Shown in pieces: positions 1 to 64,000 of a stretch of DNA of 64,000 nt; the stretch's first letter is position 1, and every line of letters begins with the position of its first letter. The notes beneath the pieces are model-generated. The model saw only the letters and a program-made list of their open reading frames with translations, was not told where the DNA came from and did not search any database. The stretch is taken from assembly GCF_007641235.1 (NCBI RefSeq), contig NZ_CP038157.1, forward strand, positions 2,108,001 through 2,172,000, read 5' to 3'. A program made the position numbers and the translations under genes. This stretch comes from Corynebacterium sanguinis. Lineage in GTDB: Bacteria > Actinomycetota > Actinomycetes > Mycobacteriales > Mycobacteriaceae.

Positions 1-1475
1 GGATCGACCCCGCGGGTGTCACACACCCCGCGCGGAAAGACCAGTTCGAAGGTGGGCTCGAGCCTCTCCATGGTGTCGCATTCGAAGGCTTGGCCGGTGC
101 GCCAATCACGCGCGTCGCGGGCCATGAGCAGCGCAAACAGGCCGCGGTAGACGCCGGAATCGGGCCCCGCGGAGACGATGCGTGCGCGAGTGCAGCGCGC
201 GTCCTCGACGGTGCGCGGGGTGGTGTCTGTCTCCCCCATCACCCAGGGCGTGACTTCGTCGACATCCGCCCCGGCGCGGATGATGGGCGAATGCGCGCCG
301 TAAAGTTCACCGAACACGCCCGACCAGAACCAGCGGTTGAGGCGGTCGCGCGACTGCTCGTTGTCTAGCACCCCGGGGCGATCCACCAGCCGCGCGAGCA
401 GGACGGCGAGGGTGACCAGCTGCGTGGTGTACGGGACCTGGTCGGTGGTGAGCATCCTGCGCTCGGCGAGGAACTCGGCCGCGGCCGCGAAACCGGCAGC
501 GACCTCGTCGGCGTGGGCGAGGTAGCCCTCGAGGTCGATGCTGAGGATGTCCCCGCGGTGCCCGCGGGCGGGGCCGTGCCGCCCGGTAATCAACAGCGAC
601 ATTGCGCGCAGAAACTCAATTCGGCCGATGTTGTCCAGCGCTGGGTGTTCGCGCAATTGCTTTTCGACGCCCGCCCAGTGCTCCACTACAACAAACTCAG
701 GGTCCTGGAGCGCAAACGTTGCTGTCAGAAGCTCGAAAACGTCCATCTGCACGCCCGCCGAGTTGGCGTGGGCGAAGATCTGGCCGATGCCCACGAGCGA
801 GGTGTCGCGGTCGATGCGCACCAGGGGGATGTCGTAGGCGGGAAGCTGGCTGACCACGCGCGATTGGAACGCCGCGGCGGCCTCGCGCATCTGCGGGTCC
901 TCCGTGGCGGCCGCGAGATCAATCAGCAGGGTGTTGGCGTCGTCGTTGAGCAGCGCCGAGACAGGGATTACGCCGTGCTCGAGCATGCCCTCGCGGGTGT
1001 TGAGCCCGCCGCTAATCGCCGGGCCGAAGTGGGAGCGGACGTCGCCGTTAGTATCCACGGCGAAGACGGCCTCCACCGGCAGCGGTTGCGCGGAGACGGC
1101 GCGGCGGATGTCAACGAAGAAGCGCCTCGAGATGCGGTTTCCTAGAAAGTCGACGGTGGGTACGACACCGTCGCCGCTGAAAGCGTGGAAGAGAGACGTC
1201 AGGCGCTGCTGACCGTCGAGAAGCAAAAGCCCCGGCTGGACCTGGGCTTGCGGGGCGCCGTCGAGCGGGCGCGATTTGAAGCGCGGGGCGACGTTGCGGG
1301 TGTCGAGGGCGAGCAGCGACCCGATCGGGTAGCCGCGCAGGACAGAGGTGACGAGGGTGCGGACGCGGTCGACGTCCCAGATGTATTCGCGCTGGAAATC
1401 GGGCAACTGAAGCTCGCCGCGGTGAACGCGTGCGAAAAGGTCGGACAGCGAGTAGCTCGGCGTGGTAAAGCCCAT
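1..1475 (-). CDS. DUF262 domain protein (3' end outside window)
   Basis: This gene starts at 1475 and runs open off the left edge, showing about 491 codons. The N-terminal part is a DUF262 domain (ParB-like fold, also found in GmrS of type IV restriction systems): LQLPDFQREYIW at residues 22-33 and LLLDGQQR at 84-91, where DGQQR is the family signature. A later FAHANSAGVQMDVFELLTA block is the second family hallmark. No DUF1524 HNH nuclease block is visible before the edge, so whether it is a GmrSD-like nuclease or a stand-alone DUF262 protein cannot be decided here. The ATG lies 7 nt after a TAGAGT -10 box (1483-1488), so translation is probably leaderless. The next gene upstream is a metal exporter with its own promoter, so no functional link is implied. 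Confidence 0.8.
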   Translation of the reverse strand, partial: MGFTTPSYSLSDLFARVHRGELQLPDFQREYIWDVDRVRTLVTSVLRGYPIGSLLALDTRNVAPRFKSRPLDGAPQAQVQPGLLLLDGQQRLTSLFHAFSGDGVVPTVDFLGNRISRRFFVDIRRAVSAQPLPVEAVFAVDTNGDVRSHFGPAISGGLNTREGMLEHGVIPVSALLNDDANTLLIDLAAATEDPQMREAAAAFQSRVVSQLPAYDIPLVRIDRDTSLVGIGQIFAHANSAGVQMDVFELLTATFALQDPEFVVVEHWAGVEKQLREHPALDNIGRIEFLRAMSLLITGRHGPARGHRGDILSIDLEGYLAHADEVAAGFAAAAEFLAERRMLTTDQVPYTTQLVTLAVLLARLVDRPGVLDNEQSRDRLNRWFWSGVFGELYGAHSPIIRAGADVDEVTPWVMGETDTTPRTVEDARCTRARIVSAGPDSGVYRGLFALLMARDARDWRTGQAFECDTMERLEPTFELVFPRGVCDTRGVD

Positions 1476-1505
1476 GCCCCACACTCTAAGACAAAAGGGA
1501 CAGCT

Positions 1506-2411
1506 CTACCTGCCAAGCGAGGCGCCGCACGCGCGCTCGTGATCGGTGTGGCCTGGCAGCTCCACCTGGATTGTCGGGTGGTCGACGCCGAGGTCGGTGA
1601 GGCGCTGCTGGGCGGCGTCGAGAAGCGGGCCGCGGGGCGCGTCTTCGTGCGCGACGAGGTGGGCCGTGACCACGACGTCGGAGCCGCCGAGGGACCAGAC
1701 GTGAACGTCGTGGACATCAATGACGCCGTCGATGCTTCGCAGGGTGGGCTCGATGCGCTGCGTCGCGAAGCCGCGCGGGGCTTGTTCCAAAAGGACGCGT
1801 AGCGATTGGAGGAGCAGCTGCCAGGCGCGCGGCACAACAAGCACGGCGATGAGTAGCGAGGCGATCGCATCGGCCGGGGTGAACCCGGTGAGCGCGATCA
1901 CGGCGCCTGCTGCGAGGACTGCGACGGAGCCGAGCAGGTCGACGATGACGTGCAGGAAGGCGCCGCGGACGTTGATCGATCCCTCTTTGTGGCGGTGCAG
2001 GACGACGGCTGAGGCGGCGTTGGCGACGAGGCCGATCAGTGCGACGAGCATCATCGTGCGCGTGTGAATCGGGGCTGGGTCGCGCAATCGCGACAGCGCC
2101 TCGACGACGATCCACACCGTCACGGCGATGACGGAGACCGCGTTGACGAGCGCTGTGAGAACCTCGGCGCGGGCGAAGCCGTACGTGGCCACGGCGGTGG
2201 AGGCGCGCTGGCTGATCAGTGTGCCGATGACCGCGATCATCAGGCCCGCCGAATCCGAGAGCATGTGCATCGAATCCGCCATCAGAGCCATGGAGCCGGA
2301 GAGGTAGCCACCGACGAACTCAACAAAGAACACTGTCGTGGTGATCGCGAGCGCCGTCAGAAGAGCGCGACGCGGCGCGTGTGCTGGCGAATGCTCGTGT
2401 GTGTGGCTCAT
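1506..2411 (-). CDS. Cation diffusion facilitator (zinc-type) exporter
   Basis: A 301-residue inner-membrane metal/proton antiporter of the CDF family, expected to export Zn(II) or related divalent ions from the cytoplasm. The start has a His-rich stretch (MSHTHEHSPAHAPRR), then six hydrophobic segments. The metal-site motifs are present: HMLSD in the second membrane segment (ADSMHMLSDSAG) and HVIVD in the fifth (FLHVIVDLLGS), matching the HxxxD pattern of zinc CDFs. The C-terminal cytoplasmic domain (VIDVHDVHVWSLGGSDVVVTAHL) is the usual ferredoxin-like dimer domain. I chose ATG 2411 over an upstream in-frame start because TAGAGT ends 7 nt before it. An inverted repeat sits directly upstream of the -35 box and may be a metal-regulator site. 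Exact metal specificity is inference. Confidence 0.9.
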   Translation of the reverse strand: MSHTHEHSPAHAPRRALLTALAITTTVFFVEFVGGYLSGSMALMADSMHMLSDSAGLMIAVIGTLISQRASTAVATYGFARAEVLTALVNAVSVIAVTVWIVVEALSRLRDPAPIHTRTMMLVALIGLVANAASAVVLHRHKEGSINVRGAFLHVIVDLLGSVAVLAAGAVIALTGFTPADAIASLLIAVLVVPRAWQLLLQSLRVLLEQAPRGFATQRIEPTLRSIDGVIDVHDVHVWSLGGSDVVVTAHLVAHEDAPRGPLLDAAQQRLTDLGVDHPTIQVELPGHTDHERACGASLGR

Positions 2412-2418
2412 GCGACAC

Positions 2419-2448
2419 ACTCTAGCTGGAAAACACGGTAAATGACAA
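2419..2448 (-). promoter_or_regulatory. Promoter of the CDF exporter gene
   Basis: Read on the minus strand, TTGTCA (2448-2443) and TAGAGT (2424-2419) are separated by 18 nt. The ATG begins 7 nt after the -10 box, where the transcript itself should start, so the mRNA is probably leaderless. This is one of the best-formed -35/-10 pairs in the window. Confidence 0.6.
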
Positions 2449-2463
2449 GCTATTGAAAATAGC
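2449..2463. promoter_or_regulatory. Inverted repeat abutting the CDF -35 box
   Basis: GCTATT and AATAGC flank a 3-nt centre (GAA on the plus strand). The element touches the -35 hexamer TTGTCA of the metal exporter. A regulator bound here would contact or block RNA polymerase, so a metal-responsive operator is plausible. I do not recognise the consensus of a particular Zur, ArsR or MerR protein. Confidence 0.4.
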
Positions 2464-2667
2464 ACTTTGTCCAGGAAACCTATCCGGAGTAGGGCGAATA
2501 CTGCCTGTTGCGGCTTCGTTACACAACCGTAAGCGCATAGGTGCTTAAGATTTTGTTAACCTAGTTAGGCAGTCCACTGCGGGCGGACAGTTATCCAACT
2601 GGAAGATCGCGGTCGGACGGTTGCCCTAGCGGACACGATAAATCGCTTTAGACGAAAGGACATTTTC

Positions 2668-3096
2668 ATGACTAACCAGAACCCCACCCCGGATCCGAAG
2701 GACCCCCGTAACCTGGACAAGGATGCCGTCGCGAACGCTGACGTTACCCGTGTCGAGAAGACCACCACCCCCGCTACCACTAGCGCCACCGCCGGCTCCA
2801 CGGCCGTGACCGCTAACGAGGGCGGCGGCTGGTGGAAGTGGCTGCTGGGCCTGCTCGCCCTGCTGCTCATCGGCTGGCTGCTCTGGTCCCTGTTCGCCAA
2901 CAACGACGACGAGGCCGCCACCACCGGCGAGACCTCCACCTCCGTTGTTTCGACCGAGACCGAAAACGTCACCGAGACCGCAGTGGTCAGCGGCGAGTCC
3001 GAGCCGGCTAACCCGGCCGAGAGCGCTGGCAACGCCGCTGAGGGCGCAGCCGAAAACGCTGGCGACGCCGTCGAGAGCGCAGCTCCCACCAACTAG
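2668..3096 (+). CDS. Small single-pass membrane protein, Thr/Ala/Glu-rich
   Basis: A 142-residue protein with a polar Pro/Asp/Thr-rich N-terminal half, one strong membrane segment at about residues 54-76 (WWKWLLGLLALLLIGWLLW), and an acidic Thr/Glu/Ala-rich tail. No signal-peptidase site or known domain is visible. The N-terminus lacks a positive cluster other than a few Lys, so orientation is uncertain. The start is set by a good ribosome site (GAAAGGA, about 8 nt before ATG). It is a single-gene unit followed at once by a strong terminator, and the 256-nt upstream gap holds its promoter. Codon use looks like highly expressed corynebacterial genes. I do not recognise the family and assign no function. 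Confidence 0.75.
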   Translation: MTNQNPTPDPKDPRNLDKDAVANADVTRVEKTTTPATTSATAGSTAVTANEGGGWWKWLLGLLALLLIGWLLWSLFANNDDEAATTGETSTSVVSTETENVTETAVVSGESEPANPAESAGNAAEGAAENAGDAVESAAPTN

Positions 3097-3132
3097 TTTC
3101 TAGCCGTGGCCACCCCGGCCCGTAGAACTCGA

Positions 3133-3166
3133 CCCCGCATCCTGCTCGCGCAGGGCGCGGGGTTTT
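3133..3166 (+). terminator. Rho-independent terminator after the 142-aa gene
   Basis: Stem arms CCCCGC/GCGGGG and an inner CCTGC/GCAGG pair around a TCGC loop, followed by TTTTGTTG. It closes the transcript that begins at 2668 and separates it from the palindrome cluster. Confidence 0.75.
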
Positions 3167-3205
3167 GTTGTGGGCGCGTGAGGTGGGTGCGATTTGCGCG
3201 GATGT

Positions 3206-3673
3206 GAGTCCGCATTGCGAACCCGTGGACTCCACGCACTCTGCAGCGGCAGAGTGGCCAGTCCGCATTGCGGACTCTGCCGGCAGCCTTGCTTGCCGAC
3301 GCTCAACTTCACGGTCGCCCCGACTCCGCATTGCGGACTCTACATTGCGGACTCTGCAGCGGCAGAGTGGCCAGTCCGCATTGCGGACTCCGCAGCAGCA
3401 AAGGCAAACTGTGAAAACACTGCACAGAAAGCCACCTGGGTGTTGACGGATTCCGCGCACTCTGCATTGCGGACTCCACCCGGCCCCCGCTAACCAACAC
3501 TCAATCAAACCCCACCCCAACTCCGCATTGCGGACTCCACACGCAGCCTTGCTTGCCGACGCTCAACTTCACGGTCGTCCCGACTCCGCATTGCGGACTC
3601 TACAAACTCCGCAGCGCCAGAGTGACTACTCTACAAACTCCGCAGCGGCAGAGTGACCACTCCGCATTGCGGA
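3206..3673. repeat. Palindrome cluster A (TCCGCATTGCGGA)
   Basis: A non-coding stretch with the 13-bp odd palindrome TCCGCATTGCGGA, exact at 3262-3274, 3325-3337, 3375-3387, 3522-3534, 3585-3597 and 3661-3673. There is a one-mismatch copy at 3461-3473 and partial copies near 3206 and 3343. Most copies are extended to AGTCCGCA/TGCGGACT or ACTCCGCA/TGCGGACTC. Two nested duplications are visible: 3283-3344 recurs at 3543-3604 with one clear difference, and 3241-3277 recurs at 3354-3390. The cluster lies between the 3' ends of two convergent transcripts (the 142-aa gene and ilvC). It has no regular spacing and no unique spacers, so it is not CRISPR. Confidence 0.85.
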
Positions 3674-3706
3674 CTCCACCCGGGAACCCCCACACCCCAC
3701 CAACGA

Positions 3707-3736
3707 CAAAACCCGCCACCCACGAAGGGCGACGGG
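3707..3736 (-). terminator. ilvC: Rho-independent terminator of ilvC
   Basis: On the minus strand, arms CCCGTCGCCC and GGGTGGCGGG pair (with G-U pairs) around a TTCGT loop, followed by TTTTG. It lies 16 nt past the ilvC stop codon. Confidence 0.7.
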
Positions 3737-3751
3737 AATGTGCAGCAATTC

Positions 3752-4789
<1,038 letters not shown>

Positions 4790-4854
4790 TTAGTATGTGA
4801 GACGGATGTTTCAAATTATGCCACAGTGGGCGTTGGTTCCGAGAGTAGACCGTG

Positions 4855-5370
4855 CTACTTCGAGGTGCCCATTGCCTTCGGGCCGCGGTTGAGCGCGACC
4901 TGCCCCGAGCTGACCAGCTCGCGGATCCCGAAGGTCTCCATCACGTCCAAGAACGCGCGGAGCTTCGAGGGCGTGCCCGTCGCCTCAATCACGACGGACT
5001 CCGGGGCCACGTCGACGACGCGAGCGCGGAAGATGTTCGCCGCATCGACAACCTGCGGGCGGTTCGAGTTGTCGGCGTTGACTTTCACCAAAAGGAGGGA
5101 TCGCGCGATGGTGTTGGCGTCGTCAAGCCGCGTGACCTTGAGCACCTGGATGAGCTTGTGAAGCTGCTTGGTGATCTGCTCGATGTGGTACTCGCTGGCG
5201 TCGACGACGATGGTTAGCCGGTTGACACCCTCGGTCTCCGTGTTGGCGGAGACCAGGGAGACCAGGTTGTAGCCGCGGCGGGTGAACAGGGCCGTGACGC
5301 GGGTGATGATGCCGTCGAGGTCAAGGACGAGGACGGAGAGGATGTGGCGGTTTGTCTCATCTTTGTTCAT
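4855..5370 (-). CDS. ilvN: Acetolactate synthase regulatory (small) subunit
   Basis: The 171-residue regulatory subunit of acetohydroxyacid synthase; it activates IlvB and confers valine feedback inhibition. The N-terminal ACT domain is clear (RHILSVLVLDLDGIITRVTA from about residue 8), followed by the conserved ALS_ss_C region (VVDVAPESVVIEATGTPSKL). The start ATG 5370 follows the ilvB stop by one base (TGA C ATG) and has an AGAAGGGAA ribosome site inside the end of ilvB, so the two subunits are translationally coupled. A longer in-frame start at 5406 would lie inside ilvB and add a non-conserved Arg-rich tail, so I rejected it. Confidence 0.96.
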   Translation of the reverse strand: MNKDETNRHILSVLVLDLDGIITRVTALFTRRGYNLVSLVSANTETEGVNRLTIVVDASEYHIEQITKQLHKLIQVLKVTRLDDANTIARSLLLVKVNADNSNRPQVVDAANIFRARVVDVAPESVVIEATGTPSKLRAFLDVMETFGIRELVSSGQVALNRGPKAMGTSK

Positions 5371-5371
5371 G

Positions 5372-7225
5372 TCAGTTTCCCTTCTCGGTCTCGATCTCAA
5401 CGACATCGTCGATGTCTTCGGGCGCCTCGCCCGCGGACTCCTCGAGGTCGAAGAACGGGCGGATGTTCATCGCGTACTGGATATCGGAGTTGGACGAACC
5501 CGCCGAGATCATCGGCCACACCTGCGCGTCCTCACCCACGATGAACTCGATGACCACGGGGCGGTCGTTGATTTCGCGCGCGCGCTTAATCGCCGGGAGA
5601 ACCTCCTCCTCCGTGGTCACGCGGATTGCTTCCGCGCCGAGCGCGTCGGAGAGCTTGACAAAGTCCGGGACGTAGACCTCGCCGCCGAGCTTCGTGTGCG
5701 AGTAGTGGCCCCCGTAGAACAGCGTCTGCCACTGGCGGACCATGCCCAGGTTGCCGTTGTTGATCAGGGCGACCTTGAACGGGAAGCCCTCCATCGCAGC
5801 TGTGGTGATTTCCTGGTTGGTCATCTGGAAGCAGCCGTCGCCGTCAATCGCCCAGACCTCCTTGTCCGGAGCTCCGGCCTTCGCGCCAAGGGCCGCCGGG
5901 ATGGCGTAGCCCATCGTGCCCAGACCACCCGAGTTCAGCCACGTGCGCGGCTTTTCGAAGTCAATGAACTGCGCCGACCACATCTGGTGCTGGCCAACGC
6001 CAGCGACGTAGATCGCGTCCGGGCCAACCTCAGCCGAGAGGGTCTCAATGACGTACTGCGGCGACAGGGAGCCGTCCGACTGCGGGTCGTAGCCGCGCGG
6101 GAAGCGCTCCTTGAGCTCGTTAAGACGCTCAATCCAGGCGCCGATCCTCGGCGTGGACGCCTTGCCGTCCTTGAACGCGTCGGTCAGCTGCGACAGGACT
6201 CGCTTCGCGTCACCGACGATCGGGACGTCGACCTCGCGGATCTTGCCCACCTCGGCGGGGTCGATGTCGGCGTGGATCGTCTTCGCCTCAGGGGCGAAGG
6301 TGTCGGTGTCGCCGGTGACGCGGTCGTCGAAACGCGTGCCAATGGCGATGAGCAAGTCGGACTCCTGCAGGGCGCCGACCGCGGGGACGGAGCCGTGCAT
6401 GCCCGGCATGCCCATGTACAGCGGGTGGGACTGCGGGAAGACGCCGAGCGCCATCAGCGTGGTCACCACGGGAACGCCGGTCTCGTTGGCAAACGCGAGC
6501 AGCTCCTCGTGGGCCTCCGCCTTGAGCACGCCGCCGCCGATGTAGAGCACCGGGCGCTCGGCCTGGGCGATCATGCGCGCGGCCTGGACGATTTGGCGGG
6601 AGTGCGGCTTGGTGTTCGGCTTGTAGCCGGGCAGATCCAGGACCGGCGGCCAGGAGAAGTCGAACTCCTCGTTCTGGACGTCCTTCGGAATGTCCACCAG
6701 CACCGGGCCCGGACGGCCCGTCGAGGCGATGTGGTGCGCCTCCGCGATCGCCGCCGGGATCTCGTCGGCGCTGCGCACCATCACGTTGTGCTTGGTAATC
6801 GGCATGGTGATGCCGCGAATATCCGCCTCCTGGAAGGCGTCGGTGCCGATCAGCGGCGAGCCGACCTGGCCGGTAATCGCCAGGATCGGGACGGAGTCAA
6901 GGTAAGCGTCGGCAATCGCGGTGACCAGGTTGGTCGCACCGGGACCTGAGGTGGCGATGCACACGCCGACCTTGCCGGAAGCCTGGGCGTAACCCGTCGC
7001 GGCGTGGCCTGCTCCTTGCTCGTGGCGCACGAGGACGTGGCGCAGCTTCTCGGCGGCAAACAGGGACTCGTACAAAGGAAGGACGGCGCCGCCCGGCAAG
7101 CCGAAGACGATGTCAGTGCCCAGCGCTTCCAGGCTGCGGACGACAGCGTCCGCACCGGTCATACGCTCCGGCGAGACCTCTTCGGGTTTGCGGGCCTTGG
7201 GTGAGGGCTTTTTGGAAGCTGCCAC
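5372..7225 (-). CDS. ilvB: Acetolactate synthase catalytic (large) subunit
   Basis: A 617-residue thiamine-diphosphate enzyme that condenses two pyruvates, or pyruvate and 2-ketobutyrate, in the first shared step of Val/Leu/Ile synthesis. The catalytic Glu sits in [15 protein letters not shown]. The ThDP/Mg motif is [12 protein letters not shown] through [11 protein letters not shown]. The N-terminal 20 residues ([15 protein letters not shown]) form a basic extension before the core ([14 protein letters not shown]). The start is GTG 7225, preceded at 9 nt by AAGGAG. The gene is first in ilvBNC and lies behind a leader peptide and an attenuator, so expression should follow branched-chain aminoacyl-tRNA supply. 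Confidence 0.97.
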
Positions 7226-7280
7226 GGGAGATAGCTCCTTGTGTTTTTTAAGCGGGTGGAGGGGGAGGTAAAAGCAAAAA

Positions 7281-7328
7281 GACCAAAATCGAATGCCCTC
7301 GGTCCAGCACTTCGGTGCTGTCGAGGGC
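7281..7328 (-). terminator. ilvB attenuator (intrinsic terminator in the leader)
   Basis: On the minus strand, GCCCTCG, CAGCAC, a CGAA loop, GTGCTG and CGAGGGC form a nearly perfect hairpin (7328-7295), followed by a T-rich run (ATTTTGGTCTTTTTG). It lies between the leader peptide stop (7356) and the ilvB ribosome site (7235-7240). That is the position expected for a transcription attenuator controlled by ribosome stalling on the leader peptide. Confidence 0.85.
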
Positions 7329-7355
7329 GCTTGTTTGAGGGACTGAAGCAGAAGA

Positions 7356-7415
7356 TCAGACCGCTACGGCAAGCGCCGCACCGGCAATGATTACTACTAG
7401 TCGCGAATTGATCAT
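7356..7415 (-). CDS. ilv leader peptide (attenuator peptide)
   Basis: A 19-codon reading frame on the minus strand, [19 protein letters not shown], ending in TGA. It has nine branched-chain residues (four Val, three Ile, two Leu), including the run LVVII, and five Ala. Starvation for charged tRNA-Val, -Leu or -Ile would stall the ribosome here and favour read-through of the hairpin 28 nt downstream. C. glutamicum has a branched-chain-rich leader at the same place, though this peptide differs in sequence. The ATG begins 6 nt after a TATGAT box, so the leader mRNA probably starts at or next to the start codon. It falls below usual length cut-offs and is easily missed in annotation. Confidence 0.85.
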
Positions 7416-7421
7416 GACCAC

Positions 7422-7427
7422 ATCATA
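7422..7427 (-). promoter_or_regulatory. -10 box of the ilvBNC promoter
   Basis: TATGAT on the minus strand, 6 nt before the leader-peptide ATG. No -35 hexamer stands at the usual 16-18 nt; TTGAGT lies 21 nt upstream. The whole divergent spacer to mscCG is 74 nt (7416-7489). Confidence 0.55.
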
Positions 7428-7489
7428 CACAGCGCTACGGTTTTTAATACTCAACAGGTAGTCATTTGGCGCTACTGTAAGAAAGCACT

Positions 7490-8932
7490 ATGCCGTACGC
7501 CTACATCGCCGAAGAAGCCTGGCGCTGGGTCGCCAACACCGGAATCAACCTCGCACTGCTGATTATCCTCGCGATGCTTGTGCCCCGCGCGGGCCGCTTC
7601 GCCAACCGGGTCGCTGAACGACGCGCCGACGCCCAAGCGGATAACGACGAGGCGAAAAGCCAGCTGGCCATCGCCGGTGTGGGCATCTATATCGCGCAGG
7701 CGATCGCGTTCTTCCTCATCCTGGTCTTCTTCCTGCAAGAGGTCGGGTTCTCGCTTGCCGGCGCAGCGATCCCGGCGACCGTGGTCTCGGCCGCAATCGG
7801 TTTCGGCGCGCAGAACATCATCGCCGACTTCCTCGCCGGGTTTTTCGTCCTGACGGAAAAGCAGTACGGTGTGGGCGACTTCGTCACCTTTGAAGGCAAC
7901 GGGATCGAGGTCTCCGGCAACGTCATCCAGATCACGATGCGCGCGACCCAGATCCGCACGATGGAGCAATCGACGATCAGCATCCCCAACTCGACCGCGC
8001 GCATCTGCATCAACCAATCCAACTACTGGGCCTCCGCGGTGGTCGTCATCCCGGTCCCGCTGCTCGGCTCGACCAGCGCCGACGAGGCCGTCGCGCGCTC
8101 GGAATCGGCCGCCCGCCGCGCGCTGAACCGGGCGGATATTCGCCCCAAGCTTCTCGACGACCTCACGGTGCACCCCGCCGTGGACATCAACCCTCCTGCC
8201 ACTGTGGGTATGCCGTGGACGCTGGACATGCGCTTCATCGTCCGCGTCGAGCCGTTGGCGCAGTGGATGGTCGAGCGCGCGATCCGCCTGTCGGTTCTCA
8301 ACGAGTTCTGGGAGGAGTACGGCTCAGCCACCACCATCGAGGGCACTCGCCTCGACCACGTCGTGGACCACACCGAGCAGTTCAACAGTGTTGACCGCTA
8401 CCCACCCACCGAGTACATGTCCCCGGTCAGCCCACTGAGCACCCAGCGCAGCGACCACGACGACCTCACCCCCGCCGATCCTGACGAGGACCCGGCGACC
8501 GACGTGCTCGCCGACGACGAAAAGGCCATGCCGCGCATGGCGTTCGGCGGGGCACTGCGCTTGTCGACGGCCCTCCTCATCGGCGCCTTCATTATCCTGC
8601 TCATTATCCGCGGCCTCACGCTCGACCCTGACGGCGAGGACACCGGCAGCGGCTGGCTCGCACCGCCGCCGGAAACCCCCACCTCCGAGACCGAGGATCC
8701 GGTCGAGGACTCGCCGACCCGGGCGCCCGCCCCCGCGCCGACCCAGACGCCGACACAGTCGCCGGCTCCGGCACCCAGCACGGCACAGCCGACGGCGCCT
8801 CGGACTCCGACTCCGTCGCCCGCAGAAACCAGTACCCAGGGCGAGCCCACGCAGCCGCCAGCCCCGGGCGTGACGGAAGGGGCGTCGATTAGCGAAGCTC
8901 CCCCTGCCGAGGCCGGAAACCCACTTGGCTAG
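7490..8932 (+). CDS. mscCG: MscCG-type mechanosensitive channel / glutamate exporter
   Basis: A 480-residue MscS-superfamily channel of the corynebacterial MscCG type, the route of glutamate and betaine efflux in C. glutamicum. The N-terminal half has three membrane segments. The pore helix and beta domain are very close to MscCG: FSLAGAAIPATVVSAAIGFGAQ and ADFLAGFFVLTEKQYGVGDFV. Unlike short MscS, it has a long extension with an acidic linker, a fourth membrane segment near residues 363-380 (LSTALLIGAFIILLIIRGL) and a Pro/Thr/Ala-rich outer tail, which in MscCG tunes gating. It is transcribed divergently from ilvBNC and lies 9 nt before the PH-domain gene. The start ATG is preceded by AAGAAAG at 6 nt. 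Confidence 0.93.
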   Translation: MPYAYIAEEAWRWVANTGINLALLIILAMLVPRAGRFANRVAERRADAQADNDEAKSQLAIAGVGIYIAQAIAFFLILVFFLQEVGFSLAGAAIPATVVSAAIGFGAQNIIADFLAGFFVLTEKQYGVGDFVTFEGNGIEVSGNVIQITMRATQIRTMEQSTISIPNSTARICINQSNYWASAVVVIPVPLLGSTSADEAVARSESAARRALNRADIRPKLLDDLTVHPAVDINPPATVGMPWTLDMRFIVRVEPLAQWMVERAIRLSVLNEFWEEYGSATTIEGTRLDHVVDHTEQFNSVDRYPPTEYMSPVSPLSTQRSDHDDLTPADPDEDPATDVLADDEKAMPRMAFGGALRLSTALLIGAFIILLIIRGLTLDPDGEDTGSGWLAPPPETPTSETEDPVEDSPTRAPAPAPTQTPTQSPAPAPSTAQPTAPRTPTPSPAETSTQGEPTQPPAPGVTEGASISEAPPAEAGNPLG

Positions 8933-8941
8933 CATGTACCC

Positions 8942-9460
8942 ATGACTGATTCGCCCCAGGTTTTCCGCCCCTCCCGAGAACACGTGCTCGCCATCGCGCT
9001 GATGACGGGCATTGCGCTGATCGGGATTGCCTGGGCCCCGCTGATTCTCGGCTGGCTGCTGATCATCCCGGCCGCGTACCTCGTCTGGGTCTTTGGATCC
9101 GCGACGAAGGTGGACGGCTCGGGCATCGCGGTGAAGTACCCGGTGCGCCCCAACGCCACGATCGCGTGGGAGGACCTATCCGGTATCGCGTTCAAGGGCG
9201 CCAGGGCGCTGGCCACCACAACGAGCGGCAAGGAATATCCGATGCCCGGTGTAACGTTTAACTCTATACCCGAGCTTGCTCTGGCTTCCGGGGGTCGCAT
9301 CCAGGATGTCATCACCGCCTCCGCGGAGGCCGCCGACGGCAAGTACGAGGTCATCGACCGCGAAGGCCGCAAGGTACTTCTCAGCCGCGAGGAGTATGAC
9401 GAGTACCTGCGCGATCACCCGACCACACCGGGCCCCCGGCCCGACACCACAAAGGAGTAA
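8942..9460 (+). CDS. PH-domain membrane protein (CFP-6-like)
   Basis: A 172-residue protein with two adjacent N-terminal membrane segments (about residues 15-45) followed by a small bacterial PH-like domain (VDGSGIAVKYPVRPNATIAWEDLSGIAFKG). It resembles the mycobacterial low-molecular-weight antigen CFP-6, which also sits next to ilv genes. Its biochemical role is unknown. The last codons contain AAAGGAG, which serves as the ribosome site of ilvD 6 nt downstream, so the two genes are coupled. It begins 9 nt after mscCG, suggesting an mscCG-PH-ilvD transcript. Confidence 0.8.
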   Translation: MTDSPQVFRPSREHVLAIALMTGIALIGIAWAPLILGWLLIIPAAYLVWVFGSATKVDGSGIAVKYPVRPNATIAWEDLSGIAFKGARALATTTSGKEYPMPGVTFNSIPELALASGGRIQDVITASAEAADGKYEVIDREGRKVLLSREEYDEYLRDHPTTPGPRPDTTKE

Positions 9461-9466
9461 AAAGCT

Positions 9467-11305
9467 GTGATCCCCTTACGCTCACGAGTTACCACCGTCG
9501 GCCGGCAGGCCGCCGGAGCACGCGCGCTGTGGCGCGCGACCGGCACCGGCGAGAAGGAATTCGGCAAGCCGATCGTGGCCATCGTTAACTCCTACACCCA
9601 GTTCGTCCCCGGCCACGTTCACCTGAAAAACGTCGGTGACATCGTCGCCGAGGCCGTCCGCGCTGCCGGTGGCGTGCCTAAGGAGTTCAACACCATCGCG
9701 GTCGACGACGGCATCGCGATGGGCCACTCCGGCATGCTGTACTCCCTGCCCTCGCGCGAGATCATCTCCGACTCCGTCGAGTACATGATCAACGCCCACA
9801 CCGTCGACGCGATGGTGTGTATCTCCAACTGCGACAAGATCACCCCCGGCATGCTCAACGCCGCGATGCGCTTAAACATCCCGGCCGTGTTCGTCTCCGG
9901 CGGGCCGATGGAGGCCGGCAAGGCGTTCTCGGTCGGCGGCGTGACCAAGCCGAAGTCCGACCTGATCGACGCGATCTCCCTGTCCGCCAACGACGCCGTC
10001 TCCGACTCCGAGCTCGAGTCGATCGCCAACGCGGCCTGTCCGACCTGTGGTTCGTGCTCCGGCATGTTCACCGCGAACTCGATGAACTGCCTCACCGAGG
10101 CCCTCGGTTTGTCTCTGCCGGGCAATGGCACCACGCTGGCCACCCACACGGCGCGCCGCGCCCTGTTTGAGAAGGCCGGCGAGGCCATTGTGAAGCTGTG
10201 CGACCGCTACTACGGCGAGGGCGACGAGTCGGTCCTGCCGCGCTCGGTTGCCACCGTCGACGCGTTCCGCAACGCGATGGCGCTGGACATGGCTATGGGC
10301 GGCTCGACAAACACCATCTTGCACATCCTCGCCGCCGCCCAGGAGGGCGAGGTGGACTTCAGCCTCCACGACATCGACGAGCTCTCCCACTCAATCCCCT
10401 GCTTGTCCAAAGTCGCCCCGAACGGCGAGGCGCACGTCGAGGACGTTCACCGCGCCGGCGGCATCCCCGCGATCCTCGGCGAGCTCAACCGGGCCGGGCT
10501 GCTGAACAAGAATGTTCACACCGTGGCCTACCCCTCGCTGGACAAGTGGCTAGCGGACTGGGACATCCGCGCCGAGTCCCCCCTGCCCGAGGCCATCGAG
10601 CTCTACCACGCCGCGCCCGGCGGCAAGCGCACCACCGAGGCGTTTTCGCAGTCTGCGCGCTGGGAGTCGCTGGACACGGACTCCGCCAATGGCGTGATCC
10701 ACGACGTCGAGCACAGCTTCACCTCCGACGGCGGCCTCGTCGTCCTGCGCGGCAACATCGCCCCCGACGGTGCGATCCTAAAGACCGCGGGCGTCGAGGA
10801 GGGCCTGTGGGAGTTCAGTGGCCCCGCCCGCGTTCTCGATTCCCAGGAGCAGGCGGTCTCCGTCATCCTCAACCGCGAGGTCCAGGAGGGCGAGGTCATC
10901 GTCATCCGTTACGAGGGCCCCGCGGGTGGTCCGGGCATGCAGGAGATGCTGCACCCGACGTCCTTCCTCAAGGGCGCGGGTCTGGGCACGAAGTGCGCCC
11001 TGATCACGGACGGTCGCTTCTCTGGCGGCACCTCGGGGCTGTCCATCGGGCACATCTCCCCGGAGGCCGCGCACGGTGGCTTGATCGGCCTTGTGGAAAA
11101 CGGCGACACCATCAGCATCTCGGTGTCCAACCGCGAGATCCGTCTGGACGTCGATGAGGAGGTCATCGCCGAGCGCCGCTCGATGATGGAGGCGTCCGAG
11201 CGCCCGTGGACGCCGAACCGCACCCGCGAGGTGACCAAGGCGCTGCGCGCCTACGCCAAGATGGCAACCTCCGCCGACAAGGGCGCTGTCCGACAGGTGG
11301 ACTAG
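9467..11305 (+). CDS. ilvD: Dihydroxy-acid dehydratase
   Basis: A 612-residue Fe-S enzyme that dehydrates the dihydroxy acids made by IlvC to 2-ketoisovalerate and 2-keto-3-methylvalerate. The cluster cysteines are in [10 protein letters not shown] and [11 protein letters not shown], and the Mg/Lys region is [12 protein letters not shown]. The C-terminal half has the expected [20 protein letters not shown] motif. It starts at GTG 9467, fixed by AAAGGAG at 9451-9457 in the end of the upstream gene. With ilvBNC on the opposite strand, this locus holds all four common-pathway genes except the transaminase. The ilvD stop codon TAG doubles as the start of the -10 box of the next gene. Confidence 0.97.
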
Positions 11306-11308
11306 GCT
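11303..11308 (+). promoter_or_regulatory. -10 box overlapping the ilvD stop codon
   Basis: TAGGCT, whose first three bases are the ilvD stop codon, ends 7 nt before the GTG of the glycosyltransferase gene. It would let that gene be expressed as a leaderless transcript independent of ilvD. Confidence 0.45.
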
Positions 11309-11315
11309 AGCCTGG

Positions 11316-12647
11316 GTGAAATCCCACCTGCTCACTTTTGTCACGGCCCTCGCCGCGGTGGTCAGCGTCGCGGCGACGGTCATCCTGATGCGAGCGACCG
11401 ATTTTCCGGTCGACGTGATCATCTACCGGGAGGGCGCCCGCGCCTTCCTCGAGGGCCGTCCGGTGTACTCCGAGCCGATGTACGCCGCCGACGTGGCGCT
11501 GCCGTTCATTTACCCGCCGTTCGGCGCGCTCGTGCTCACCCCGCTGGCGACGGTCAGCTGGCTTTCCGACGACGCCTTGGGCAACGTCGTCATCGCGATT
11601 TCCGCGGCTGCCCTGCTGCTTTGCGTGTACTTTGTGCTTTGCGCAGTCACCCGCGGCCGCCTTGGCACCCGCCAGTTCATCGCGCTGGTTGCCGTGGCCT
11701 GGGCGTTCGGCGTGTGCATCGAACCTATGCGCTTAAACGCCATGTACGCCCAGATCAACGTGGTCATCATGACGCTCGTCGTGCTCGACGTGGTGCCGCG
11801 CAAGCGCTGGCTGCCGCAGGGCTCGCTGATTGGCATCGCCGCGGCGATCAAGATCACGCCGCTGGCCATGCTGCTGTTCTTCCTCCTGCGCCGCGATGTG
11901 CGCGCGATCCTCGTCGCCGGCGCCTCGGGCCTGATTGCCACGGTGGTCGCCGCCCTCGTGCGCTGGGACGCGACACGCGAGTTCTTCGGTGCGACCCTGC
12001 TGAGCATGGGCACGACCTCGGAATTCGGAGTGGATACGACGTATCAGTCCAACAGCTCACTCAAGGGTATGGTGATGCGCTTCTACCCCAGCGGAGAATC
12101 GCTCGCCGCGCACGGGTTGTCATCCAACCTAATCTGGGCGGGCCTGAGCGTGGCCACGGTCGTGCTCGGCGGGTGGCTCATGGTCACGCTCATTCGCCGC
12201 GGCATGCTTATCGACGCCGCCCTGGCCAACGCCGTGATCATGCTGCTGATCTCGCCGGTGTCGTGGTCGCACCACTGGGTCTGGCTGGCGTTGATTTTGC
12301 CCGTGGCGTGGTGGCGCTGCGCCACCGTTTTGAAGTGGCCCGTGTTCCTCACCGCCGTGGTGGCGGTGTTCACGGTCACCGTCATCGGGGTGCCGCCGAA
12401 GTGGTGGTTCGGCGACGCAATCGCGGTACACGAGCTGCCCCTGTGGGCGAAAATCCTGGTCTCCGACTACGTCTGGCTCGGCATAGCGCTGCTGGCCGCG
12501 TGGGCGGCGGCGCTACGCGGTGTGCCTGAGCTAGGCGAACGGGTTGATGCCGGTGCCGAACCACCACATCAGCGCGGCGGCGGCGATGCCGAGAGCGGCG
12601 AAAATCCAGGACGAGGCGAGCGGGCGGCGCGCCCAGCCGCGTCCTGA
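11316..12647 (+). CDS. GT87-family polyprenol-sugar mannosyltransferase-like membrane protein
   Basis: A 443-residue polytopic membrane protein with about ten hydrophobic segments and the GT87/DUF2029 signature region near the start (FPVDVIIYREGARAFLEG, PVYSEPMY, PFIYPPFGALVLTPL). Members such as PimE and related GT-C enzymes add mannose or arabinose from polyprenyl-phosphate donors to cell-envelope lipoglycans on the outer face. The acceptor here is unknown. The last 39 residues (from about PELGERVDAG) are low-complexity and lie antisense to the 3' end of the DoxX gene, an unusually long 117-bp tail-to-tail overlap. The original stop may have been lost. The start is GTG 11316, leaderless behind TAGGCT. 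Confidence 0.82.
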   Translation: MKSHLLTFVTALAAVVSVAATVILMRATDFPVDVIIYREGARAFLEGRPVYSEPMYAADVALPFIYPPFGALVLTPLATVSWLSDDALGNVVIAISAAALLLCVYFVLCAVTRGRLGTRQFIALVAVAWAFGVCIEPMRLNAMYAQINVVIMTLVVLDVVPRKRWLPQGSLIGIAAAIKITPLAMLLFFLLRRDVRAILVAGASGLIATVVAALVRWDATREFFGATLLSMGTTSEFGVDTTYQSNSSLKGMVMRFYPSGESLAAHGLSSNLIWAGLSVATVVLGGWLMVTLIRRGMLIDAALANAVIMLLISPVSWSHHWVWLALILPVAWWRCATVLKWPVFLTAVVAVFTVTVIGVPPKWWFGDAIAVHELPLWAKILVSDYVWLGIALLAAWAAALRGVPELGERVDAGAEPPHQRGGGDAESGENPGRGERAARPAAS

Positions 12648-13334
12648 GTCCACAGCGTAGAAGCCGGGCCCGGTGAACTGGTGCGCGAGGGCGACGCCGA
12701 GCAGGATCACGGCGAGCCACACGTCAGCTCCCCACGCTACGGGGTTGAACCCCGTCCCGGTGTTGGCCGCGGTGTGGGCGGCCATGAAGCCGGTGACGGC
12801 GATCGCCACCATCGAGGCGACGGGGCTGAGCAGGCCTAGAACGATGAACACGCCCGCGGCGAGCTCCAGGGTAGGAACGATGACGGCAAGCGCGTTGCCG
12901 TAGGCGTAGGCGCCGAACTGCGCTTCCAGGCCAGCGATGCCCTGGGAGGCGCCGAGCTGGAAGAACGTCTGGATGGCGGAGAAGATCAGGTAGCCGCCGA
13001 GTACAAAACGCAGGAGCAGAAGCCCGAGGTCGATTGTGCCGCGGCGTGCGTCGACCGCGGTGGCGACGGGTTCTTCGACGTAGGCCGGCTCAATGTAGGC
13101 GGGCTCCGCGACGGGCGCGGGCATTGCCGCGTAGTCCGGCTCGATCATCTCGGTCGGCTGGCTTATGGATGAGGGGAACACCTCCGTCGGTGCTGCCTTG
13201 CCGGTGCGCTGGTAGATGTCGCTGGTGTTGGCTGGGCGGATCCGCGAGGTGGAGCCGCCTTCGGCGTAGGTGGGGACGTCTTCGAAACCATTGAAGTCGT
13301 CGGGCGTGACGTCGTGGAAGTTGTTGTTCGTCAT
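12531..13334 (-). CDS. DoxX-family membrane protein with long polar N-terminus
   Basis: A 267-residue protein. The first 95 residues are polar, acidic and Pro-rich. They are followed by a DoxX-type four-helix membrane domain (LGLLLLRFVLGGYLIFSAI and ELAAGVFIVLGLLSPVASMV) and an extra C-terminal helix (SSWIFAALGIAAAALMWW). DoxX proteins are small quinone- or redox-associated membrane proteins without a firm general function; in mycobacteria one partners with a sulfurtransferase and superoxide dismutase. The ATG lies 8 nt after TAGGTT (13343-13348), consistent with leaderless translation. The next gene upstream is divergent and encodes a thiol-quinone type GST, so a shared redox theme is possible but not shown. 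Confidence 0.82.
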   Translation of the reverse strand: MTNNNFHDVTPDDFNGFEDVPTYAEGGSTSRIRPANTSDIYQRTGKAAPTEVFPSSISQPTEMIEPDYAAMPAPVAEPAYIEPAYVEEPVATAVDARRGTIDLGLLLLRFVLGGYLIFSAIQTFFQLGASQGIAGLEAQFGAYAYGNALAVIVPTLELAAGVFIVLGLLSPVASMVAIAVTGFMAAHTAANTGTGFNPVAWGADVWLAVILLGVALAHQFTGPGFYAVDSGRGWARRPLASSWIFAALGIAAAALMWWFGTGINPFA

Positions 13335-13439
13335 AAGTTAAAAACCTAGGCCAGAGGGTGTGGTTTGCGCCGAAGCGGAATCGGCGCGCCCCCGTCAAGT
13401 TTTGTTGATCAATCACTTTATTTCGGGGAGACTGGGTTT

Positions 13440-14498
13440 ATGGATAAGTCACAGTGGAAAAACGCACCCCAGAACGCCTCGACCGACGGCGCCTTCGAGC
13501 GCGACACGACCTATATCGAGGACCGCATTGTCGCGGACGTCGATAAGCAGCATACCGGAAAGGGCGAGCTCTGGCCCGTCGAATCCGGCCGCTACCGCCT
13601 CATGGCCGCGCGAGCCTGCCCCTGGGCCCACCGCACGATCATCGCGCGCCGCCTGCTCGGGCTTGAAGACGCCATCTCGCTCGGGCTGGCCGGGCCGACC
13701 CACGACGCGGACTCGTGGGTTTTCGATGTCGACCCGGGCGAGAAGGACCCGGTCACGGGCCTGCACAAGCTCAAGGAGGCCTACGAGAACCGCTTTCCCG
13801 ACTACCCCAAGGGCATCACCGTGCCCGCCATCGTGGAGGTTGGCACGAACAAGGTGGTTACCAACTGGTTTAAGCAGATCCCCGTCGACTTCAACAACGA
13901 GTGGACAGAGTTCCACCGCGAGGGCACGCCCGACCTCTACCCGGAAGCGCTGCGCGAGGAGACCGACCAGGTGTCCAACCGGGTATATAAGTACGTCAAC
14001 AACGACGTCTACCGCTGCGGGTTCGCGGCCTCGCAAGACGCCTACGAGGAGGCCTACTACGAGCTGTGGGAGAACATGGACTGGCTGGAAGAACGCTTAG
14101 GCCAGCAGCGCTACCTCGTGGGCAACCAGATCACGCTGGCTGACATCTACCTCTACCCCACCCTCGTGCGCTTCGACCCCGTCTACTACGGCCACTTCAA
14201 GGCGTCGCGCACCAAGATCGCGGAGATGCCCAACCTGCGCGGCTACCTCCAGGAGTTGTTCCAGCTTCCCGGGTTCGGAGACACCACCGACTTCACCGAG
14301 ATCAAGCAGCATTACTACATCACGCACGCCGAGGTGAACCCCACCGGCGTGGTCCCGCTCGGCCCCGAGCTCGGCTGGCTGGTGGAGCAGCACGACCGCA
14401 ACCGCTTTGGCGGCTCCCCCTACGCCGAGGGGGTTACCGCGCCCCGCCCGGTGCGCGAGGGCGAGGAAGTCAAAAACCCGGAGCCCTTCCAGCTCTAG
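13440..14498 (+). CDS. Glutathionyl-hydroquinone reductase-like protein (Xi-class GST)
   Basis: A 352-residue protein of the ECM4/YqjG family. The N-terminal thioredoxin-like domain carries the catalytic Cys in ARACPWAHRTIIARRLLGL. The C-terminal helical GST domain includes the family block GNQITLADIYLYPTLVRFD. Classical members use glutathione to reduce glutathionyl-hydroquinones. Corynebacteria make mycothiol rather than glutathione, so the natural thiol partner is probably different (inference). The start ATG 13440 is fixed by GGGGAG at 13425-13430; a longer in-frame frame from 13365 lacks a ribosome site and similarity. It is divergent from the DoxX gene with a 105-nt spacer. Confidence 0.88.
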   Translation: MDKSQWKNAPQNASTDGAFERDTTYIEDRIVADVDKQHTGKGELWPVESGRYRLMAARACPWAHRTIIARRLLGLEDAISLGLAGPTHDADSWVFDVDPGEKDPVTGLHKLKEAYENRFPDYPKGITVPAIVEVGTNKVVTNWFKQIPVDFNNEWTEFHREGTPDLYPEALREETDQVSNRVYKYVNNDVYRCGFAASQDAYEEAYYELWENMDWLEERLGQQRYLVGNQITLADIYLYPTLVRFDPVYYGHFKASRTKIAEMPNLRGYLQELFQLPGFGDTTDFTEIKQHYYITHAEVNPTGVVPLGPELGWLVEQHDRNRFGGSPYAEGVTAPRPVREGEEVKNPEPFQL

Positions 14499-14587
14499 CG
14501 CTTCGCGAGCAGCTGTCCGGGGCCTTGGCTAGCATATACGGGTTGTAATGTGCCCCTTTTAATTCATAAAGCAGGTTTTGAAACTTC

Positions 14588-16009
14588 ATGAGAAGAGCAG
14601 TCAAGGTCGCGCTCGCGTTCGTCGGCCTCCTCGTTGGCGCGGGATTTGCGTCCGGACAGGAAACAATCCAGTATTTCCTCGCGTTCGGCTACTGGGGAAT
14701 CGTCGGCACGATCGTGGCCGGCTTGGTCATCGTGCTTGTGGGTACGACACTCTTCCAGCTCGGCTCTTACTTCCTGGCCGACGACCACAGCGCCGTGTTC
14801 AAGTCGGTCTCCCACCCCGTGGTCGCGCGGTTCATGGATGTCTCCACGATGATCACCCTGTTCGCCATCGGCTTCGTCATGGTCGCGGGCGCGGGCTCCA
14901 ACCTGGAGCAGCAGTTTGGCTTTCCGACGTGGGCCGGCGCGGCAATCATGACCGTTGCGCTCCTCGCCTCCGGGTTCCTCGACATCGACCGGTTGACCAA
15001 CGTGATCTCGTCGATCACGCCGTTTCTCATCCTCGCCGTTCTCGGCGCGCTGGTTGTGACCATCCTCAACATGCCCGATAACTTCTCCGCGATCAACGAG
15101 CTCGCGATGCAGAACGCACCCGCCTCGGGTGTGGGCAACAACTGGCTGCTGTCCGCTCTGAACTACGCCGCCATGTGCACCATCGTCGCGGTCTCCATGA
15201 TCCTGGTCATTGCGGGCTCGCAGCTCAACCCGCGCGAGGCGGGCATCGGCGGACTGATTGGTGGCATCATTTTTTCCACGCTGCAGGTGATCTTGGCGTT
15301 TATCATCTTCGCCAACATTGAGGACGTCTTCGGTGCAGACCTGCCACTGCTGATGGTGTTTGACAACATGCACCCGGCCGTCGGCGTGGTGGTCGCGCTG
15401 GTGATCTACCTGATGATTTACAACACCGCCGTCGGCATGTTCTACGCCATGGCGCGACGGATGTCCGCCACGAACCACAGCCGCTTCCGCCCGATCTACT
15501 TCGCCGTGGTGCTGATCGGCTTCGCCCTGTCCTTCATCGGCTTCGCGGACCTGCTCGGCTGGGTCTACCCCATCTTGGGCTACCTCGGCATGGTGCTTAT
15601 CGCGGTGATGGTCTTCGTGTGGTTCAGGGACCGCACGCTAATCAAGAACGAAACGCAGCGCCGCGAGCGCCTCGCCGCCCTAACAGAGAAGGCGCTGGAC
15701 CCGACCGAGCGCGACCTCACTGACAACCAGCGCGCGGAGGTGGAAGAGCTCGCCGCTCAGTCGCACGTTGAGGAGAACACGCTGTGGCAGTCGGTGCAGG
15801 AAGAGGTCGCGGCAACTCTGGATGCCGATCCTGCGAGTGAGTTCTCGCTGGAGGAGACCCCCACCCTTGACCCTGAGTCCAAGGAATACGAAGGCGCGCC
15901 CGAGCCGACCACCGACGCCCCCATCGATTGGAGGGCCTACGACGAGGTGTACAAGACCGGCAGCTTCCCCGCCGTGCGCCCGGCCGATAAGGCCGGGCAG
16001 GGCGACTAG
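14588..16009 (+). CDS. YkvI-like membrane transporter
   Basis: A 473-residue membrane protein. It begins directly with a helix containing GAGFASGQE, the YkvI-family motif (LeuT-like fold, distantly related to amino acid transporters), and has about ten membrane segments up to residue 350. The rest is an acidic, soluble tail of about 120 residues ([20 protein letters not shown]...), longer than in Bacillus YkvI, which may be regulatory. The substrate is unknown. The promoter is probably the TAGCAT or TAATGT region at 14529-14550, and the ribosome site is weak. The gene ends tail-to-tail with gatB; the two stop codons overlap in the sequence CTAG. Confidence 0.8.
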
Positions 16010-17505
16010 CCCAGCTTCTGGGCGATCAGCCGGTTAACCTGGCCCGGATCCGCCTTGCCCTGGGTCGCCTTCATCACGGCACCCACGATCGCGCCGGTAA
16101 CCTTCTTGTTGCCGGCGCGGTACTTTTCCACGATGTCGGGGTTGGCCGCCAGCGCCTCGTCGACGGCCTTCTCGATCGCGGAATCGTCGCGAACAACTTC
16201 TAGCCCTCGCTTCTCGACGACCTCATCAACGCTGCCCTCGCCCGCAATCACGCCGTCGATGGCCTGGCGCGCAAGCTTCGTGGTCAGCTTGCCTTCCTTC
16301 ACCAGCGCAACGACGCGGGCAACGTCGGCCGGGCTCACGCCAATCGTGTCAAGGTCTTTACCCTGCTCGTTGGCCTTGGCCATGATGTAGGACACCCACC
16401 ACGCGCGCGCTTCGTCGGGGGTGGTTCCCGCCTCGACGGTATCGACGACCAGGTCCAGCGCGCCGGCGTTGACGAGGTCGCGGAACTCCTTCTCCGGCAG
16501 CTGCCACTCCTCCTGGATGCGAGCGCGTCGCACCCACGGCAGCTCCGGCAGAGTCGCGCGGATCTCGTCGACCCACTCCGGCTTGGCGATCACCGGGGGC
16601 AGGTCGGGATCATTGAAGTAGCGGTAGTCGGAGGCCTCTTCCTTGGGGCGGCCCTTGGAGGTGGAGCCGTCCTTCTCCTGGTAGTGGCGCGTTTCCTGGA
16701 CAATCTCCCCACCGCTGTCGAGCACGTGGGCCTGGCGCTGCATCTCAAAGCGCACTGCCTGCTCAACCGACTTCAGGGAGTTGATGTTCTTCGTCTCGGT
16801 GCGGGTGCCGAACTTCTCCTGGCCGATGGGCCGCAGCGACACGTTGGCGTCGCAACGCATGGAGCCCTGATCCATGCGCGCGTCGGACACGCCGAGGGCC
16901 TTGACCAACTCGCGCAGTGCGCTTACGTAGGCCTTGGCTACCTCGGGGGCGCGCTCGCTGGCGCCGATGATCGGCTTGGTCACGATCTCGATCAGCGGGA
17001 TTCCCGCGCGGTTGCAGTCGACCAGCGAGGCGGTGGCACCCGTGATGCGGCCGGAAGCCGACCCGAGGTGGGTGAGCTTGCCGGTGTCTTCCTCCATATG
17101 CGCGCGCTCGATCTCGACGCGCCACTCGGTGCCGTCGTCAAGCAGCACATCGAGGTAGCCGTCGTAGGCGATGGGCTCGTCATACTGCGAGATCTGGTAG
17201 TTCTTCGGCTGATCCGGGTAGAAGTAGTTCTTTCGCGCGAACCGCGAACTCTCGGCGATCGTGCAGTTCAGCGCCAGGCCGATCTTGATGGCCCACTCCA
17301 CGCCCTTGGCGTTGACGACGGGCAGCGCACCCGGCAGGCCGAGCGAGACCGGGTCGATATTGCTATTCGGCGCCGCCCCGAAATGCGCGGACGAGGTGGA
17401 GAACATTTTCGTCTCCGTCGCCAGCTCGACGTGCACCTCCAAACCCATCACGGGGTCGTACTTCTCCAGGACGTCGTCAAAATCCATCAGGTCGTAGGCA
17501 GTCAT
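16006..17505 (-). CDS. gatB: Asp-tRNA(Asn)/Glu-tRNA(Gln) amidotransferase subunit B
   Basis: GatB binds mischarged Glu-tRNA(Gln) (and Asp-tRNA(Asn)) and performs the kinase step; with GatA and GatC it forms the amidotransferase needed in bacteria without GlnRS. The 499-residue protein shows the cradle domain start [13 protein letters not shown], the conserved [21 protein letters not shown] stretch (fragment [16 protein letters not shown]) and the C-terminal YqeY-like tail domain. The ATG is leaderless behind TAGACT (17513-17518, 7 nt gap). It is separated from gatC-gatA by a palindrome cluster, three other genes and an MFS gene, a split arrangement also found in related genomes. Confidence 0.97.
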
Positions 17506-17651
17506 GGGTGACAGTCTAGTTCGCCGCGCTCAGCGCGACGGCAATGGAGGGCGTAGGTGGGGTGCGGTGGCGCGGCGTCTTTGATGGTCGGGGGTTTTAG
17601 TCTTTGCAGCCGCGGGTTGGTTTCCATGGCGGCGGTGGACACGTTAATCGC

Positions 17652-18060
17652 TCGTTAACCGGAGTCCGCAATGTGGAGTCGAAAGGGAGAGGCTGACCGG
17701 TGGGTGAGGCTACTCCGCAAGGCGGACAAGGGCCTCGAGCGCCGTTCACCGCACGTTTACCAAAGTCCGCAGTGCGGACTCGGGAGGGAGAGGCGGACGA
17801 CTTCGCGGGGTGAGCCCCGATCCGAGCGACGTTCACCGCGTGTTAACCAGAGTCCGCAGTGCAGACTCGAAGGGGAGAAACCGGCTGCTTCGCAGTGTGG
17901 ACATGGATCGGGGCTGGGCACTGGCGTTCATCGCACGTTAACCAGAGTCCGCAATGCGGACTCGAAAGGGACATACCGAGACACGTCCCCCGGGCAGACC
18001 ACGACCCCAAACCCAGTTCACCGCACGTTAACCTAAGTCCGCAATGCTGACCCGAAAAGG
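17652..18060. repeat. Palindrome cluster B (TCCGCAATGCGGA)
   Basis: The same 13-bp odd palindrome as cluster A, but reading TCCGCAATGCGGA on the plus strand (the reverse complement of the cluster A form). The exact copy is 17948-17960; degenerate copies are at 17665, 17714, 17766, 17853 and 18038. Five of them sit in loose units of 87-101 bp in which GTTAACC (or a close variant) precedes AGTCCGCA...TGCGGACTCGAAAGGG. The block fills the 566-nt gap between the gatB start and the 3' end of the next minus-strand gene. No protein-coding signal is seen in it. Confidence 0.8.
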
Positions 18061-18071
18061 ACACACGGGCG

Positions 18072-18656
18072 TCACCCCCGCGACAGCCGCGCCTCCAGCC
18101 CGCACTTCACCGCTGGCCACTCGTAGTCGAGGATGGAGTAGATGCACGAGTCGCGCACGGTGCCGTTGTTCATTACTCGGTGGCGTCGCAAAGTGCCCTC
18201 GTGCTTGGCTCCGAGCTTTTCCAGCGAGCGCCGCGACTGGATGTTCATCGAGTGGCAGCGAAACTCCGCGCGCATGAAACCGAGCTCTTCAAAGACGCGG
18301 GTGAGAACCAGCAGCTTGAGCGCGGGGTTGACCAAGCCGCCCTGCGCGTCCCGGGAGATCCAGGTGTAGCCGAGCTCGCAGTGCCGGTTGCGCTGGTCGA
18401 TGTTGTAGAAGCAGGTCACGCCGATGGCGTGGCCGTCGCGAAGCACTGCCCACGGCACGTAGTTGTCGCTGCCGGTAAGGAACTCGATCTGCGCATCCAC
18501 CCCGTCGGGCGCAGGGACGTGATCGACGTACCAGGTTGTGCCCAAGTCCCCCACGGCGGCGCGCAGGTCTGCGGCGTGGGCGGCAGAGAGCGCTTCCAAG
18601 CTGATGAAGCGGTTGTGCATGGTCACCGCCTCGCGCGGGTTCGGTGTCGAGGTCAT
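18072..18656 (-). CDS. GNAT-family N-acetyltransferase (RimJ-like)
   Basis: A 194-residue acyl-CoA transferase of the GNAT fold. RimJ/RimL-type features are ELGYTWISRDAQGGLVNPALKLLVL (fragment ELGYTWISRDAQGG) and NIQSRRSLEKLGAKHEGTLRRH, the acetyl-CoA-binding end shared by enzymes that modify ribosomal-protein N-termini or small molecules. The substrate cannot be told from sequence. The ATG has TAAACT 8 nt upstream and no ribosome site. It lies 4 nt from the stop of the symporter gene (same strand), so read-through expression is also likely. Confidence 0.85.
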   Translation of the reverse strand: MTSTPNPREAVTMHNRFISLEALSAAHAADLRAAVGDLGTTWYVDHVPAPDGVDAQIEFLTGSDNYVPWAVLRDGHAIGVTCFYNIDQRNRHCELGYTWISRDAQGGLVNPALKLLVLTRVFEELGFMRAEFRCHSMNIQSRRSLEKLGAKHEGTLRRHRVMNNGTVRDSCIYSILDYEWPAVKCGLEARLSRG

Positions 18657-18660
18657 GCTT

Positions 18661-19620
18661 TTAAAGTTTACGTGCGGCGCGCTCGTCCGCGCGGCGTGCG
18701 ATGAGCACGGCGATGGCGCCGGAAAGGTTGTGCCACACCGAGAACACCGCCCCGGGCAGCGCCGCGAGCGGGCTGAGGTAAGTCGCGGCCAAGGTGGCGG
18801 CGAGACCGGAGTTCTGCATCCCCACCTCGATGGCCATGGTGCGGCTGACGGGTTCGGGTTGGCGGGTGAGCTTGCCGGTAAGGTAGCCCAGCACCAGCCC
18901 GGCCATATTGTGAATCACCACGGCCGCGAGCACGATCAGGCCCGCCTCGACGATCTTGTCGCGGGAGCCGAAGACCACGATCGCCACAATCGTCGAAATT
19001 GCAACGACGGAGATCCACGGCAGCACCGGCAGGATCGCCTCCACCACCTTCGGAGCCACGGTCCGCAGCACCAAGCCCAGAACGACGGGCACGAACACCA
19101 TCTTCAGAATGGACAGCGCCATCGATGAGGCGCTGACCGGCATGTACTGCCCGGCCAGCCACAGGGTCAGCACGGGGGTGATCAGCGGGGCCAGCAGCGT
19201 CGACACCGAGGTCATGGTAACGGACAGGGCGACGTCGCCACGCGCAAGATAGCTAACGACGTTCGATGAGGTGCCGCCGGGCGCACAGCCGACCAGAATC
19301 ACGCCCGCCGCGATCTCCTTCGGCAGGCCGAGCAGGAAGGTCACAGCCACCGCGAGCGCGGGCATGATGACGAACTGCGCGATTACGCCGATCAGCACGG
19401 GCAAGGGGCGGCGCGCGACGAGGGTGAAGTCAACCGGGCGCAGGGTCAGGCCCATGCCGAACATGACGATGCCGAGCAGCCAGGTTGTCCACCCAGAGAT
19501 CGGCTCGATCACCGTCGGGGCGAAGTAGCCGAGCGCGCCGCCCGCGATGACGAGCAGCGGGAAGCCGAGCGCAGCGATGTAGACGGAGCGATCGGCGCGG
19601 AGATCCTGTGAGCTGTCCAT
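18661..19620 (-). CDS. Bile acid:sodium symporter-family transporter
   Basis: A 319-residue, ten-segment membrane transporter of the BASS family. Bacterial members (ASBT/PanS-like) move organic anions with sodium; the substrate is not predictable here. Conserved family stretches include GMGLTLRPVDF and the crossover motifs GCAPGGTSSNVVSYLARGDVALSV (fragment GCAPGGTSSNVVSYLARGD) and IEVGMQNSGLAATLA. I chose ATG 19620, which has TAGCAT ending 8 nt upstream; an in-frame start at 19641 overlaps that box. It follows pfkA by 30 nt on the same strand. Confidence 0.9.
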   Translation of the reverse strand: MDSSQDLRADRSVYIAALGFPLLVIAGGALGYFAPTVIEPISGWTTWLLGIVMFGMGLTLRPVDFTLVARRPLPVLIGVIAQFVIMPALAVAVTFLLGLPKEIAAGVILVGCAPGGTSSNVVSYLARGDVALSVTMTSVSTLLAPLITPVLTLWLAGQYMPVSASSMALSILKMVFVPVVLGLVLRTVAPKVVEAILPVLPWISVVAISTIVAIVVFGSRDKIVEAGLIVLAAVVIHNMAGLVLGYLTGKLTRQPEPVSRTMAIEVGMQNSGLAATLAATYLSPLAALPGAVFSVWHNLSGAIAVLIARRADERAARKL

Positions 19621-19650
19621 GACATGGGATGCTAGTCCCAACAGCTGGAA

Positions 19651-20682
19651 CTACCCAAACATGGTCTGGGCCGTACGGTAGCGGCCCTCCGGCACCTGCT
19701 TCAGGTGCGCCACCGCGCTTTCGAGCGGCACCAGCTCAATGTTCTCGCCGTGCAGCGCGACGCAGGTGTCAAATTTGCCCTCGTGAACAGCGCGCGCGGC
19801 GTTGACGCCGTAACGTGTGGCCAGCACGCGGTCGTAGGCGGTTGGCGTGCCGCCGCGCTGGATGTGCCCAAGGACGGTGGTGCGAACGTCGTAGCCCAAG
19901 CGCGATTTGATCTCGTCGGCAATGATCTGGCCCATGCCGTTGAACGTTTTGTGGCCGAACTCGTCCTCCTCGCCCAGGCCCGCGTCCATCGTGCCCTCCT
20001 TGGGCACCGCGCCCTCGGCGACGACGATGATGCCGTACTTCTCCCCCATCTGGAATCGCCGCTCCATCGCCTTGCAAATCTCCGCGATGTCGAAGGGCTG
20101 CTCCGGGATCACGGTGTAGTGCGCCCCGCCGGCCATGCCTGCGTGCAGCGCGATCCACCCGACGTGGCGGCCCATAACCTCGACGATGAGAATGCGGTTG
20201 TGCGACTCCGCGGTGGTGTGCAGGCGGTCTATGGCGTCAGTGGCCACGCTGACTGCGGTATCGAAGCCAAAGGTGTAGTCGGTCGCCGCGACGTCATTGT
20301 CAATGGTCTTGGGCACGCCGACGACCGGGATGCCGTTGTCGGATAGCCACTTCGCGCCCTTGAGGGTGCCCTCCCCGCCGATGGCGATCAGGGCGTCGAC
20401 GCCGGCGTCGTCAAGATTGCGCTTGATCGTGTCCAGTCCCGCCTTGAACTTGTCCGGGTGGAGGCGGCCAGTGCCCAGGATCGTACCGCCACGCAGCAGG
20501 ATCGAGTCGATGAACGCGTCGTCGTAAAGGTCGATCCGGCGGTCCTCGATGAGGCCGACCCAACCATCTAGGTACCCGACCACGGTGGAGCCGTACTGAG
20601 AGCTGGCGGTACGGACAATTCCGCGGATCACCGCGTTGAGCCCCGGGCAGTCTCCACCTGATGTGAGTGTGGCAAGTCGCAT
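19651..20682 (-). CDS. pfkA: 6-phosphofructokinase
   Basis: A 343-residue glycolytic enzyme that phosphorylates fructose 6-phosphate. The N-terminus carries [15 protein letters not shown], the phosphoryl-donor site reads [12 protein letters not shown], and the catalytic region is [20 protein letters not shown]. The residue equivalent to E. coli 104 is Gly (ATP type) while position 124 is Lys, a combination known in ATP-dependent actinobacterial enzymes, so ATP is the likely donor. The ATG is 7 nt after TAGGGT, whose TAG is the stop codon of the upstream MFS gene, so pfkA probably has its own leaderless transcript. Confidence 0.95.
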
Positions 20683-20689
20683 GGTGTAT

Positions 20690-20695
20690 ACCCTA
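20690..20695 (-). promoter_or_regulatory. -10 box overlapping the MFS stop codon (pfkA promoter)
   Basis: TAGGGT on the minus strand. Its first three bases are the stop codon of the MFS gene, and it ends 7 nt before the pfkA ATG. It is the second case in the window of a stop codon doubling as the start of a -10 box. Confidence 0.45.
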
Positions 20696-22027
20696 GCGGG
20701 TTTTGGCGGTCACGTCCCTGCGCAGGAATGCCGTGCTGACAAGCCCCAACAGCATAGCCGTCAGCGGCAGCGCGATCGCGGGGGCCGCGGTAGAGGAAAC
20801 ATCGCCGCCGGCGAGCACTGCCCCCACCAGCGCCACGCCCAGCACGGACCCGACCTGGCGCACAGTGTTGTACAGCCCCGATGCGGCACCTGCCGCCTGA
20901 TCGGGCACGAACCGCATGGTGGTTGTCGCGTTCGGCGCCCACACAAACGCGCTGCCCACGCCGAGCAGCGACGTCACCGCGGCGAAGAGCAGCGCAGGCG
21001 CGCCCGTGTGCATCACCCACCACGCGAGCCCCAAACCCGCGGCCATAAACCCGAACCCCACCGCCGACAGCACGCGCGGGCTCACCCGATCACTGAGCTC
21101 GCCGGCATACGGCGTCAGCGCCATCGCGAGCAGCGACATCGGCGCCGTGAGCAGGCCAGCGCTTGTCGACGCCACCCCGGCCACGCCCTGCAGCCAATAC
21201 ATCACAGGGATGAACATCGAAGCCACGGCGAAACCCATCGTGGCAATGCCGAACGTGCCCGCCGCGAAGTTGCCGTCCGAAAACAGTCGCACCGGCACCA
21301 GCGCGTCGTCTCCCCCGCGCGCCTGGATAGCTAAGAACACTGCGAGCAGGGCCGCGCCAATGAACGCCGGGGCCCAGGCCAGGAACTGGATGCCGTAGAC
21401 CAGTGCGCCGAGTCCGGCGAGGGAGAGGGCGGTGGACAGGGCGTCGATACGCGCGGGCGAGACCGGCAGCTGGGGCAGAAACTTAAGCGCCAAGACGAGG
21501 CCGACCAGCGCGATTGCGGCCTGGGCGGCGAAGGCTGTGCGCCAGCCGGCGCCGACGAGGATGCCACCGAGGATGGGTCCGAGCAGTGAGCCGACGGAGC
21601 CGACGACGCCCCACACCGCGAAGACTCTGCCGCGCCGGTCGTTAGGCACGAACCGGTTAATCATGCCGAAGGCTTGGGGCAAAAATGCCGCGCAGCCGAG
21701 GCCTTGGAGCGCGCGGGCCGCGACGAGCGAGGCCAGGGACCACGACGCGGCGGCGAGCAACAGCGCGCCGAGGTAGAGCGCGATGCCGGCGATGAAGATG
21801 CGGCGTTGACCGAAGCGGTCGCCGAGGCGGCCCGCAACCGGCATGGGCACCACGGTGCAGATGAGGTAGACGCTGGTCAGCCACACCGCCGCGCCGACGC
21901 CGAAGGGCAGGTGCGGTGTGAGTACGGGCATGATCCCCTGATCGACCATGATCAGGAAGTAGCCCGTGGCAAGCGCCGCGAGCGCTGAGACCGGTGCGCT
22001 AGCGGCGTCCGGCTTCAAAGGCTGCAC
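20693..22027 (-). CDS. MFS drug/metabolite exporter
   Basis: A 444-residue major facilitator protein with 12-14 membrane segments, probably an exporter of the DHA2-like drug:proton antiporter type. Motif A is [11 protein letters not shown] after the second helix, and motif C-like glycines appear in [20 protein letters not shown]. The substrate is unknown. The reading frame continues upstream through gatA, but that extension (Arg/Ser/Thr-rich) is antiphase gatA sequence. I chose GTG 22027, giving a 29-nt overlap with the 3' end of gatA; a TTG a few codons later is an alternative. The overlap suggests translational coupling with gatCA. Confidence 0.85.
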
Positions 22028-23483
22028 CGACGCGATACATCTTGTCGTCCTCGAAGGCCGGGGCGATGATCTGCAGGCCGACGGGCAGGTTCGTATCCGC
22101 GGCGGTGCCCGCGGGCACGGACATGCCGGGCAGGCCGGCGAGGTTGAGCGGCAGCGTGAACAGGTCGAAGTTGTACATCGCGAGCGGGTCGTCAACCTTG
22201 TCACCGAGCTTGAACGCCGTGGTGGGCACGGAAGGACCGGCGATGACATCGACGCTTTCGAAGGCGCGGGTGAAGTCGCGCGCGATGAGGGTGCGCACGC
22301 GCTGCGCCTGCAGGTAGTAGGCGTCGTAGTAGCCAACGGACAAAGCGTAGGTGCCCAGGATGATGCGGCGCTTGACCTCGCCGCCGAAGCCCTCGCCGCG
22401 GGTCAGCGCCATGACCTCCTCGGCCGAGCGAGAGCCGTCGTCACCGCGGCGCTGGCCGTAGCGCATGCCGTCGAAGCGCGCGAGGTTCGACGACACCTCT
22501 GAGGTCTGGATGAGGTAGTAGGCGCCCATGACGTTGTCGAAGTTCGGGCAGTCGACCTCGACGATCTCGGCACCCTGGTTTTCAAGCTGGGCGAACGCGG
22601 CGTCGATGACCTCGTTGACGCCGTCCTGGGTGCCGGGGCGGGCGAACTGCTTGACGCGGCCGATTCTGACCCCGCGCAGATCGCCGGAAGCTCCCTCGCG
22701 CGCCGCGGCGACCACGGGCGGGACGGCGCTGTCGACGGAGGTGGCGTCGAACTCGTCGTGGCCGGCGATGATCTCGTGGAGCAGAGCCGTGTCAAGCACG
22801 TTGTTCGCGCAGGGGCCGACCTGGTCGAGCGAGGAGGCGTTGGCGATCACGCCGTAGCGCGACACCCCGCCGTAGGTCGGCTTCGCGCCGACGGTGCCGG
22901 TCAGGGACGCGGGCTGGCGGATCGACCCGCCGGTGTCGGTGCCAATGCCGAGTGGCGCCTGCCCGGCCGCGAGCGCGGCCGCCGTGCCGGAGCCGGAGCC
23001 GCCGGGCACGCGGGTGATGTCGTGCGGGTTCTTCGTCGGGTAGTACGCGGAGTTCTCGCCGGAGGAGCCCATCGCAAACTCGTCCAGGTTGGTCTTGCCG
23101 ATAATCGGGATGCCGGCGTCGCGCAGCTTGGTCACCACGGTCGCGTCGTAGGGGCTGATGTAGCCTTCCAGCAGCTTCGACGCCGCGGTGGTCGGCGCAT
23201 CGGTGGTCACCAGCAGGTCTTTCAGCGCCAACGGCACACCGGCGAGCGCGGAGGCCGGGGCCTGACCGGCCGCGACCTGCGCGTCGACGGCATCGGCGAC
23301 GGCGAGCGCGGCGTCTGCGCTGACGTGGAGGAACGCGCCCAGCTCGGCGTCGGTCTCGGCGATGCGGTCCAAGAACGCCTGCGTGACTTCGCGCGAGGTC
23401 ACCTCACCGGACTGGATCTTGGCGGCGAGCTCGTGCGCGGGCAGGGCGATGAGCCCCTCGGAGGGAATTACGTAGTTAGTCAT
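21999..23483 (-). CDS. gatA: Asp-tRNA(Asn)/Glu-tRNA(Gln) amidotransferase subunit A
   Basis: A 494-residue amidase-signature protein that releases ammonia from glutamine for GatB. The catalytic Lys is in [18 protein letters not shown], the cis-Ser is in [14 protein letters not shown] and the Ser nucleophile is in [16 protein letters not shown]. Length and order match GatA throughout ([39 protein letters not shown]). It starts at ATG 23483, 2 nt after the gatC stop, so gatCA form one operon, followed by the overlapping MFS gene. Confidence 0.97.
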
Positions 23484-23485
23484 GT

Positions 23486-23785
23486 CTAGTCCCCTTCTCC
23501 CAGAATCTGCGGCACCACGAAGCGCTCTTCCTCCACAGCGGGGGCCTGGTCAAGCGCCTGCTTTTGGGTCAGGGTCCGCTTTTCCACGTCCTTTCGCATC
23601 CCGGCGTCGATGGAGTGCGGGTGGCTCATCGGCGTCACACCTTCGGTATCGACTTGGCGCACCTTGGACACTGCGTCGACGATGTGGTCGAGCTGCGGCG
23701 CGATCTGGTCGAGCTCCTCATCGCTGAGCGCGATGCGGGCGAGACGCGCGATGCGCGAGACCTCGTCTCTGGAAATTTCGGACAA
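23486..23785 (-). CDS. gatC: Asp-tRNA(Asn)/Glu-tRNA(Gln) amidotransferase subunit C
   Basis: A 99-residue stabilising subunit that wraps around GatA and GatB. The family pattern is clear: [20 protein letters not shown], the middle [12 protein letters not shown], and the C-terminal [12 protein letters not shown] propose the TTG at 23785 as start: it has AGGAAAG 3-4 nt upstream and gives the usual 99-residue length, whereas the first ATG in frame lies far inside the domain and a longer frame (to 23821) adds unrelated residues. Confidence 0.93.
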
Positions 23786-23870
23786 TGTCTTTCCTAACCT
23801 TGGAGATGAAAACGACCTCATCTTACGTCACGGCCCAGACACTCCGGTTGGGGGCGGTGTTTGGGCGCGG

Positions 23871-23879
23871 TGATATAAC
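23871..23879 (+). promoter_or_regulatory. Extended -10 promoter of the ACT-domain gene
   Basis: TGATATAAC is an extended -10 element (TGN plus TATAAC, 23874-23879). The ATG follows 7 nt later, so the transcript is predicted to be leaderless. TTGGGG, 20 nt further upstream, is a poor -35 match. Confidence 0.55.
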
Positions 23880-23886
23880 TTGTGTT

Positions 23887-24552
23887 ATGTCTTACCTCAT
23901 CCGCGTCCACCTGCCGGACGTCCCGGGAAGCCTCGGCGAGCTCGCCGAGGCTTTCGGCATGATCGATGCCGACATTCGCTCCGTGGACATCGTTCAGATG
24001 GATCGCGCGGGGGTAGTCACCGATGACATCGTCGTCGAGCTGCCTACGGGCACGCTTGTCGACGCCCTCATCACCGCAGCCAGCTCCATCGAGGGCGCGG
24101 AGGTCGACTCGATTCGCCCGTTCACGGGCACGGTGGATCGCCGCGGTCAGATCCAGATGCTCGCCCGCATCGCCGACACCACGGGCGACGTCACCGCCGC
24201 GGCGCAGGAGCTCGTCAGCGTGATGCCGCAGGCCATGACGTCGTCGTGGGCGGTGGTGCTGCGCGACACGTCCGAGGGGTTGGAGCGCGTCGCGGCCTCC
24301 CAGGCGGCGCCGGGTGACGACGGTTCCAAGCCCACGCTCGTCGACGTCACCACGGCGCGGATCTTGCAGCGCGACTCCGACACCTGGGTACCTGAGGCGT
24401 GGTGGCTACTGGACACCACACTGGCGATCACGCCCCTGGCCGGCACGGACCTGGTGCTCGTCGTCGGACGCGTTGGTGGCCCCGACTTCCTCGCCTCCGA
24501 GGTCACGCAAATCAGGGACCTGGGACACATCATCGGCGCGATGCTGCGCTAA
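23887..24552 (+). CDS. ACT-domain amino-acid-binding protein
   Basis: A 221-residue cytosolic protein with an N-terminal ACT domain (SYLIRVHLPDVPGSLGELAEAF, with the DVPGSL ligand loop). The second half is a conserved region of unclear fold (WAVVLRDTSEGLERVAASQAAP, DLVLVVGRVGGPDFLASEV). It occurs divergent from gatC in other mycolic-acid bacteria, which suggests but does not prove a link with amino acid sensing or tRNA amidation. The ATG is leaderless behind TGATATAAC. The reading frame extends upstream into the promoter, and I rejected that extension. Confidence 0.85.
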   Translation: MSYLIRVHLPDVPGSLGELAEAFGMIDADIRSVDIVQMDRAGVVTDDIVVELPTGTLVDALITAASSIEGAEVDSIRPFTGTVDRRGQIQMLARIADTTGDVTAAAQELVSVMPQAMTSSWAVVLRDTSEGLERVAASQAAPGDDGSKPTLVDVTTARILQRDSDTWVPEAWWLLDTTLAITPLAGTDLVLVVGRVGGPDFLASEVTQIRDLGHIIGAMLR

Positions 24553-24596
24553 GTATTCCACTGCCACTCGACCTCCGGCCGTGTATGCTCCAATTT

Positions 24597-25406
24597 GTGC
24601 AGCGCTCAAATAAACTCCGCCGGTCGATGGCACTGACGTTTTCCGTTGCCGTCGTGCTGGCCATCACGGCAGTGTGCGGGGCTTTCCTCATGCTCGACGT
24701 CGTTATCCCAAATTGGTTCGTCATCGTCGCCAGGTGGATTCCCGCCATTGTGGCTGCAACAGTGATCGTGGCGTATCGCCAGCGCGACGTGCTGGGCTGG
24801 TTTCGGCTTTGCACCCCCTGGCGCAGAGCCGTCATCGGCAGCCTGGTCGCCGTGGGTGTGCTGCTGGGCACCTACGCCATCGCGTCAGCCATCGCGCTTG
24901 CTGCTGGAGTTGGCGAGCCCCATTCGGCCAGCTTCTATCTGCGGGCGCTGGCATTCATTGCCCCGGCGACACTGCTGTTCTCACTGAGCACTCTCGGCGA
25001 GGAGGTGGCATGGCGCGGGTTCCTTCACACATGCCTGGGCGATACCGGTGTTAGGCGCTCCTCGGCCGTAATCTCGGGACTGTGGGTGATTTTCCATCTC
25101 CCGCTCCACGGGACCATGGTCTACCAAGGCGTCCTGCCGCTGGATGCTGCGCTGACCTCGACGCTTACGCTCTTCGCGCTCGGTTTGCTGCTCAGCGCGA
25201 CAGCCCACCGTTTCGATTCTCCATGGCCGGCTACCTTCGCGCACGCTCTGCCCCTGTCCACTTTGAATCTGATCAACCTGCCCGCCGGCCCCAGCGCCGC
25301 CGACCATTGGGTAGTCGCGGGCATCACCTTCACAGCTCTCGTGCTGGCGGCTGCTGCGCTCACCCCCGGCCGCCGGTCGGTGGGGACGTCAACGCCCGCG
25401 CCATGA
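24597..25406 (+). CDS. CPBP-family intramembrane protease
   Basis: A 269-residue, eight-segment membrane protein of the CAAX protease/bacteriocin-processing (CPBP, Abi) family. The predicted metal motifs are present: EEVAWR (EExxxR) in LGEEVAWRGFLH, FHLPLH in the next helix and FAHALPLSTLN in the last. Bacterial members process or protect against peptides and act in envelope stress; the substrate is unknown. I favour GTG 24597 because TATGCT (24584-24589) ends 7 nt before it; ATG 24585 lies inside that box. The 3' end overlaps the TetR gene tail-to-tail by 47 bp. Confidence 0.82.
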   Translation: MQRSNKLRRSMALTFSVAVVLAITAVCGAFLMLDVVIPNWFVIVARWIPAIVAATVIVAYRQRDVLGWFRLCTPWRRAVIGSLVAVGVLLGTYAIASAIALAAGVGEPHSASFYLRALAFIAPATLLFSLSTLGEEVAWRGFLHTCLGDTGVRRSSAVISGLWVIFHLPLHGTMVYQGVLPLDAALTSTLTLFALGLLLSATAHRFDSPWPATFAHALPLSTLNLINLPAGPSAADHWVVAGITFTALVLAAAALTPGRRSVGTSTPAP

Positions 25407-26019
25407 GGGCGCGGGCAGTCTCATCTCCGGCCCGGAAATCAAGGCCGGGGCCAGCCTGACCGATCATCGCTGCCGTCAGGGGGTATCGCGACATCTCCTG
25501 CCGTCCGAGGGCGCGGGCGAAACCGGGGGTGACACCGTTGCCGGCGGCAATGAGGGCATGCCCGTAGACCCACTCGGTGAGCACACCGGTGATGCCGGCC
25601 GCGGCCTCGGCGCTGTGCCCCACCGCAACCTGGAAAAACGTCAGCAGTGTTTCGTTGAGTTTCAGGGCGTTGGGTCCCGCGATGCGCTGTTGCGCGAGAA
25701 GCTGGGCGTGACCGGGGTTATCGGTGAAGAGCTTCTGCACGTGCTGGAGGAAGGTCGCAAGCGCGGTTTCGGGATCGTCGATAAGCAACAGCCCTGTATC
25801 GATTGCTCCGAGGAACCTGTCGCCTAGCACAATCCGAATCTCCTCCAGGTCGGCGGCATAGGTGTAGAGGGCTGTGGGACTGACCCCGGCCTGTTTCGCG
25901 ATGCGGCGCTGCGTCAGCGCTCCGGGCCCGTGGCTGGCGAGAAGTTCCTCTGCGGCCAGAAGGATCTTCTCGGCGGAGATATCGCCCCTCGGACCCCGCT
26001 TTCCCGTTCCACCAACCAT
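25360..26019 (-). CDS. TetR-family transcriptional regulator
   Basis: A 219-residue repressor-type protein. The N-terminal helix-turn-helix (ISAEKILLAAEELLASHG, ALTQRRIAKQAGVSPTALYTYA) is typical TetR. The C-terminal ligand domain is all-helical and of no specific subfamily that I recognise. The ATG lies 6 nt after TACGAT (26026-26031), so it is probably leaderless. It faces the HTH/hydrolase operon across a 111-nt divergent spacer and overlaps the CPBP gene at its 3' end, so either neighbour could be its target (inference). Confidence 0.88.
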   Translation of the reverse strand: MVGGTGKRGPRGDISAEKILLAAEELLASHGPGALTQRRIAKQAGVSPTALYTYAADLEEIRIVLGDRFLGAIDTGLLLIDDPETALATFLQHVQKLFTDNPGHAQLLAQQRIAGPNALKLNETLLTFFQVAVGHSAEAAAGITGVLTEWVYGHALIAAGNGVTPGFARALGRQEMSRYPLTAAMIGQAGPGLDFRAGDETARALMARALTSPPTGGRG

Positions 26020-26118
26020 GGGCTGATCGTACCGCGTGTATTGGGGACGAACCGCGAAGACCTCAATGCGCTATCGGGCCGCAGAGTTCGTTGGGAGCCT
26101 TCGCTTCTATATTTCTGT

Positions 26119-26129
26119 TATTCTAGAAT
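26119..26129 (+). promoter_or_regulatory. -10 box with overlapping palindrome (candidate operator)
   Basis: TATTCT (26119-26124) ends 6 nt before the ATG of the HTH gene and overlaps the perfect 10-bp palindrome ATTCTAGAAT (26120-26129). A dimeric regulator bound here would block initiation, so autoregulation by the HTH protein or control by the divergent TetR protein is possible. Confidence 0.45.
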
Positions 26130-26130
26130 C

Positions 26131-26619
26131 ATGAACATAGACATTGACCGCGTCGCCGCCCTCGAGCGGCGCGTCGCGCAGCTCGAAGACCATTTCACGC
26201 CCTCACAACAACAGCCCCCCGCCTTCGCCCTCATCGAGGCGATCAAAGACAACGACGACCTCATCGACGGCGCCGTCACGTTCGGCGGGGCCGTCGACAC
26301 CGGCATCGGCCACTACGAATACGAGTGGTCCCGTCCCACCCACTGGGTTACGGACAGCCCCTGGGAGGACGAGATCTCGCGCCTGTCCGCACTCGCCCAC
26401 CCGCAGCGCGGAGAGATCCTGCGCCGCCTTTTGGGAGCTCCCGCCACTGTTGCCGAGCTCGTGTCGGAAGGCATCGTCTCCTCCACGGGTACGGCCTACC
26501 ACCACCTGGGCGCGCTACACGCCGCGGGTTGGGTGACCAAGCGCGACGGCGGGTACGCCATTCCCCCCGCCCGCGTCATTCCACTGATGGTGATCATCAC
26601 AGCGTGCGAGGCCCACTGA
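26131..26619 (+). CDS. ArsR-like helix-turn-helix regulator
   Basis: A 162-residue protein. The first 90 residues have a possible short coiled coil (IDRVAALERRVAQLEDHF) and an acidic linker. The C-terminal half is a winged helix close to ArsR-type regulators: ISRLSALAHPQRGEILRRLL, PATVAELVSEGIV, GTAYHHLGALHAAGWV. No metal-binding Cys motif is seen. It is first in a three-gene operon and its TGA overlaps the ATG of the serine hydrolase gene. The start ATG 26131 is leaderless behind TATTCT; the open frame upstream to 25930 runs through the TetR 5' end and is not supported. Its target and signal are unknown. Confidence 0.8.
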   Translation: MNIDIDRVAALERRVAQLEDHFTPSQQQPPAFALIEAIKDNDDLIDGAVTFGGAVDTGIGHYEYEWSRPTHWVTDSPWEDEISRLSALAHPQRGEILRRLLGAPATVAELVSEGIVSSTGTAYHHLGALHAAGWVTKRDGGYAIPPARVIPLMVIITACEAH

Positions 26620-27631
26620 TGAAACCGACTGCTCTGGCCGCCAGCGGCCTCGCCGTAATCGCCACACTGACCGTGATGCTGCTTCTCGGGCCCCGCCCGA
26701 TCACGGTGGGCACGCACGCCACGGGAGATGCGTCCGTCTCCAGCGCGCTTCGCAACAACGCCGAACCCGGGCACAACGACCTCGCCGCCTTCTTCCTCGA
26801 CAACGGCGACGTCCGCTTTGGCGGCCTCGACGCCGACGAACACACCGAATTCGAAATCGGCTCCATCACCAAAACCTTCAACGCCGAGCTACTACGCCAG
26901 CAGATTGCAAGCGGCGACATCACGCTTGCAACAACAGTCGGCGAGCTTATCGACGTCCCCGGCGCCCCGATCGCCGACGTCACCATGGAAGAGCTCGCCA
27001 ACCACACCGCCGGGTTGAGCTCTGTGCCCGCCGAACTTTCAAGCAGCCGCCTACCTGTGGTTTTATTCGACGGCAACCCCTACCGCGAGGCGACAGCCGA
27101 TGAGATTATCTCCCACGCGGGCGACGCAAAGCTGAAAGATCGCGGCCAGCGCAACTACTCCAACTACGGCCACGCCCTTCTCGGGCAGCTTCTGGCCCGC
27201 AACGCGAACGTCAGTTACGAGGAATTGCTGCGCACCTCAATCCTCGAGCCCGCGGGCATGGATGAGACGTACCTCGCGACGTCCGGCTCCGGAGAGTACA
27301 GCTCCCGAGGACTCGGCTTGCAGGGTCGCACCGTTGAGCCCTGGAACATGGACGGCTGGGCCCCGGCGGGCGCCATCCGCTCCACCCCGGCGGACATGGC
27401 GAAATACGCCCAATGGGTCGCCGACCACGGCCGCCCCGAGTACGGGTGGAGCCACCGGGAGATAGGTGGGACCGAATACACCTTCCACAACGGCGGGACC
27501 GGAGGTTTCCGGACCATGCTCCTGTGGTCCCCGGACGGCGAGGATGCCGTGTTCGTCGCTAACTCCAGCAGCATGTGGGTCGACGGGCTCGCCGTGGACC
27601 TGCTCGAAGAACTCGAAGGGACAGATAAGTG

Positions 27632-27632
<1 letters not shown>
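26619..27632 (+). CDS. Serine hydrolase of the beta-lactamase / class C PBP fold
   Basis: A 337-residue exported or membrane-anchored hydrolase. A hydrophobic N-terminal segment (residues 5-25) is followed by a beta-lactamase-type domain with all three active-site motifs: SITK (SxxK, in EIGSITKTFNAELL), YSN (in NYSNYGHALLG) and HNGGTGGF (third strand). Such proteins include penicillin-recognising esterases, D-aminopeptidases and class C beta-lactamases; which it is cannot be told. The ATG overlaps the regulator's stop by one base. Its own TGA overlaps the next gene's start, so regulator, hydrolase and small membrane protein form one translationally coupled unit. Confidence 0.88.
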
Positions 27633-30585
<2,953 letters not shown>

Positions 30586-30782
30586 GCCGGGCCCTCCTTA
30601 TGCACGCGCAGCCGGGGGCAACAGCTTGTTGTGGAGTGCGCGATATGCGCGGAATGCCATGTCACGACCTGGGGTTTTTCCTTTCCGACGCCCCACATCG
30701 CGCGGTACAAACCACGCACACGCAAAACCCCGGATGCACAACGCCAACAGCACCCCTTTTTTGGCGGCGCGCTGCGAAGTAT
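30586..30782. other. Intergenic region with inverted repeats
   Basis: 197 nt between two convergent genes. GGGGTTTT (30671-30678) and AAAACCCC (30724-30731) form a long-range inverted repeat; a small CAACA/TTGTTG hairpin is also present. The string ATGTCACG followed by ACCTGGGGTTTT (30659-30678) resembles two parts of the 85-bp array unit on its minus strand. No gene or canonical terminator was found. Confidence 0.4.
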
Positions 30783-31628
30783 TCAGCGCAGCCCCTCCGA
30801 CATCTCGCGCGCCTGACGGTAGTTCACCGCGGCCTCTGTGAGTGTCGCCGCCGGGCGCGCCCACACGTCGAGGCCCACCGCCGCCGGGTCGATCCGCAGC
30901 TCGTCGAGGAAGCGCCACACGGTTTTAGGTTCGGCGGGCGCGATCGCCAGGCGTGTGCCGTTTTCAATCAGGGCCGCCACGCGGTCTTTTCCCGCCGCGT
31001 CGAGCGTGGCTACGTCCACGGTGAGCCAGTCGGCGTCGACGAGCGCGGTGGTGTGCAGGAGGTGGGCGTCGAAAAGCGAGAGGCGTTCCTGCGGCTCAGG
31101 CACCGCGCGGATCGTCTCGAAGTCGGTCGCGCCCTTGAGCCGGCCGCGCATGATGTCGGGCAGCGCGGGCTCGTCGAGCTGCAGGATTGAGGTCGCGCCA
31201 AGACGCTTCTCGACGTCCGCCCGATGCGCCACGATCGCCTCTGACAGCGCGTCCGTCACATCGCGCAGCGCCCCCGGGTCCGTGATCATCCGGTGCCCGT
31301 TGGCCATCTCAATGCGAGCGGCCAACGTCCACGGCCCGACGAGCTGCACCTTAATCTCCTCGACCTGACCCGCCCAGATTTCTTCGAGAACGTCGAGGTC
31401 GCGGGCCATCTGGTCCTTCGCGGCGCGGTGCTGCGTGGCCACGCGCCAGGTGCGCGGGCCGCGGTCGATGGGGATGTCGAGCAGCGCGGCGGTGCGCCCG
31501 ACGAGGTCGGAGCCTAGTCCGCGGTCCGGCAGCTGCGGGATGTGCGGCGTGGGGCTCTCCCCCACCACGATCTCGGCGGCCTTTGCCAGATCGGTGCCTG
31601 GCAGTTCGCCGAGGCCGAACGCGGTCAC
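30783..31628 (-). CDS. MetE-like (cobalamin-independent methionine synthase family) protein lacking cysteine
   Basis: A 281-residue protein with the C-terminal beta-barrel of MetE (URO-D/MetE fold): VQLVGPWTLAARIEMANG, ILQLDEPALPDIMRG and the end segment VGLDVWARPAATLTEAAVN. True MetE uses a zinc held by His, Glu and two Cys to activate homocysteine. This protein contains no cysteine at all; the region where HxC is expected reads DAHLLHTTALVDADW. It is therefore unlikely to be a functional methionine synthase. Homologues sit beside ligA in mycobacteria. The start is GTG 31628, overlapping the stop of the 51-residue membrane protein as GTGA. Confidence 0.85.
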   Translation of the reverse strand: MTAFGLGELPGTDLAKAAEIVVGESPTPHIPQLPDRGLGSDLVGRTAALLDIPIDRGPRTWRVATQHRAAKDQMARDLDVLEEIWAGQVEEIKVQLVGPWTLAARIEMANGHRMITDPGALRDVTDALSEAIVAHRADVEKRLGATSILQLDEPALPDIMRGRLKGATDFETIRAVPEPQERLSLFDAHLLHTTALVDADWLTVDVATLDAAGKDRVAALIENGTRLAIAPAEPKTVWRFLDELRIDPAAVGLDVWARPAATLTEAAVNYRQAREMSEGLR

Positions 31629-31780
31629 TTGTTCGGTTCCTTAGGCAGGAAGATCACCGTCAGCGCCAGCGCCGCGGCGACCAATCTCACCCACCACGGC
31701 CAGCCTTGCACGGACGCGACGAACATCAACACGATGAGCAGCGTCGCGATGACTTTGGCGGGTGTCTCGGGAATCCTCAT
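31625..31780 (-). CDS. 51-residue membrane protein upstream of the MetE-like gene
   Basis: A short frame: it begins MRIPETPAKVIATLL, contains two hydrophobic stretches with a central QGWPWWVRL, and ends LPKEPNK. The ATG at 31780 lies 7 nt after TACCGT (31788-31793), consistent with a leaderless start. Its TGA overlaps the GTG of the MetE-like gene (GTGA), so the two are translationally coupled. Both the coupling and the clean membrane-protein composition support a real gene. No function known. Confidence 0.7.
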   Translation of the reverse strand: MRIPETPAKVIATLLIVLMFVASVQGWPWWVRLVAAALALTVIFLPKEPNK

Positions 31781-31826
31781 GCGGGCCACGGTAGCACCAT
31801 TGGTTGCCGCGGGCGGCCGGCTGCTT

Positions 31827-31906
31827 CCCCCTAAACTCGGACACCCCGAACTTGCCCCGGGTTTAGGCGGAAGACCCCCACTTTTACCCGTCCGGGTTTA
31901 AGGCGA
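31827..31906. repeat. 80-bp multi-arm palindromic element, copy 1
   Basis: Three related arms: CCTAAACTCGGAC (start), GGGTTTAGGCGGA (middle, same bases in inverse sense) and ACCCGTCCGGGTTTAAGGCG (end). The first arm can pair with either of the other two, giving alternative hairpins. It begins 8 nt past the mnmA stop. A second copy, with the same arm order and nearly the same length, is at 40332-40410. Confidence 0.7.
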
Positions 31907-31913
31907 GGAGCGC

Positions 31914-32993
31914 TCAGGCGGTGTGGCAGATGGTCCCGGAGCCGAGCACCACGTCACCTAATGCATCCGGGTCAGGCAGGTAGAGCACCGCGGCCTGGCC
32001 GCGGGCCACGCCCTCAAGCGGCGAGTGCAGGGCCAGCACCATTTCGTCGCCCTCGACACGCGCGTCGCACCCGACGACCCCGCCGTGGGCGCGGATCTGC
32101 ACGTTCGCCGTAAACGTCCCGTTCATCGCCGGGTGCAGGACCTTGAGCCTGTCAGCACGGATCTCGCGCACCTCAAGTGCCTGACGCGGCCCGACGGTGA
32201 CCACCCCGGTGGCGGCGTCGATGTCGGTGACGTAGCGGGGTTGCCCGTCGGCGGCGGGAACGCGCAGGTCAAGCCCGCGGCGCTGGCCGATGGTGTACTG
32301 GAAGGCCCCGTCGTGTTCCTTCAACTCGGTGCCGTCGGCGTCGACGATCATCCCCGGGCGCATTCCGATGGAGCGGCCCAGAAACGCCTGGGTGTTGCCG
32401 TCCGGGATGAAGCAGAGGTCGTAGGAATCCGGCTTGGTTGCGGTGGAGAAACCGTGGCGCTTGGCCTCCTCGCGGATCTGGGGCTTCTCGGTGTCGCCCA
32501 CGGGGAAGATGCAGCGGTCGAGCTCGGCGCGGGTGAGCACGCCGAGGACGTAGGACTGGTCCTTGAGTGGATCGGCGCTGCGGCGCAAATTGCCCTCGTC
32601 ATCGACAATCGCGTAGTGGCCGGTGGCCACCGCGTCGAAGCCCAGGGCGAGAGCCCTATCGAGCAGGGCGGCGAACTTGATCTTTTCGTTGCAGCGCAGG
32701 CAGGGGTTTGGGGTCTCGCCGTTGTCGTAGGACCAGATGAAGTTGTCGATCACCTCGGCCTTGAAGCGGTCGGAGAAGTCCCACACGTAAAACGGGATGC
32801 CCAGCTTGTCGCAGACCCGGCGCGCGTCGGCGGAGTCCTCCAGCGAGCAGCAGCCGCGCGCGGACTCGCGGGTGGCCTGGGGGTCGCGCGAGAGCGCGAG
32901 GTGGACACCGACGACGTCGTGTCCGGCGTCGACAAGCCGGGCGGCCGCCACCGAACTATCGACGCCGCCACTCATCGCTGCCAAGACCCGCAT
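31914..32993 (-). CDS. mnmA: tRNA 2-thiouridylase
   Basis: A 359-residue enzyme that adenylates and thiolates U34 of the tRNAs for Lys, Glu and Gln. The PP-loop is [13 protein letters not shown] at the N-terminus. The catalytic cysteines are in [12 protein letters not shown] and [16 protein letters not shown]. The C-terminal beta-barrel ([12 protein letters not shown]...) is complete. The sulfur donor is usually a cysteine desulfurase, and one is encoded 6 kb away (39175-40299). The ATG is leaderless behind TACACT (33006-33001), which overlaps the divergent gene's -10 box. The 80-bp palindromic element follows its stop codon. Confidence 0.95.
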
Positions 32994-33000
32994 GTGCGGC

Positions 33001-33010
33001 AGTGTACTCT
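33001..33010. promoter_or_regulatory. Overlapping divergent -10 boxes, mnmA / spermidine-synthase-like gene
   Basis: AGTGTACTCT holds TACACT on the minus strand (33006-33001, 7 nt from the mnmA ATG) and TACTCT on the plus strand (33005-33010, 8 nt from GTG 33019). The spacer is 25 bp (32994-33018), the same size as between ligA and the exonuclease. Confidence 0.6.
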
Positions 33011-33018
33011 CGCGAGGC

Positions 33019-33819
33019 GTGCCACCAAAAAGCCAGTTCTACGAGATCGACAGCGGCGTCGCCGAGGTGATCTATGAGCACGACGGCTCGCTGACCCTGC
33101 TGGTCGGCGGCGTGCCCAGCTCCTCGATTGTGCCGGGTGAGCCCGACCGGCTCGATTTCGAGTACATGCGTTGGATCGCGGACTTTCTGAATTCGGTCAA
33201 GCGCTGGGACAAGGCGAGGCTGACCCACCTCGGCGGGGCGGGCTGCTCCCTGCCCCGCTACTTCGCGCACGCCTGGCCCGGCAGCCGCAACACCGTCGTC
33301 GAGATCGACAGCGAGTTGGCCGTTTTAGCCCGCGAGCTTTTCGACGTCCCCCGCGCCCCGGCCGTCAAGATCCGCGTCGGCGACGCGCGGGAGGAAACGG
33401 ACGGGTTCAAACCGGCCACGCGCGACGTGATCATCCGCGACGTGTTCGCCGGCGCCACCACGCCGCACAACCTGACCACGGTGGAGTTCTTTGCGGCGGC
33501 GCAGGCGTCGTTAAGCGAGAGCGGCGTCTACGTTGCCAACTGCGGCTCGCACGCCGACTTAACGGAGGCGAAAGAGGAGCTGGCGGGCATGGCCGAGGTG
33601 TGGCCGCACATCGCGGCGATCGCCGATCCCCCGATGCTCAAGGGCCGCCGCTACGGCAACATCGTGCTCATCGGCTCCAACACTGAGCTTGAGGCGACGC
33701 CGCAGCTCACGCGCGAGCTGCTCAAGGGCGCGGTGCCGGCGCACTTCAAGGGTGAGGCGTGGGCGCGGGCGCTGGCGACTTCCCCGCGGCGCGATCCTGC
33801 CGGGCGAGGAACTCCCTGA
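33019..33819 (+). CDS. Spermidine-synthase-like SAM-binding protein
   Basis: A 266-residue protein with the spermidine-synthase/methyltransferase Rossmann fold: [24 protein letters not shown] (fragment [15 protein letters not shown]) as the nucleotide loop, [13 protein letters not shown] as motif II and [19 protein letters not shown] as the Asp-containing active-site region. Many actinobacterial members of this group (fused-SpeE-like) are not true polyamine synthases, and the acceptor is unknown. The start is GTG 33019, leaderless behind TACTCT. The 3' end overlaps the broken aminoacyl-lipid synthase tail-to-tail by 74 bp. Confidence 0.82.
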
Positions 33820-36173
33820 CCACCCCGGCGTAGTCGCTGGCGCGCATCGTGGGAAGGTAGCAATTGACCACGGCCAGCGCGATGGAACCCAGTGCGAGTT
33901 CGTCGTCGTAGGCGAGGTACCAACCGGAATGCGTCGGGTGGAACTTGTACTTCGACGCCGCCAGGGAGCGAAAGCCGTAGAGCGGCTCGATGCTCGCCCC
34001 CGCCTTGTCGAGGATGACCTCGAGAACAGACTCCGGCTCGCCGGTTCGCGCCAACGGAGCGCCGGAGAGCGACACCCACTTCACCCCCTCGTCGCTGGCG
34101 ATCTGGGCCGCCTCCGCCAAGAGGAACTCGATGGTGGGACGGAACCCGTCCGGGTCGCGGCGCATGAAATCGAGGGTGTAGCCGACCTGCTCTCCGCCCT
34201 CGTACACGGGCAGCCAGCTTGTCACTCCGTGGAGGCGTCCGTCGTCGCCGATCGCGAGTCAAAGCTTCGTGCCTTCGACCGAGAGCTCGTCGACGCTGCC
34301 GAGGGTAAATCCCATCTCCGGCAGCGCCTTGTCCGACATCCACTGCTCGGACAAGGCAAAGATTTTCTCGCGGGTCTCGACATCCAGCTCCGCCCAGCTC
34401 GTCCACTGCGCCGTAACCCCTTCCTTGCCGGCACGGTTGCGGGCGGTGCGGATACTTTGTAAACTTCTTGCCCTTGAATTCCAGGTTGTCTGCGTGGAGC
34501 AGCGACTCTTCCGCGACGTGAACCGTGCGGTACCCGGCGCGCGCAAAATCCTCCGACACCGAGTACCAGGCCACGCGCCACCCCTGTTCCGCGGCGTGGG
34601 TCTCGAACGCGTCGGCGACCTCGTCGCGTGTCGTGCCTGCGCCAAAGACGGGCTCGCCGAGGGTGACGGCGACGTTGTTGGAGATGCGGTAGGCCACGTA
34701 CCCGGTGCCGCCTCCGGTAAAGAAGTACCTGTTGCCGTCCCACAGCCCCATCCACGCGAGGTGGTCGCCGGTGCCGCGCATCAGGATCTCCTTGGCGCGG
34801 CCGCGTTCGCTCTCTAGCGCCCCCGACGGCGCCGATGTCAGCGCGCGGTGCAAAAAGTAGATCGCCGCGGCCCAAAAGGCGATTCCGACCCACTCGTAGA
34901 GCAACCACGACAACGAGCTCTGCGGGATCACGTAGGGTGGCCAGAACAGCGCGATGACCGGCGGCATGAAGCGCAGCGGTGTTTCCAGGAGCACATCGCT
35001 TAACGACGCCCGCTCCACGAACCCGGGATTGGCTATCGCGCCCACAACCCAGATCGACGCGCACACCGCAAGCGCCGCCAAGGTTCCAACCAGCGCAGGG
35101 CGCCACTGCGAGCGCACGCAGAAGCGCGACCGCGTCGCGATCAACACCGCGAGCACGACGAGCCACGGCAGGACCACGAGGGCGACGTTAAACGCCAGGA
35201 GGAAGGAGTCGACCCACCCGACGAGCTGCACGAAAATCACCGCGAGGCTGATAAGGGTGCTGACCACGGCGAAGATCCAGGCGAGGCGGCGGCCACGGCG
35301 AAGCCCGAGCGCGACCACGAGCGAGGCGACCAGCGGGGCGATGTTGAGCAGGAGCGGCCCGAGGCCGCTTTGCTGGTTGATCTGCAGCGCTTCCTGGCAC
35401 GTCGCTGAGTCCGCGTCGACGCAGCGCAGGAGGACCTCGTTGGCGGCCACGGCGGGTTCCCACATCAGTTGGCTGACGTCCGCGAACGGCCCGTGGGCCG
35501 CGGGGTTGAAAGCGACGAGCACCGGCCCCAGCGACACCGCCGCAAAAAGCACGGCGACGAGAACGCGTGATTCGCGAACCGAGGCACCCCGGCGGGCGAT
35601 CTCGGCGCCGACAACCAGGTGCCCCGCCGCGCAGCCGATCAGGACCGCGCTGAAGGCGACTACTGCGTTGAGGGAGCCGTCGTAAAGCACGAGCGTGGCT
35701 GTCAGCGCGATGAGCACCAGGCGCACGCGCCGGCGCCACATCACCCCCATCGACGAGGTGGTGAACGCGAGCGAGCCGAAGATCCACGCAGCGGGCGAGA
35801 GGTACGTTTCGTTGACCAAGTCGCCACCCCACTGGTTAAAACCCGCCCGCTCGACGATGATGGCCGCGACCGCGCCCGTCGGCACCGCCACCGCGTGCGA
35901 CGCAATCGCCGCCACGGCGAAGCGCCGCGTGGTCAGCAGGACCTCGGCGGGTACCGCGAAGACCAGCAGCGCGAGAGACGAGTACACCATCCCGGCGACG
36001 TGTGAGCTGGTCAGGCCCGCGGTGAGCAGGGAGGCGATGTGCTCCTCCCCCGCCAACCCGTAGACGAGGACGTCACGTCCGCGGGAACCGAACACGGCGA
36101 ACAGGGTCCACATGACAACGAGCATGGACAGGCTCGCCGGGACCCTGGCCGCGAGGGTTCTTACCCTTTTCAT
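33746..36173 (-). pseudogene. MprF-like aminoacyl-phosphatidylglycerol synthase (DUF2156), broken
   Basis: Reconstructed, this is a protein of about 809 residues: an N-terminal polytopic membrane domain followed by the DUF2156 catalytic domain that transfers an amino acid from tRNA to phosphatidylglycerol or diacylglycerol (GNRYFFTGGGTGYVAYRISN, NRAGKEGVTAQWTSWAELD, GFMPTIEFLL-like FRPTIEFLLAEAA). Two lesions interrupt it. An extra base near 34460 (TTT A CAAAG on the coding strand, where TTT CAA AGT is expected) shifts the frame after EFKGKKF, and an in-frame TGA at 34261-34259 splits GTKL from LAIGDDGRLHGV. In C. glutamicum a homologue makes alanylated lipids and lies beside an esterase gene, as here. 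The start ATG overlaps the esterase stop (ATGA). True loss is more likely than two read errors, but raw data should decide. Confidence 0.85.
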
Positions 36174-37388
36174 TTCAGCCCACCCCTTTCGGCGACGAAG
36201 TCGAGGTTGTCACGAAACGCCACGCGCCACACCTGGTAGCTGTGTGAGCCCGGCACCGTGTCGTAGGTAGTGTCCATGCCCGCGGCGCGGGCAAGTTCGT
36301 TGAGGTGCGACAAAGCGGCGGTCGACATCTCGTCATCCTCGCCGGCGACGAAGCGTCCCGCGATCCCATGGTAGTAAGACGTGCCGCGTGCCTTGTCCAA
36401 CAGCGTGGCCGCGTTGACCCTCTGAAACGCTTCCTCGCTGCCGCCGAAGATCTGTTGCACCGTCTTTACGTGGCTGCCCACATTCGGCTCAGCCTCGCCG
36501 GAGAAGTCTAGAACCGAGCCGTACGCCTCGGGGTGATTGGTGATCACCTGCATCGCGCAGGTCCCGCCGTAGCTCAACCCCCCCGACAGTCCACCTGGAC
36601 TGGTCGTCGTTGACGTCGAAGTTCGCCTTGATCATCTCCGGAACCCGTGTGGAGATGTAGGTGAGCACCTTGTGCTCCGGGCCGTCAGAGCACGCGGGGT
36701 TGCCCGTTTCCGACCCCGTGGCATCGACGCTGACCACCACGGGGGCCTCCCCGTTGTGCCGGGATTGGAAATCATCCAGCGACTGGGCGGCATCGCCCTT
36801 GGTAAACCAGTCCATCGGGCTGCCCGGGCTGCCCGCCATGATGACGAGCACGGGCAGGTCGTGGTTTCTCCAGTAGGCGGGCGGAACGTACGCCACCGCG
36901 TCGCGCATCGGCGCCGCAGACAACGTCACCAGGGCGCCCACCTCGCGGTCATGGTCCTTCGGCGGAGATTTCATGGATTTAAACTGGTGCGCATCCACGC
37001 TCGCCGCCACGGGGACGGGGTAGAACGACCCGACCGTCGGGTACTCCTGGTACACGAGGTTGGACACCAGGTAGGTGTTGGCGAGCGCGACGACCGCCAC
37101 CAAAGACATCACGAAGCGCCGGCCCTTCTGCACCACTGCGACGCACACCACAAACGCAGCCGAGGCCCCCGCCGCATAAATCACCCACGGTACGGAATCC
37201 GGGAAGGGTTTGGGCCACACTTCGAAGCCGAATACCGCGACGGCGAGCAATCCAAGGGTGACAAGCCCCGCAACGCGGGTGCACCGGTTGAACGGCACCA
37301 CCGCAAAGAGCGTCGTCGCGATCACGATGGCTGCGATGGCGATGCCGGCACCCGGTGAGACCAGCGCAAGAGATCGTAGAGCGTCCAC
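36170..37388 (-). pseudogene. Membrane-bound esterase of the aminoacyl-lipid operon, frameshifted at G7
   Basis: Four N-terminal hydrophobic segments are followed by an esterase-D-type alpha/beta-hydrolase domain (VAYVPPAYWRNHDLPVLVIMAG, fragment VAYVPPAYWRNHDLPVLV). The nucleophile motif should read GGLSYGGTCA, but a run of seven G on the coding strand (36584-36578) throws the frame just before it. With six G the frame is restored and continues to the catalytic His region (PGSHSYQVWR) and the stop at 36170. Reconstructed length is about 405 residues. GTG 37388 is leaderless behind TACGTT. The stop overlaps the start of the MprF-like gene as ATGA. The run could be a decayed gene, a slippage switch or a sequencing error. 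Confidence 0.8.
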
Positions 37389-37394
37389 GTTTTG

Positions 37395-37401
37395 TAACGT
37401 A
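37395..37401. promoter_or_regulatory. Overlapping divergent -10 boxes, esterase / hydrolase
   Basis: TAACGTA contains TAACGT on the plus strand (37395-37400, 8 nt from ATG 37409) and TACGTT on the minus strand (37401-37396, 7 nt from GTG 37388). The two hexamers share five bases in a 20-bp spacer. Confidence 0.6.
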
Positions 37402-37408
37402 GACCCCC

Positions 37409-38032
37409 ATGGCCCTGTTCTCCCACATTCCGCGCATACTTCCCGACCCCTCCACAGCGACCTCCCAGTCGAGTGGGCGGGTTGTTGTCGCAGTTCACGG
37501 CACGCTCTCAGAACCCTTTGTGTTTCGCCCGCTGACCGAGGCTCTCGCCGAGCGCGGCGTAGACCTGATTGCGCCGACTCACGGGGACCGGGGAACGGCT
37601 GCGATCGACAGCTCGGCTGAGGACGTCGCCCGAACCATCCTGGAACTGCCGGACACAGTCACGCGGGTCGACATCGTCGGCCACTCCAGTGGGGGCCTGG
37701 TCGCGCTTCGCGCCCTGGAGGATGAACGTGTTCGCGAGCGCGTGCGCACGGTGGTGGGCCTCGGTGCCGCGTGGCGCGGCACCGACCACCGCGCGTGGTA
37801 CCGCCGCGACTGGCTTGTCGGCCCTCTTCTCGGACAATCCTTCACCGAGCTCGAGGACGTCGGCGAGCCAGTAGTGCCGTGCGGGGTAGACATCGTCTCG
37901 CTGGTCTCGGATGCCGACTCGGTGGTTCCGACGTCGTCCGCGCGGCTCGGGCGCGTTGTTGAGATCTCCGGGGTGCCGCACACACAATTGCCCGGATGCA
38001 CCACCGAGGTGCTCCGGGCATTGGGGCTGTAG
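37409..38032 (+). CDS. Alpha/beta hydrolase (lipase-like)
   Basis: A 207-residue soluble hydrolase with a complete catalytic triad: oxyanion strand VVVAVHGT near residue 27, nucleophile in IVGHSSGGLVALRAL, Asp in VSDADSVVP and His in GVPHTQLPG. No signal peptide is evident. The lid is minimal, resembling short triacylglycerol lipases or carboxylesterases; the substrate is unknown. ATG 37409 is leaderless behind TAACGT. It is divergent from the esterase of the broken aminoacyl-lipid operon with only 20 bp between the starts. Confidence 0.85.
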   Translation: MALFSHIPRILPDPSTATSQSSGRVVVAVHGTLSEPFVFRPLTEALAERGVDLIAPTHGDRGTAAIDSSAEDVARTILELPDTVTRVDIVGHSSGGLVALRALEDERVRERVRTVVGLGAAWRGTDHRAWYRRDWLVGPLLGQSFTELEDVGEPVVPCGVDIVSLVSDADSVVPTSSARLGRVVEISGVPHTQLPGCTTEVLRALGL

Positions 38033-38041
38033 GGCCGTGCG

Positions 38042-39109
38042 CTACTTCTGCGCGTTGTTGAGCAAGATGAGCAGGTCGCCGACGGAGTAGTCTCCGACCA
38101 TCATCGCGCGCAGGTCGCCGACGGGCAGCTTGCCCTCGGCAGCCAAGCTCTGGACCGCGGAGGCGATATTCGAGGCGTCGTCCGGGCTGAACCCGAACTG
38201 CGCGGCGGCGTCCGCGATCTGCGGCTGGTTCAGGACCCCGGTGGCCAGGCCCAGGATGGCCACCACGAGGGCCGTGTTGTCCTGGCCCAGGACCTCAAGC
38301 TCGCCGGATTCGGGGACCTGGAAGGACTCGAGCACGCCGCCGCCGGCGCTGTGGTTGCCCGCGGAGAACGCGCCGAGGTCGGAGTCGGAGCCGTTGAACA
38401 CGTTGAGGTCGACCGGGGTGCTCACGCCGGGGACGCGGCCGGAGTCGGAGCGCTGCCAAAACGAGATCTTGTCCCAGCCGCCGACGGGGCGCGGCGCCTG
38501 GTTCTGGTACGCGGCGAGCCACAACGGGTACCCGGTGAAGGCGGATGTGTCGTTCATGCGCTCGTACCAGAAGTAGCGGTAGGTGTAAATCATCGGCTTC
38601 GTGCCGGTGGAGCGCTCGAGCTCGGTGAGGAAGGTGCCCGTCCACGCGGCCAGCGCGGTCGGCGACAGTCCCTCGTCGACCTCGAGGTCGAGCACCGGGG
38701 GCAGGCTAAGGGCCGGGCCGTTGCTGATCACGTCGGCGAAGTGCTTCGCCTGGGCTCTCGGGTCCTCGGCGGGGCGGGCGTAGTGGTACGCGCCGACCTT
38801 CAGCCCGGCTGCGGCCGCGGCGTTGGCGTCCTCGTCGTAGAACTCGTTTTTCCAACCGTTTCCTTCGGTGGCCTTGACAAAGGCGAACTGCTGGCCGCCC
38901 GGGCCGGCGACGCTGCGCCAGTCGATGGGCTCGCCGCCGGGGCGTTGGTGGCCCGCGACGTCGACGCCCTGGACGACGCCGGGGATGTTCTGCGCGCTGG
39001 CGCCGGTACGCATCGTTGGGCTAAACGGGACGGCGACGGCGAGCACCACGGTCAGTACGGCCGCGGTGAGCGCAGCAAGGACGGGCGTGAGTCTGCGGGA
39101 AGCATGCAT
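38042..39109 (-). CDS. Exported GH25 lysozyme-like muramidase
   Basis: A 355-residue secreted peptidoglycan hydrolase. Residues 6-27 form a signal peptide (after MHASRRLTPV), probably cleaved near GASAQN. The GH25 barrel follows: GVDVAGHQRPGG, FAFVKATEGNGW, and the catalytic pair in PPVLDLEVDEG (DxE), with WLAAYQ and SFWQRSDSGRVPGV later. A C-terminal 100-residue extension, with a helical ESFQVPESGELEVLGQ region, is not part of the barrel and may bind the wall. Start: ATG 39109, 7 nt after TATGGT; an in-frame ATG at 39121 overlaps that box. It ends 9 nt from the divergent hydrolase gene's stop. Confidence 0.9.
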   Translation of the reverse strand: MHASRRLTPVLAALTAAVLTVVLAVAVPFSPTMRTGASAQNIPGVVQGVDVAGHQRPGGEPIDWRSVAGPGGQQFAFVKATEGNGWKNEFYDEDANAAAAAGLKVGAYHYARPAEDPRAQAKHFADVISNGPALSLPPVLDLEVDEGLSPTALAAWTGTFLTELERSTGTKPMIYTYRYFWYERMNDTSAFTGYPLWLAAYQNQAPRPVGGWDKISFWQRSDSGRVPGVSTPVDLNVFNGSDSDLGAFSAGNHSAGGGVLESFQVPESGELEVLGQDNTALVVAILGLATGVLNQPQIADAAAQFGFSPDDASNIASAVQSLAAEGKLPVGDLRAMMVGDYSVGDLLILLNNAQK

Positions 39110-39174
39110 GTCCCGCACCATACCGGAGTTCAACCACACAAGTACCACATGACACACGAACAACAACTAAAACA

Positions 39175-40299
39175 TCAGAGTGCACCGGCCACACGCGCCC
39201 GCTTAACCACATCCACTATTTCGCGCACCACCTTTTCCACGTCGTGTGCCGTCGTGGTCCTGCCGAGGCTTAACCGCAGCGCCCCCGCAGCATCAACCTG
39301 CGGCACCCCCATCGCCTCGAGCACGTGGCTGGCGCGGTTGACACCCGCCGCGCACGCCGACCCCGTCGACGCCTCGATCCCGCGGGCGTCGAGAAGCATG
39401 ATCAACGCGTCCCCGTTCGCGCCCGGGAACAGGAAATGCGCGTGACTATCGAGCACCGGAGACGTCGTGGTCAGCCGCGCGTCGGGTACCGCCGCCAGCA
39501 CCCCGCGCACGAGCTCATCGCGTAACGACGCCTCCCGTACCCGCTCTGACTCCATCTCAGCCACCGCCTCCCGCAGCGCCACGGCCGTCGCGACTGCCGA
39601 GGCCACATCGACTGTGCCAGGGCGCAGCCCCCGCTCCTGACCGCCGCCGGTGAGCGTGGCAGCGGGCGCCGGCGAGCGGCGGGCCAGCAGAATGCCCATG
39701 CCCCGCGGCCCGCCGAACTTGTGTGCGCTGGCGGCGAGCGTCGTCATTCCGAGCTCATGGAAGTCCACAGGCTGCTTGCCCACGACCTGGACCGCGTCGA
39801 CGTGCAGCGGCGTGCCCGCAGACGCCGCGCGCGCCGCGGCCTGCGCCACCGGCTGGATCGCACCCGTTTCGTTGTTCGCCCACATCAGCGCCGCCACCGC
39901 CGCCGGGGCGTCGAGGGCCCCGAGGTCGTTGACAACGCCCGCCATATTCACTGGCAGCCACTGCGCCTTGGCACCCTCAGTCACGGCGAGGGACTTGACC
40001 GTCTCCAACACTGCCGGGTGCTCGATGGGGCTGGCGACGATGCGCTCGTTGGCGCAGGCCCGAAAGAGCCCGCGCACCGCGATGTTGTTGGCCTCGGTGC
40101 CCGAGCCGGTGAAAACCACCTCGACGGGGTCGGCCCCGAGCGCTTCGGCGATGTCCTCGCGCGCCTGCGCCAGCACCGCGGACGCCTCGCGCCCCGAACG
40201 GTATTGCCCGCCGGGGTTGAGCTGGGAGGAGTACTCTACCCAGGCATCAATGGCGCACTGGCGCATCGGCGTGGTCGCGGCGTGATCGAAGTAAGCCAT
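39175..40299 (-). CDS. iscS: Cysteine desulfurase (IscS/NifS family)
   Basis: A 374-residue PLP enzyme that moves sulfur from cysteine to itself and on to tRNA or Fe-S assembly. PLP and substrate motifs: YFDHAATTPMR at the start, TGSGTEANNIAVRG, HVDAVQVVGKQPVD, the Schiff-base Lys in ASAHKFGGPRGMG and the active-site Cys in STGSACAAGVNRAS. It is a class I enzyme. No IscU or SufBCD genes are near. MnmA is encoded 6 kb away on the same strand, and this desulfurase is its probable sulfur donor. The ATG is 6 nt after TAAGCT (minus strand, just above 40305), suggesting leaderless expression. Confidence 0.93.
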   Translation of the reverse strand: MAYFDHAATTPMRQCAIDAWVEYSSQLNPGGQYRSGREASAVLAQAREDIAEALGADPVEVVFTGSGTEANNIAVRGLFRACANERIVASPIEHPAVLETVKSLAVTEGAKAQWLPVNMAGVVNDLGALDAPAAVAALMWANNETGAIQPVAQAAARAASAGTPLHVDAVQVVGKQPVDFHELGMTTLAASAHKFGGPRGMGILLARRSPAPAATLTGGGQERGLRPGTVDVASAVATAVALREAVAEMESERVREASLRDELVRGVLAAVPDARLTTTSPVLDSHAHFLFPGANGDALIMLLDARGIEASTGSACAAGVNRASHVLEAMGVPQVDAAGALRLSLGRTTTAHDVEKVVREIVDVVKRARVAGAL

Positions 40300-40331
40300 G
40301 GGCCTAGCTTATCGACGCTCCGGTGACGCTT

Positions 40332-40410
40332 CACCCGAAACTCAGACGCATCAACATGGGCCGAGTTTCGGTGGAACACATCCATGTTGACCCGTCTGGG
40401 TTTAGGCGGA
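40332..40410. repeat. 80-bp multi-arm palindromic element, copy 2
   Basis: The same arm order as the element at 31827-31906: ACCCGAAACTCAGAC, then CCGAGTTTCGGTGG, then ACCCGTCTGGGTTTAGGCGG, with an extra inner pair CAACATGG/CCATGTTG. Base changes in the first and second arms are matched (GAAACTC with GAGTTTC), which suggests paired arms under selection or copying. It overlaps the last codons and supplies the stop codon of the gene at 40402. Confidence 0.7.
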
Positions 40411-41556
40411 AGGCCGCTGCCCCCACTGGCGTGCCTCGCACACGTACGCCACCGCGCTCATGCCCACGCGCGCAATCACGACCCCCATCTGCCGGCCACC
40501 CTTGAGCTTGAGTCGGCCGCGCAGCTGGTCGGGGTCAACGTCGACGCCTCGCACGAGGATTTCTACCCCACCGGCGCCGTAGCCGGACAGTGCGGCCTTA
40601 AGCTGGCGCACCGGCACCGCGTCGAGCACCCGGAAACCGCTGTATCCGGGAGGGATACGATCCCCGCTCAGGAACGCGATGTGCTCATCAAGCATCCGCA
40701 ACCCGTAGCGCGCACCCCAGTGGCGCACCAGACCGGCGCGGATGATCGCCCCGTCCGGCTCGATGACGAAGGCTCCCGGCGCACCCACCGGCACGACATC
40801 GGATTCACCCGAGGTCACGGTCTCGCTGAACCCATCGCTGCGCAACACAACTGCCTCACGCGTGTGCCCGCCCGCGAGCCCAGGCGTGTACAGGCACGCC
40901 TCTTTCACGGCCCCGTCGACGGAAACCACGCTCACCAGACCCTCCCAGGCGGAGTAGTCGATACCCGGCGCGCACTTGACCGCCATCTCGGACCCCTGGT
41001 AGACGTCCAGCAACTCCGGCAGCGGGGGCACGAGCTGCGCGGGGTCAGTGATCCTGCGGCCCCCGGCGCGCCTGGCTGGGTCGGCGACGATGACCGCGCC
41101 GCGGGCGACGGGCGCCAGAGCGTCCGCCCGCGCGAGCCACGCACCTGCGCCGAGGTTGTAGCGCGCCATCGACAGGCGCACGGGGTCGATGTCCGAACCG
41201 AGCCAGTCCATTCCCGCGAAGGCCGGTGCTTCGGTGCCCACGGAGCAGGTCACGTCGTGAACCACACGAGCCCCGCTGTCCGCGATGCGTTGCGCGCGCA
41301 CGTTCGCCACCGGCGCCGGTGTTGCCTGCTCGGCCGCGTCAAGGTCCGTCAGCCAGCCCGCGGGTAGCTTGCCGGCGGCCGACCGGCGTGCGCCGATCAG
41401 CTCCATCACGGCGCGTGCGTTGTCGCCGAAGCGCGATGCGAGCAGGGCACGGTCCCCGAACACCGATGCCTTGGTCAGTGCGACCTCGGCGGCGATCTCA
41501 TCGATCTCGTCCGCGTGGGCGGCAAGAAAAGCGACCTCGGTCAGGTTAAAGCTCAA
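40402..41556 (-). CDS. SAM-dependent methyltransferase with THUMP-like domain
   Basis: A 384-residue protein. An N-terminal helical part is followed by a class I methyltransferase core (VHDVTCSVGTEAPAFAG as the SAM loop, WLGSDIDPVRLSMARYNL as motif II, VIVADPARRAGGRRI as the DPAR/DPPR-type motif IV) and a C-terminal THUMP-like domain (GGVEILVRGVDVDPDQLRGR, fragment GVEILVRGVDVDPDQLRG). The fold suggests an RNA or ribosome-related methyltransferase; the substrate is not known. The start overlaps the end of the Nudix gene by 11 nt. Its TAA stop (40404-40402) is part of the palindromic element. Confidence 0.82.
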   Translation of the reverse strand: MSFNLTEVAFLAAHADEIDEIAAEVALTKASVFGDRALLASRFGDNARAVMELIGARRSAAGKLPAGWLTDLDAAEQATPAPVANVRAQRIADSGARVVHDVTCSVGTEAPAFAGMDWLGSDIDPVRLSMARYNLGAGAWLARADALAPVARGAVIVADPARRAGGRRITDPAQLVPPLPELLDVYQGSEMAVKCAPGIDYSAWEGLVSVVSVDGAVKEACLYTPGLAGGHTREAVVLRSDGFSETVTSGESDVVPVGAPGAFVIEPDGAIIRAGLVRHWGARYGLRMLDEHIAFLSGDRIPPGYSGFRVLDAVPVRQLKAALSGYGAGGVEILVRGVDVDPDQLRGRLKLKGGRQMGVVIARVGMSAVAYVCEARQWGQRPSA

Positions 41557-42346
41557 AGGGTCTCCCGATGCGGTCTTCCGGGCGCAGTGTGAAAAATTCC
41601 GCGTACCGCGGGTTGCTGATCGCGTCGTCGGTAATCGGCGTCATGTCCGCGCCTTTCGCCGCCTCCCACAGGGACTGGGAGGTGTCAAAGTTGGACAGGT
41701 CGAGGATCTGCGCCCACGTCGACGGGGCGAAGCGCACGAGCCCGGCGCGCCAGCCGTCGAGAAGCAGGCCCGGCGGAAACCAGTTCGCGTCGTCGGCTTC
41801 CTCGGTCGCGCCATCTGGTTCCTGGCCCTCGGGCAACTGAGCCAGCCACGTGAACGTGTCGAACTTCGTACCGCGCTCGGAACGGCCGACCCAGCGCGCG
41901 TACGGCGCGACAAGGTCTGCGGGAACGCGAAACTGGTTGTCGCGCAGAACGTCCGTCAGCGACAACTCGTGAGATTCCAGGCGCAGACGCTGGCTGTGGA
42001 AGGGGCGCGCGTCGACAGGCAGAGCACCGTGCTTGTCGACGGCCAACAGCGTGCCCGTTTCCTCGAACAGCTCCCGCACGGCGGAAAACAGCAGCGCGTG
42101 CGCAGTTTCAGCGCTGACCTGCAGCTGACGGCCCAGCGACTCGGCGGAGCGGCCCTGCAACAAATCTTGCGCCCCCGCTCGCGACGGGAAGTCGCGGCTG
42201 TCCACCCCGCCGCCGGGAAACACGGTCATGCCCGGGTAATTGGGCATGGACATCACGCGCTCAAACACCCACACCTCGAGGCCACTAGCCCCGTCGCGGG
42301 TCAGGATGACCGTGCTGGCGAGGCGCGCGTCATTGACACTGACCAC
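41546..42346 (-). CDS. Nudix hydrolase (NUDT19-like, insertion in the Nudix box)
   Basis: A 266-residue pyrophosphohydrolase. The Nudix box begins MTVFPGGGVDSRDF and ends AHALLFSAVRELFEETGTLL, with an insertion of about 40 residues between the Gly and REUXEE halves, as in the NUDT7/NUDT19 (CoA diphosphatase-like) group. The substrate is uncertain. The ribosome site is strong (AAGGAGGTGAT about 10 nt before the GTG/ATG start at 42346). It is translated first and overlaps the THUMP methyltransferase start, so the two form an operon. Confidence 0.87.
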   Translation of the reverse strand: MVSVNDARLASTVILTRDGASGLEVWVFERVMSMPNYPGMTVFPGGGVDSRDFPSRAGAQDLLQGRSAESLGRQLQVSAETAHALLFSAVRELFEETGTLLAVDKHGALPVDARPFHSQRLRLESHELSLTDVLRDNQFRVPADLVAPYARWVGRSERGTKFDTFTWLAQLPEGQEPDGATEEADDANWFPPGLLLDGWRAGLVRFAPSTWAQILDLSNFDTSQSLWEAAKGADMTPITDDAISNPRYAEFFTLRPEDRIGRPFEL

Positions 42347-42371
42347 AGCCCATCACCTCCTTCCCGGCATC

Positions 42372-43223
42372 CTACTTGGCGCGATGCGTTCCCCCGCGGC
42401 TGGTGCGCCGCGCCGTGTACCGGCCGTCACGCGAGGTCACCTCGATCGGCTGGTGGTAGGCCCGGCTGACGTTTTCGGAGGTCAGCACGTCGTCGATAAG
42501 CCCCTGCGCGACGACCTCCCCCTCGTCGAGAAGCATGGCGTGCGTAAAGCCCGGCGGGATTTCCTCGACGTGGTGGGTAATCATCACGATCGCCGGCGCG
42601 TCGGGGTCCATCGCGAGATCGCCGAGATAGGCGACGAGGTCCTCACGCCCGCCCAGGTCCATCCCGGCGGCCGGCTCGTCCATGATCAGCAGCTCCGGGT
42701 TCGTCATGATGGCGCGCGCGATCAGCACCCGCTTGCGTTCGCCGTCGGATAGCGTGCCCCAGGTGCGGTCGATCAAATGCATCGCACCGACCTGCTCGAG
42801 CACCTCGAGCGCCTGGTCATAGTCCATCTCGTCGTACTCTTCGCGCCACCGGCCCAAAATCGCGTAGCCGGCGGAAACGACGAGGTCTCCGACCCTCTCC
42901 TCCGCCGGAACGCACTGCGCCACCGCCGAGGATGTCACGCCGATCTGGGCGCGCAGGTCGCGCATGTCGGTGCGGCCGAGCTGCTCCCCGACCACAAACG
43001 CCGTACCCGCTGACGGGAATTCCTGGGCCGACGCCATGCGGATCAAGGTGGTCTTGCCCGCGCCGTTGGGCCCGATGACAACCCAGCGCTCGTCGAGCTC
43101 GACCTGCCAGTCGATGGGGCCTACTAACGTGGACCCGCCGCGTGCGAACTCCACGCCCTGAAAGTCGATGAGCAAGTCGGGGTCGGTCTCCGGTTCAATT
43201 GCACGATCAGTCACGCTTTCCAT
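42372..43223 (-). CDS. Stand-alone ABC transporter ATPase
   Basis: A 283-residue ATP-binding cassette. Walker A is GPNGAGKTTL, the signature is LSDGERKRVLIARAI (LSDGE in place of LSGGQ), Walker B is LLIMDEPAAGMDLGG and the switch His is in VMITHHVEEI. No permease gene is adjacent. The sequence type (molybdate/ModF- or YlmA-like single cassettes) and the shifted signature fit a cassette of uncertain partner. It starts at ATG 43223, facing the 85-bp tandem array. The Nudix gene follows after a 25-nt gap. Confidence 0.87.
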   Translation of the reverse strand: MESVTDRAIEPETDPDLLIDFQGVEFARGGSTLVGPIDWQVELDERWVVIGPNGAGKTTLIRMASAQEFPSAGTAFVVGEQLGRTDMRDLRAQIGVTSSAVAQCVPAEERVGDLVVSAGYAILGRWREEYDEMDYDQALEVLEQVGAMHLIDRTWGTLSDGERKRVLIARAIMTNPELLIMDEPAAGMDLGGREDLVAYLGDLAMDPDAPAIVMITHHVEEIPPGFTHAMLLDEGEVVAQGLIDDVLTSENVSRAYHQPIEVTSRDGRYTARRTSRGGTHRAK

Positions 43224-43348
43224 TGTGGACTAAAAGGGCTCATCGCGTTATCAAGTGAATTGATCTTTTCCCGTGGGCCGGCACAGCGGTTGGGGTTTGG
43301 CGTTTTTGTCGTGTTTATCTGCGGAGGATTTCTCGTCGCTGGTTGACC

Positions 43349-44298
43349 GTGACATTTCAGGCGGCGAAAAGTCACAGTCAACCAACTACACACCCCAAAA
43401 CCCCAGGTCACCCCCAACACAACTAGCTCGACCGTGACATCCCAGGCGGTGAAATGTCACAGTCAACCCGCCGCGGACGGCAAAACCCCAGGTCGGGTCC
43501 GGCAAGATTGGCTCCACCGTGACATCCCAGGCGGTGAAATGTCACAGTCAACCCGCCGCGGACGGCAAAACCCCAGGTCGGGTCCGGCAAGATTGGCTCC
43601 ACCGTGACATCCCAGCCGGTGAAATGTCACAGTCAACCCGCCGCGGACGGCAAAACCCCAGGTCGGGTCCGGCAAGATTGGCTCCACCGTGACATCCCAG
43701 GCGGTGAAATATCACAATCAACCCGCCGCGGACGGCAAAACACCAGGTCGGGTCCGGCAAGATTGGCTCCACCGTGACATCCCAGGCGGCGGAATATCAC
43801 AATCAACCCGCCGCGGACGGCAAAACCCCAGGTCGGGTCCGGCAAGATTGGCTCCACCGTGACATCCCAGGCGGCGGAATATCACAATCAACCCGCCGCG
43901 GACGGCAAAACCCCAGGTCGGGTCCGGCAGGATTGGCTCCACCGTGACATCCCAGCCGGTGAAATGTCACAGTCAACCCGCCGCGGACGGCAAAACCCCA
44001 GGTCGGGTCCGGCAGGATTGGCTCCACCGTGACATCTCAGCCGGTGAAATGTCACAGTCAACCCGCCGCGGACGGCAAAACCCCAGGTCGGGTCCGGCAG
44101 GATTGGCTCCACCGTGACATCTCAGCCGGTGAAATGTCACAGTCAACCCGCCGCGGACGGTAAAACACCAGGTCGGGTCCGGCAGGATCCGCCCCACCGT
44201 GACATCCCAGGCGGTGAAATGTCACAGTCAACCAACTACGCACCGCAAAACCCCAGGTCATCCCCAACACAACTAGCTCGACCGTGACATCCCACCCG
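43349..44298. repeat. Tandem array of 85-bp units, each with an inverted repeat
   Basis: Eleven full units with exact 85-bp spacing (starting at 43349, 43434, 43519 and so on to 44199), plus a partial twelfth at 44284. Each unit contains GTGACAT and ATGTCAC (or close variants) about 13 nt apart, then a GC-rich segment with AAAACCCCAGGTC. Units 2-10 share CCCGCCGCGGACGG...GGTCGGGTCCGGCA; units 1 and 11 carry a different second half (CAACTACRCACC ... AACTAGCTCG). Unit 1 has longer arms (GGTTGAC and GTCAACC outside the core). The array lies in the 1.3-kb divergent gap between the ABC ATPase gene and glgE. The unit length is not a multiple of three, and the short open frames inside it are an artefact. 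Confidence 0.95.
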
Positions 44299-44533
44299 GA
44301 GCCACACCCGCGGCAGACAGTGACAGGAGCAACCCCGGCTGCAGGCGGCGATGAGTACACCCTCAACCTCCTGCACCCCCGACCCCAAACCCCGGCCCCA
44401 GCGCCTGCATTCACAACGTAAAACCCGCCCTCCGGTGGCACCGCATCCTCGCCCGGCACGTCACCGTGGCAGTGGCTACTGTTGAAAAGTGAAAGCCATT
44501 GGCACACACGAAGTCTCGAGGTAGGTAAACCGC
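44299..44533 (+). promoter_or_regulatory. glgE upstream region
   Basis: 235 nt between the end of the tandem array and glgE. TACTGT at 44477-44482 is the best -10 match, which would give a 5' leader of about 45 nt; no convincing -35 box is seen. The ribosome site AGGTAGG lies 8 nt before ATG. The first 150 nt are C-rich and show nothing I recognise. Confidence 0.35.
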
Positions 44534-46600
44534 ATGACCATGACCGGACGCTCTGGCCACACTGGCAGTATCACTTCTTTCGGCCGTTTCGGAATCGACG
44601 ACGTTCGCCCCCAGGTCTCCGGGCGCACCCTGCCGTCGAAGGCGGTAGTCGGCGAGGTCGTCCCGGTCTCGGCGCTGGTGTGGCGCGAGGGCCACGACGC
44701 GGTTGCGGCCACGTTGGAGCTGACGTCGCCAAGCGGGGAGCAGTATTCCATCCTCATGCAGCAGGAGGTTTACCGCCCCGACTATGTCCACGCAGTGTTC
44801 GTTCCGGATGTGCAGGGTATCTGGCGCTTCCGCGTCGACGCATGGAGCGACCCCATGTCGACGTGGCGCAACGCCGTGTCGAAGAAGCTCGCCGCCGGGC
44901 AATCCGCCGCGGAGCTGTCCAACGACATTGCCCACGGCATCGACCTGTTCACCCGCGCCGCAGCCCAATCCCCGGACGGCGACCGGGGGGTTCTTGAGGC
45001 CGTAGCGACGACGCTTGCCGACGACACCCTCCCCCTGGCGACCCGCATTGAGGAGGGACTCAGCGCCGAGGTGCGCGAGATCCTCGACGAGTTCCCGCTG
45101 CGCGAGCAGGTCACCCGCGGGCCGATCTGCGATGTTCACGTCGAGCGCCGTGCTGCGCTGGTCAATTCCTGGTACGAGCTCTTCCCCCGCTCCACGGGCG
45201 GCGTCGACGCCGAGGGCAAACCCGTGCACGGCACGTGGGAAACCACCTCGGCTGCGCTCGATCGCGTGGCGGCGATGGGTTTTGACACCGTCTACTTTCC
45301 CCCGATCCACCCGATCGGTGAGGTCAACCGCAAAGGCCGCAACAACACTCTGACGCCTGAGGAAAGTGACGTGGGCTCGCCGTGGGCGGTCGGTTCCGCC
45401 GACGGCGGCCACGACGCGTTCCACCCGGAGCTCGGCGGCGAAGCCGAGTTCCTGGCCATGATGGATCACGCCCGCGAGCTGGGCCTTGAGGTCGCCCTCG
45501 ACTTTGCGCTGCAGGCCGCGCCCGACCACCCCTGGGCCAGCGAGCACCCCGAGTTTTTCACGGTGCTTGCCGATGGCACCATCGCCTACGCCGAGAACCC
45601 GCCGAAGAAATACCAGGACATCTACCCGATCAACTTCGACAACGACCCGCACGTGCTCTACGCGGAGATCTACCGCGTGATCATGTACTGGGTCGAGCTC
45701 GGTGTGACCACGTTCCGCGTGGACAACCCGCACACCAAGCCGGTGAACTTCTGGCACTGGCTCATCTCGGAAGTGCGCGAAACCCACCCCGATGTCATCT
45801 TCCTCGCCGAGGCGTTTACCCGCCCGCCGCGCATGTTCGGCCTGTCCAAGGTCGGGTTCTCCCAGTCGTACACCCACTTCACGTGGAAGACCTCGAAGGC
45901 TGAGCTGGAAGACTTCGCGCAGATGCTTATCGACGTCGCCGACGTCTCGCGCCCCAACCTCTTCGTCAACACCCCCGATATCCTGCACGAATCGCTGCAG
46001 ACCGGTGGCAAAGCAGCCTTCGCGATCCGCGCCACGCTCGCGGCGACGCTGAGCCCGTTGTGGGGCGTCTACTCCGGCTACGAGCTCTACGAGCACGAGC
46101 CGGTCACGGCTGGCTCCGAGGAGTACCTCAACTCAGAGAAGTACGAGCTGCGCCCGCGCGACTTCGCGGCGGCGCTCGCCCGCGGCGAGTCGCTCGAGCC
46201 CTACCTGACGCTGCTCAACCGCCTGCGCCGCGACAACCCGGCGCTGCAGCAGCTGCGCCAGCTGCACTTCCACAAGGCCTACAACGAGCAGATCATGGCG
46301 TACTCCAAGGTCGACGCGATCAGCGGCAACGCGATTTTGGTCGTGGTCAACCTCGACCCCTTCGCCACGCAGGAGGGCATGGTCCACATCGACGCCGAGG
46401 CGATCGGACTCGCCCCCGGTGAGAGTTTCACCGTCGACGACCTGGTCAGCGGCGAGCGCTACACGTGGAGCACCGACAACTTCGTGCGGCTGACCCCGCA
46501 GGCCAACGTCGCCCACATTTTCCGGCTGCCGGTCGTGGAGGCGTCGAAACGCGAGCAGCTCGCGTTCCGCAGCATCTCGGACCACGACTACCGGCCGTAA
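44534..46600 (+). CDS. glgE: Alpha-1,4-glucan:maltose-1-phosphate maltosyltransferase
   Basis: A 688-residue GH13_3 enzyme that extends alpha-1,4-glucans with maltose 1-phosphate. After an N-terminal beta domain (TLPSKAVVGEVVPVSALVWREGH), the barrel shows MGFDTVYFPPIHPIGEVNRKG, the nucleophile Asp in TTFRVDNPHTKP and the acid Glu in DVIFLAEAFTRPPRM, with the C-terminal domain carrying NLDPFATQEGMV. In C. glutamicum and mycobacteria it works with GlgB and feeds from trehalose (TreS/Pep2) or GlgM. It is 74 nt upstream of glgB on the same strand. The start is ATG 44534, behind AGGTAGG. Confidence 0.96.
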   Translation: MTMTGRSGHTGSITSFGRFGIDDVRPQVSGRTLPSKAVVGEVVPVSALVWREGHDAVAATLELTSPSGEQYSILMQQEVYRPDYVHAVFVPDVQGIWRFRVDAWSDPMSTWRNAVSKKLAAGQSAAELSNDIAHGIDLFTRAAAQSPDGDRGVLEAVATTLADDTLPLATRIEEGLSAEVREILDEFPLREQVTRGPICDVHVERRAALVNSWYELFPRSTGGVDAEGKPVHGTWETTSAALDRVAAMGFDTVYFPPIHPIGEVNRKGRNNTLTPEESDVGSPWAVGSADGGHDAFHPELGGEAEFLAMMDHARELGLEVALDFALQAAPDHPWASEHPEFFTVLADGTIAYAENPPKKYQDIYPINFDNDPHVLYAEIYRVIMYWVELGVTTFRVDNPHTKPVNFWHWLISEVRETHPDVIFLAEAFTRPPRMFGLSKVGFSQSYTHFTWKTSKAELEDFAQMLIDVADVSRPNLFVNTPDILHESLQTGGKAAFAIRATLAATLSPLWGVYSGYELYEHEPVTAGSEEYLNSEKYELRPRDFAAALARGESLEPYLTLLNRLRRDNPALQQLRQLHFHKAYNEQIMAYSKVDAISGNAILVVVNLDPFATQEGMVHIDAEAIGLAPGESFTVDDLVSGERYTWSTDNFVRLTPQANVAHIFRLPVVEASKREQLAFRSISDHDYRP

Positions 46601-46674
46601 CCCGCTACCAAGGTCGAAATTCGGTAGCGTCGGATAACGGATAAACGATCACTTCCCACCACGCAAGGACGATT

Positions 46675-48870
<2,196 letters not shown>

Positions 48871-48871
48871 C

Positions 48872-49735
48872 TTAGAACAGCGCCGAGGCGAGCTTTGTGC
48901 GCGCTTCGATCACGCGCGGGTCGCTGGCCTCGAACAGGCCAAACAGCTCGAGCAGCCGCTCCTTCGCCTCCGGGTGCGCCTTGACCAGCGGCAGCAACCG
49001 CGCAAAGGCCTTCTTGGGCGCGCCCGCGGCCACCTCAGCATCGGCCGCCGCAAGCTGCTTATCGACGTCCCCCGCATCCGCGTCTGCCTCCGCCACTGGG
49101 TCGTTGCCCCGGGTCGCGAGCCGGCGCAGCACGCCAATCGTGGCGCGCGCCTGCTTGATGTCGGCGTTCTTCGGGTCGTCGGCAAGCAGCTCGTCGTAAA
49201 GCTTTGTTGCGGTGTCAAAGTCGTTGCGGTTGAGCGCCTCGGTGGCGGCGTCGAGGCGCGGGTCGTGCGCCGGCTGCTCGCCGGCCTCCTCGCCGAGGCC
49301 CTGGAGCTGGCTGCCCACGTTGGACACGAGCGCGTCGACCCACTGCCGCAGCTGCCCGTCGGGCTGGTTGCCCTCGAAGCTGGTCACCGGCCGGCCCGCC
49401 GCGATCGCGACGACCGTGGGCAGCACGCGCACCCCGAACATCTGCGCCACGGCAGGGGTCGCGTCGGCGTCAACGTAGGCGACGCGGAAGGCGCGCTGCC
49501 CGCGAGCGAGGTCCTCGAGCGCGGCCTTGAGCGACACCGAATCGGGCGAGCGCTGCGTGCCAACGTGAACGATCACCGGGACCTTCGCCGACGCGCGCAG
49601 CACGTCGTTCTCGATGTTCGCCTCGGTTGCGGTGATAACCGGCTCGAACGCCCCGCCTTCGCTGGCGGCGGGCTCGGCGGTCTGCTTCAGCGCGCTTAAG
49701 TCAACGGCGCCTGCCTGGTACTGCGGTCCGGTCAT
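48872..49735 (-). CDS. Thioredoxin-fold protein with TPR region, cysteine-free
   Basis: A 287-residue cytosolic protein. Residues about 45-155 form a thioredoxin-like domain (VPVIVHVGTQRSPDSVSLKAALEDLA; cis-Pro kept in VRVLPTVVAI). The CxxC site is replaced by TQRS and the protein has no cysteine. The C-terminal part has TPR-like helices (ALNRNDFDTATKLYDELLADDPKNADI). This architecture matches YbbN/CnoX-type chaperone-like proteins, and the mycobacterial homologue also lies near glgB. A thiol-redox role is unlikely; a holdase or scaffold role is inference. ATG 49735 overlaps the stop of the thiamine-binding gene (ATGA). Confidence 0.85.
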   Translation of the reverse strand: MTGPQYQAGAVDLSALKQTAEPAASEGGAFEPVITATEANIENDVLRASAKVPVIVHVGTQRSPDSVSLKAALEDLARGQRAFRVAYVDADATPAVAQMFGVRVLPTVVAIAAGRPVTSFEGNQPDGQLRQWVDALVSNVGSQLQGLGEEAGEQPAHDPRLDAATEALNRNDFDTATKLYDELLADDPKNADIKQARATIGVLRRLATRGNDPVAEADADAGDVDKQLAAADAEVAAGAPKKAFARLLPLVKAHPEAKERLLELFGLFEASDPRVIEARTKLASALF

Positions 49736-50040
49736 GAATTCTCCTCCAAGTGCTTGTTCAGCGATTGCATCTTCGTTTTCAGCATGTTGGTGTGGCCCGG
49801 GCGGATATCCGCCTTGATCACCAGGGACACGCGCGGGGTGACGGCCTCGACCGCCTGTGTCGCGCGTTTGATCACGTCCATGACCTCGTCCCACTCGCCC
49901 TCAATGGTGGTGAACATCGCCGTCGTTTCGTGCGGGAGCCCGGACTCGCGCACGACGCGCACGGCGCGGGCCACGGCCCCGGCCATCTCCGCGGAAGGGT
50001 TATCGGTGGTCGTCGGGGCGACCGAGAAAGCTGCGATCAT
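49732..50040 (-). CDS. MTH1187/YqgV-type thiamine-binding protein
   Basis: A 102-residue protein of the DUF77 family with a ferredoxin-like fold: MIAAFSVAPTTTDNPSAEMA, HETTAMFTTIEGEWDEVMDVIK and PRVSLVIKADIRPGH. Characterised members bind thiamine or related compounds; the physiological role is unclear. ATG 50040 begins the conserved domain, and the open frame upstream (to 50142) is antiphase sequence from the zinc-protein gene. Its stop overlaps the thioredoxin-like gene start, so both are in one operon with the zinc protein upstream. Confidence 0.87.
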   Translation of the reverse strand: MIAAFSVAPTTTDNPSAEMAGAVARAVRVVRESGLPHETTAMFTTIEGEWDEVMDVIKRATQAVEAVTPRVSLVIKADIRPGHTNMLKTKMQSLNKHLEENS

Positions 50041-50050
50041 GCCGCCCAGC

Positions 50051-50338
50051 TTAGCGACGTTCCCAGCAATGCCTATGCCAGTGCCGACGCTCGTCGGCCC
50101 CACGCCCCGTTTCCCGCGGCCACGCCACCACGTGCGCAACACCCGGCGGGATGTTCTGGTTGCAGCCCGGGCAGACGTAAAACTTGGTGGCGGCCTGCGA
50201 CCCGATCTGGCGCACGCAGTAGATCTCTCCGTTGCTCCAGCGCGGGCCCTCGACGTGCTGCGTCCCGATGAACGTGGAGCCGTCCCGCGGCAAGACGTAA
50301 GCCGGGGTGGTGTTGTGGCGGCGGTTTCGCCGTGGCAT
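50051..50338 (-). CDS. Small putative zinc-binding protein
   Basis: A 95-residue basic protein. The N-terminus is Arg/Asn-rich (MPRRNRRHNTT). A possible metal site pairs CPGC (FYVCPGCNQNIPPGVAHVVAW) with HWHRHC near the C-terminus, resembling small zinc-ribbon or HNH-like folds. An HNH nuclease is possible because of the CxxC ... HxxxC spacing, but the central Asn/His pattern is not convincing. Homologues lie near nucS in other actinobacteria, as I recall. It ends 10 nt before the thiamine-binding gene and starts 17 nt after nucS. Function not known. Confidence 0.72.
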   Translation of the reverse strand: MPRRNRRHNTTPAYVLPRDGSTFIGTQHVEGPRWSNGEIYCVRQIGSQAATKFYVCPGCNQNIPPGVAHVVAWPRETGRGADERRHWHRHCWERR

Positions 50339-50355
50339 GAGACTTCCCCTTCTTC

Positions 50356-51048
50356 CTAGAACAGGCGCAGCTCGGTGGACTCGATGCCGCGCAGCTCGTC
50401 GTAGTCCAGCACGAGACAGCGAAAGCCCCTGTCCTCAGCCAGCGTGCGCGCCTGGGGCTTGATTTCCTGGGCCGCGAACACCCCGCGCACCGGCGCGAGC
50501 AGCTCGTCGCGGTTGAGCAGTTCGACGTAGCGGGTGAGCTGCTCCACCCCGTCGATTCCGCCGCGGCGCTTGACCTCCACGGCCACGGTGTGCCCGTTGG
50601 GGTCGCGTGCGAGGATGTCCACCGGCCCAATCGCCGTGGGGAACTCGCGCCGGATCAGGCGGTAGTCCGCGCCGAGGGTGTCAATGTGCTCCGCCAGCAG
50701 CTCCTGGAGGTGCGACTCCACCCCGTCTTTGACCAGGCCTGGGTCCTCACCGAGCTCCACCGCCGTCTCGCTGAGCACCTCCTCGATGCTGATGCGCAGC
50801 TGCTCGCCCTTGCCGTTTTCCACGATCCAGAGCTGCTCGCCGGTATCTTCGCCGTCGATATCGATGACCGCCTCTTCCTTTAAGGTGCAGGGCGGGGTCA
50901 TCCAGTTCAGTGGCTTGTAGGCGCGGTCGTCGGCGTGCACCGAGACGGAACCGTCCGCTTTGACCATGATGAGGCGCTTCGCGGACGGCAGATGGGCGTC
51001 GAGGCGGCCAACGTAGTCCACGGAACACTGAGCAATGACGAGGCGCAT
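50356..51048 (-). CDS. nucS: Mismatch-specific endonuclease NucS/EndoMS
   Basis: A 230-residue nuclease that cuts both strands at G-T, G-G and T-T mismatches in bacteria lacking MutS/MutL. The N-terminal dimer/DNA-binding domain includes [21 protein letters not shown] and NWMTPPC. The RecB-like nuclease domain has [38 protein letters not shown] (fragments [26 protein letters not shown]), with the catalytic Asp, ExK and Gln. The protein ends in LRLF, the type of C-terminal peptide through which NucS binds the replication clamp. ATG 51048 is leaderless behind TACTGT; the longer frame to 51180 is not conserved. Confidence 0.95.
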
Positions 51049-51086
51049 GGCCTCTACAGTACAAGCGCTGCTGCGCTCGATCGCGG

Positions 51087-51554
51087 TCAGGACCGGGAGG
51101 CGCGCCCGCCGCTCGGGCGCCCGGCGGGCATCTTCACCGCGCGGCGCATCTGGCGCACGTGAGGGGCGGATTCCAACCACGACACCAGCGCCATCCTCGC
51201 GCGGCGATCGCCCGCAAACTCAAAAGAGCCGTCCGGAGTGGAAAGGATCAGCACCTTGTCAATGTCGGGCATGATCTCTCGTTCCAGCTCGGACAGCTCT
51301 CGGAAACCGTCTACTTCGGTCATTCGCCGATCCAAAGCGACGTCGCTGCTAAAGGTTAGGGAGCGAAGCTTATAAAAGCGCAGACACTCGTCGTTGTAGC
51401 GATATACCCCGTGGCGCCAGCCGTGCACCCCGTCCGCGGGCAGGTTGCGCAGCAGGCCCTGGGAGCCGGTGTTGCGAAAGGAGACCAACCGCCACAGCGC
51501 CGCCAGCAGCACGATGAACCCCGCTGCCGCAATGACGCCGCCGATTAGCTCCAT
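51087..51554 (-). CDS. DUF2550 membrane-anchored protein
   Basis: A 155-residue protein with one N-terminal membrane helix ([20 protein letters not shown]) and a cytoplasmic domain of the actinobacterial DUF2550 family ([43 protein letters not shown]). Function unknown. It follows atpC in mycobacteria as well. The start ATG 51554 is fixed by AGGAG 6 nt upstream; a longer frame lies over the terminator. It is separated from atpC by a strong terminator, so it is probably transcribed from its own promoter in 51560-51660. Confidence 0.85.
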
Positions 51555-51661
51555 AAAACTACTCCTAGCTGTGAAAACAAGGCCACGAAAGCCACTTTTT
51601 GCCATTGTATCCGCAAACCCGTGTAAGCGGAATTGTCCGAAAGATCTAGGCCTTGAACATG

Positions 51662-51704
51662 AAAAAAGCAGCAACCCCCGAGTGAAACTGGAGTTGCTGC
51701 TTTT
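51662..51704. terminator. Bidirectional terminator after atpC
   Basis: AAGCAGCAAC and GTTGCTGCTT form a 10-bp perfect stem with a run of six T on the minus-strand exit (atp operon) and four T on the plus-strand exit. It is 32 nt past the atpC stop. Confidence 0.85.
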
Positions 51705-51735
51705 GTGCTTCGCGTGAAGTGAAGCGCGCGAGGAG

Positions 51736-52107
51736 TTAGCGGCCCGCGCGTCGCACGGCGGCAAGTTCTGCCTGGCCGCGCCACTTGCTCAGCTCGTCGT
51801 CGTCCTGGTTCGCGTTCAACTCTGCTTCCGAGGAGTCAACCTCGCTCGCGAGAGTCGCCCAGTCCGCCAAGACGGTGACCTTGTTGCCAACCACTGAGAG
51901 GAAGCCTCCCTGGACGGCAGCGACGATGCGCTCGCCGTCGACCGGGTTGATCGTGACAACGCCGTTGTCCTTAAGCTGACCGAGGATCGGTTCGTGGCCC
52001 GGCAGAATGCCGATCTCACCCTCGGTGGTCTGCGCGGTGACGATGCTGGCCTCACCGGTCCAGATCATGCGGTCAACCGAGACCAGTTGCACGGTGATGT
52101 CTGCCAT
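51736..52107 (-). CDS. atpC: ATP synthase F1 epsilon subunit
   Basis: A 123-residue central-stalk subunit that couples and regulates F1. The N-terminal beta sandwich is typical ([36 protein letters not shown]). The C-terminal helical arm is short ([32 protein letters not shown], fragment [15 protein letters not shown]), as in other actinobacteria, where inhibition by epsilon is altered. ATG 52107 is 10 nt after the atpD stop; the longer open frame runs back into atpD. Last gene of the atp operon, followed by a terminator. Confidence 0.95.
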
Positions 52108-52117
52108 GGCGGCCCTC

Positions 52118-53629
<1,512 letters not shown>

Positions 53630-54604
53630 TTAGTCACTTTCTCCACTATCGGCCAGCGCACCCGCGCCGCCGATAATCTCGGTGATTTCCTGGGTGATTT
53701 GTGCCTGACGGGCTTGGTTAGCCTCACGGGACAGGTTGTTAGCCAGTTCCGTCGCGTTGTCGGTTGCGTTCTTCATCGCCGTGCGGCGAGAAGCCGACTC
53801 CGAAGCGGACGCCTCCAAGAACATAGAGTAGAGCGTCCGCGACACGTATGCCGGAAGCAGCTTGTCCATCAACGTGTCCGGGTCCGGCTCGAACTCCATG
53901 TCGGGCCCGACTTCGCCGGAGCTCGACAGCATGCCGTCCTGCTCGTAATTGAATTCCTCAAGCACGGGCTCGATCGGCAACAGCTGGTGCACGCGGGCCT
54001 CCTGGCTAAGCATGGAGACGAACTCGGTGTAGACGACGTGGACCTGGTCGAAACCAGGCACGCGCTCACCTTCCGCCGCGTTGACGCCCTCGCGCCACTC
54101 GACCGTGCCTTCGGAACCGGCGAGGAACCCGTCAATGAGGTGGCTCCGCACGTCGTGCGTTGCCTCCCACGACGGCTTCTGGGACCAACCGGTCCACGCG
54201 CCACCGATCTTCTGGTCACGGAACTTGTAGTGCGTCACGCCCTTGCCGCCGGCGACGAAGCGAACAACCTCATAGCCGGCTTCTTCTAGCATGCGCTCAA
54301 GCTCGGTTGCCTTCTTCAGCACGTTGTGGTTGTAACCGCCAGCCATACCGCGGTCGGAGGTGACCACGAGGATCGCCGCGACTCGACCGTTCTCACGCTC
54401 GTGGAGCATGGGGTGGTCGAGGGAGCTCGCGGCTGCGAGGCGCTCCATGACCTGTAGCAGCTCGTCGGCGTACGGCTTTGCCGCTTCGACTCGCTGCTGG
54501 GCCTTGGTGATCTGCGACGTCGCGATCAGTTCCTGGGCCTTGGTGATCTTCTTCGTTGAGTTGACGGACCGGATGCGGTCACGCAATTCGCGAAGTGTTG
54601 CCAT
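53630..54604 (-). CDS. atpG: ATP synthase F1 gamma subunit
   Basis: The 324-residue rotor shaft. The N-terminal helix MATLRELRDRIRSVNSTKKITKAQELIATSQI and the C-terminal helix SESASRRTAMKNATDNATELANNL (both shown in part by RIRSVNSTKKITKA and RRTAMKNATDNA) form the coiled coil in the alpha3beta3 core. The central domain has VTSDRGMAGGYNHNV. It carries an actinobacterial insertion in the middle (GGAWTGWSQKPSWEATHDV). It is 48 nt downstream of atpA. Confidence 0.96.
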   Translation of the reverse strand: MATLRELRDRIRSVNSTKKITKAQELIATSQITKAQQRVEAAKPYADELLQVMERLAAASSLDHPMLHERENGRVAAILVVTSDRGMAGGYNHNVLKKATELERMLEEAGYEVVRFVAGGKGVTHYKFRDQKIGGAWTGWSQKPSWEATHDVRSHLIDGFLAGSEGTVEWREGVNAAEGERVPGFDQVHVVYTEFVSMLSQEARVHQLLPIEPVLEEFNYEQDGMLSSSGEVGPDMEFEPDPDTLMDKLLPAYVSRTLYSMFLEASASESASRRTAMKNATDNATELANNLSREANQARQAQITQEITEIIGGAGALADSGESD

Positions 54605-54652
54605 GGTGTGTACTCCTCCCTTCCTGTAAGTAGAAGTGATCCAAGTGGTTGA

Positions 54653-56287
<1,635 letters not shown>

Positions 56288-56328
56288 GTTCTTCCTGCTC
56301 TCGGTAGATTGTTCCAGCATTGTATTTT

Positions 56329-57162
56329 CTAGTAAGCCGTCGTGGCGGCGAGGTCTGCCCGCATGCGCGCGATCTTGCCACGCGTGGAGCCGTCAATAAC
56401 CTCGTCGCCGACTCGGATCACCATTCCGCCGAGGAGGCTGGGATCAACCTCAGAGTGGATGGCGATCTCACGGCCGTAAATCTGCTCAAGCTTGCCAGCG
56501 AGCGTCTCGCGCTGGGAGTCAGAAAGCTCCTCAGCGGAGGTGACCCGAGCCGCCGTCTTGCCGCGCAGTTGCGCCACCTGGGTGGCCACGCCTGCGAGAT
56601 CGTCAATCGGGTTGCTCTCGGGCCGCCCGATGACCTGCAAGGCCAGGGCTTCGGTGAACATAGTCACCTTGCCGTAAATCACGCTAGCCAGCAGCCCGCG
56701 CTTCTTGTCCGCGGTTGCGGTGCGGTCAGACAGCAACTGGGCCAGCTGCTTTTCGTCCTCCAAGAGCACGGACAGTCCAAACAGCTCGTTTTCGACCTGT
56801 TCAAGCTGGCCCTGCTCCTCGGCCCCCATCAGCAGCGCCCGGCGCCCAAGGTTGATCAGCCCTTCGCGCAGTTCGCGCGGGGTGGACCATTCGCTCTTGG
56901 CCGCTTCGCTGAGCACCTTCTTCGTCGGCTCGGCAACCTTGCTGCCGAGTACGGCGTTCATGATGCCTTCGCGCTGGGATGCGTCGAGGGACTGATCCGC
57001 AACAGCGACACGCAGCGCGCGCTCGCGGTCAAGCTGGTCTACGACGAGAAACAGCTCTGTTCCGATCTGAGCGGCGGCGGCGACGGAATCGTCGGAGTTG
57101 CGGATCAGCTCTTCCAGCTGACCCTGTACCTGCTCTTGTGCTTCGCGACTAGCTGCCTTCAT
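56329..57162 (-). CDS. atpH: ATP synthase F1 delta subunit
   Basis: A 277-residue peripheral-stalk protein linking F1 to subunit b. The C-terminal half is the standard delta/OSCP domain ([25 protein letters not shown], fragment [17 protein letters not shown], and [20 protein letters not shown]). The N-terminal half is longer than in E. coli (about 177 residues). It starts as in C. glutamicum ([20 protein letters not shown]). It is 5 nt from atpF. Confidence 0.95.
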
Positions 57163-57167
57163 CTCGC

Positions 57168-57734
57168 CTACTTCCTCGTGGAAACGTTGTCGAGCTGGGC
57201 CAGGAAGTCGTCGATCGTGGAGGAACGGCGGGTCGACTCGGACAGCTCAGTGCCCAGCAACCGCTCGGCAAGAGTGATGGAGTTCTGGCCCATTTCGTTC
57301 CGCAGCTCGGAGATGACCTGCTCACGGGAAGCTTGCAGCTGCTTCTCCCCCGCCTCAACAATGCGGCGGGATTCGGCTTCGGCGTTGACGCGAGCCTCCG
57401 CCTCAATCTCCTTGCCCTTTGCGCGGGCAGCTTCGCGGATTTCAGCGGCCTCGGCGCGTGCCTCGGCGAGCTCTGCGTTGTTCTTCTCCAGGGCAGCCTT
57501 GGCTTCAGCCTGGGCGACCTGAGCACGCTCGATGCCGCCCTTGATTCGATCTTCGCGCTCCGCCAGCACTTCCTGGAACTTCGGAAGAACGAACTTCCAG
57601 AAGAGTAAGAAGACAACGACGAAGACGACCAACGACCAAACCACGTCGTACATGGGAGGCAGAAGGATGGACGGCTCGGTCTCGAGCGGAAGAGCACCTT
57701 CTGCAGCCACGTTATAAATGGTGACGTTTGTCAT
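57168..57734 (-). CDS. atpF: ATP synthase F0 subunit b
   Basis: The 188-residue stator subunit: a short polar N-terminus, one membrane helix ([20 protein letters not shown]) and a long charged coiled coil ([20 protein letters not shown], then many Glu/Ala/Arg heptads) that reaches F1. The C-terminal end contacts the delta subunit. It lies between atpE (48-nt gap) and atpH (5-nt gap). Confidence 0.95.
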
Positions 57735-57782
57735 AGGTTGCTCCTGATCTAAAAGGTGTACGGGATGTGAATTCGCGTTCTT

Positions 57783-58115
<333 letters not shown>

Positions 58116-58922
58116 CTAGTGCGAATCAGCGTGCAGCGACAGCTCGATGTACACCGCGGTCAAAAGAGCAAAGATGTACGCCTGCAGGAAGATGATAATC
58201 AACTCGTACAGGGTGAACAGCAAAGCTGCGATAAGCGTCAGGCCACTCACGGCCGTCCATGCGTTCAGCTGCCAGAAGAAGAAGTTGGTAGCCGAGTACA
58301 GAAGGACGAGAATTATGTGGCCTGCCAGGAAGTTCGCCATAAGGCGAAGTGCCAGTGTGACCGGACGCAGAACGAACGTCGAGAAGAACTCGATTGGCAC
58401 CACCAAGAGGTGGAGCGCAGGAGGCAGGTTCGGAATCACGAGCGAGTGCTTGAAGTACTTCGCGCCGTAGCGCTGCACGCCTGCGTAGATCATCGCGATG
58501 TAGGCCACAGCCGCCAGGACGATCGGCATGCCGATACGTGCGTTAGGCGAGATGTTGAGCCCCGGGATGATCGTTGCCGCGTTCATGAACAAGATCGTGA
58601 AAAAGATGGTTGCCAGCACCGGAAGGAACCGCTTGCCATCCTTCTTCCCCAGCGTGTCTTCAGCGATGTTGATGCGGACGAAGTCCACACCCATCTCTGC
58701 GACGTTCTGCAAGCCTTTAGGAACCAGCTGAGGCTTCCTGAAAGCAATAACAAAGAGAAGCACCAGGATTGCCGCCACTACAAGGCGGACGATCATGATG
58801 CGATCCAGTGCGAACCAACCATTAGCGAAGTCTTCGCCAATGATGTGGCCGTACGTTTGCCCCGGGAAAAATTCTGGACCAAGTGAGGGCGCGTGGAATG
58901 ACCCCTTAAAGCCCTCGGCCAA
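58116..58922 (-). CDS. atpB: ATP synthase F0 subunit a
   Basis: The proton-channel stator subunit. The essential Arg is in LRLMANFLAGHIILV. The conserved NISPNARIGMPIVLA and the end FLQAYIFALLTAVYIELSLHADSH (fragment LLTAVYIELSLHADSH) match C. glutamicum, as does the early block SFHAPSLGPEFFPG. There is no ATG before the conserved start. I propose TTG 58922 (268 residues); TTG 58997 and a CTG at 58937, which has GGGAGAG upstream, are alternatives, so the start is uncertain by about 25 residues. It is separated by 355 nt from atpI, a gap that likely holds the main operon promoter. Confidence 0.92.
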   Translation of the reverse strand: MAEGFKGSFHAPSLGPEFFPGQTYGHIIGEDFANGWFALDRIMIVRLVVAAILVLLFVIAFRKPQLVPKGLQNVAEMGVDFVRINIAEDTLGKKDGKRFLPVLATIFFTILFMNAATIIPGLNISPNARIGMPIVLAAVAYIAMIYAGVQRYGAKYFKHSLVIPNLPPALHLLVVPIEFFSTFVLRPVTLALRLMANFLAGHIILVLLYSATNFFFWQLNAWTAVSGLTLIAALLFTLYELIIIFLQAYIFALLTAVYIELSLHADSH

Positions 58923-59277
58923 AGTTGTAACGCTCAGCGTTCTCTCCCGTTCTCGGGCCGCATAACGGTTGAAATGCGGTGCGATGGACGTCTTCAAGAA
59001 GACTGTCTCCGCGGCGGACTCCGTCGCACATCAGCGACCGCGGGACAGGGGGAGCCTTGAAGTGAAATCCCCGCCAACACACAGGTGCGCACGCGGATAC
59101 CTCAAGTAAACCCAGCGGTTAGCCTAACAGGTCAACAACTTTTTGGCCGTCAACGGGGGGTGTGGGTTCTCTAGCGGAGATACACGTGTGCCCAGCACCC
59201 GAGCGCGTGGCCCGTTTACCCAGCGTAGCGCGCCTTGTAATTTGCATCACAGGGGGTGGGTTCAGCGCTGGATCACA
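58923..59277 (-). promoter_or_regulatory. Promoter region of the atp operon
   Basis: A 355-nt gap between atpI and atpB with no gene. On the minus strand, TTGACG (59153-59148), TTGACC (59135-59130) and TAGGCT (59126-59121) lie close together, but none of the pairs has a clean 16-18-nt spacer. The position and length point to the main promoter of atpBEFHAGDC. The exact boxes are unresolved. Confidence 0.4.
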
Positions 59278-59736
59278 CTAGCCGACGTAGCTGACCCGGG
59301 TGGTGATGACACCCCACGCCTCGGCGGCCAGGACGATCACGAGCGCGGCGATCGTCGTCACGCCAAATGCGAGGTGGTTGTAGAAGGTCAGCTCGCGGAT
59401 GAATAGCAGCACGAGGATAAGCACAACCATCTTGAGCAGCCAGCCGCCGAGCACCACGGCCATTGTGTTGGTCGGCGAGGTCCCGGAGGTCGCGAGAACA
59501 GACAGTGCGGTCAGCAGGACGAACCCGCCTCCCACGGCCGCGCCCATCAGCACGCCCCAGATCCCCTGCAGCCCGTAGACCCCACCCCACGCCATCAGCG
59601 ACAGCACGGTCAGCGCGACGAGCGCCCACGCGCCAAGGCGCAGGGCCCGGGTTAGCGGGCGGCGGGGGTCGTCGATATCGCTCACGTCCTCAACGTTGAG
59701 CGGCTGGGAGGCGGAGTGCTCAGAATTGGTGCTCAC
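59278..59736 (-). CDS. atpI: AtpI-like membrane protein
   Basis: A 152-residue protein with four membrane helices after a polar N-terminus (NVEDVSDIDDPRRPLTRALR). Helix content and position upstream of atpB match the actinobacterial AtpI family, which is thought to help c-ring assembly or ion supply. GTG 59736 lies 8 nt after TAGGCT (59750-59745), so it is probably leaderless. A large gap to atpB suggests it is only partly co-transcribed with the operon. Confidence 0.85.
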   Translation of the reverse strand: MSTNSEHSASQPLNVEDVSDIDDPRRPLTRALRLGAWALVALTVLSLMAWGGVYGLQGIWGVLMGAAVGGGFVLLTALSVLATSGTSPTNTMAVVLGGWLLKMVVLILVLLFIRELTFYNHLAFGVTTIAALVIVLAAEAWGVITTRVSYVG

Positions 59737-59835
59737 GGGCGTTTAGCCTACCGCCCGGCTGGGCCAATCCTGCAACCCGCCCGCGCGCGGTGTGGTTAGG
59801 GTGGGAGACAGAACATACTCGTTATAGGAGGACAT

Positions 59836-60513
59836 ATGACTAACAAAGCAGCTAACCATTCCACCGTCGCGATCATTGGCGCACACGGCAAGGTTGCACG
59901 CCTTGCCATCCCGCAGCTCGTGAAGCGCGGTTTTAAGGTTGCCGGGATTATCCGCAACCCGGAGCACTCCGCGGATATCGAGCAGGCCGGGGCGCAGCCG
60001 GTCGTCTTCGACGTCGAGGGCCAGAGCGCGGACGCGATGGCGGAGTTGATGCGCAGCTCGGGCGTCGACACGCTCGTGTGGGCCGCTGGCGCTGGTGGCG
60101 GCAACCCGCAGCGGACCTGGGCGGTCGACCGCGACGCGGCGATTCGCGCTATCGATGCCGCGCGCGAGGCGGGTGTCGGCCATATCGTGATGGTCTCCTA
60201 CTTCGGCGCGGGCGAGGACCACGGCGTGCCCGAGGACCACAGCTTCTACCCCTACGCCCAGGCGAAGACCGAAGCCGATGCCCACCTAGCCGCATCCGGG
60301 GTGAGCTATACCCTCCTGCGACCGAGCAAGCTTATCGACGCCCCCGCCACCGCACAGATCGACGCCGACGCGTCCGAGGGGTCCGAGGTGAGCCGCGCCA
60401 ACGTCGCTCACGCGATTGCGGCCGCCGTCGCCAACCCGCCAGCAGGGTCGCGAACGGTGGAGTTCAACGACGGCTCCACCCCGGTCGATGAGGTTTTTAG
60501 CGCGTCACGCTAG
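59836..60513 (+). CDS. NAD(P)-binding SDR-type oxidoreductase (NmrA/YwnB-like)
   Basis: A 225-residue atypical short-chain dehydrogenase: VAIIGAHGKVARLAIPQL (the GxxGxxA nucleotide loop) at the N-terminus, VWAAGAGGGNPQRTWAVD in the middle and YPYAQAKTEADAHL with the Tyr-x-x-x-Lys-like pair, as in YwnB/flavin-reductase-like proteins. Substrate unknown. The ribosome site is excellent (TAGGAGG, 5 nt before ATG). It sits between wecA and atpI, divergent to atpI, and overlaps wecA tail-to-tail by 17 bp. It is not part of the conserved prfA-atp order, so it may be a later insertion. Confidence 0.87.
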   Translation: MTNKAANHSTVAIIGAHGKVARLAIPQLVKRGFKVAGIIRNPEHSADIEQAGAQPVVFDVEGQSADAMAELMRSSGVDTLVWAAGAGGGNPQRTWAVDRDAAIRAIDAAREAGVGHIVMVSYFGAGEDHGVPEDHSFYPYAQAKTEADAHLAASGVSYTLLRPSKLIDAPATAQIDADASEGSEVSRANVAHAIAAAVANPPAGSRTVEFNDGSTPVDEVFSASR

Positions 60514-61645
60514 CCGCGCTGCGGCGCCCCCGCATCAACGGCACCGCGGTCAGCGCGGCGGCGCCGACGACGGCCACAACCGTCATCGCCAGCGCGATCC
60601 CGGCTGGCGCGATGGAAAAGCTCACGGCGCCAAACGCGACCGCGCTGACCCAGGCGTACAGCACGAGCACGGTGCGCCTGTGCGTGTGGCCGAGCGCTAA
60701 AAGCCGGTGGTGGATGTGGCCGGCGTCGGCAGTCGTGGGGCTTTGCCCCTTGGCCGCGCGGCGGATCACCGCCCAGACCAGGTCGATGACGGGAAGTGCC
60801 ACCGCGGCCAGCACCACCATCACGGGGCTGATCAGCGCGATGAAGTCGGCGGCGCCGTAGAGCGAGAGGTTGATCTTACCCGACGCGGAAATAGAGGCCG
60901 CCGCCAGCAGCAATCCGATGAGCATGGCGCCGGAATCCCCCATGAAGATGCGCGCGGGCTCGAAGTTGTGCGGTAGGAACCCCGCGCAGATCCCGACGAG
61001 GCCGGCGCAGATGATCGCCGGCGGGTAGGCCGACACGGCGCCGCCCTGGTCGTGCAGGATGGTCAGCGAGTACAGCAGGATCGCGCCGCCGGCGATCATG
61101 CCCAGGCCCGCGGCAAGGCCGTCGATGCCGTCGACAAAGTTCACGGCGTTGACCAGCACGACGGTAAACAGCGAGGCCACCATCATCCCCTGGACCTGGT
61201 CAAGGATGAAGGTGGTGCCGGAGCCGAAGGGGACGAAAAAGACCGTAAACGTCAGCCCCAGAAAGCTCATCAGCACCGCCGCGAAGCACTGCCCAAGGAA
61301 CTTGGTTGCCGCGCCGAGCTCGTAAAGGTCGTCGACAAGCCCGACGACGACGATGGCGAACGCGCCGGCGAGCACCGCCGTCATCTCGGGCGTGACGGGC
61401 GCGAAGCCGCGGGTCAGCGCGGGGAGCTGCTGGGCGAGGAACACCGCGGAGACGAACCCGGTGAACATTGCTAGCCCACCGAGCGACGGCGTGGGCTGCG
61501 TGTGCACGTCACGGGTGCGGATCTCGGCGATTCGGCCCGTGCGCACGAGAACGGAGCGCACGACTCCCGTCGCAAGGTACGTTATTGCCGCGGCGACGAG
61601 CAGGACTAGACCCAGCTCGCGCAGCGGCACTCCGGCGCCGCCCAC
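60497..61645 (-). CDS. wecA: Decaprenyl-phosphate GlcNAc-1-phosphate transferase
   Basis: A 382-residue membrane enzyme that transfers GlcNAc-1-P to a polyprenyl phosphate, starting the linker that joins arabinogalactan to peptidoglycan in mycolata. Eleven hydrophobic segments are visible. Catalytic motifs: VVGLVDDLYELG (DDxxD type), NAVNFVDGIDGLAAG and the cytosolic DAGHIHHRLLALGHTHRR loop. It begins with the GTG or ATG at 61645, immediately after the tsaC stop (61646), so both are one operon. Confidence 0.95.
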   Translation of the reverse strand: MGGAGVPLRELGLVLLVAAAITYLATGVVRSVLVRTGRIAEIRTRDVHTQPTPSLGGLAMFTGFVSAVFLAQQLPALTRGFAPVTPEMTAVLAGAFAIVVVGLVDDLYELGAATKFLGQCFAAVLMSFLGLTFTVFFVPFGSGTTFILDQVQGMMVASLFTVVLVNAVNFVDGIDGLAAGLGMIAGGAILLYSLTILHDQGGAVSAYPPAIICAGLVGICAGFLPHNFEPARIFMGDSGAMLIGLLLAAASISASGKINLSLYGAADFIALISPVMVVLAAVALPVIDLVWAVIRRAAKGQSPTTADAGHIHHRLLALGHTHRRTVLVLYAWVSAVAFGAVSFSIAPAGIALAMTVVAVVGAAALTAVPLMRGRRSAASVTR

Positions 61646-62305
61646 TTATGTCCTCCGGAGGCTCTCCGGGTCAAGGTTTAAGACTTCACCGATGCGCTCG
61701 GCGCTGATCGCTCCGTTGCGCAGGATCACCGGGCTGGGCCCTGAGATGTCGATAATTGTCGATGGCTCCCCCACCGTCGCTCGCCCGCCGTCGAGGTAGA
61801 CGGGCACGGCGTTGCCGAACTGCTGCCGCGCGGCAGACGTGGTCACGGGCGGCACGTTGCCGGTGAGATTGGCCGAGGACACGCCCATCGGCCCGACCTC
61901 GCGCAAAAGCTCGATCGCCAACGGCTGGTTCGGCATGCGCAGAAGGACGGTACCTCGGGTATCGCCGAGGTTCCAAGGCAGCGACGGGGCCTCGGGCACG
62001 ACGATGGACAGCCCGCCCGGCCAGAACGCCTCCACCAGCGTTTGCGCGGTGTCGGTGAACTCGCGCACCAGCCCCTGAATCGTGGACCAGGAGCCAACGA
62101 GGACGGGCACCGGCATATCGGGCCCGCGGCGCTTCGTGGCCAGCAGTTTGGCCACCGCGTCGTTGTTGAAGGCGTCGCAGCCGATGCCGTAGACCGTGTC
62201 CGTCGGCATGACCACGCACTGGCCCGCGCGGATGGCGTCTACCGCCGCCTTGATCCCGTCGGTACGCCCCGCCGGGGTGAGGCAGTCGTAGGTCTGGCTT
62301 GCCAT
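61646..62305 (-). CDS. tsaC: L-threonylcarbamoyladenylate synthase
   Basis: A 219-residue Sua5/YwlC/YrdC enzyme that makes threonylcarbamoyl-AMP for t6A37 of ANN-decoding tRNAs. Family motifs: CVVMPTDTVYGIGCDAFN, LATKRRGPDMPVPVLVG (KxR nucleotide site) and LLRMPNQP with GPMGVSSANLTGN. It lacks the C-terminal Sua5 domain, so it is TsaC type. The ribosome site GAAGGAG precedes the ATG at 62305. wecA follows without a gap, and prmC-prfA lie upstream on the same strand, as in mycobacteria. Confidence 0.95.
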   Translation of the reverse strand: MASQTYDCLTPAGRTDGIKAAVDAIRAGQCVVMPTDTVYGIGCDAFNNDAVAKLLATKRRGPDMPVPVLVGSWSTIQGLVREFTDTAQTLVEAFWPGGLSIVVPEAPSLPWNLGDTRGTVLLRMPNQPLAIELLREVGPMGVSSANLTGNVPPVTTSAARQQFGNAVPVYLDGGRATVGEPSTIIDISGPSPVILRNGAISAERIGEVLNLDPESLRRT

Positions 62306-62330
62306 AGTGCTCCTTCGTAAATGGTCGCGT

Positions 62331-63182
62331 TTAACGCTTCACTTTACTCGCGGTGACAAACCTAGCCCGCCCGGTGAGGTCGTCGAGGGGCTCGACATCG
62401 CTAAATGCTCCGCTAGCTGCGAGGACATCTTGGACGAGCTGCGAGGTCGTGTCGTCGTGCTCGATGCCAAGCGCCCCGCCTGGGGCGAGGAGGCGCGCCG
62501 CAACCGGCACGAGCCCGCGGATCGCGTCCATCCCGTCGGCTCCGGAAAACACCGCCTCGTAGGGGTCGTGGTGGACCTCGGCGCCGACATCTGGGCCGTG
62601 CGGCACATACGGCGGGTTCGAGACCACCAGGTCAACCCTGCCCTCAAGCTCGGACAGCAGCGCGGGGTCGGTCATGTCCCCCGCCACGACGTCTACGTTG
62701 ACGCCGAGCCGCTCAGCGTTCGCGCGCGCGTATCGACGCGCCGTCGCCGACGCCTCGACTGCGGTCACGCGGGCGTCGTCACGCGCGTGCGCGATGTAGA
62801 TAGCGAGCGCGCCGGAGCCGGTGCCGAGGTCAACAACGACAGGCGCGCTCGCCCCGGTCAGGCGGCGCACCGCCCAGTCCGCGAGGATTTCGGTTTCCGG
62901 GCGCGGGATGAACACCCCGGGCCCGACCGCGAGCTCGAGCGGGCCGAACGGGGCGCGGCCAGTGATGTGCTGCAGCGGCTCGCGCGCGGCCCGGCGCCTA
63001 ATTGCCTCGGCGAATCTCACCTGAAAGTTGGGCGCCGGCTCGGTGGAGTTCACGGCGAGCGGGGCGACGTCGAGAAGCCATGCGGCGAGCAGGCGCGCGT
63101 CGACCTCGGGCGTGTCCACCCCCGCGGCGCGCAGCATGTGCGCACCTCGGGCAACGAGCTCGCGCGTCTTACTCTGCCTCAA
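62331..63182 (-). CDS. prmC: Release-factor glutamine methyltransferase
   Basis: A 283-residue enzyme that methylates the Gln of the GGQ motif of RF1/RF2. The N-terminal helical domain ([27 protein letters not shown], fragment [18 protein letters not shown]) precedes the methyltransferase core: [16 protein letters not shown] as the SAM loop and the NPPY active site in [13 protein letters not shown] chose TTG 63182: it has AGGAG 4 nt upstream, overlaps prfA by 14 nt and gives the normal N-terminal length, while the first ATG would remove the first helix. The substrate gene prfA is directly upstream, so the pair is co-expressed. Confidence 0.94.
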
Positions 63183-64000
63183 GGCGCTCCTGGCGCTCGT
63201 GCTTCTGCAGCGCGGCGATGAGCTCGTCCATGTTGCCGTCGAGCACGGAGTCGAGGTTGTTGGCCTTGTAGTTGATGCGGTGATCCGAGATGCGGTTCTC
63301 CGGCCAGTTGTAAGTGCGGATGCGCTCGGAGCGGTCCATCGTGCGCACCTGGCTGGCGCGCCCTTCGGCCGCCTCCGCGTCCGCCTTCTCGCGCTCGAGC
63401 TGGTCGAGACGGGCCTGCAGGACCTGCATCGCACGGGCGCGGTTCTGAATCTGCGAGCGCTCGTTCTGGCAGGTCACCACGATATTCGTCGGTAGGTGCG
63501 TGATGCGCACGGCCGAGTCGGTGGTGTTGACACCCTGGCCGCCCTTGCCGGAGGAACGGTAGACGTCGACACGCAAATCCTTCTCGTCGATGTCGACAGA
63601 GGCCACTTCCTCCGCCTCGGGGAAGACGTAGACGCCGGCAGCCGAGGTCTGGATGCGGCCCTGGGACTCGGTCACTGGGATGCGCTGCACGCGGTGCACG
63701 CCGCCCTCGAACTTCAGCTTCGACCACGCGCCATCGCGCGACGGCGTCTTGGACTTGACGGCCACGGTCATGTCCTTGGCGCCACCCAGGTCCGACTCGG
63801 CGAGGTCCAGGACCTCCCAGCTCAGGCCGTGCTTCTCGCAGTACTTCTGGTACATGCGGGCCAGATCACCGGCGAACAGGGCGGCCTCTTCGCCGCCCGC
63901 GCCGGCCTTGATCTCCATGATGATGTCGTCACCGTCGTGCTCATCGCGCGGCGCGAGAAGGTCAGCGAGCTCCTCCTCGAGGCGCGCGATGTCGCCCTCA
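63169..64000 (-). CDS. prfA: Peptide chain release factor 1 (5' end outside window)
   Basis: The C-terminal 276 residues or so of RF1, which terminates at UAA and UAG. The codon-recognition tripeptide is PVT in [16 protein letters not shown], where E. coli has PAT. The GGQ motif is in [20 protein letters not shown]. The acidic [18 protein letters not shown] and the end [21 protein letters not shown] are typical. The gene reads off the right edge, with domain 1 only partly visible. It overlaps prmC by 14 nt, and PrmC methylates its GGQ glutamine. Confidence 0.96.

Follow-up and report, generated by a model that had tools for sequence, protein, structure and literature searches.

What are eleven near-identical 85-bp units doing between the gene for an ABC transporter ATPase and glgE? 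The array lies in a window of 64,000 nucleotides (G000:C1:2108001-2172000), taken from a Corynebacterium genome (G000) that consists of one contig of 2,362,885 bp; positions without a contig name are those of the window. An earlier note on this DNA had described eleven units with an exact 85-bp period over 935 bp, located in a divergent gap between these two genes, and both statements are borne out. TRF reports a period of 85 at 43346-44259, with 10.8 copies, 93% matches and 0% indels, and reading by hand gives 935 bp, or 11 units of exactly 85 bp each (Table 1). The ATPase and glgE genes lie on the minus and plus strands, respectively. The note had also described GTGACAT and ATGTCAC arms about 13 nt apart. 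The inner gap between the half-sites is indeed 13 nt, but the arms are not exact in every unit: both are perfect in seven of the 11, whereas unit 1 contains AAGTCAC and units 5-7 contain ATATCAC. Two units carry the core variant AAAACACCAGGTC. The array has no coding sense, as had been claimed; 85 is not divisible by three, and a TGA in each unit places stops in every forward frame, which led us to reject a coding repeat. A CRISPR array could also be ruled out, as the variable part repeats from unit to unit and there are no unique spacers.

Table 1. Features of the array, its neighbours and the second repeat family of the same genome (window positions unless a contig is named).
Feature	Position	Strand	Basis or remark
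11 tandem 85-bp units (family 1)	43346..44280	+	TRF and reading by hand
Broken-off twelfth unit, start only (ACCGTGACATCCCACCCGG)	44281..44299	+	Comparable decay at right end of other arrays
Left half-site GTGACAT, unit 1	43349..43355	+	Recurs every 85 bp
Right half-site ATGTCAC (AAGTCAC in unit 1)	43369..43375	-	Recurs every 85 bp
Conserved core AAAACCCCAGGTC, unit 1	43397..43409	+	Recurs every 85 bp; next at 43482-43494
First arm-core-arm element, 72 bp, natural unit	43369..43440	+	Inferred from single-copy elements and arrays of other species
ABC transporter ATPase gene, left neighbour, outside the system	42372..43223	-	PF00005
glgE, right neighbour, outside the system	44534..46600	+	GlgE_dom_N_S, GLGE_C
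Family 2 loci (word TGGACTGCGCAATTT, same core where seen)	G000:C1 318, 365, 401.5, 874, 1449, 1565.6, 1642, 1665.6, 1694.7 kb		

The 85-bp unit has 76 matches in this genome by BLAST, most of them outside the window array, so the array is not a product of chance; a sequence model finds at least 124. There are at least 19 array loci, 17 from BLAST and two more at 787.6 and 978.7 kb. The 17 arrays contain 94 whole units and 77 junctions, and every junction is exactly 85 bp despite wide divergence between loci, in support of the rigid spacing noted earlier for the window array. When a looser cut-off is used, edge units spaced 84 and 86 bp are seen in this genome, and 86 and 87 bp in the sister species. 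Spacing is irregular at locus L108 (G000:C1:787.6-787.9 kb), a hybrid in which elements with family 1 arms are separated by a gap containing a family 2-like word. Over the 94 units of the 17 loci, the information content is 1.83 bits in the half-sites (positions 4-10 and 24-30), 1.28 in the outer arms, 1.44 in the core, and 0.48 and 0.28 in the spacers. Half-sites that are near-identical across 17 loci, next to spacers that have diverged, support in outline a role at the DNA level through sequence-specific recognition, as had been proposed. The narrower proposal, a role in promoter spacing tied to this gap, is not supported. According to gene calls made around the loci with our own codon-score script, the 17 arrays occupy six convergent, six tandem and five divergent gaps, and a sigma-70 scan of the window array returned three weak promoter-like sites, one each in units 5-7 (43689-43718, 43774-43803 and 43859-43888; 0.2 in shuffles). 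Family 1 arm words with one mismatch also lie outside the arrays, among the matches listed at G000:C1 244678, 783376, 1403713 and 2083196.

Two things could not be seen by the author of the earlier note: the natural unit is arm-core-arm (ATGTCAC...AAAACCCCAGGTC...GTGACAT), and the array belongs to a family dispersed over the genome. Read in this way, the window array is a run of eleven elements, the last of which takes its closing GTGACAT from the broken twelfth unit. The same genome contains a second family, whose word TGGACTGCGCAATTT yields 27 half-sites at up to two mismatches (reversed pattern, 0); a solitary half-site with two mismatches at 332.5 kb and another within L108 are not counted among the nine loci in Table 1. 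A control scan of 270 kb of the genome gave five hits in three stretches, all of them TGGACTGCGCAATTT or a near form. Thus, the control measured a second real family and not noise.

In the sister species (G020), 16 of our loci could be tested and three could not; 15 of the 16 have an array at the orthologous place, 14 of these with another number of units. At the window locus the count is 11 here and two in G020, which supports the earlier suggestion of an unstable locus; as G020 is a draft assembly, its low unit numbers may partly reflect assembly collapse. No clean empty site was found among the tested loci: at the single sister locus without an array, other genes occupy the place. According to the earlier note, a function would be unlikely if identical units were absent from all relatives, did not vary in length and bound no protein. 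Relatives do carry units, and their numbers vary, so that this part of the test did not refute a function.

The core extends well beyond the sister pair. Of 242 Corynebacterium genomes, 73 contain the 17-mer GCAAAACCCCAGGTCGC with at most one mismatch, whereas the reversed control pattern has a total of two matches. Among 83 distinct cores (70 loci; part of the cores counted genus-wide), 53 are enclosed by an exact inverted repeat of 9 bp or more, compared with 5 of 341 control positions from the same loci; after loci of own-type species had been dropped, the share was 41 of 68. A second sequence model, together with inspection of weak matches, revealed that the cores are flanked by unrelated inverted arms. 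Within a genome, one arm word recurs at scattered loci with diverged spacers, as does TGTGACAATGTTGTGTT at five loci of G015 (one copy mismatched). GTGACAT arms are found in our genome, G020, G041, G058 and G117, GTCGACC arms in G066 and G155, and CGATATCG arms in G016, G151, G163 and G187. The arms have also changed at places that lineages have in common. At the 3' end of ackA (PF00871), the arrays have GTGACAT arms in our genome and GTCGACC arms in G066. Downstream of a Pyr_redox_2 gene, G066 and G155 carry arrays of the GTCGACC type, and G163 has two CGATATCG elements separated by an extra gene. The elements are dispersed and intergenic, and they combine a genus-wide core with arms that are largely alike across the loci of a genome but differ between lineages. 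In other genera the core gave 22 matches in 21 of 293 genomes, compared with six for the reversed control, and a repeat of at least 9 bp was present at one of eight core loci checked; this is a slight excess, and we provisionally treat the family as belonging to Corynebacterium. The literature searched, which covered few subscription papers, contained no description of these elements, and the six papers in which the core letters occur are unrelated by title.

An element search with a sequence model was positive in all seven genomes searched. In other species the element is constant and the distance between neighbouring elements changes. Array periods are 77 bp in G058; 84, 94 and 179 (94 + 85) in G117; 83, 72, 62 and 104 in G155; and 72, 83, 84 and 62 in G066. 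In these four genomes, the half-sites on either side of the core are 62 bp apart when measured by hand, although a scripted centre distance varies more across the genus. In G117 (L097, L098, L100), two unit types, GTGACAT and GTGACCC, stand within one array with the period of 179. G041 has single elements. The locus beside def (PF01327) contains, counted by eye, one element in G041, two in G058 and about eight in G117, compared with ten units in our genome. There are ten distinct periods (62, 72, 77, 83, 84, 85, 94, 104, 112 and 147), most of them near whole helical turns, which we take as a hint only. A strict helical law was set aside: the Rayleigh test gives p of about 0.02 at 10.5 bp, a value chosen post hoc, and the periods of 77 and 112 are off phase.

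Comparison of the genes flanking the elements brought out one recurrent protein family. Its profile matches are weak (REase_MTES_1575 and DUF559; AbiEi for the member from our genome). Of 242 Corynebacterium genomes, 171 encode it, in one to nine copies. It is found in 25 of 26 genomes with at least three cores, compared with 146 of 216 genomes with fewer (relatedness is uncontrolled in this comparison). We fetched 60 loci for the nuclease, each a stretch of about 3 kb, and scored as an element a core with up to four mismatches plus an inverted repeat of at least 9 bp. An element was present at 17 loci (two of them weak: L265 and L294), a core without arms at one, and neither at 42. The element lies on the 5' side of the nuclease gene at 12 of the 17, on both sides at one and on the 3' side at four. 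A further 11 loci with nuclease and element had been met first through the element or array. At seven of the 60 nuclease loci the word also occurs elsewhere in the genome (G163, G151, G187, G000, G054, G152 and G175).

Elements recur beside these AbiEi-like nuclease genes, and related nucleases have the same arm word adjacent. For each of the five best protein matches after the seed proteins (G163, G077, G151, G187 and G002), a CGATATCG element lies 4-118 bp away from the open frame; this word was known beforehand from three of the five genomes, and not from G077 and G002. A tree of 71 nucleases shows the CGATATCG-linked proteins as monophyletic (6/6), and likewise the GTGACAT-linked ones (5/5), and four GTTAGTCCCGT-linked proteins form a clade together with one unlabelled protein. 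Four genomes (G148, G152, G041 and our own) each have at least two paralogues with different words nearby. The association is far from complete. At seven paralogues (G202, G049, G129, G103 and three in G009) the expected word was found at none; the paralogues seen in G066 (three of seven) and G155 (two of four) include no partner for the GTCGACC word of these genomes; and G015 has one word at five loci, yet a single weak relative of the nuclease.

In our genome, each of the two families has a member beside a different paralogue. Nuclease 1 (309 aa) lies at 1.0996 Mb, and one family 1 array ends 68 bp before its start codon; nuclease 2 lies at 1695265 and has TGGACTGCGCAATTT elements beside the gene. 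Each family is concentrated around its own nuclease. Six of the 19 family 1 loci are within 60 kb of nuclease 1 (0.96 expected, p 2.6e-4) and none is near nuclease 2, while three of the nine family 2 loci are within 60 kb of nuclease 2 (0.46 expected, p 0.009) and none is near nuclease 1. The cluster around nuclease 1 recurs in relatives, where it is not independent because gene order is shared. We had considered replication terminus or macrodomain sites and set them aside: the six-array cluster at 1.09-1.14 Mb is only 0.3 Mb from dnaA (0.81 Mb), skew samples are too weak to place the terminus, and the position of nuclease 1 (1.0996 Mb) accounts better for the cluster.

The AlphaFold2 model of the nuclease (33 homologues) has a pLDDT of 92.6 and a pTM of 0.89. 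The first Foldseek match is Rv2827c (1zel), an AbiEi-family antitoxin, with a probability of 1.00 but a TM score of 0.32, the best E value (only 1.7e-3) and an r.m.s. deviation of 9.3. The second is the catalytic domain of I-Bth0305I (3r3p), with a TM score of 0.81 to the target; 3hrl appears after unrelated ribosome chains, and TnsA weakly. A profile search finds 3hrl with an E value of 3e-6 and 3r3p with 0.32. The protein from our genome scores 34.6-35.6 bits against the MTES_1575-type PD-(D/E)XK nucleases (PF18741), under the cut-off of 38.2, and matches AbiEi in PADLOC with an E value of 3e-4; the G016 protein has no PADLOC AbiEi match. Five residues, Glu204, Asp231, Glu241, Asp243 and Lys247, are kept in 71 of 71 nucleases. 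A study of AbiEi and Rv2827c describes AbiEi as binding two 23-bp inverted repeats 3 bp apart and Rv2827c as binding pairs 13 bp apart, and states that neither protein binds the other's repeats (PMC7319586).

We estimate a probability of roughly 0.6 that the array arose by tandem amplification within a family of small non-coding arm-core-arm elements, maintained in a REPIN-RAYT-like partnership between repeats and a dedicated, unrelated nuclease. Arms that are largely alike across loci and different between lineages suggest a sequence-specific factor acting in trans, with a specificity that shifts, and the AbiEi-like nuclease is the best candidate for this factor. Like known AbiEi proteins, which bind inverted repeats, its AbiEi-like part would bind the pair of arms, and its nuclease part would nick or cut the element. 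Repair from other copies could then spread and homogenise the family and make unit numbers jump. The core may bind some shared partner or be the cut site itself, and with an exact period of 85 bp, about eight turns, all sites would face the same side of the helix. What the data show directly is the family, its conservation and its adjacency to the nuclease genes; binding, cutting, spreading and array growth are inferred. By analogy to REPIN-RAYT, in which dispersed palindromic pairs depend on a single dedicated enzyme that is not itself mobile, the nuclease would maintain its elements by nicking or cutting and templated repair, which would also explain the jumps in unit number.

The protein link would also be accounted for if the nuclease were mainly an autoregulated DNA-binder whose operators had spread passively by duplication and now structured the chromosome or titrated the protein, with no cutting involved. 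The 5' position of the element at 12 of the 17 element-bearing nuclease loci is what an operator would predict; AbiEi and Rv2827c do autoregulate through inverted repeats (PMC7319586), and near-helical spacing suits cooperative binding. Many of the sites, however, follow gene ends and are not in promoters, and the invariance of the predicted active-site residues in all 71 proteins argues for catalysis. We consider this explanation unlikely.

A link with the protein would be incidental if the elements were bidirectional transcription terminators or insulators at gene ends. Among 62 loci with both neighbours called, 24 are convergent, 23 tandem and 15 divergent (raw counts, with no background rate), and some of the single elements of G041, read by eye, lie between convergent stop codons; the window array, by contrast, sits in a divergent gap. 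In 17 of 17 arrays of our genome (L010-L026), the oriented strand is rich in G+T to the left and rich in A+C at the right end, so that RNA leaving either side would be C-rich; across the genus this polarity is weak (45 of 70), and we rejected a Rho-type bidirectional terminator for this reason. A terminator scan gave six overlapping sites in three of the 11 units, compared with 2.1 in shuffles, but eight units have no terminator-like site, and the sites lack the GC-rich hairpin and T-run of an intrinsic terminator, being confined to the minus strand, with short stems and a mixed tail. As termination needs neither a uniform arm word per genome nor an 85-bp rigidity, we find this explanation improbable.

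Relics of MITE-like DNA transposons, with the arms as terminal repeats and tandem arrays formed by replication slippage, would have inverted arms, small size, dispersal and lineage-specific arms, all of which are seen here. A 17-bp core common to families with unrelated arms is unexpected for independent MITEs, however, and 15 of 16 testable loci are common to the sister species, so that we give this origin very little credence.

Least credible of all are structured RNA repeats with the arms as stem and the core as loop: arms do differ between lineages yet remain complementary, and the outermost variable pair, 81-38, can pair in 65 of 94 units (52.8 in shuffles; 0 of 500 shuffles reach it), so pairing may still play a role and would fit a stem, but the other variable pairs do not exceed shuffles (at 3-31 and 85-34 they are lower, 38/94 against 51.9 and 41/94 against 54.3) and units of one array share the same states, the seven half-site pairs are the same at every locus and do not drift as pairs, and the array has no Rfam match. 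An apparent anti-correlation of arm mismatches (no unit has both C85 and G34) was set aside, because states shared within arrays are not independent.

Returning to the partnership of repeats and nuclease, its closest parallel is REPIN-RAYT. In PMC3116915, REPINs are described as dispersed extragenic inverted pairs of several flavours per genome, which also occur in tandem arrays, with a different REPIN cluster beside each single-copy RAYT gene. Our elements are likewise dispersed and extragenic, and they are mainly inverted doublets by the repeat counts given above. The candidate enzyme differs, being AbiEi-like with a PD-(D/E)XK-type nuclease, and so do the core common to all flavours and the near-helical spacing of the arrays. 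A Y1 transposase of the RAYT type (PF01797) was found in none of the seven array-bearing genomes (the control was positive in 5 of 14 known genomes). Thus, the system is not a member of REPIN-RAYT, although it may work like one.

The likeness to AbiEi antitoxins consists of the matches to 1zel and PADLOC AbiEi and the known binding of inverted repeats; unlike those antitoxins, the protein has a C-terminal nuclease domain, and its candidate sites are dispersed genome-wide and not limited to its own promoter. The gene that follows nuclease 1, the only one scanned for an AbiE toxin (AbiEii/DUF1814), encodes LytR_C and no DUF1814. The C-terminal domain resembles the EDxHD homing endonuclease I-Bth0305I and Vsr (3r3p and 3hrl, by predicted structure and profile). 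In contrast to a homing endonuclease gene, the nuclease gene stays in place at the def locus in five genomes, and the numerous part is the short element. Two other families of repeats invite comparison as well. Like our arrays, the MIRU-VNTR arrays of mycobacteria consist of intergenic tandem units, 50-100 bp long and variable in number; ours differ in having inverted arms, a core that is conserved and an enzyme gene linked to them. The BIME/REP elements of enterobacteria are palindromic units that often follow gene ends. Our palindromic units are also often 3' of genes, and differ in sequence, enzyme and spacing.

A bolder proposal, which we advance tentatively and which may well be wrong, is that these elements define a separate class of repeat-enzyme system. 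AbiEi-like proteins with a domain of the homing-endonuclease type would maintain genome-wide populations of elements by cutting and repair copying; when a paralogue of new specificity takes over, the arms of the old sites would be rewritten while core and place stay, as may have happened at the ackA end and in the Pyr_redox_2 interval, and the near-helical spacing would reflect the geometry of the bound complex. If the partnership of repeats and nuclease is real, REPIN-RAYT would not be a one-off: short palindromic repeats would have gained a comparable lasting partner with a second, unrelated enzyme fold. This would point to a function for proteins that are so far uncharacterised (AbiEi-like N-terminus plus DUF559/MTES_1575). 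The matched pairs of enzyme and site, with their many specificities, could serve to study the evolution of DNA recognition, and the arrays could provide VNTR-like markers for typing these species.

Finally, we record some minor observations. In G066, a gene for a Mutator-family transposase (PF00872; L089, 3727-4965) lies shortly after the ackA array. Some elements (L130, L131 and L187) are adjoined by the DnaA-box-like sequence TTATCCACA or its complement. Three elements of G054 with the same word (L203, L204 and L205) are directly preceded by similar HNH genes, with PF01844 in the one that was scanned; we set these genes aside, as they are similar paralogues that may have been copied with the element. 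The window itself contains further short tandem repeats at 3016-3662, 8712-8764 and 23671-23761, and its sole Rfam match at gathering score is the atpB RNA motif (RF02916), located away from the array at 58924-59048 on the minus strand.
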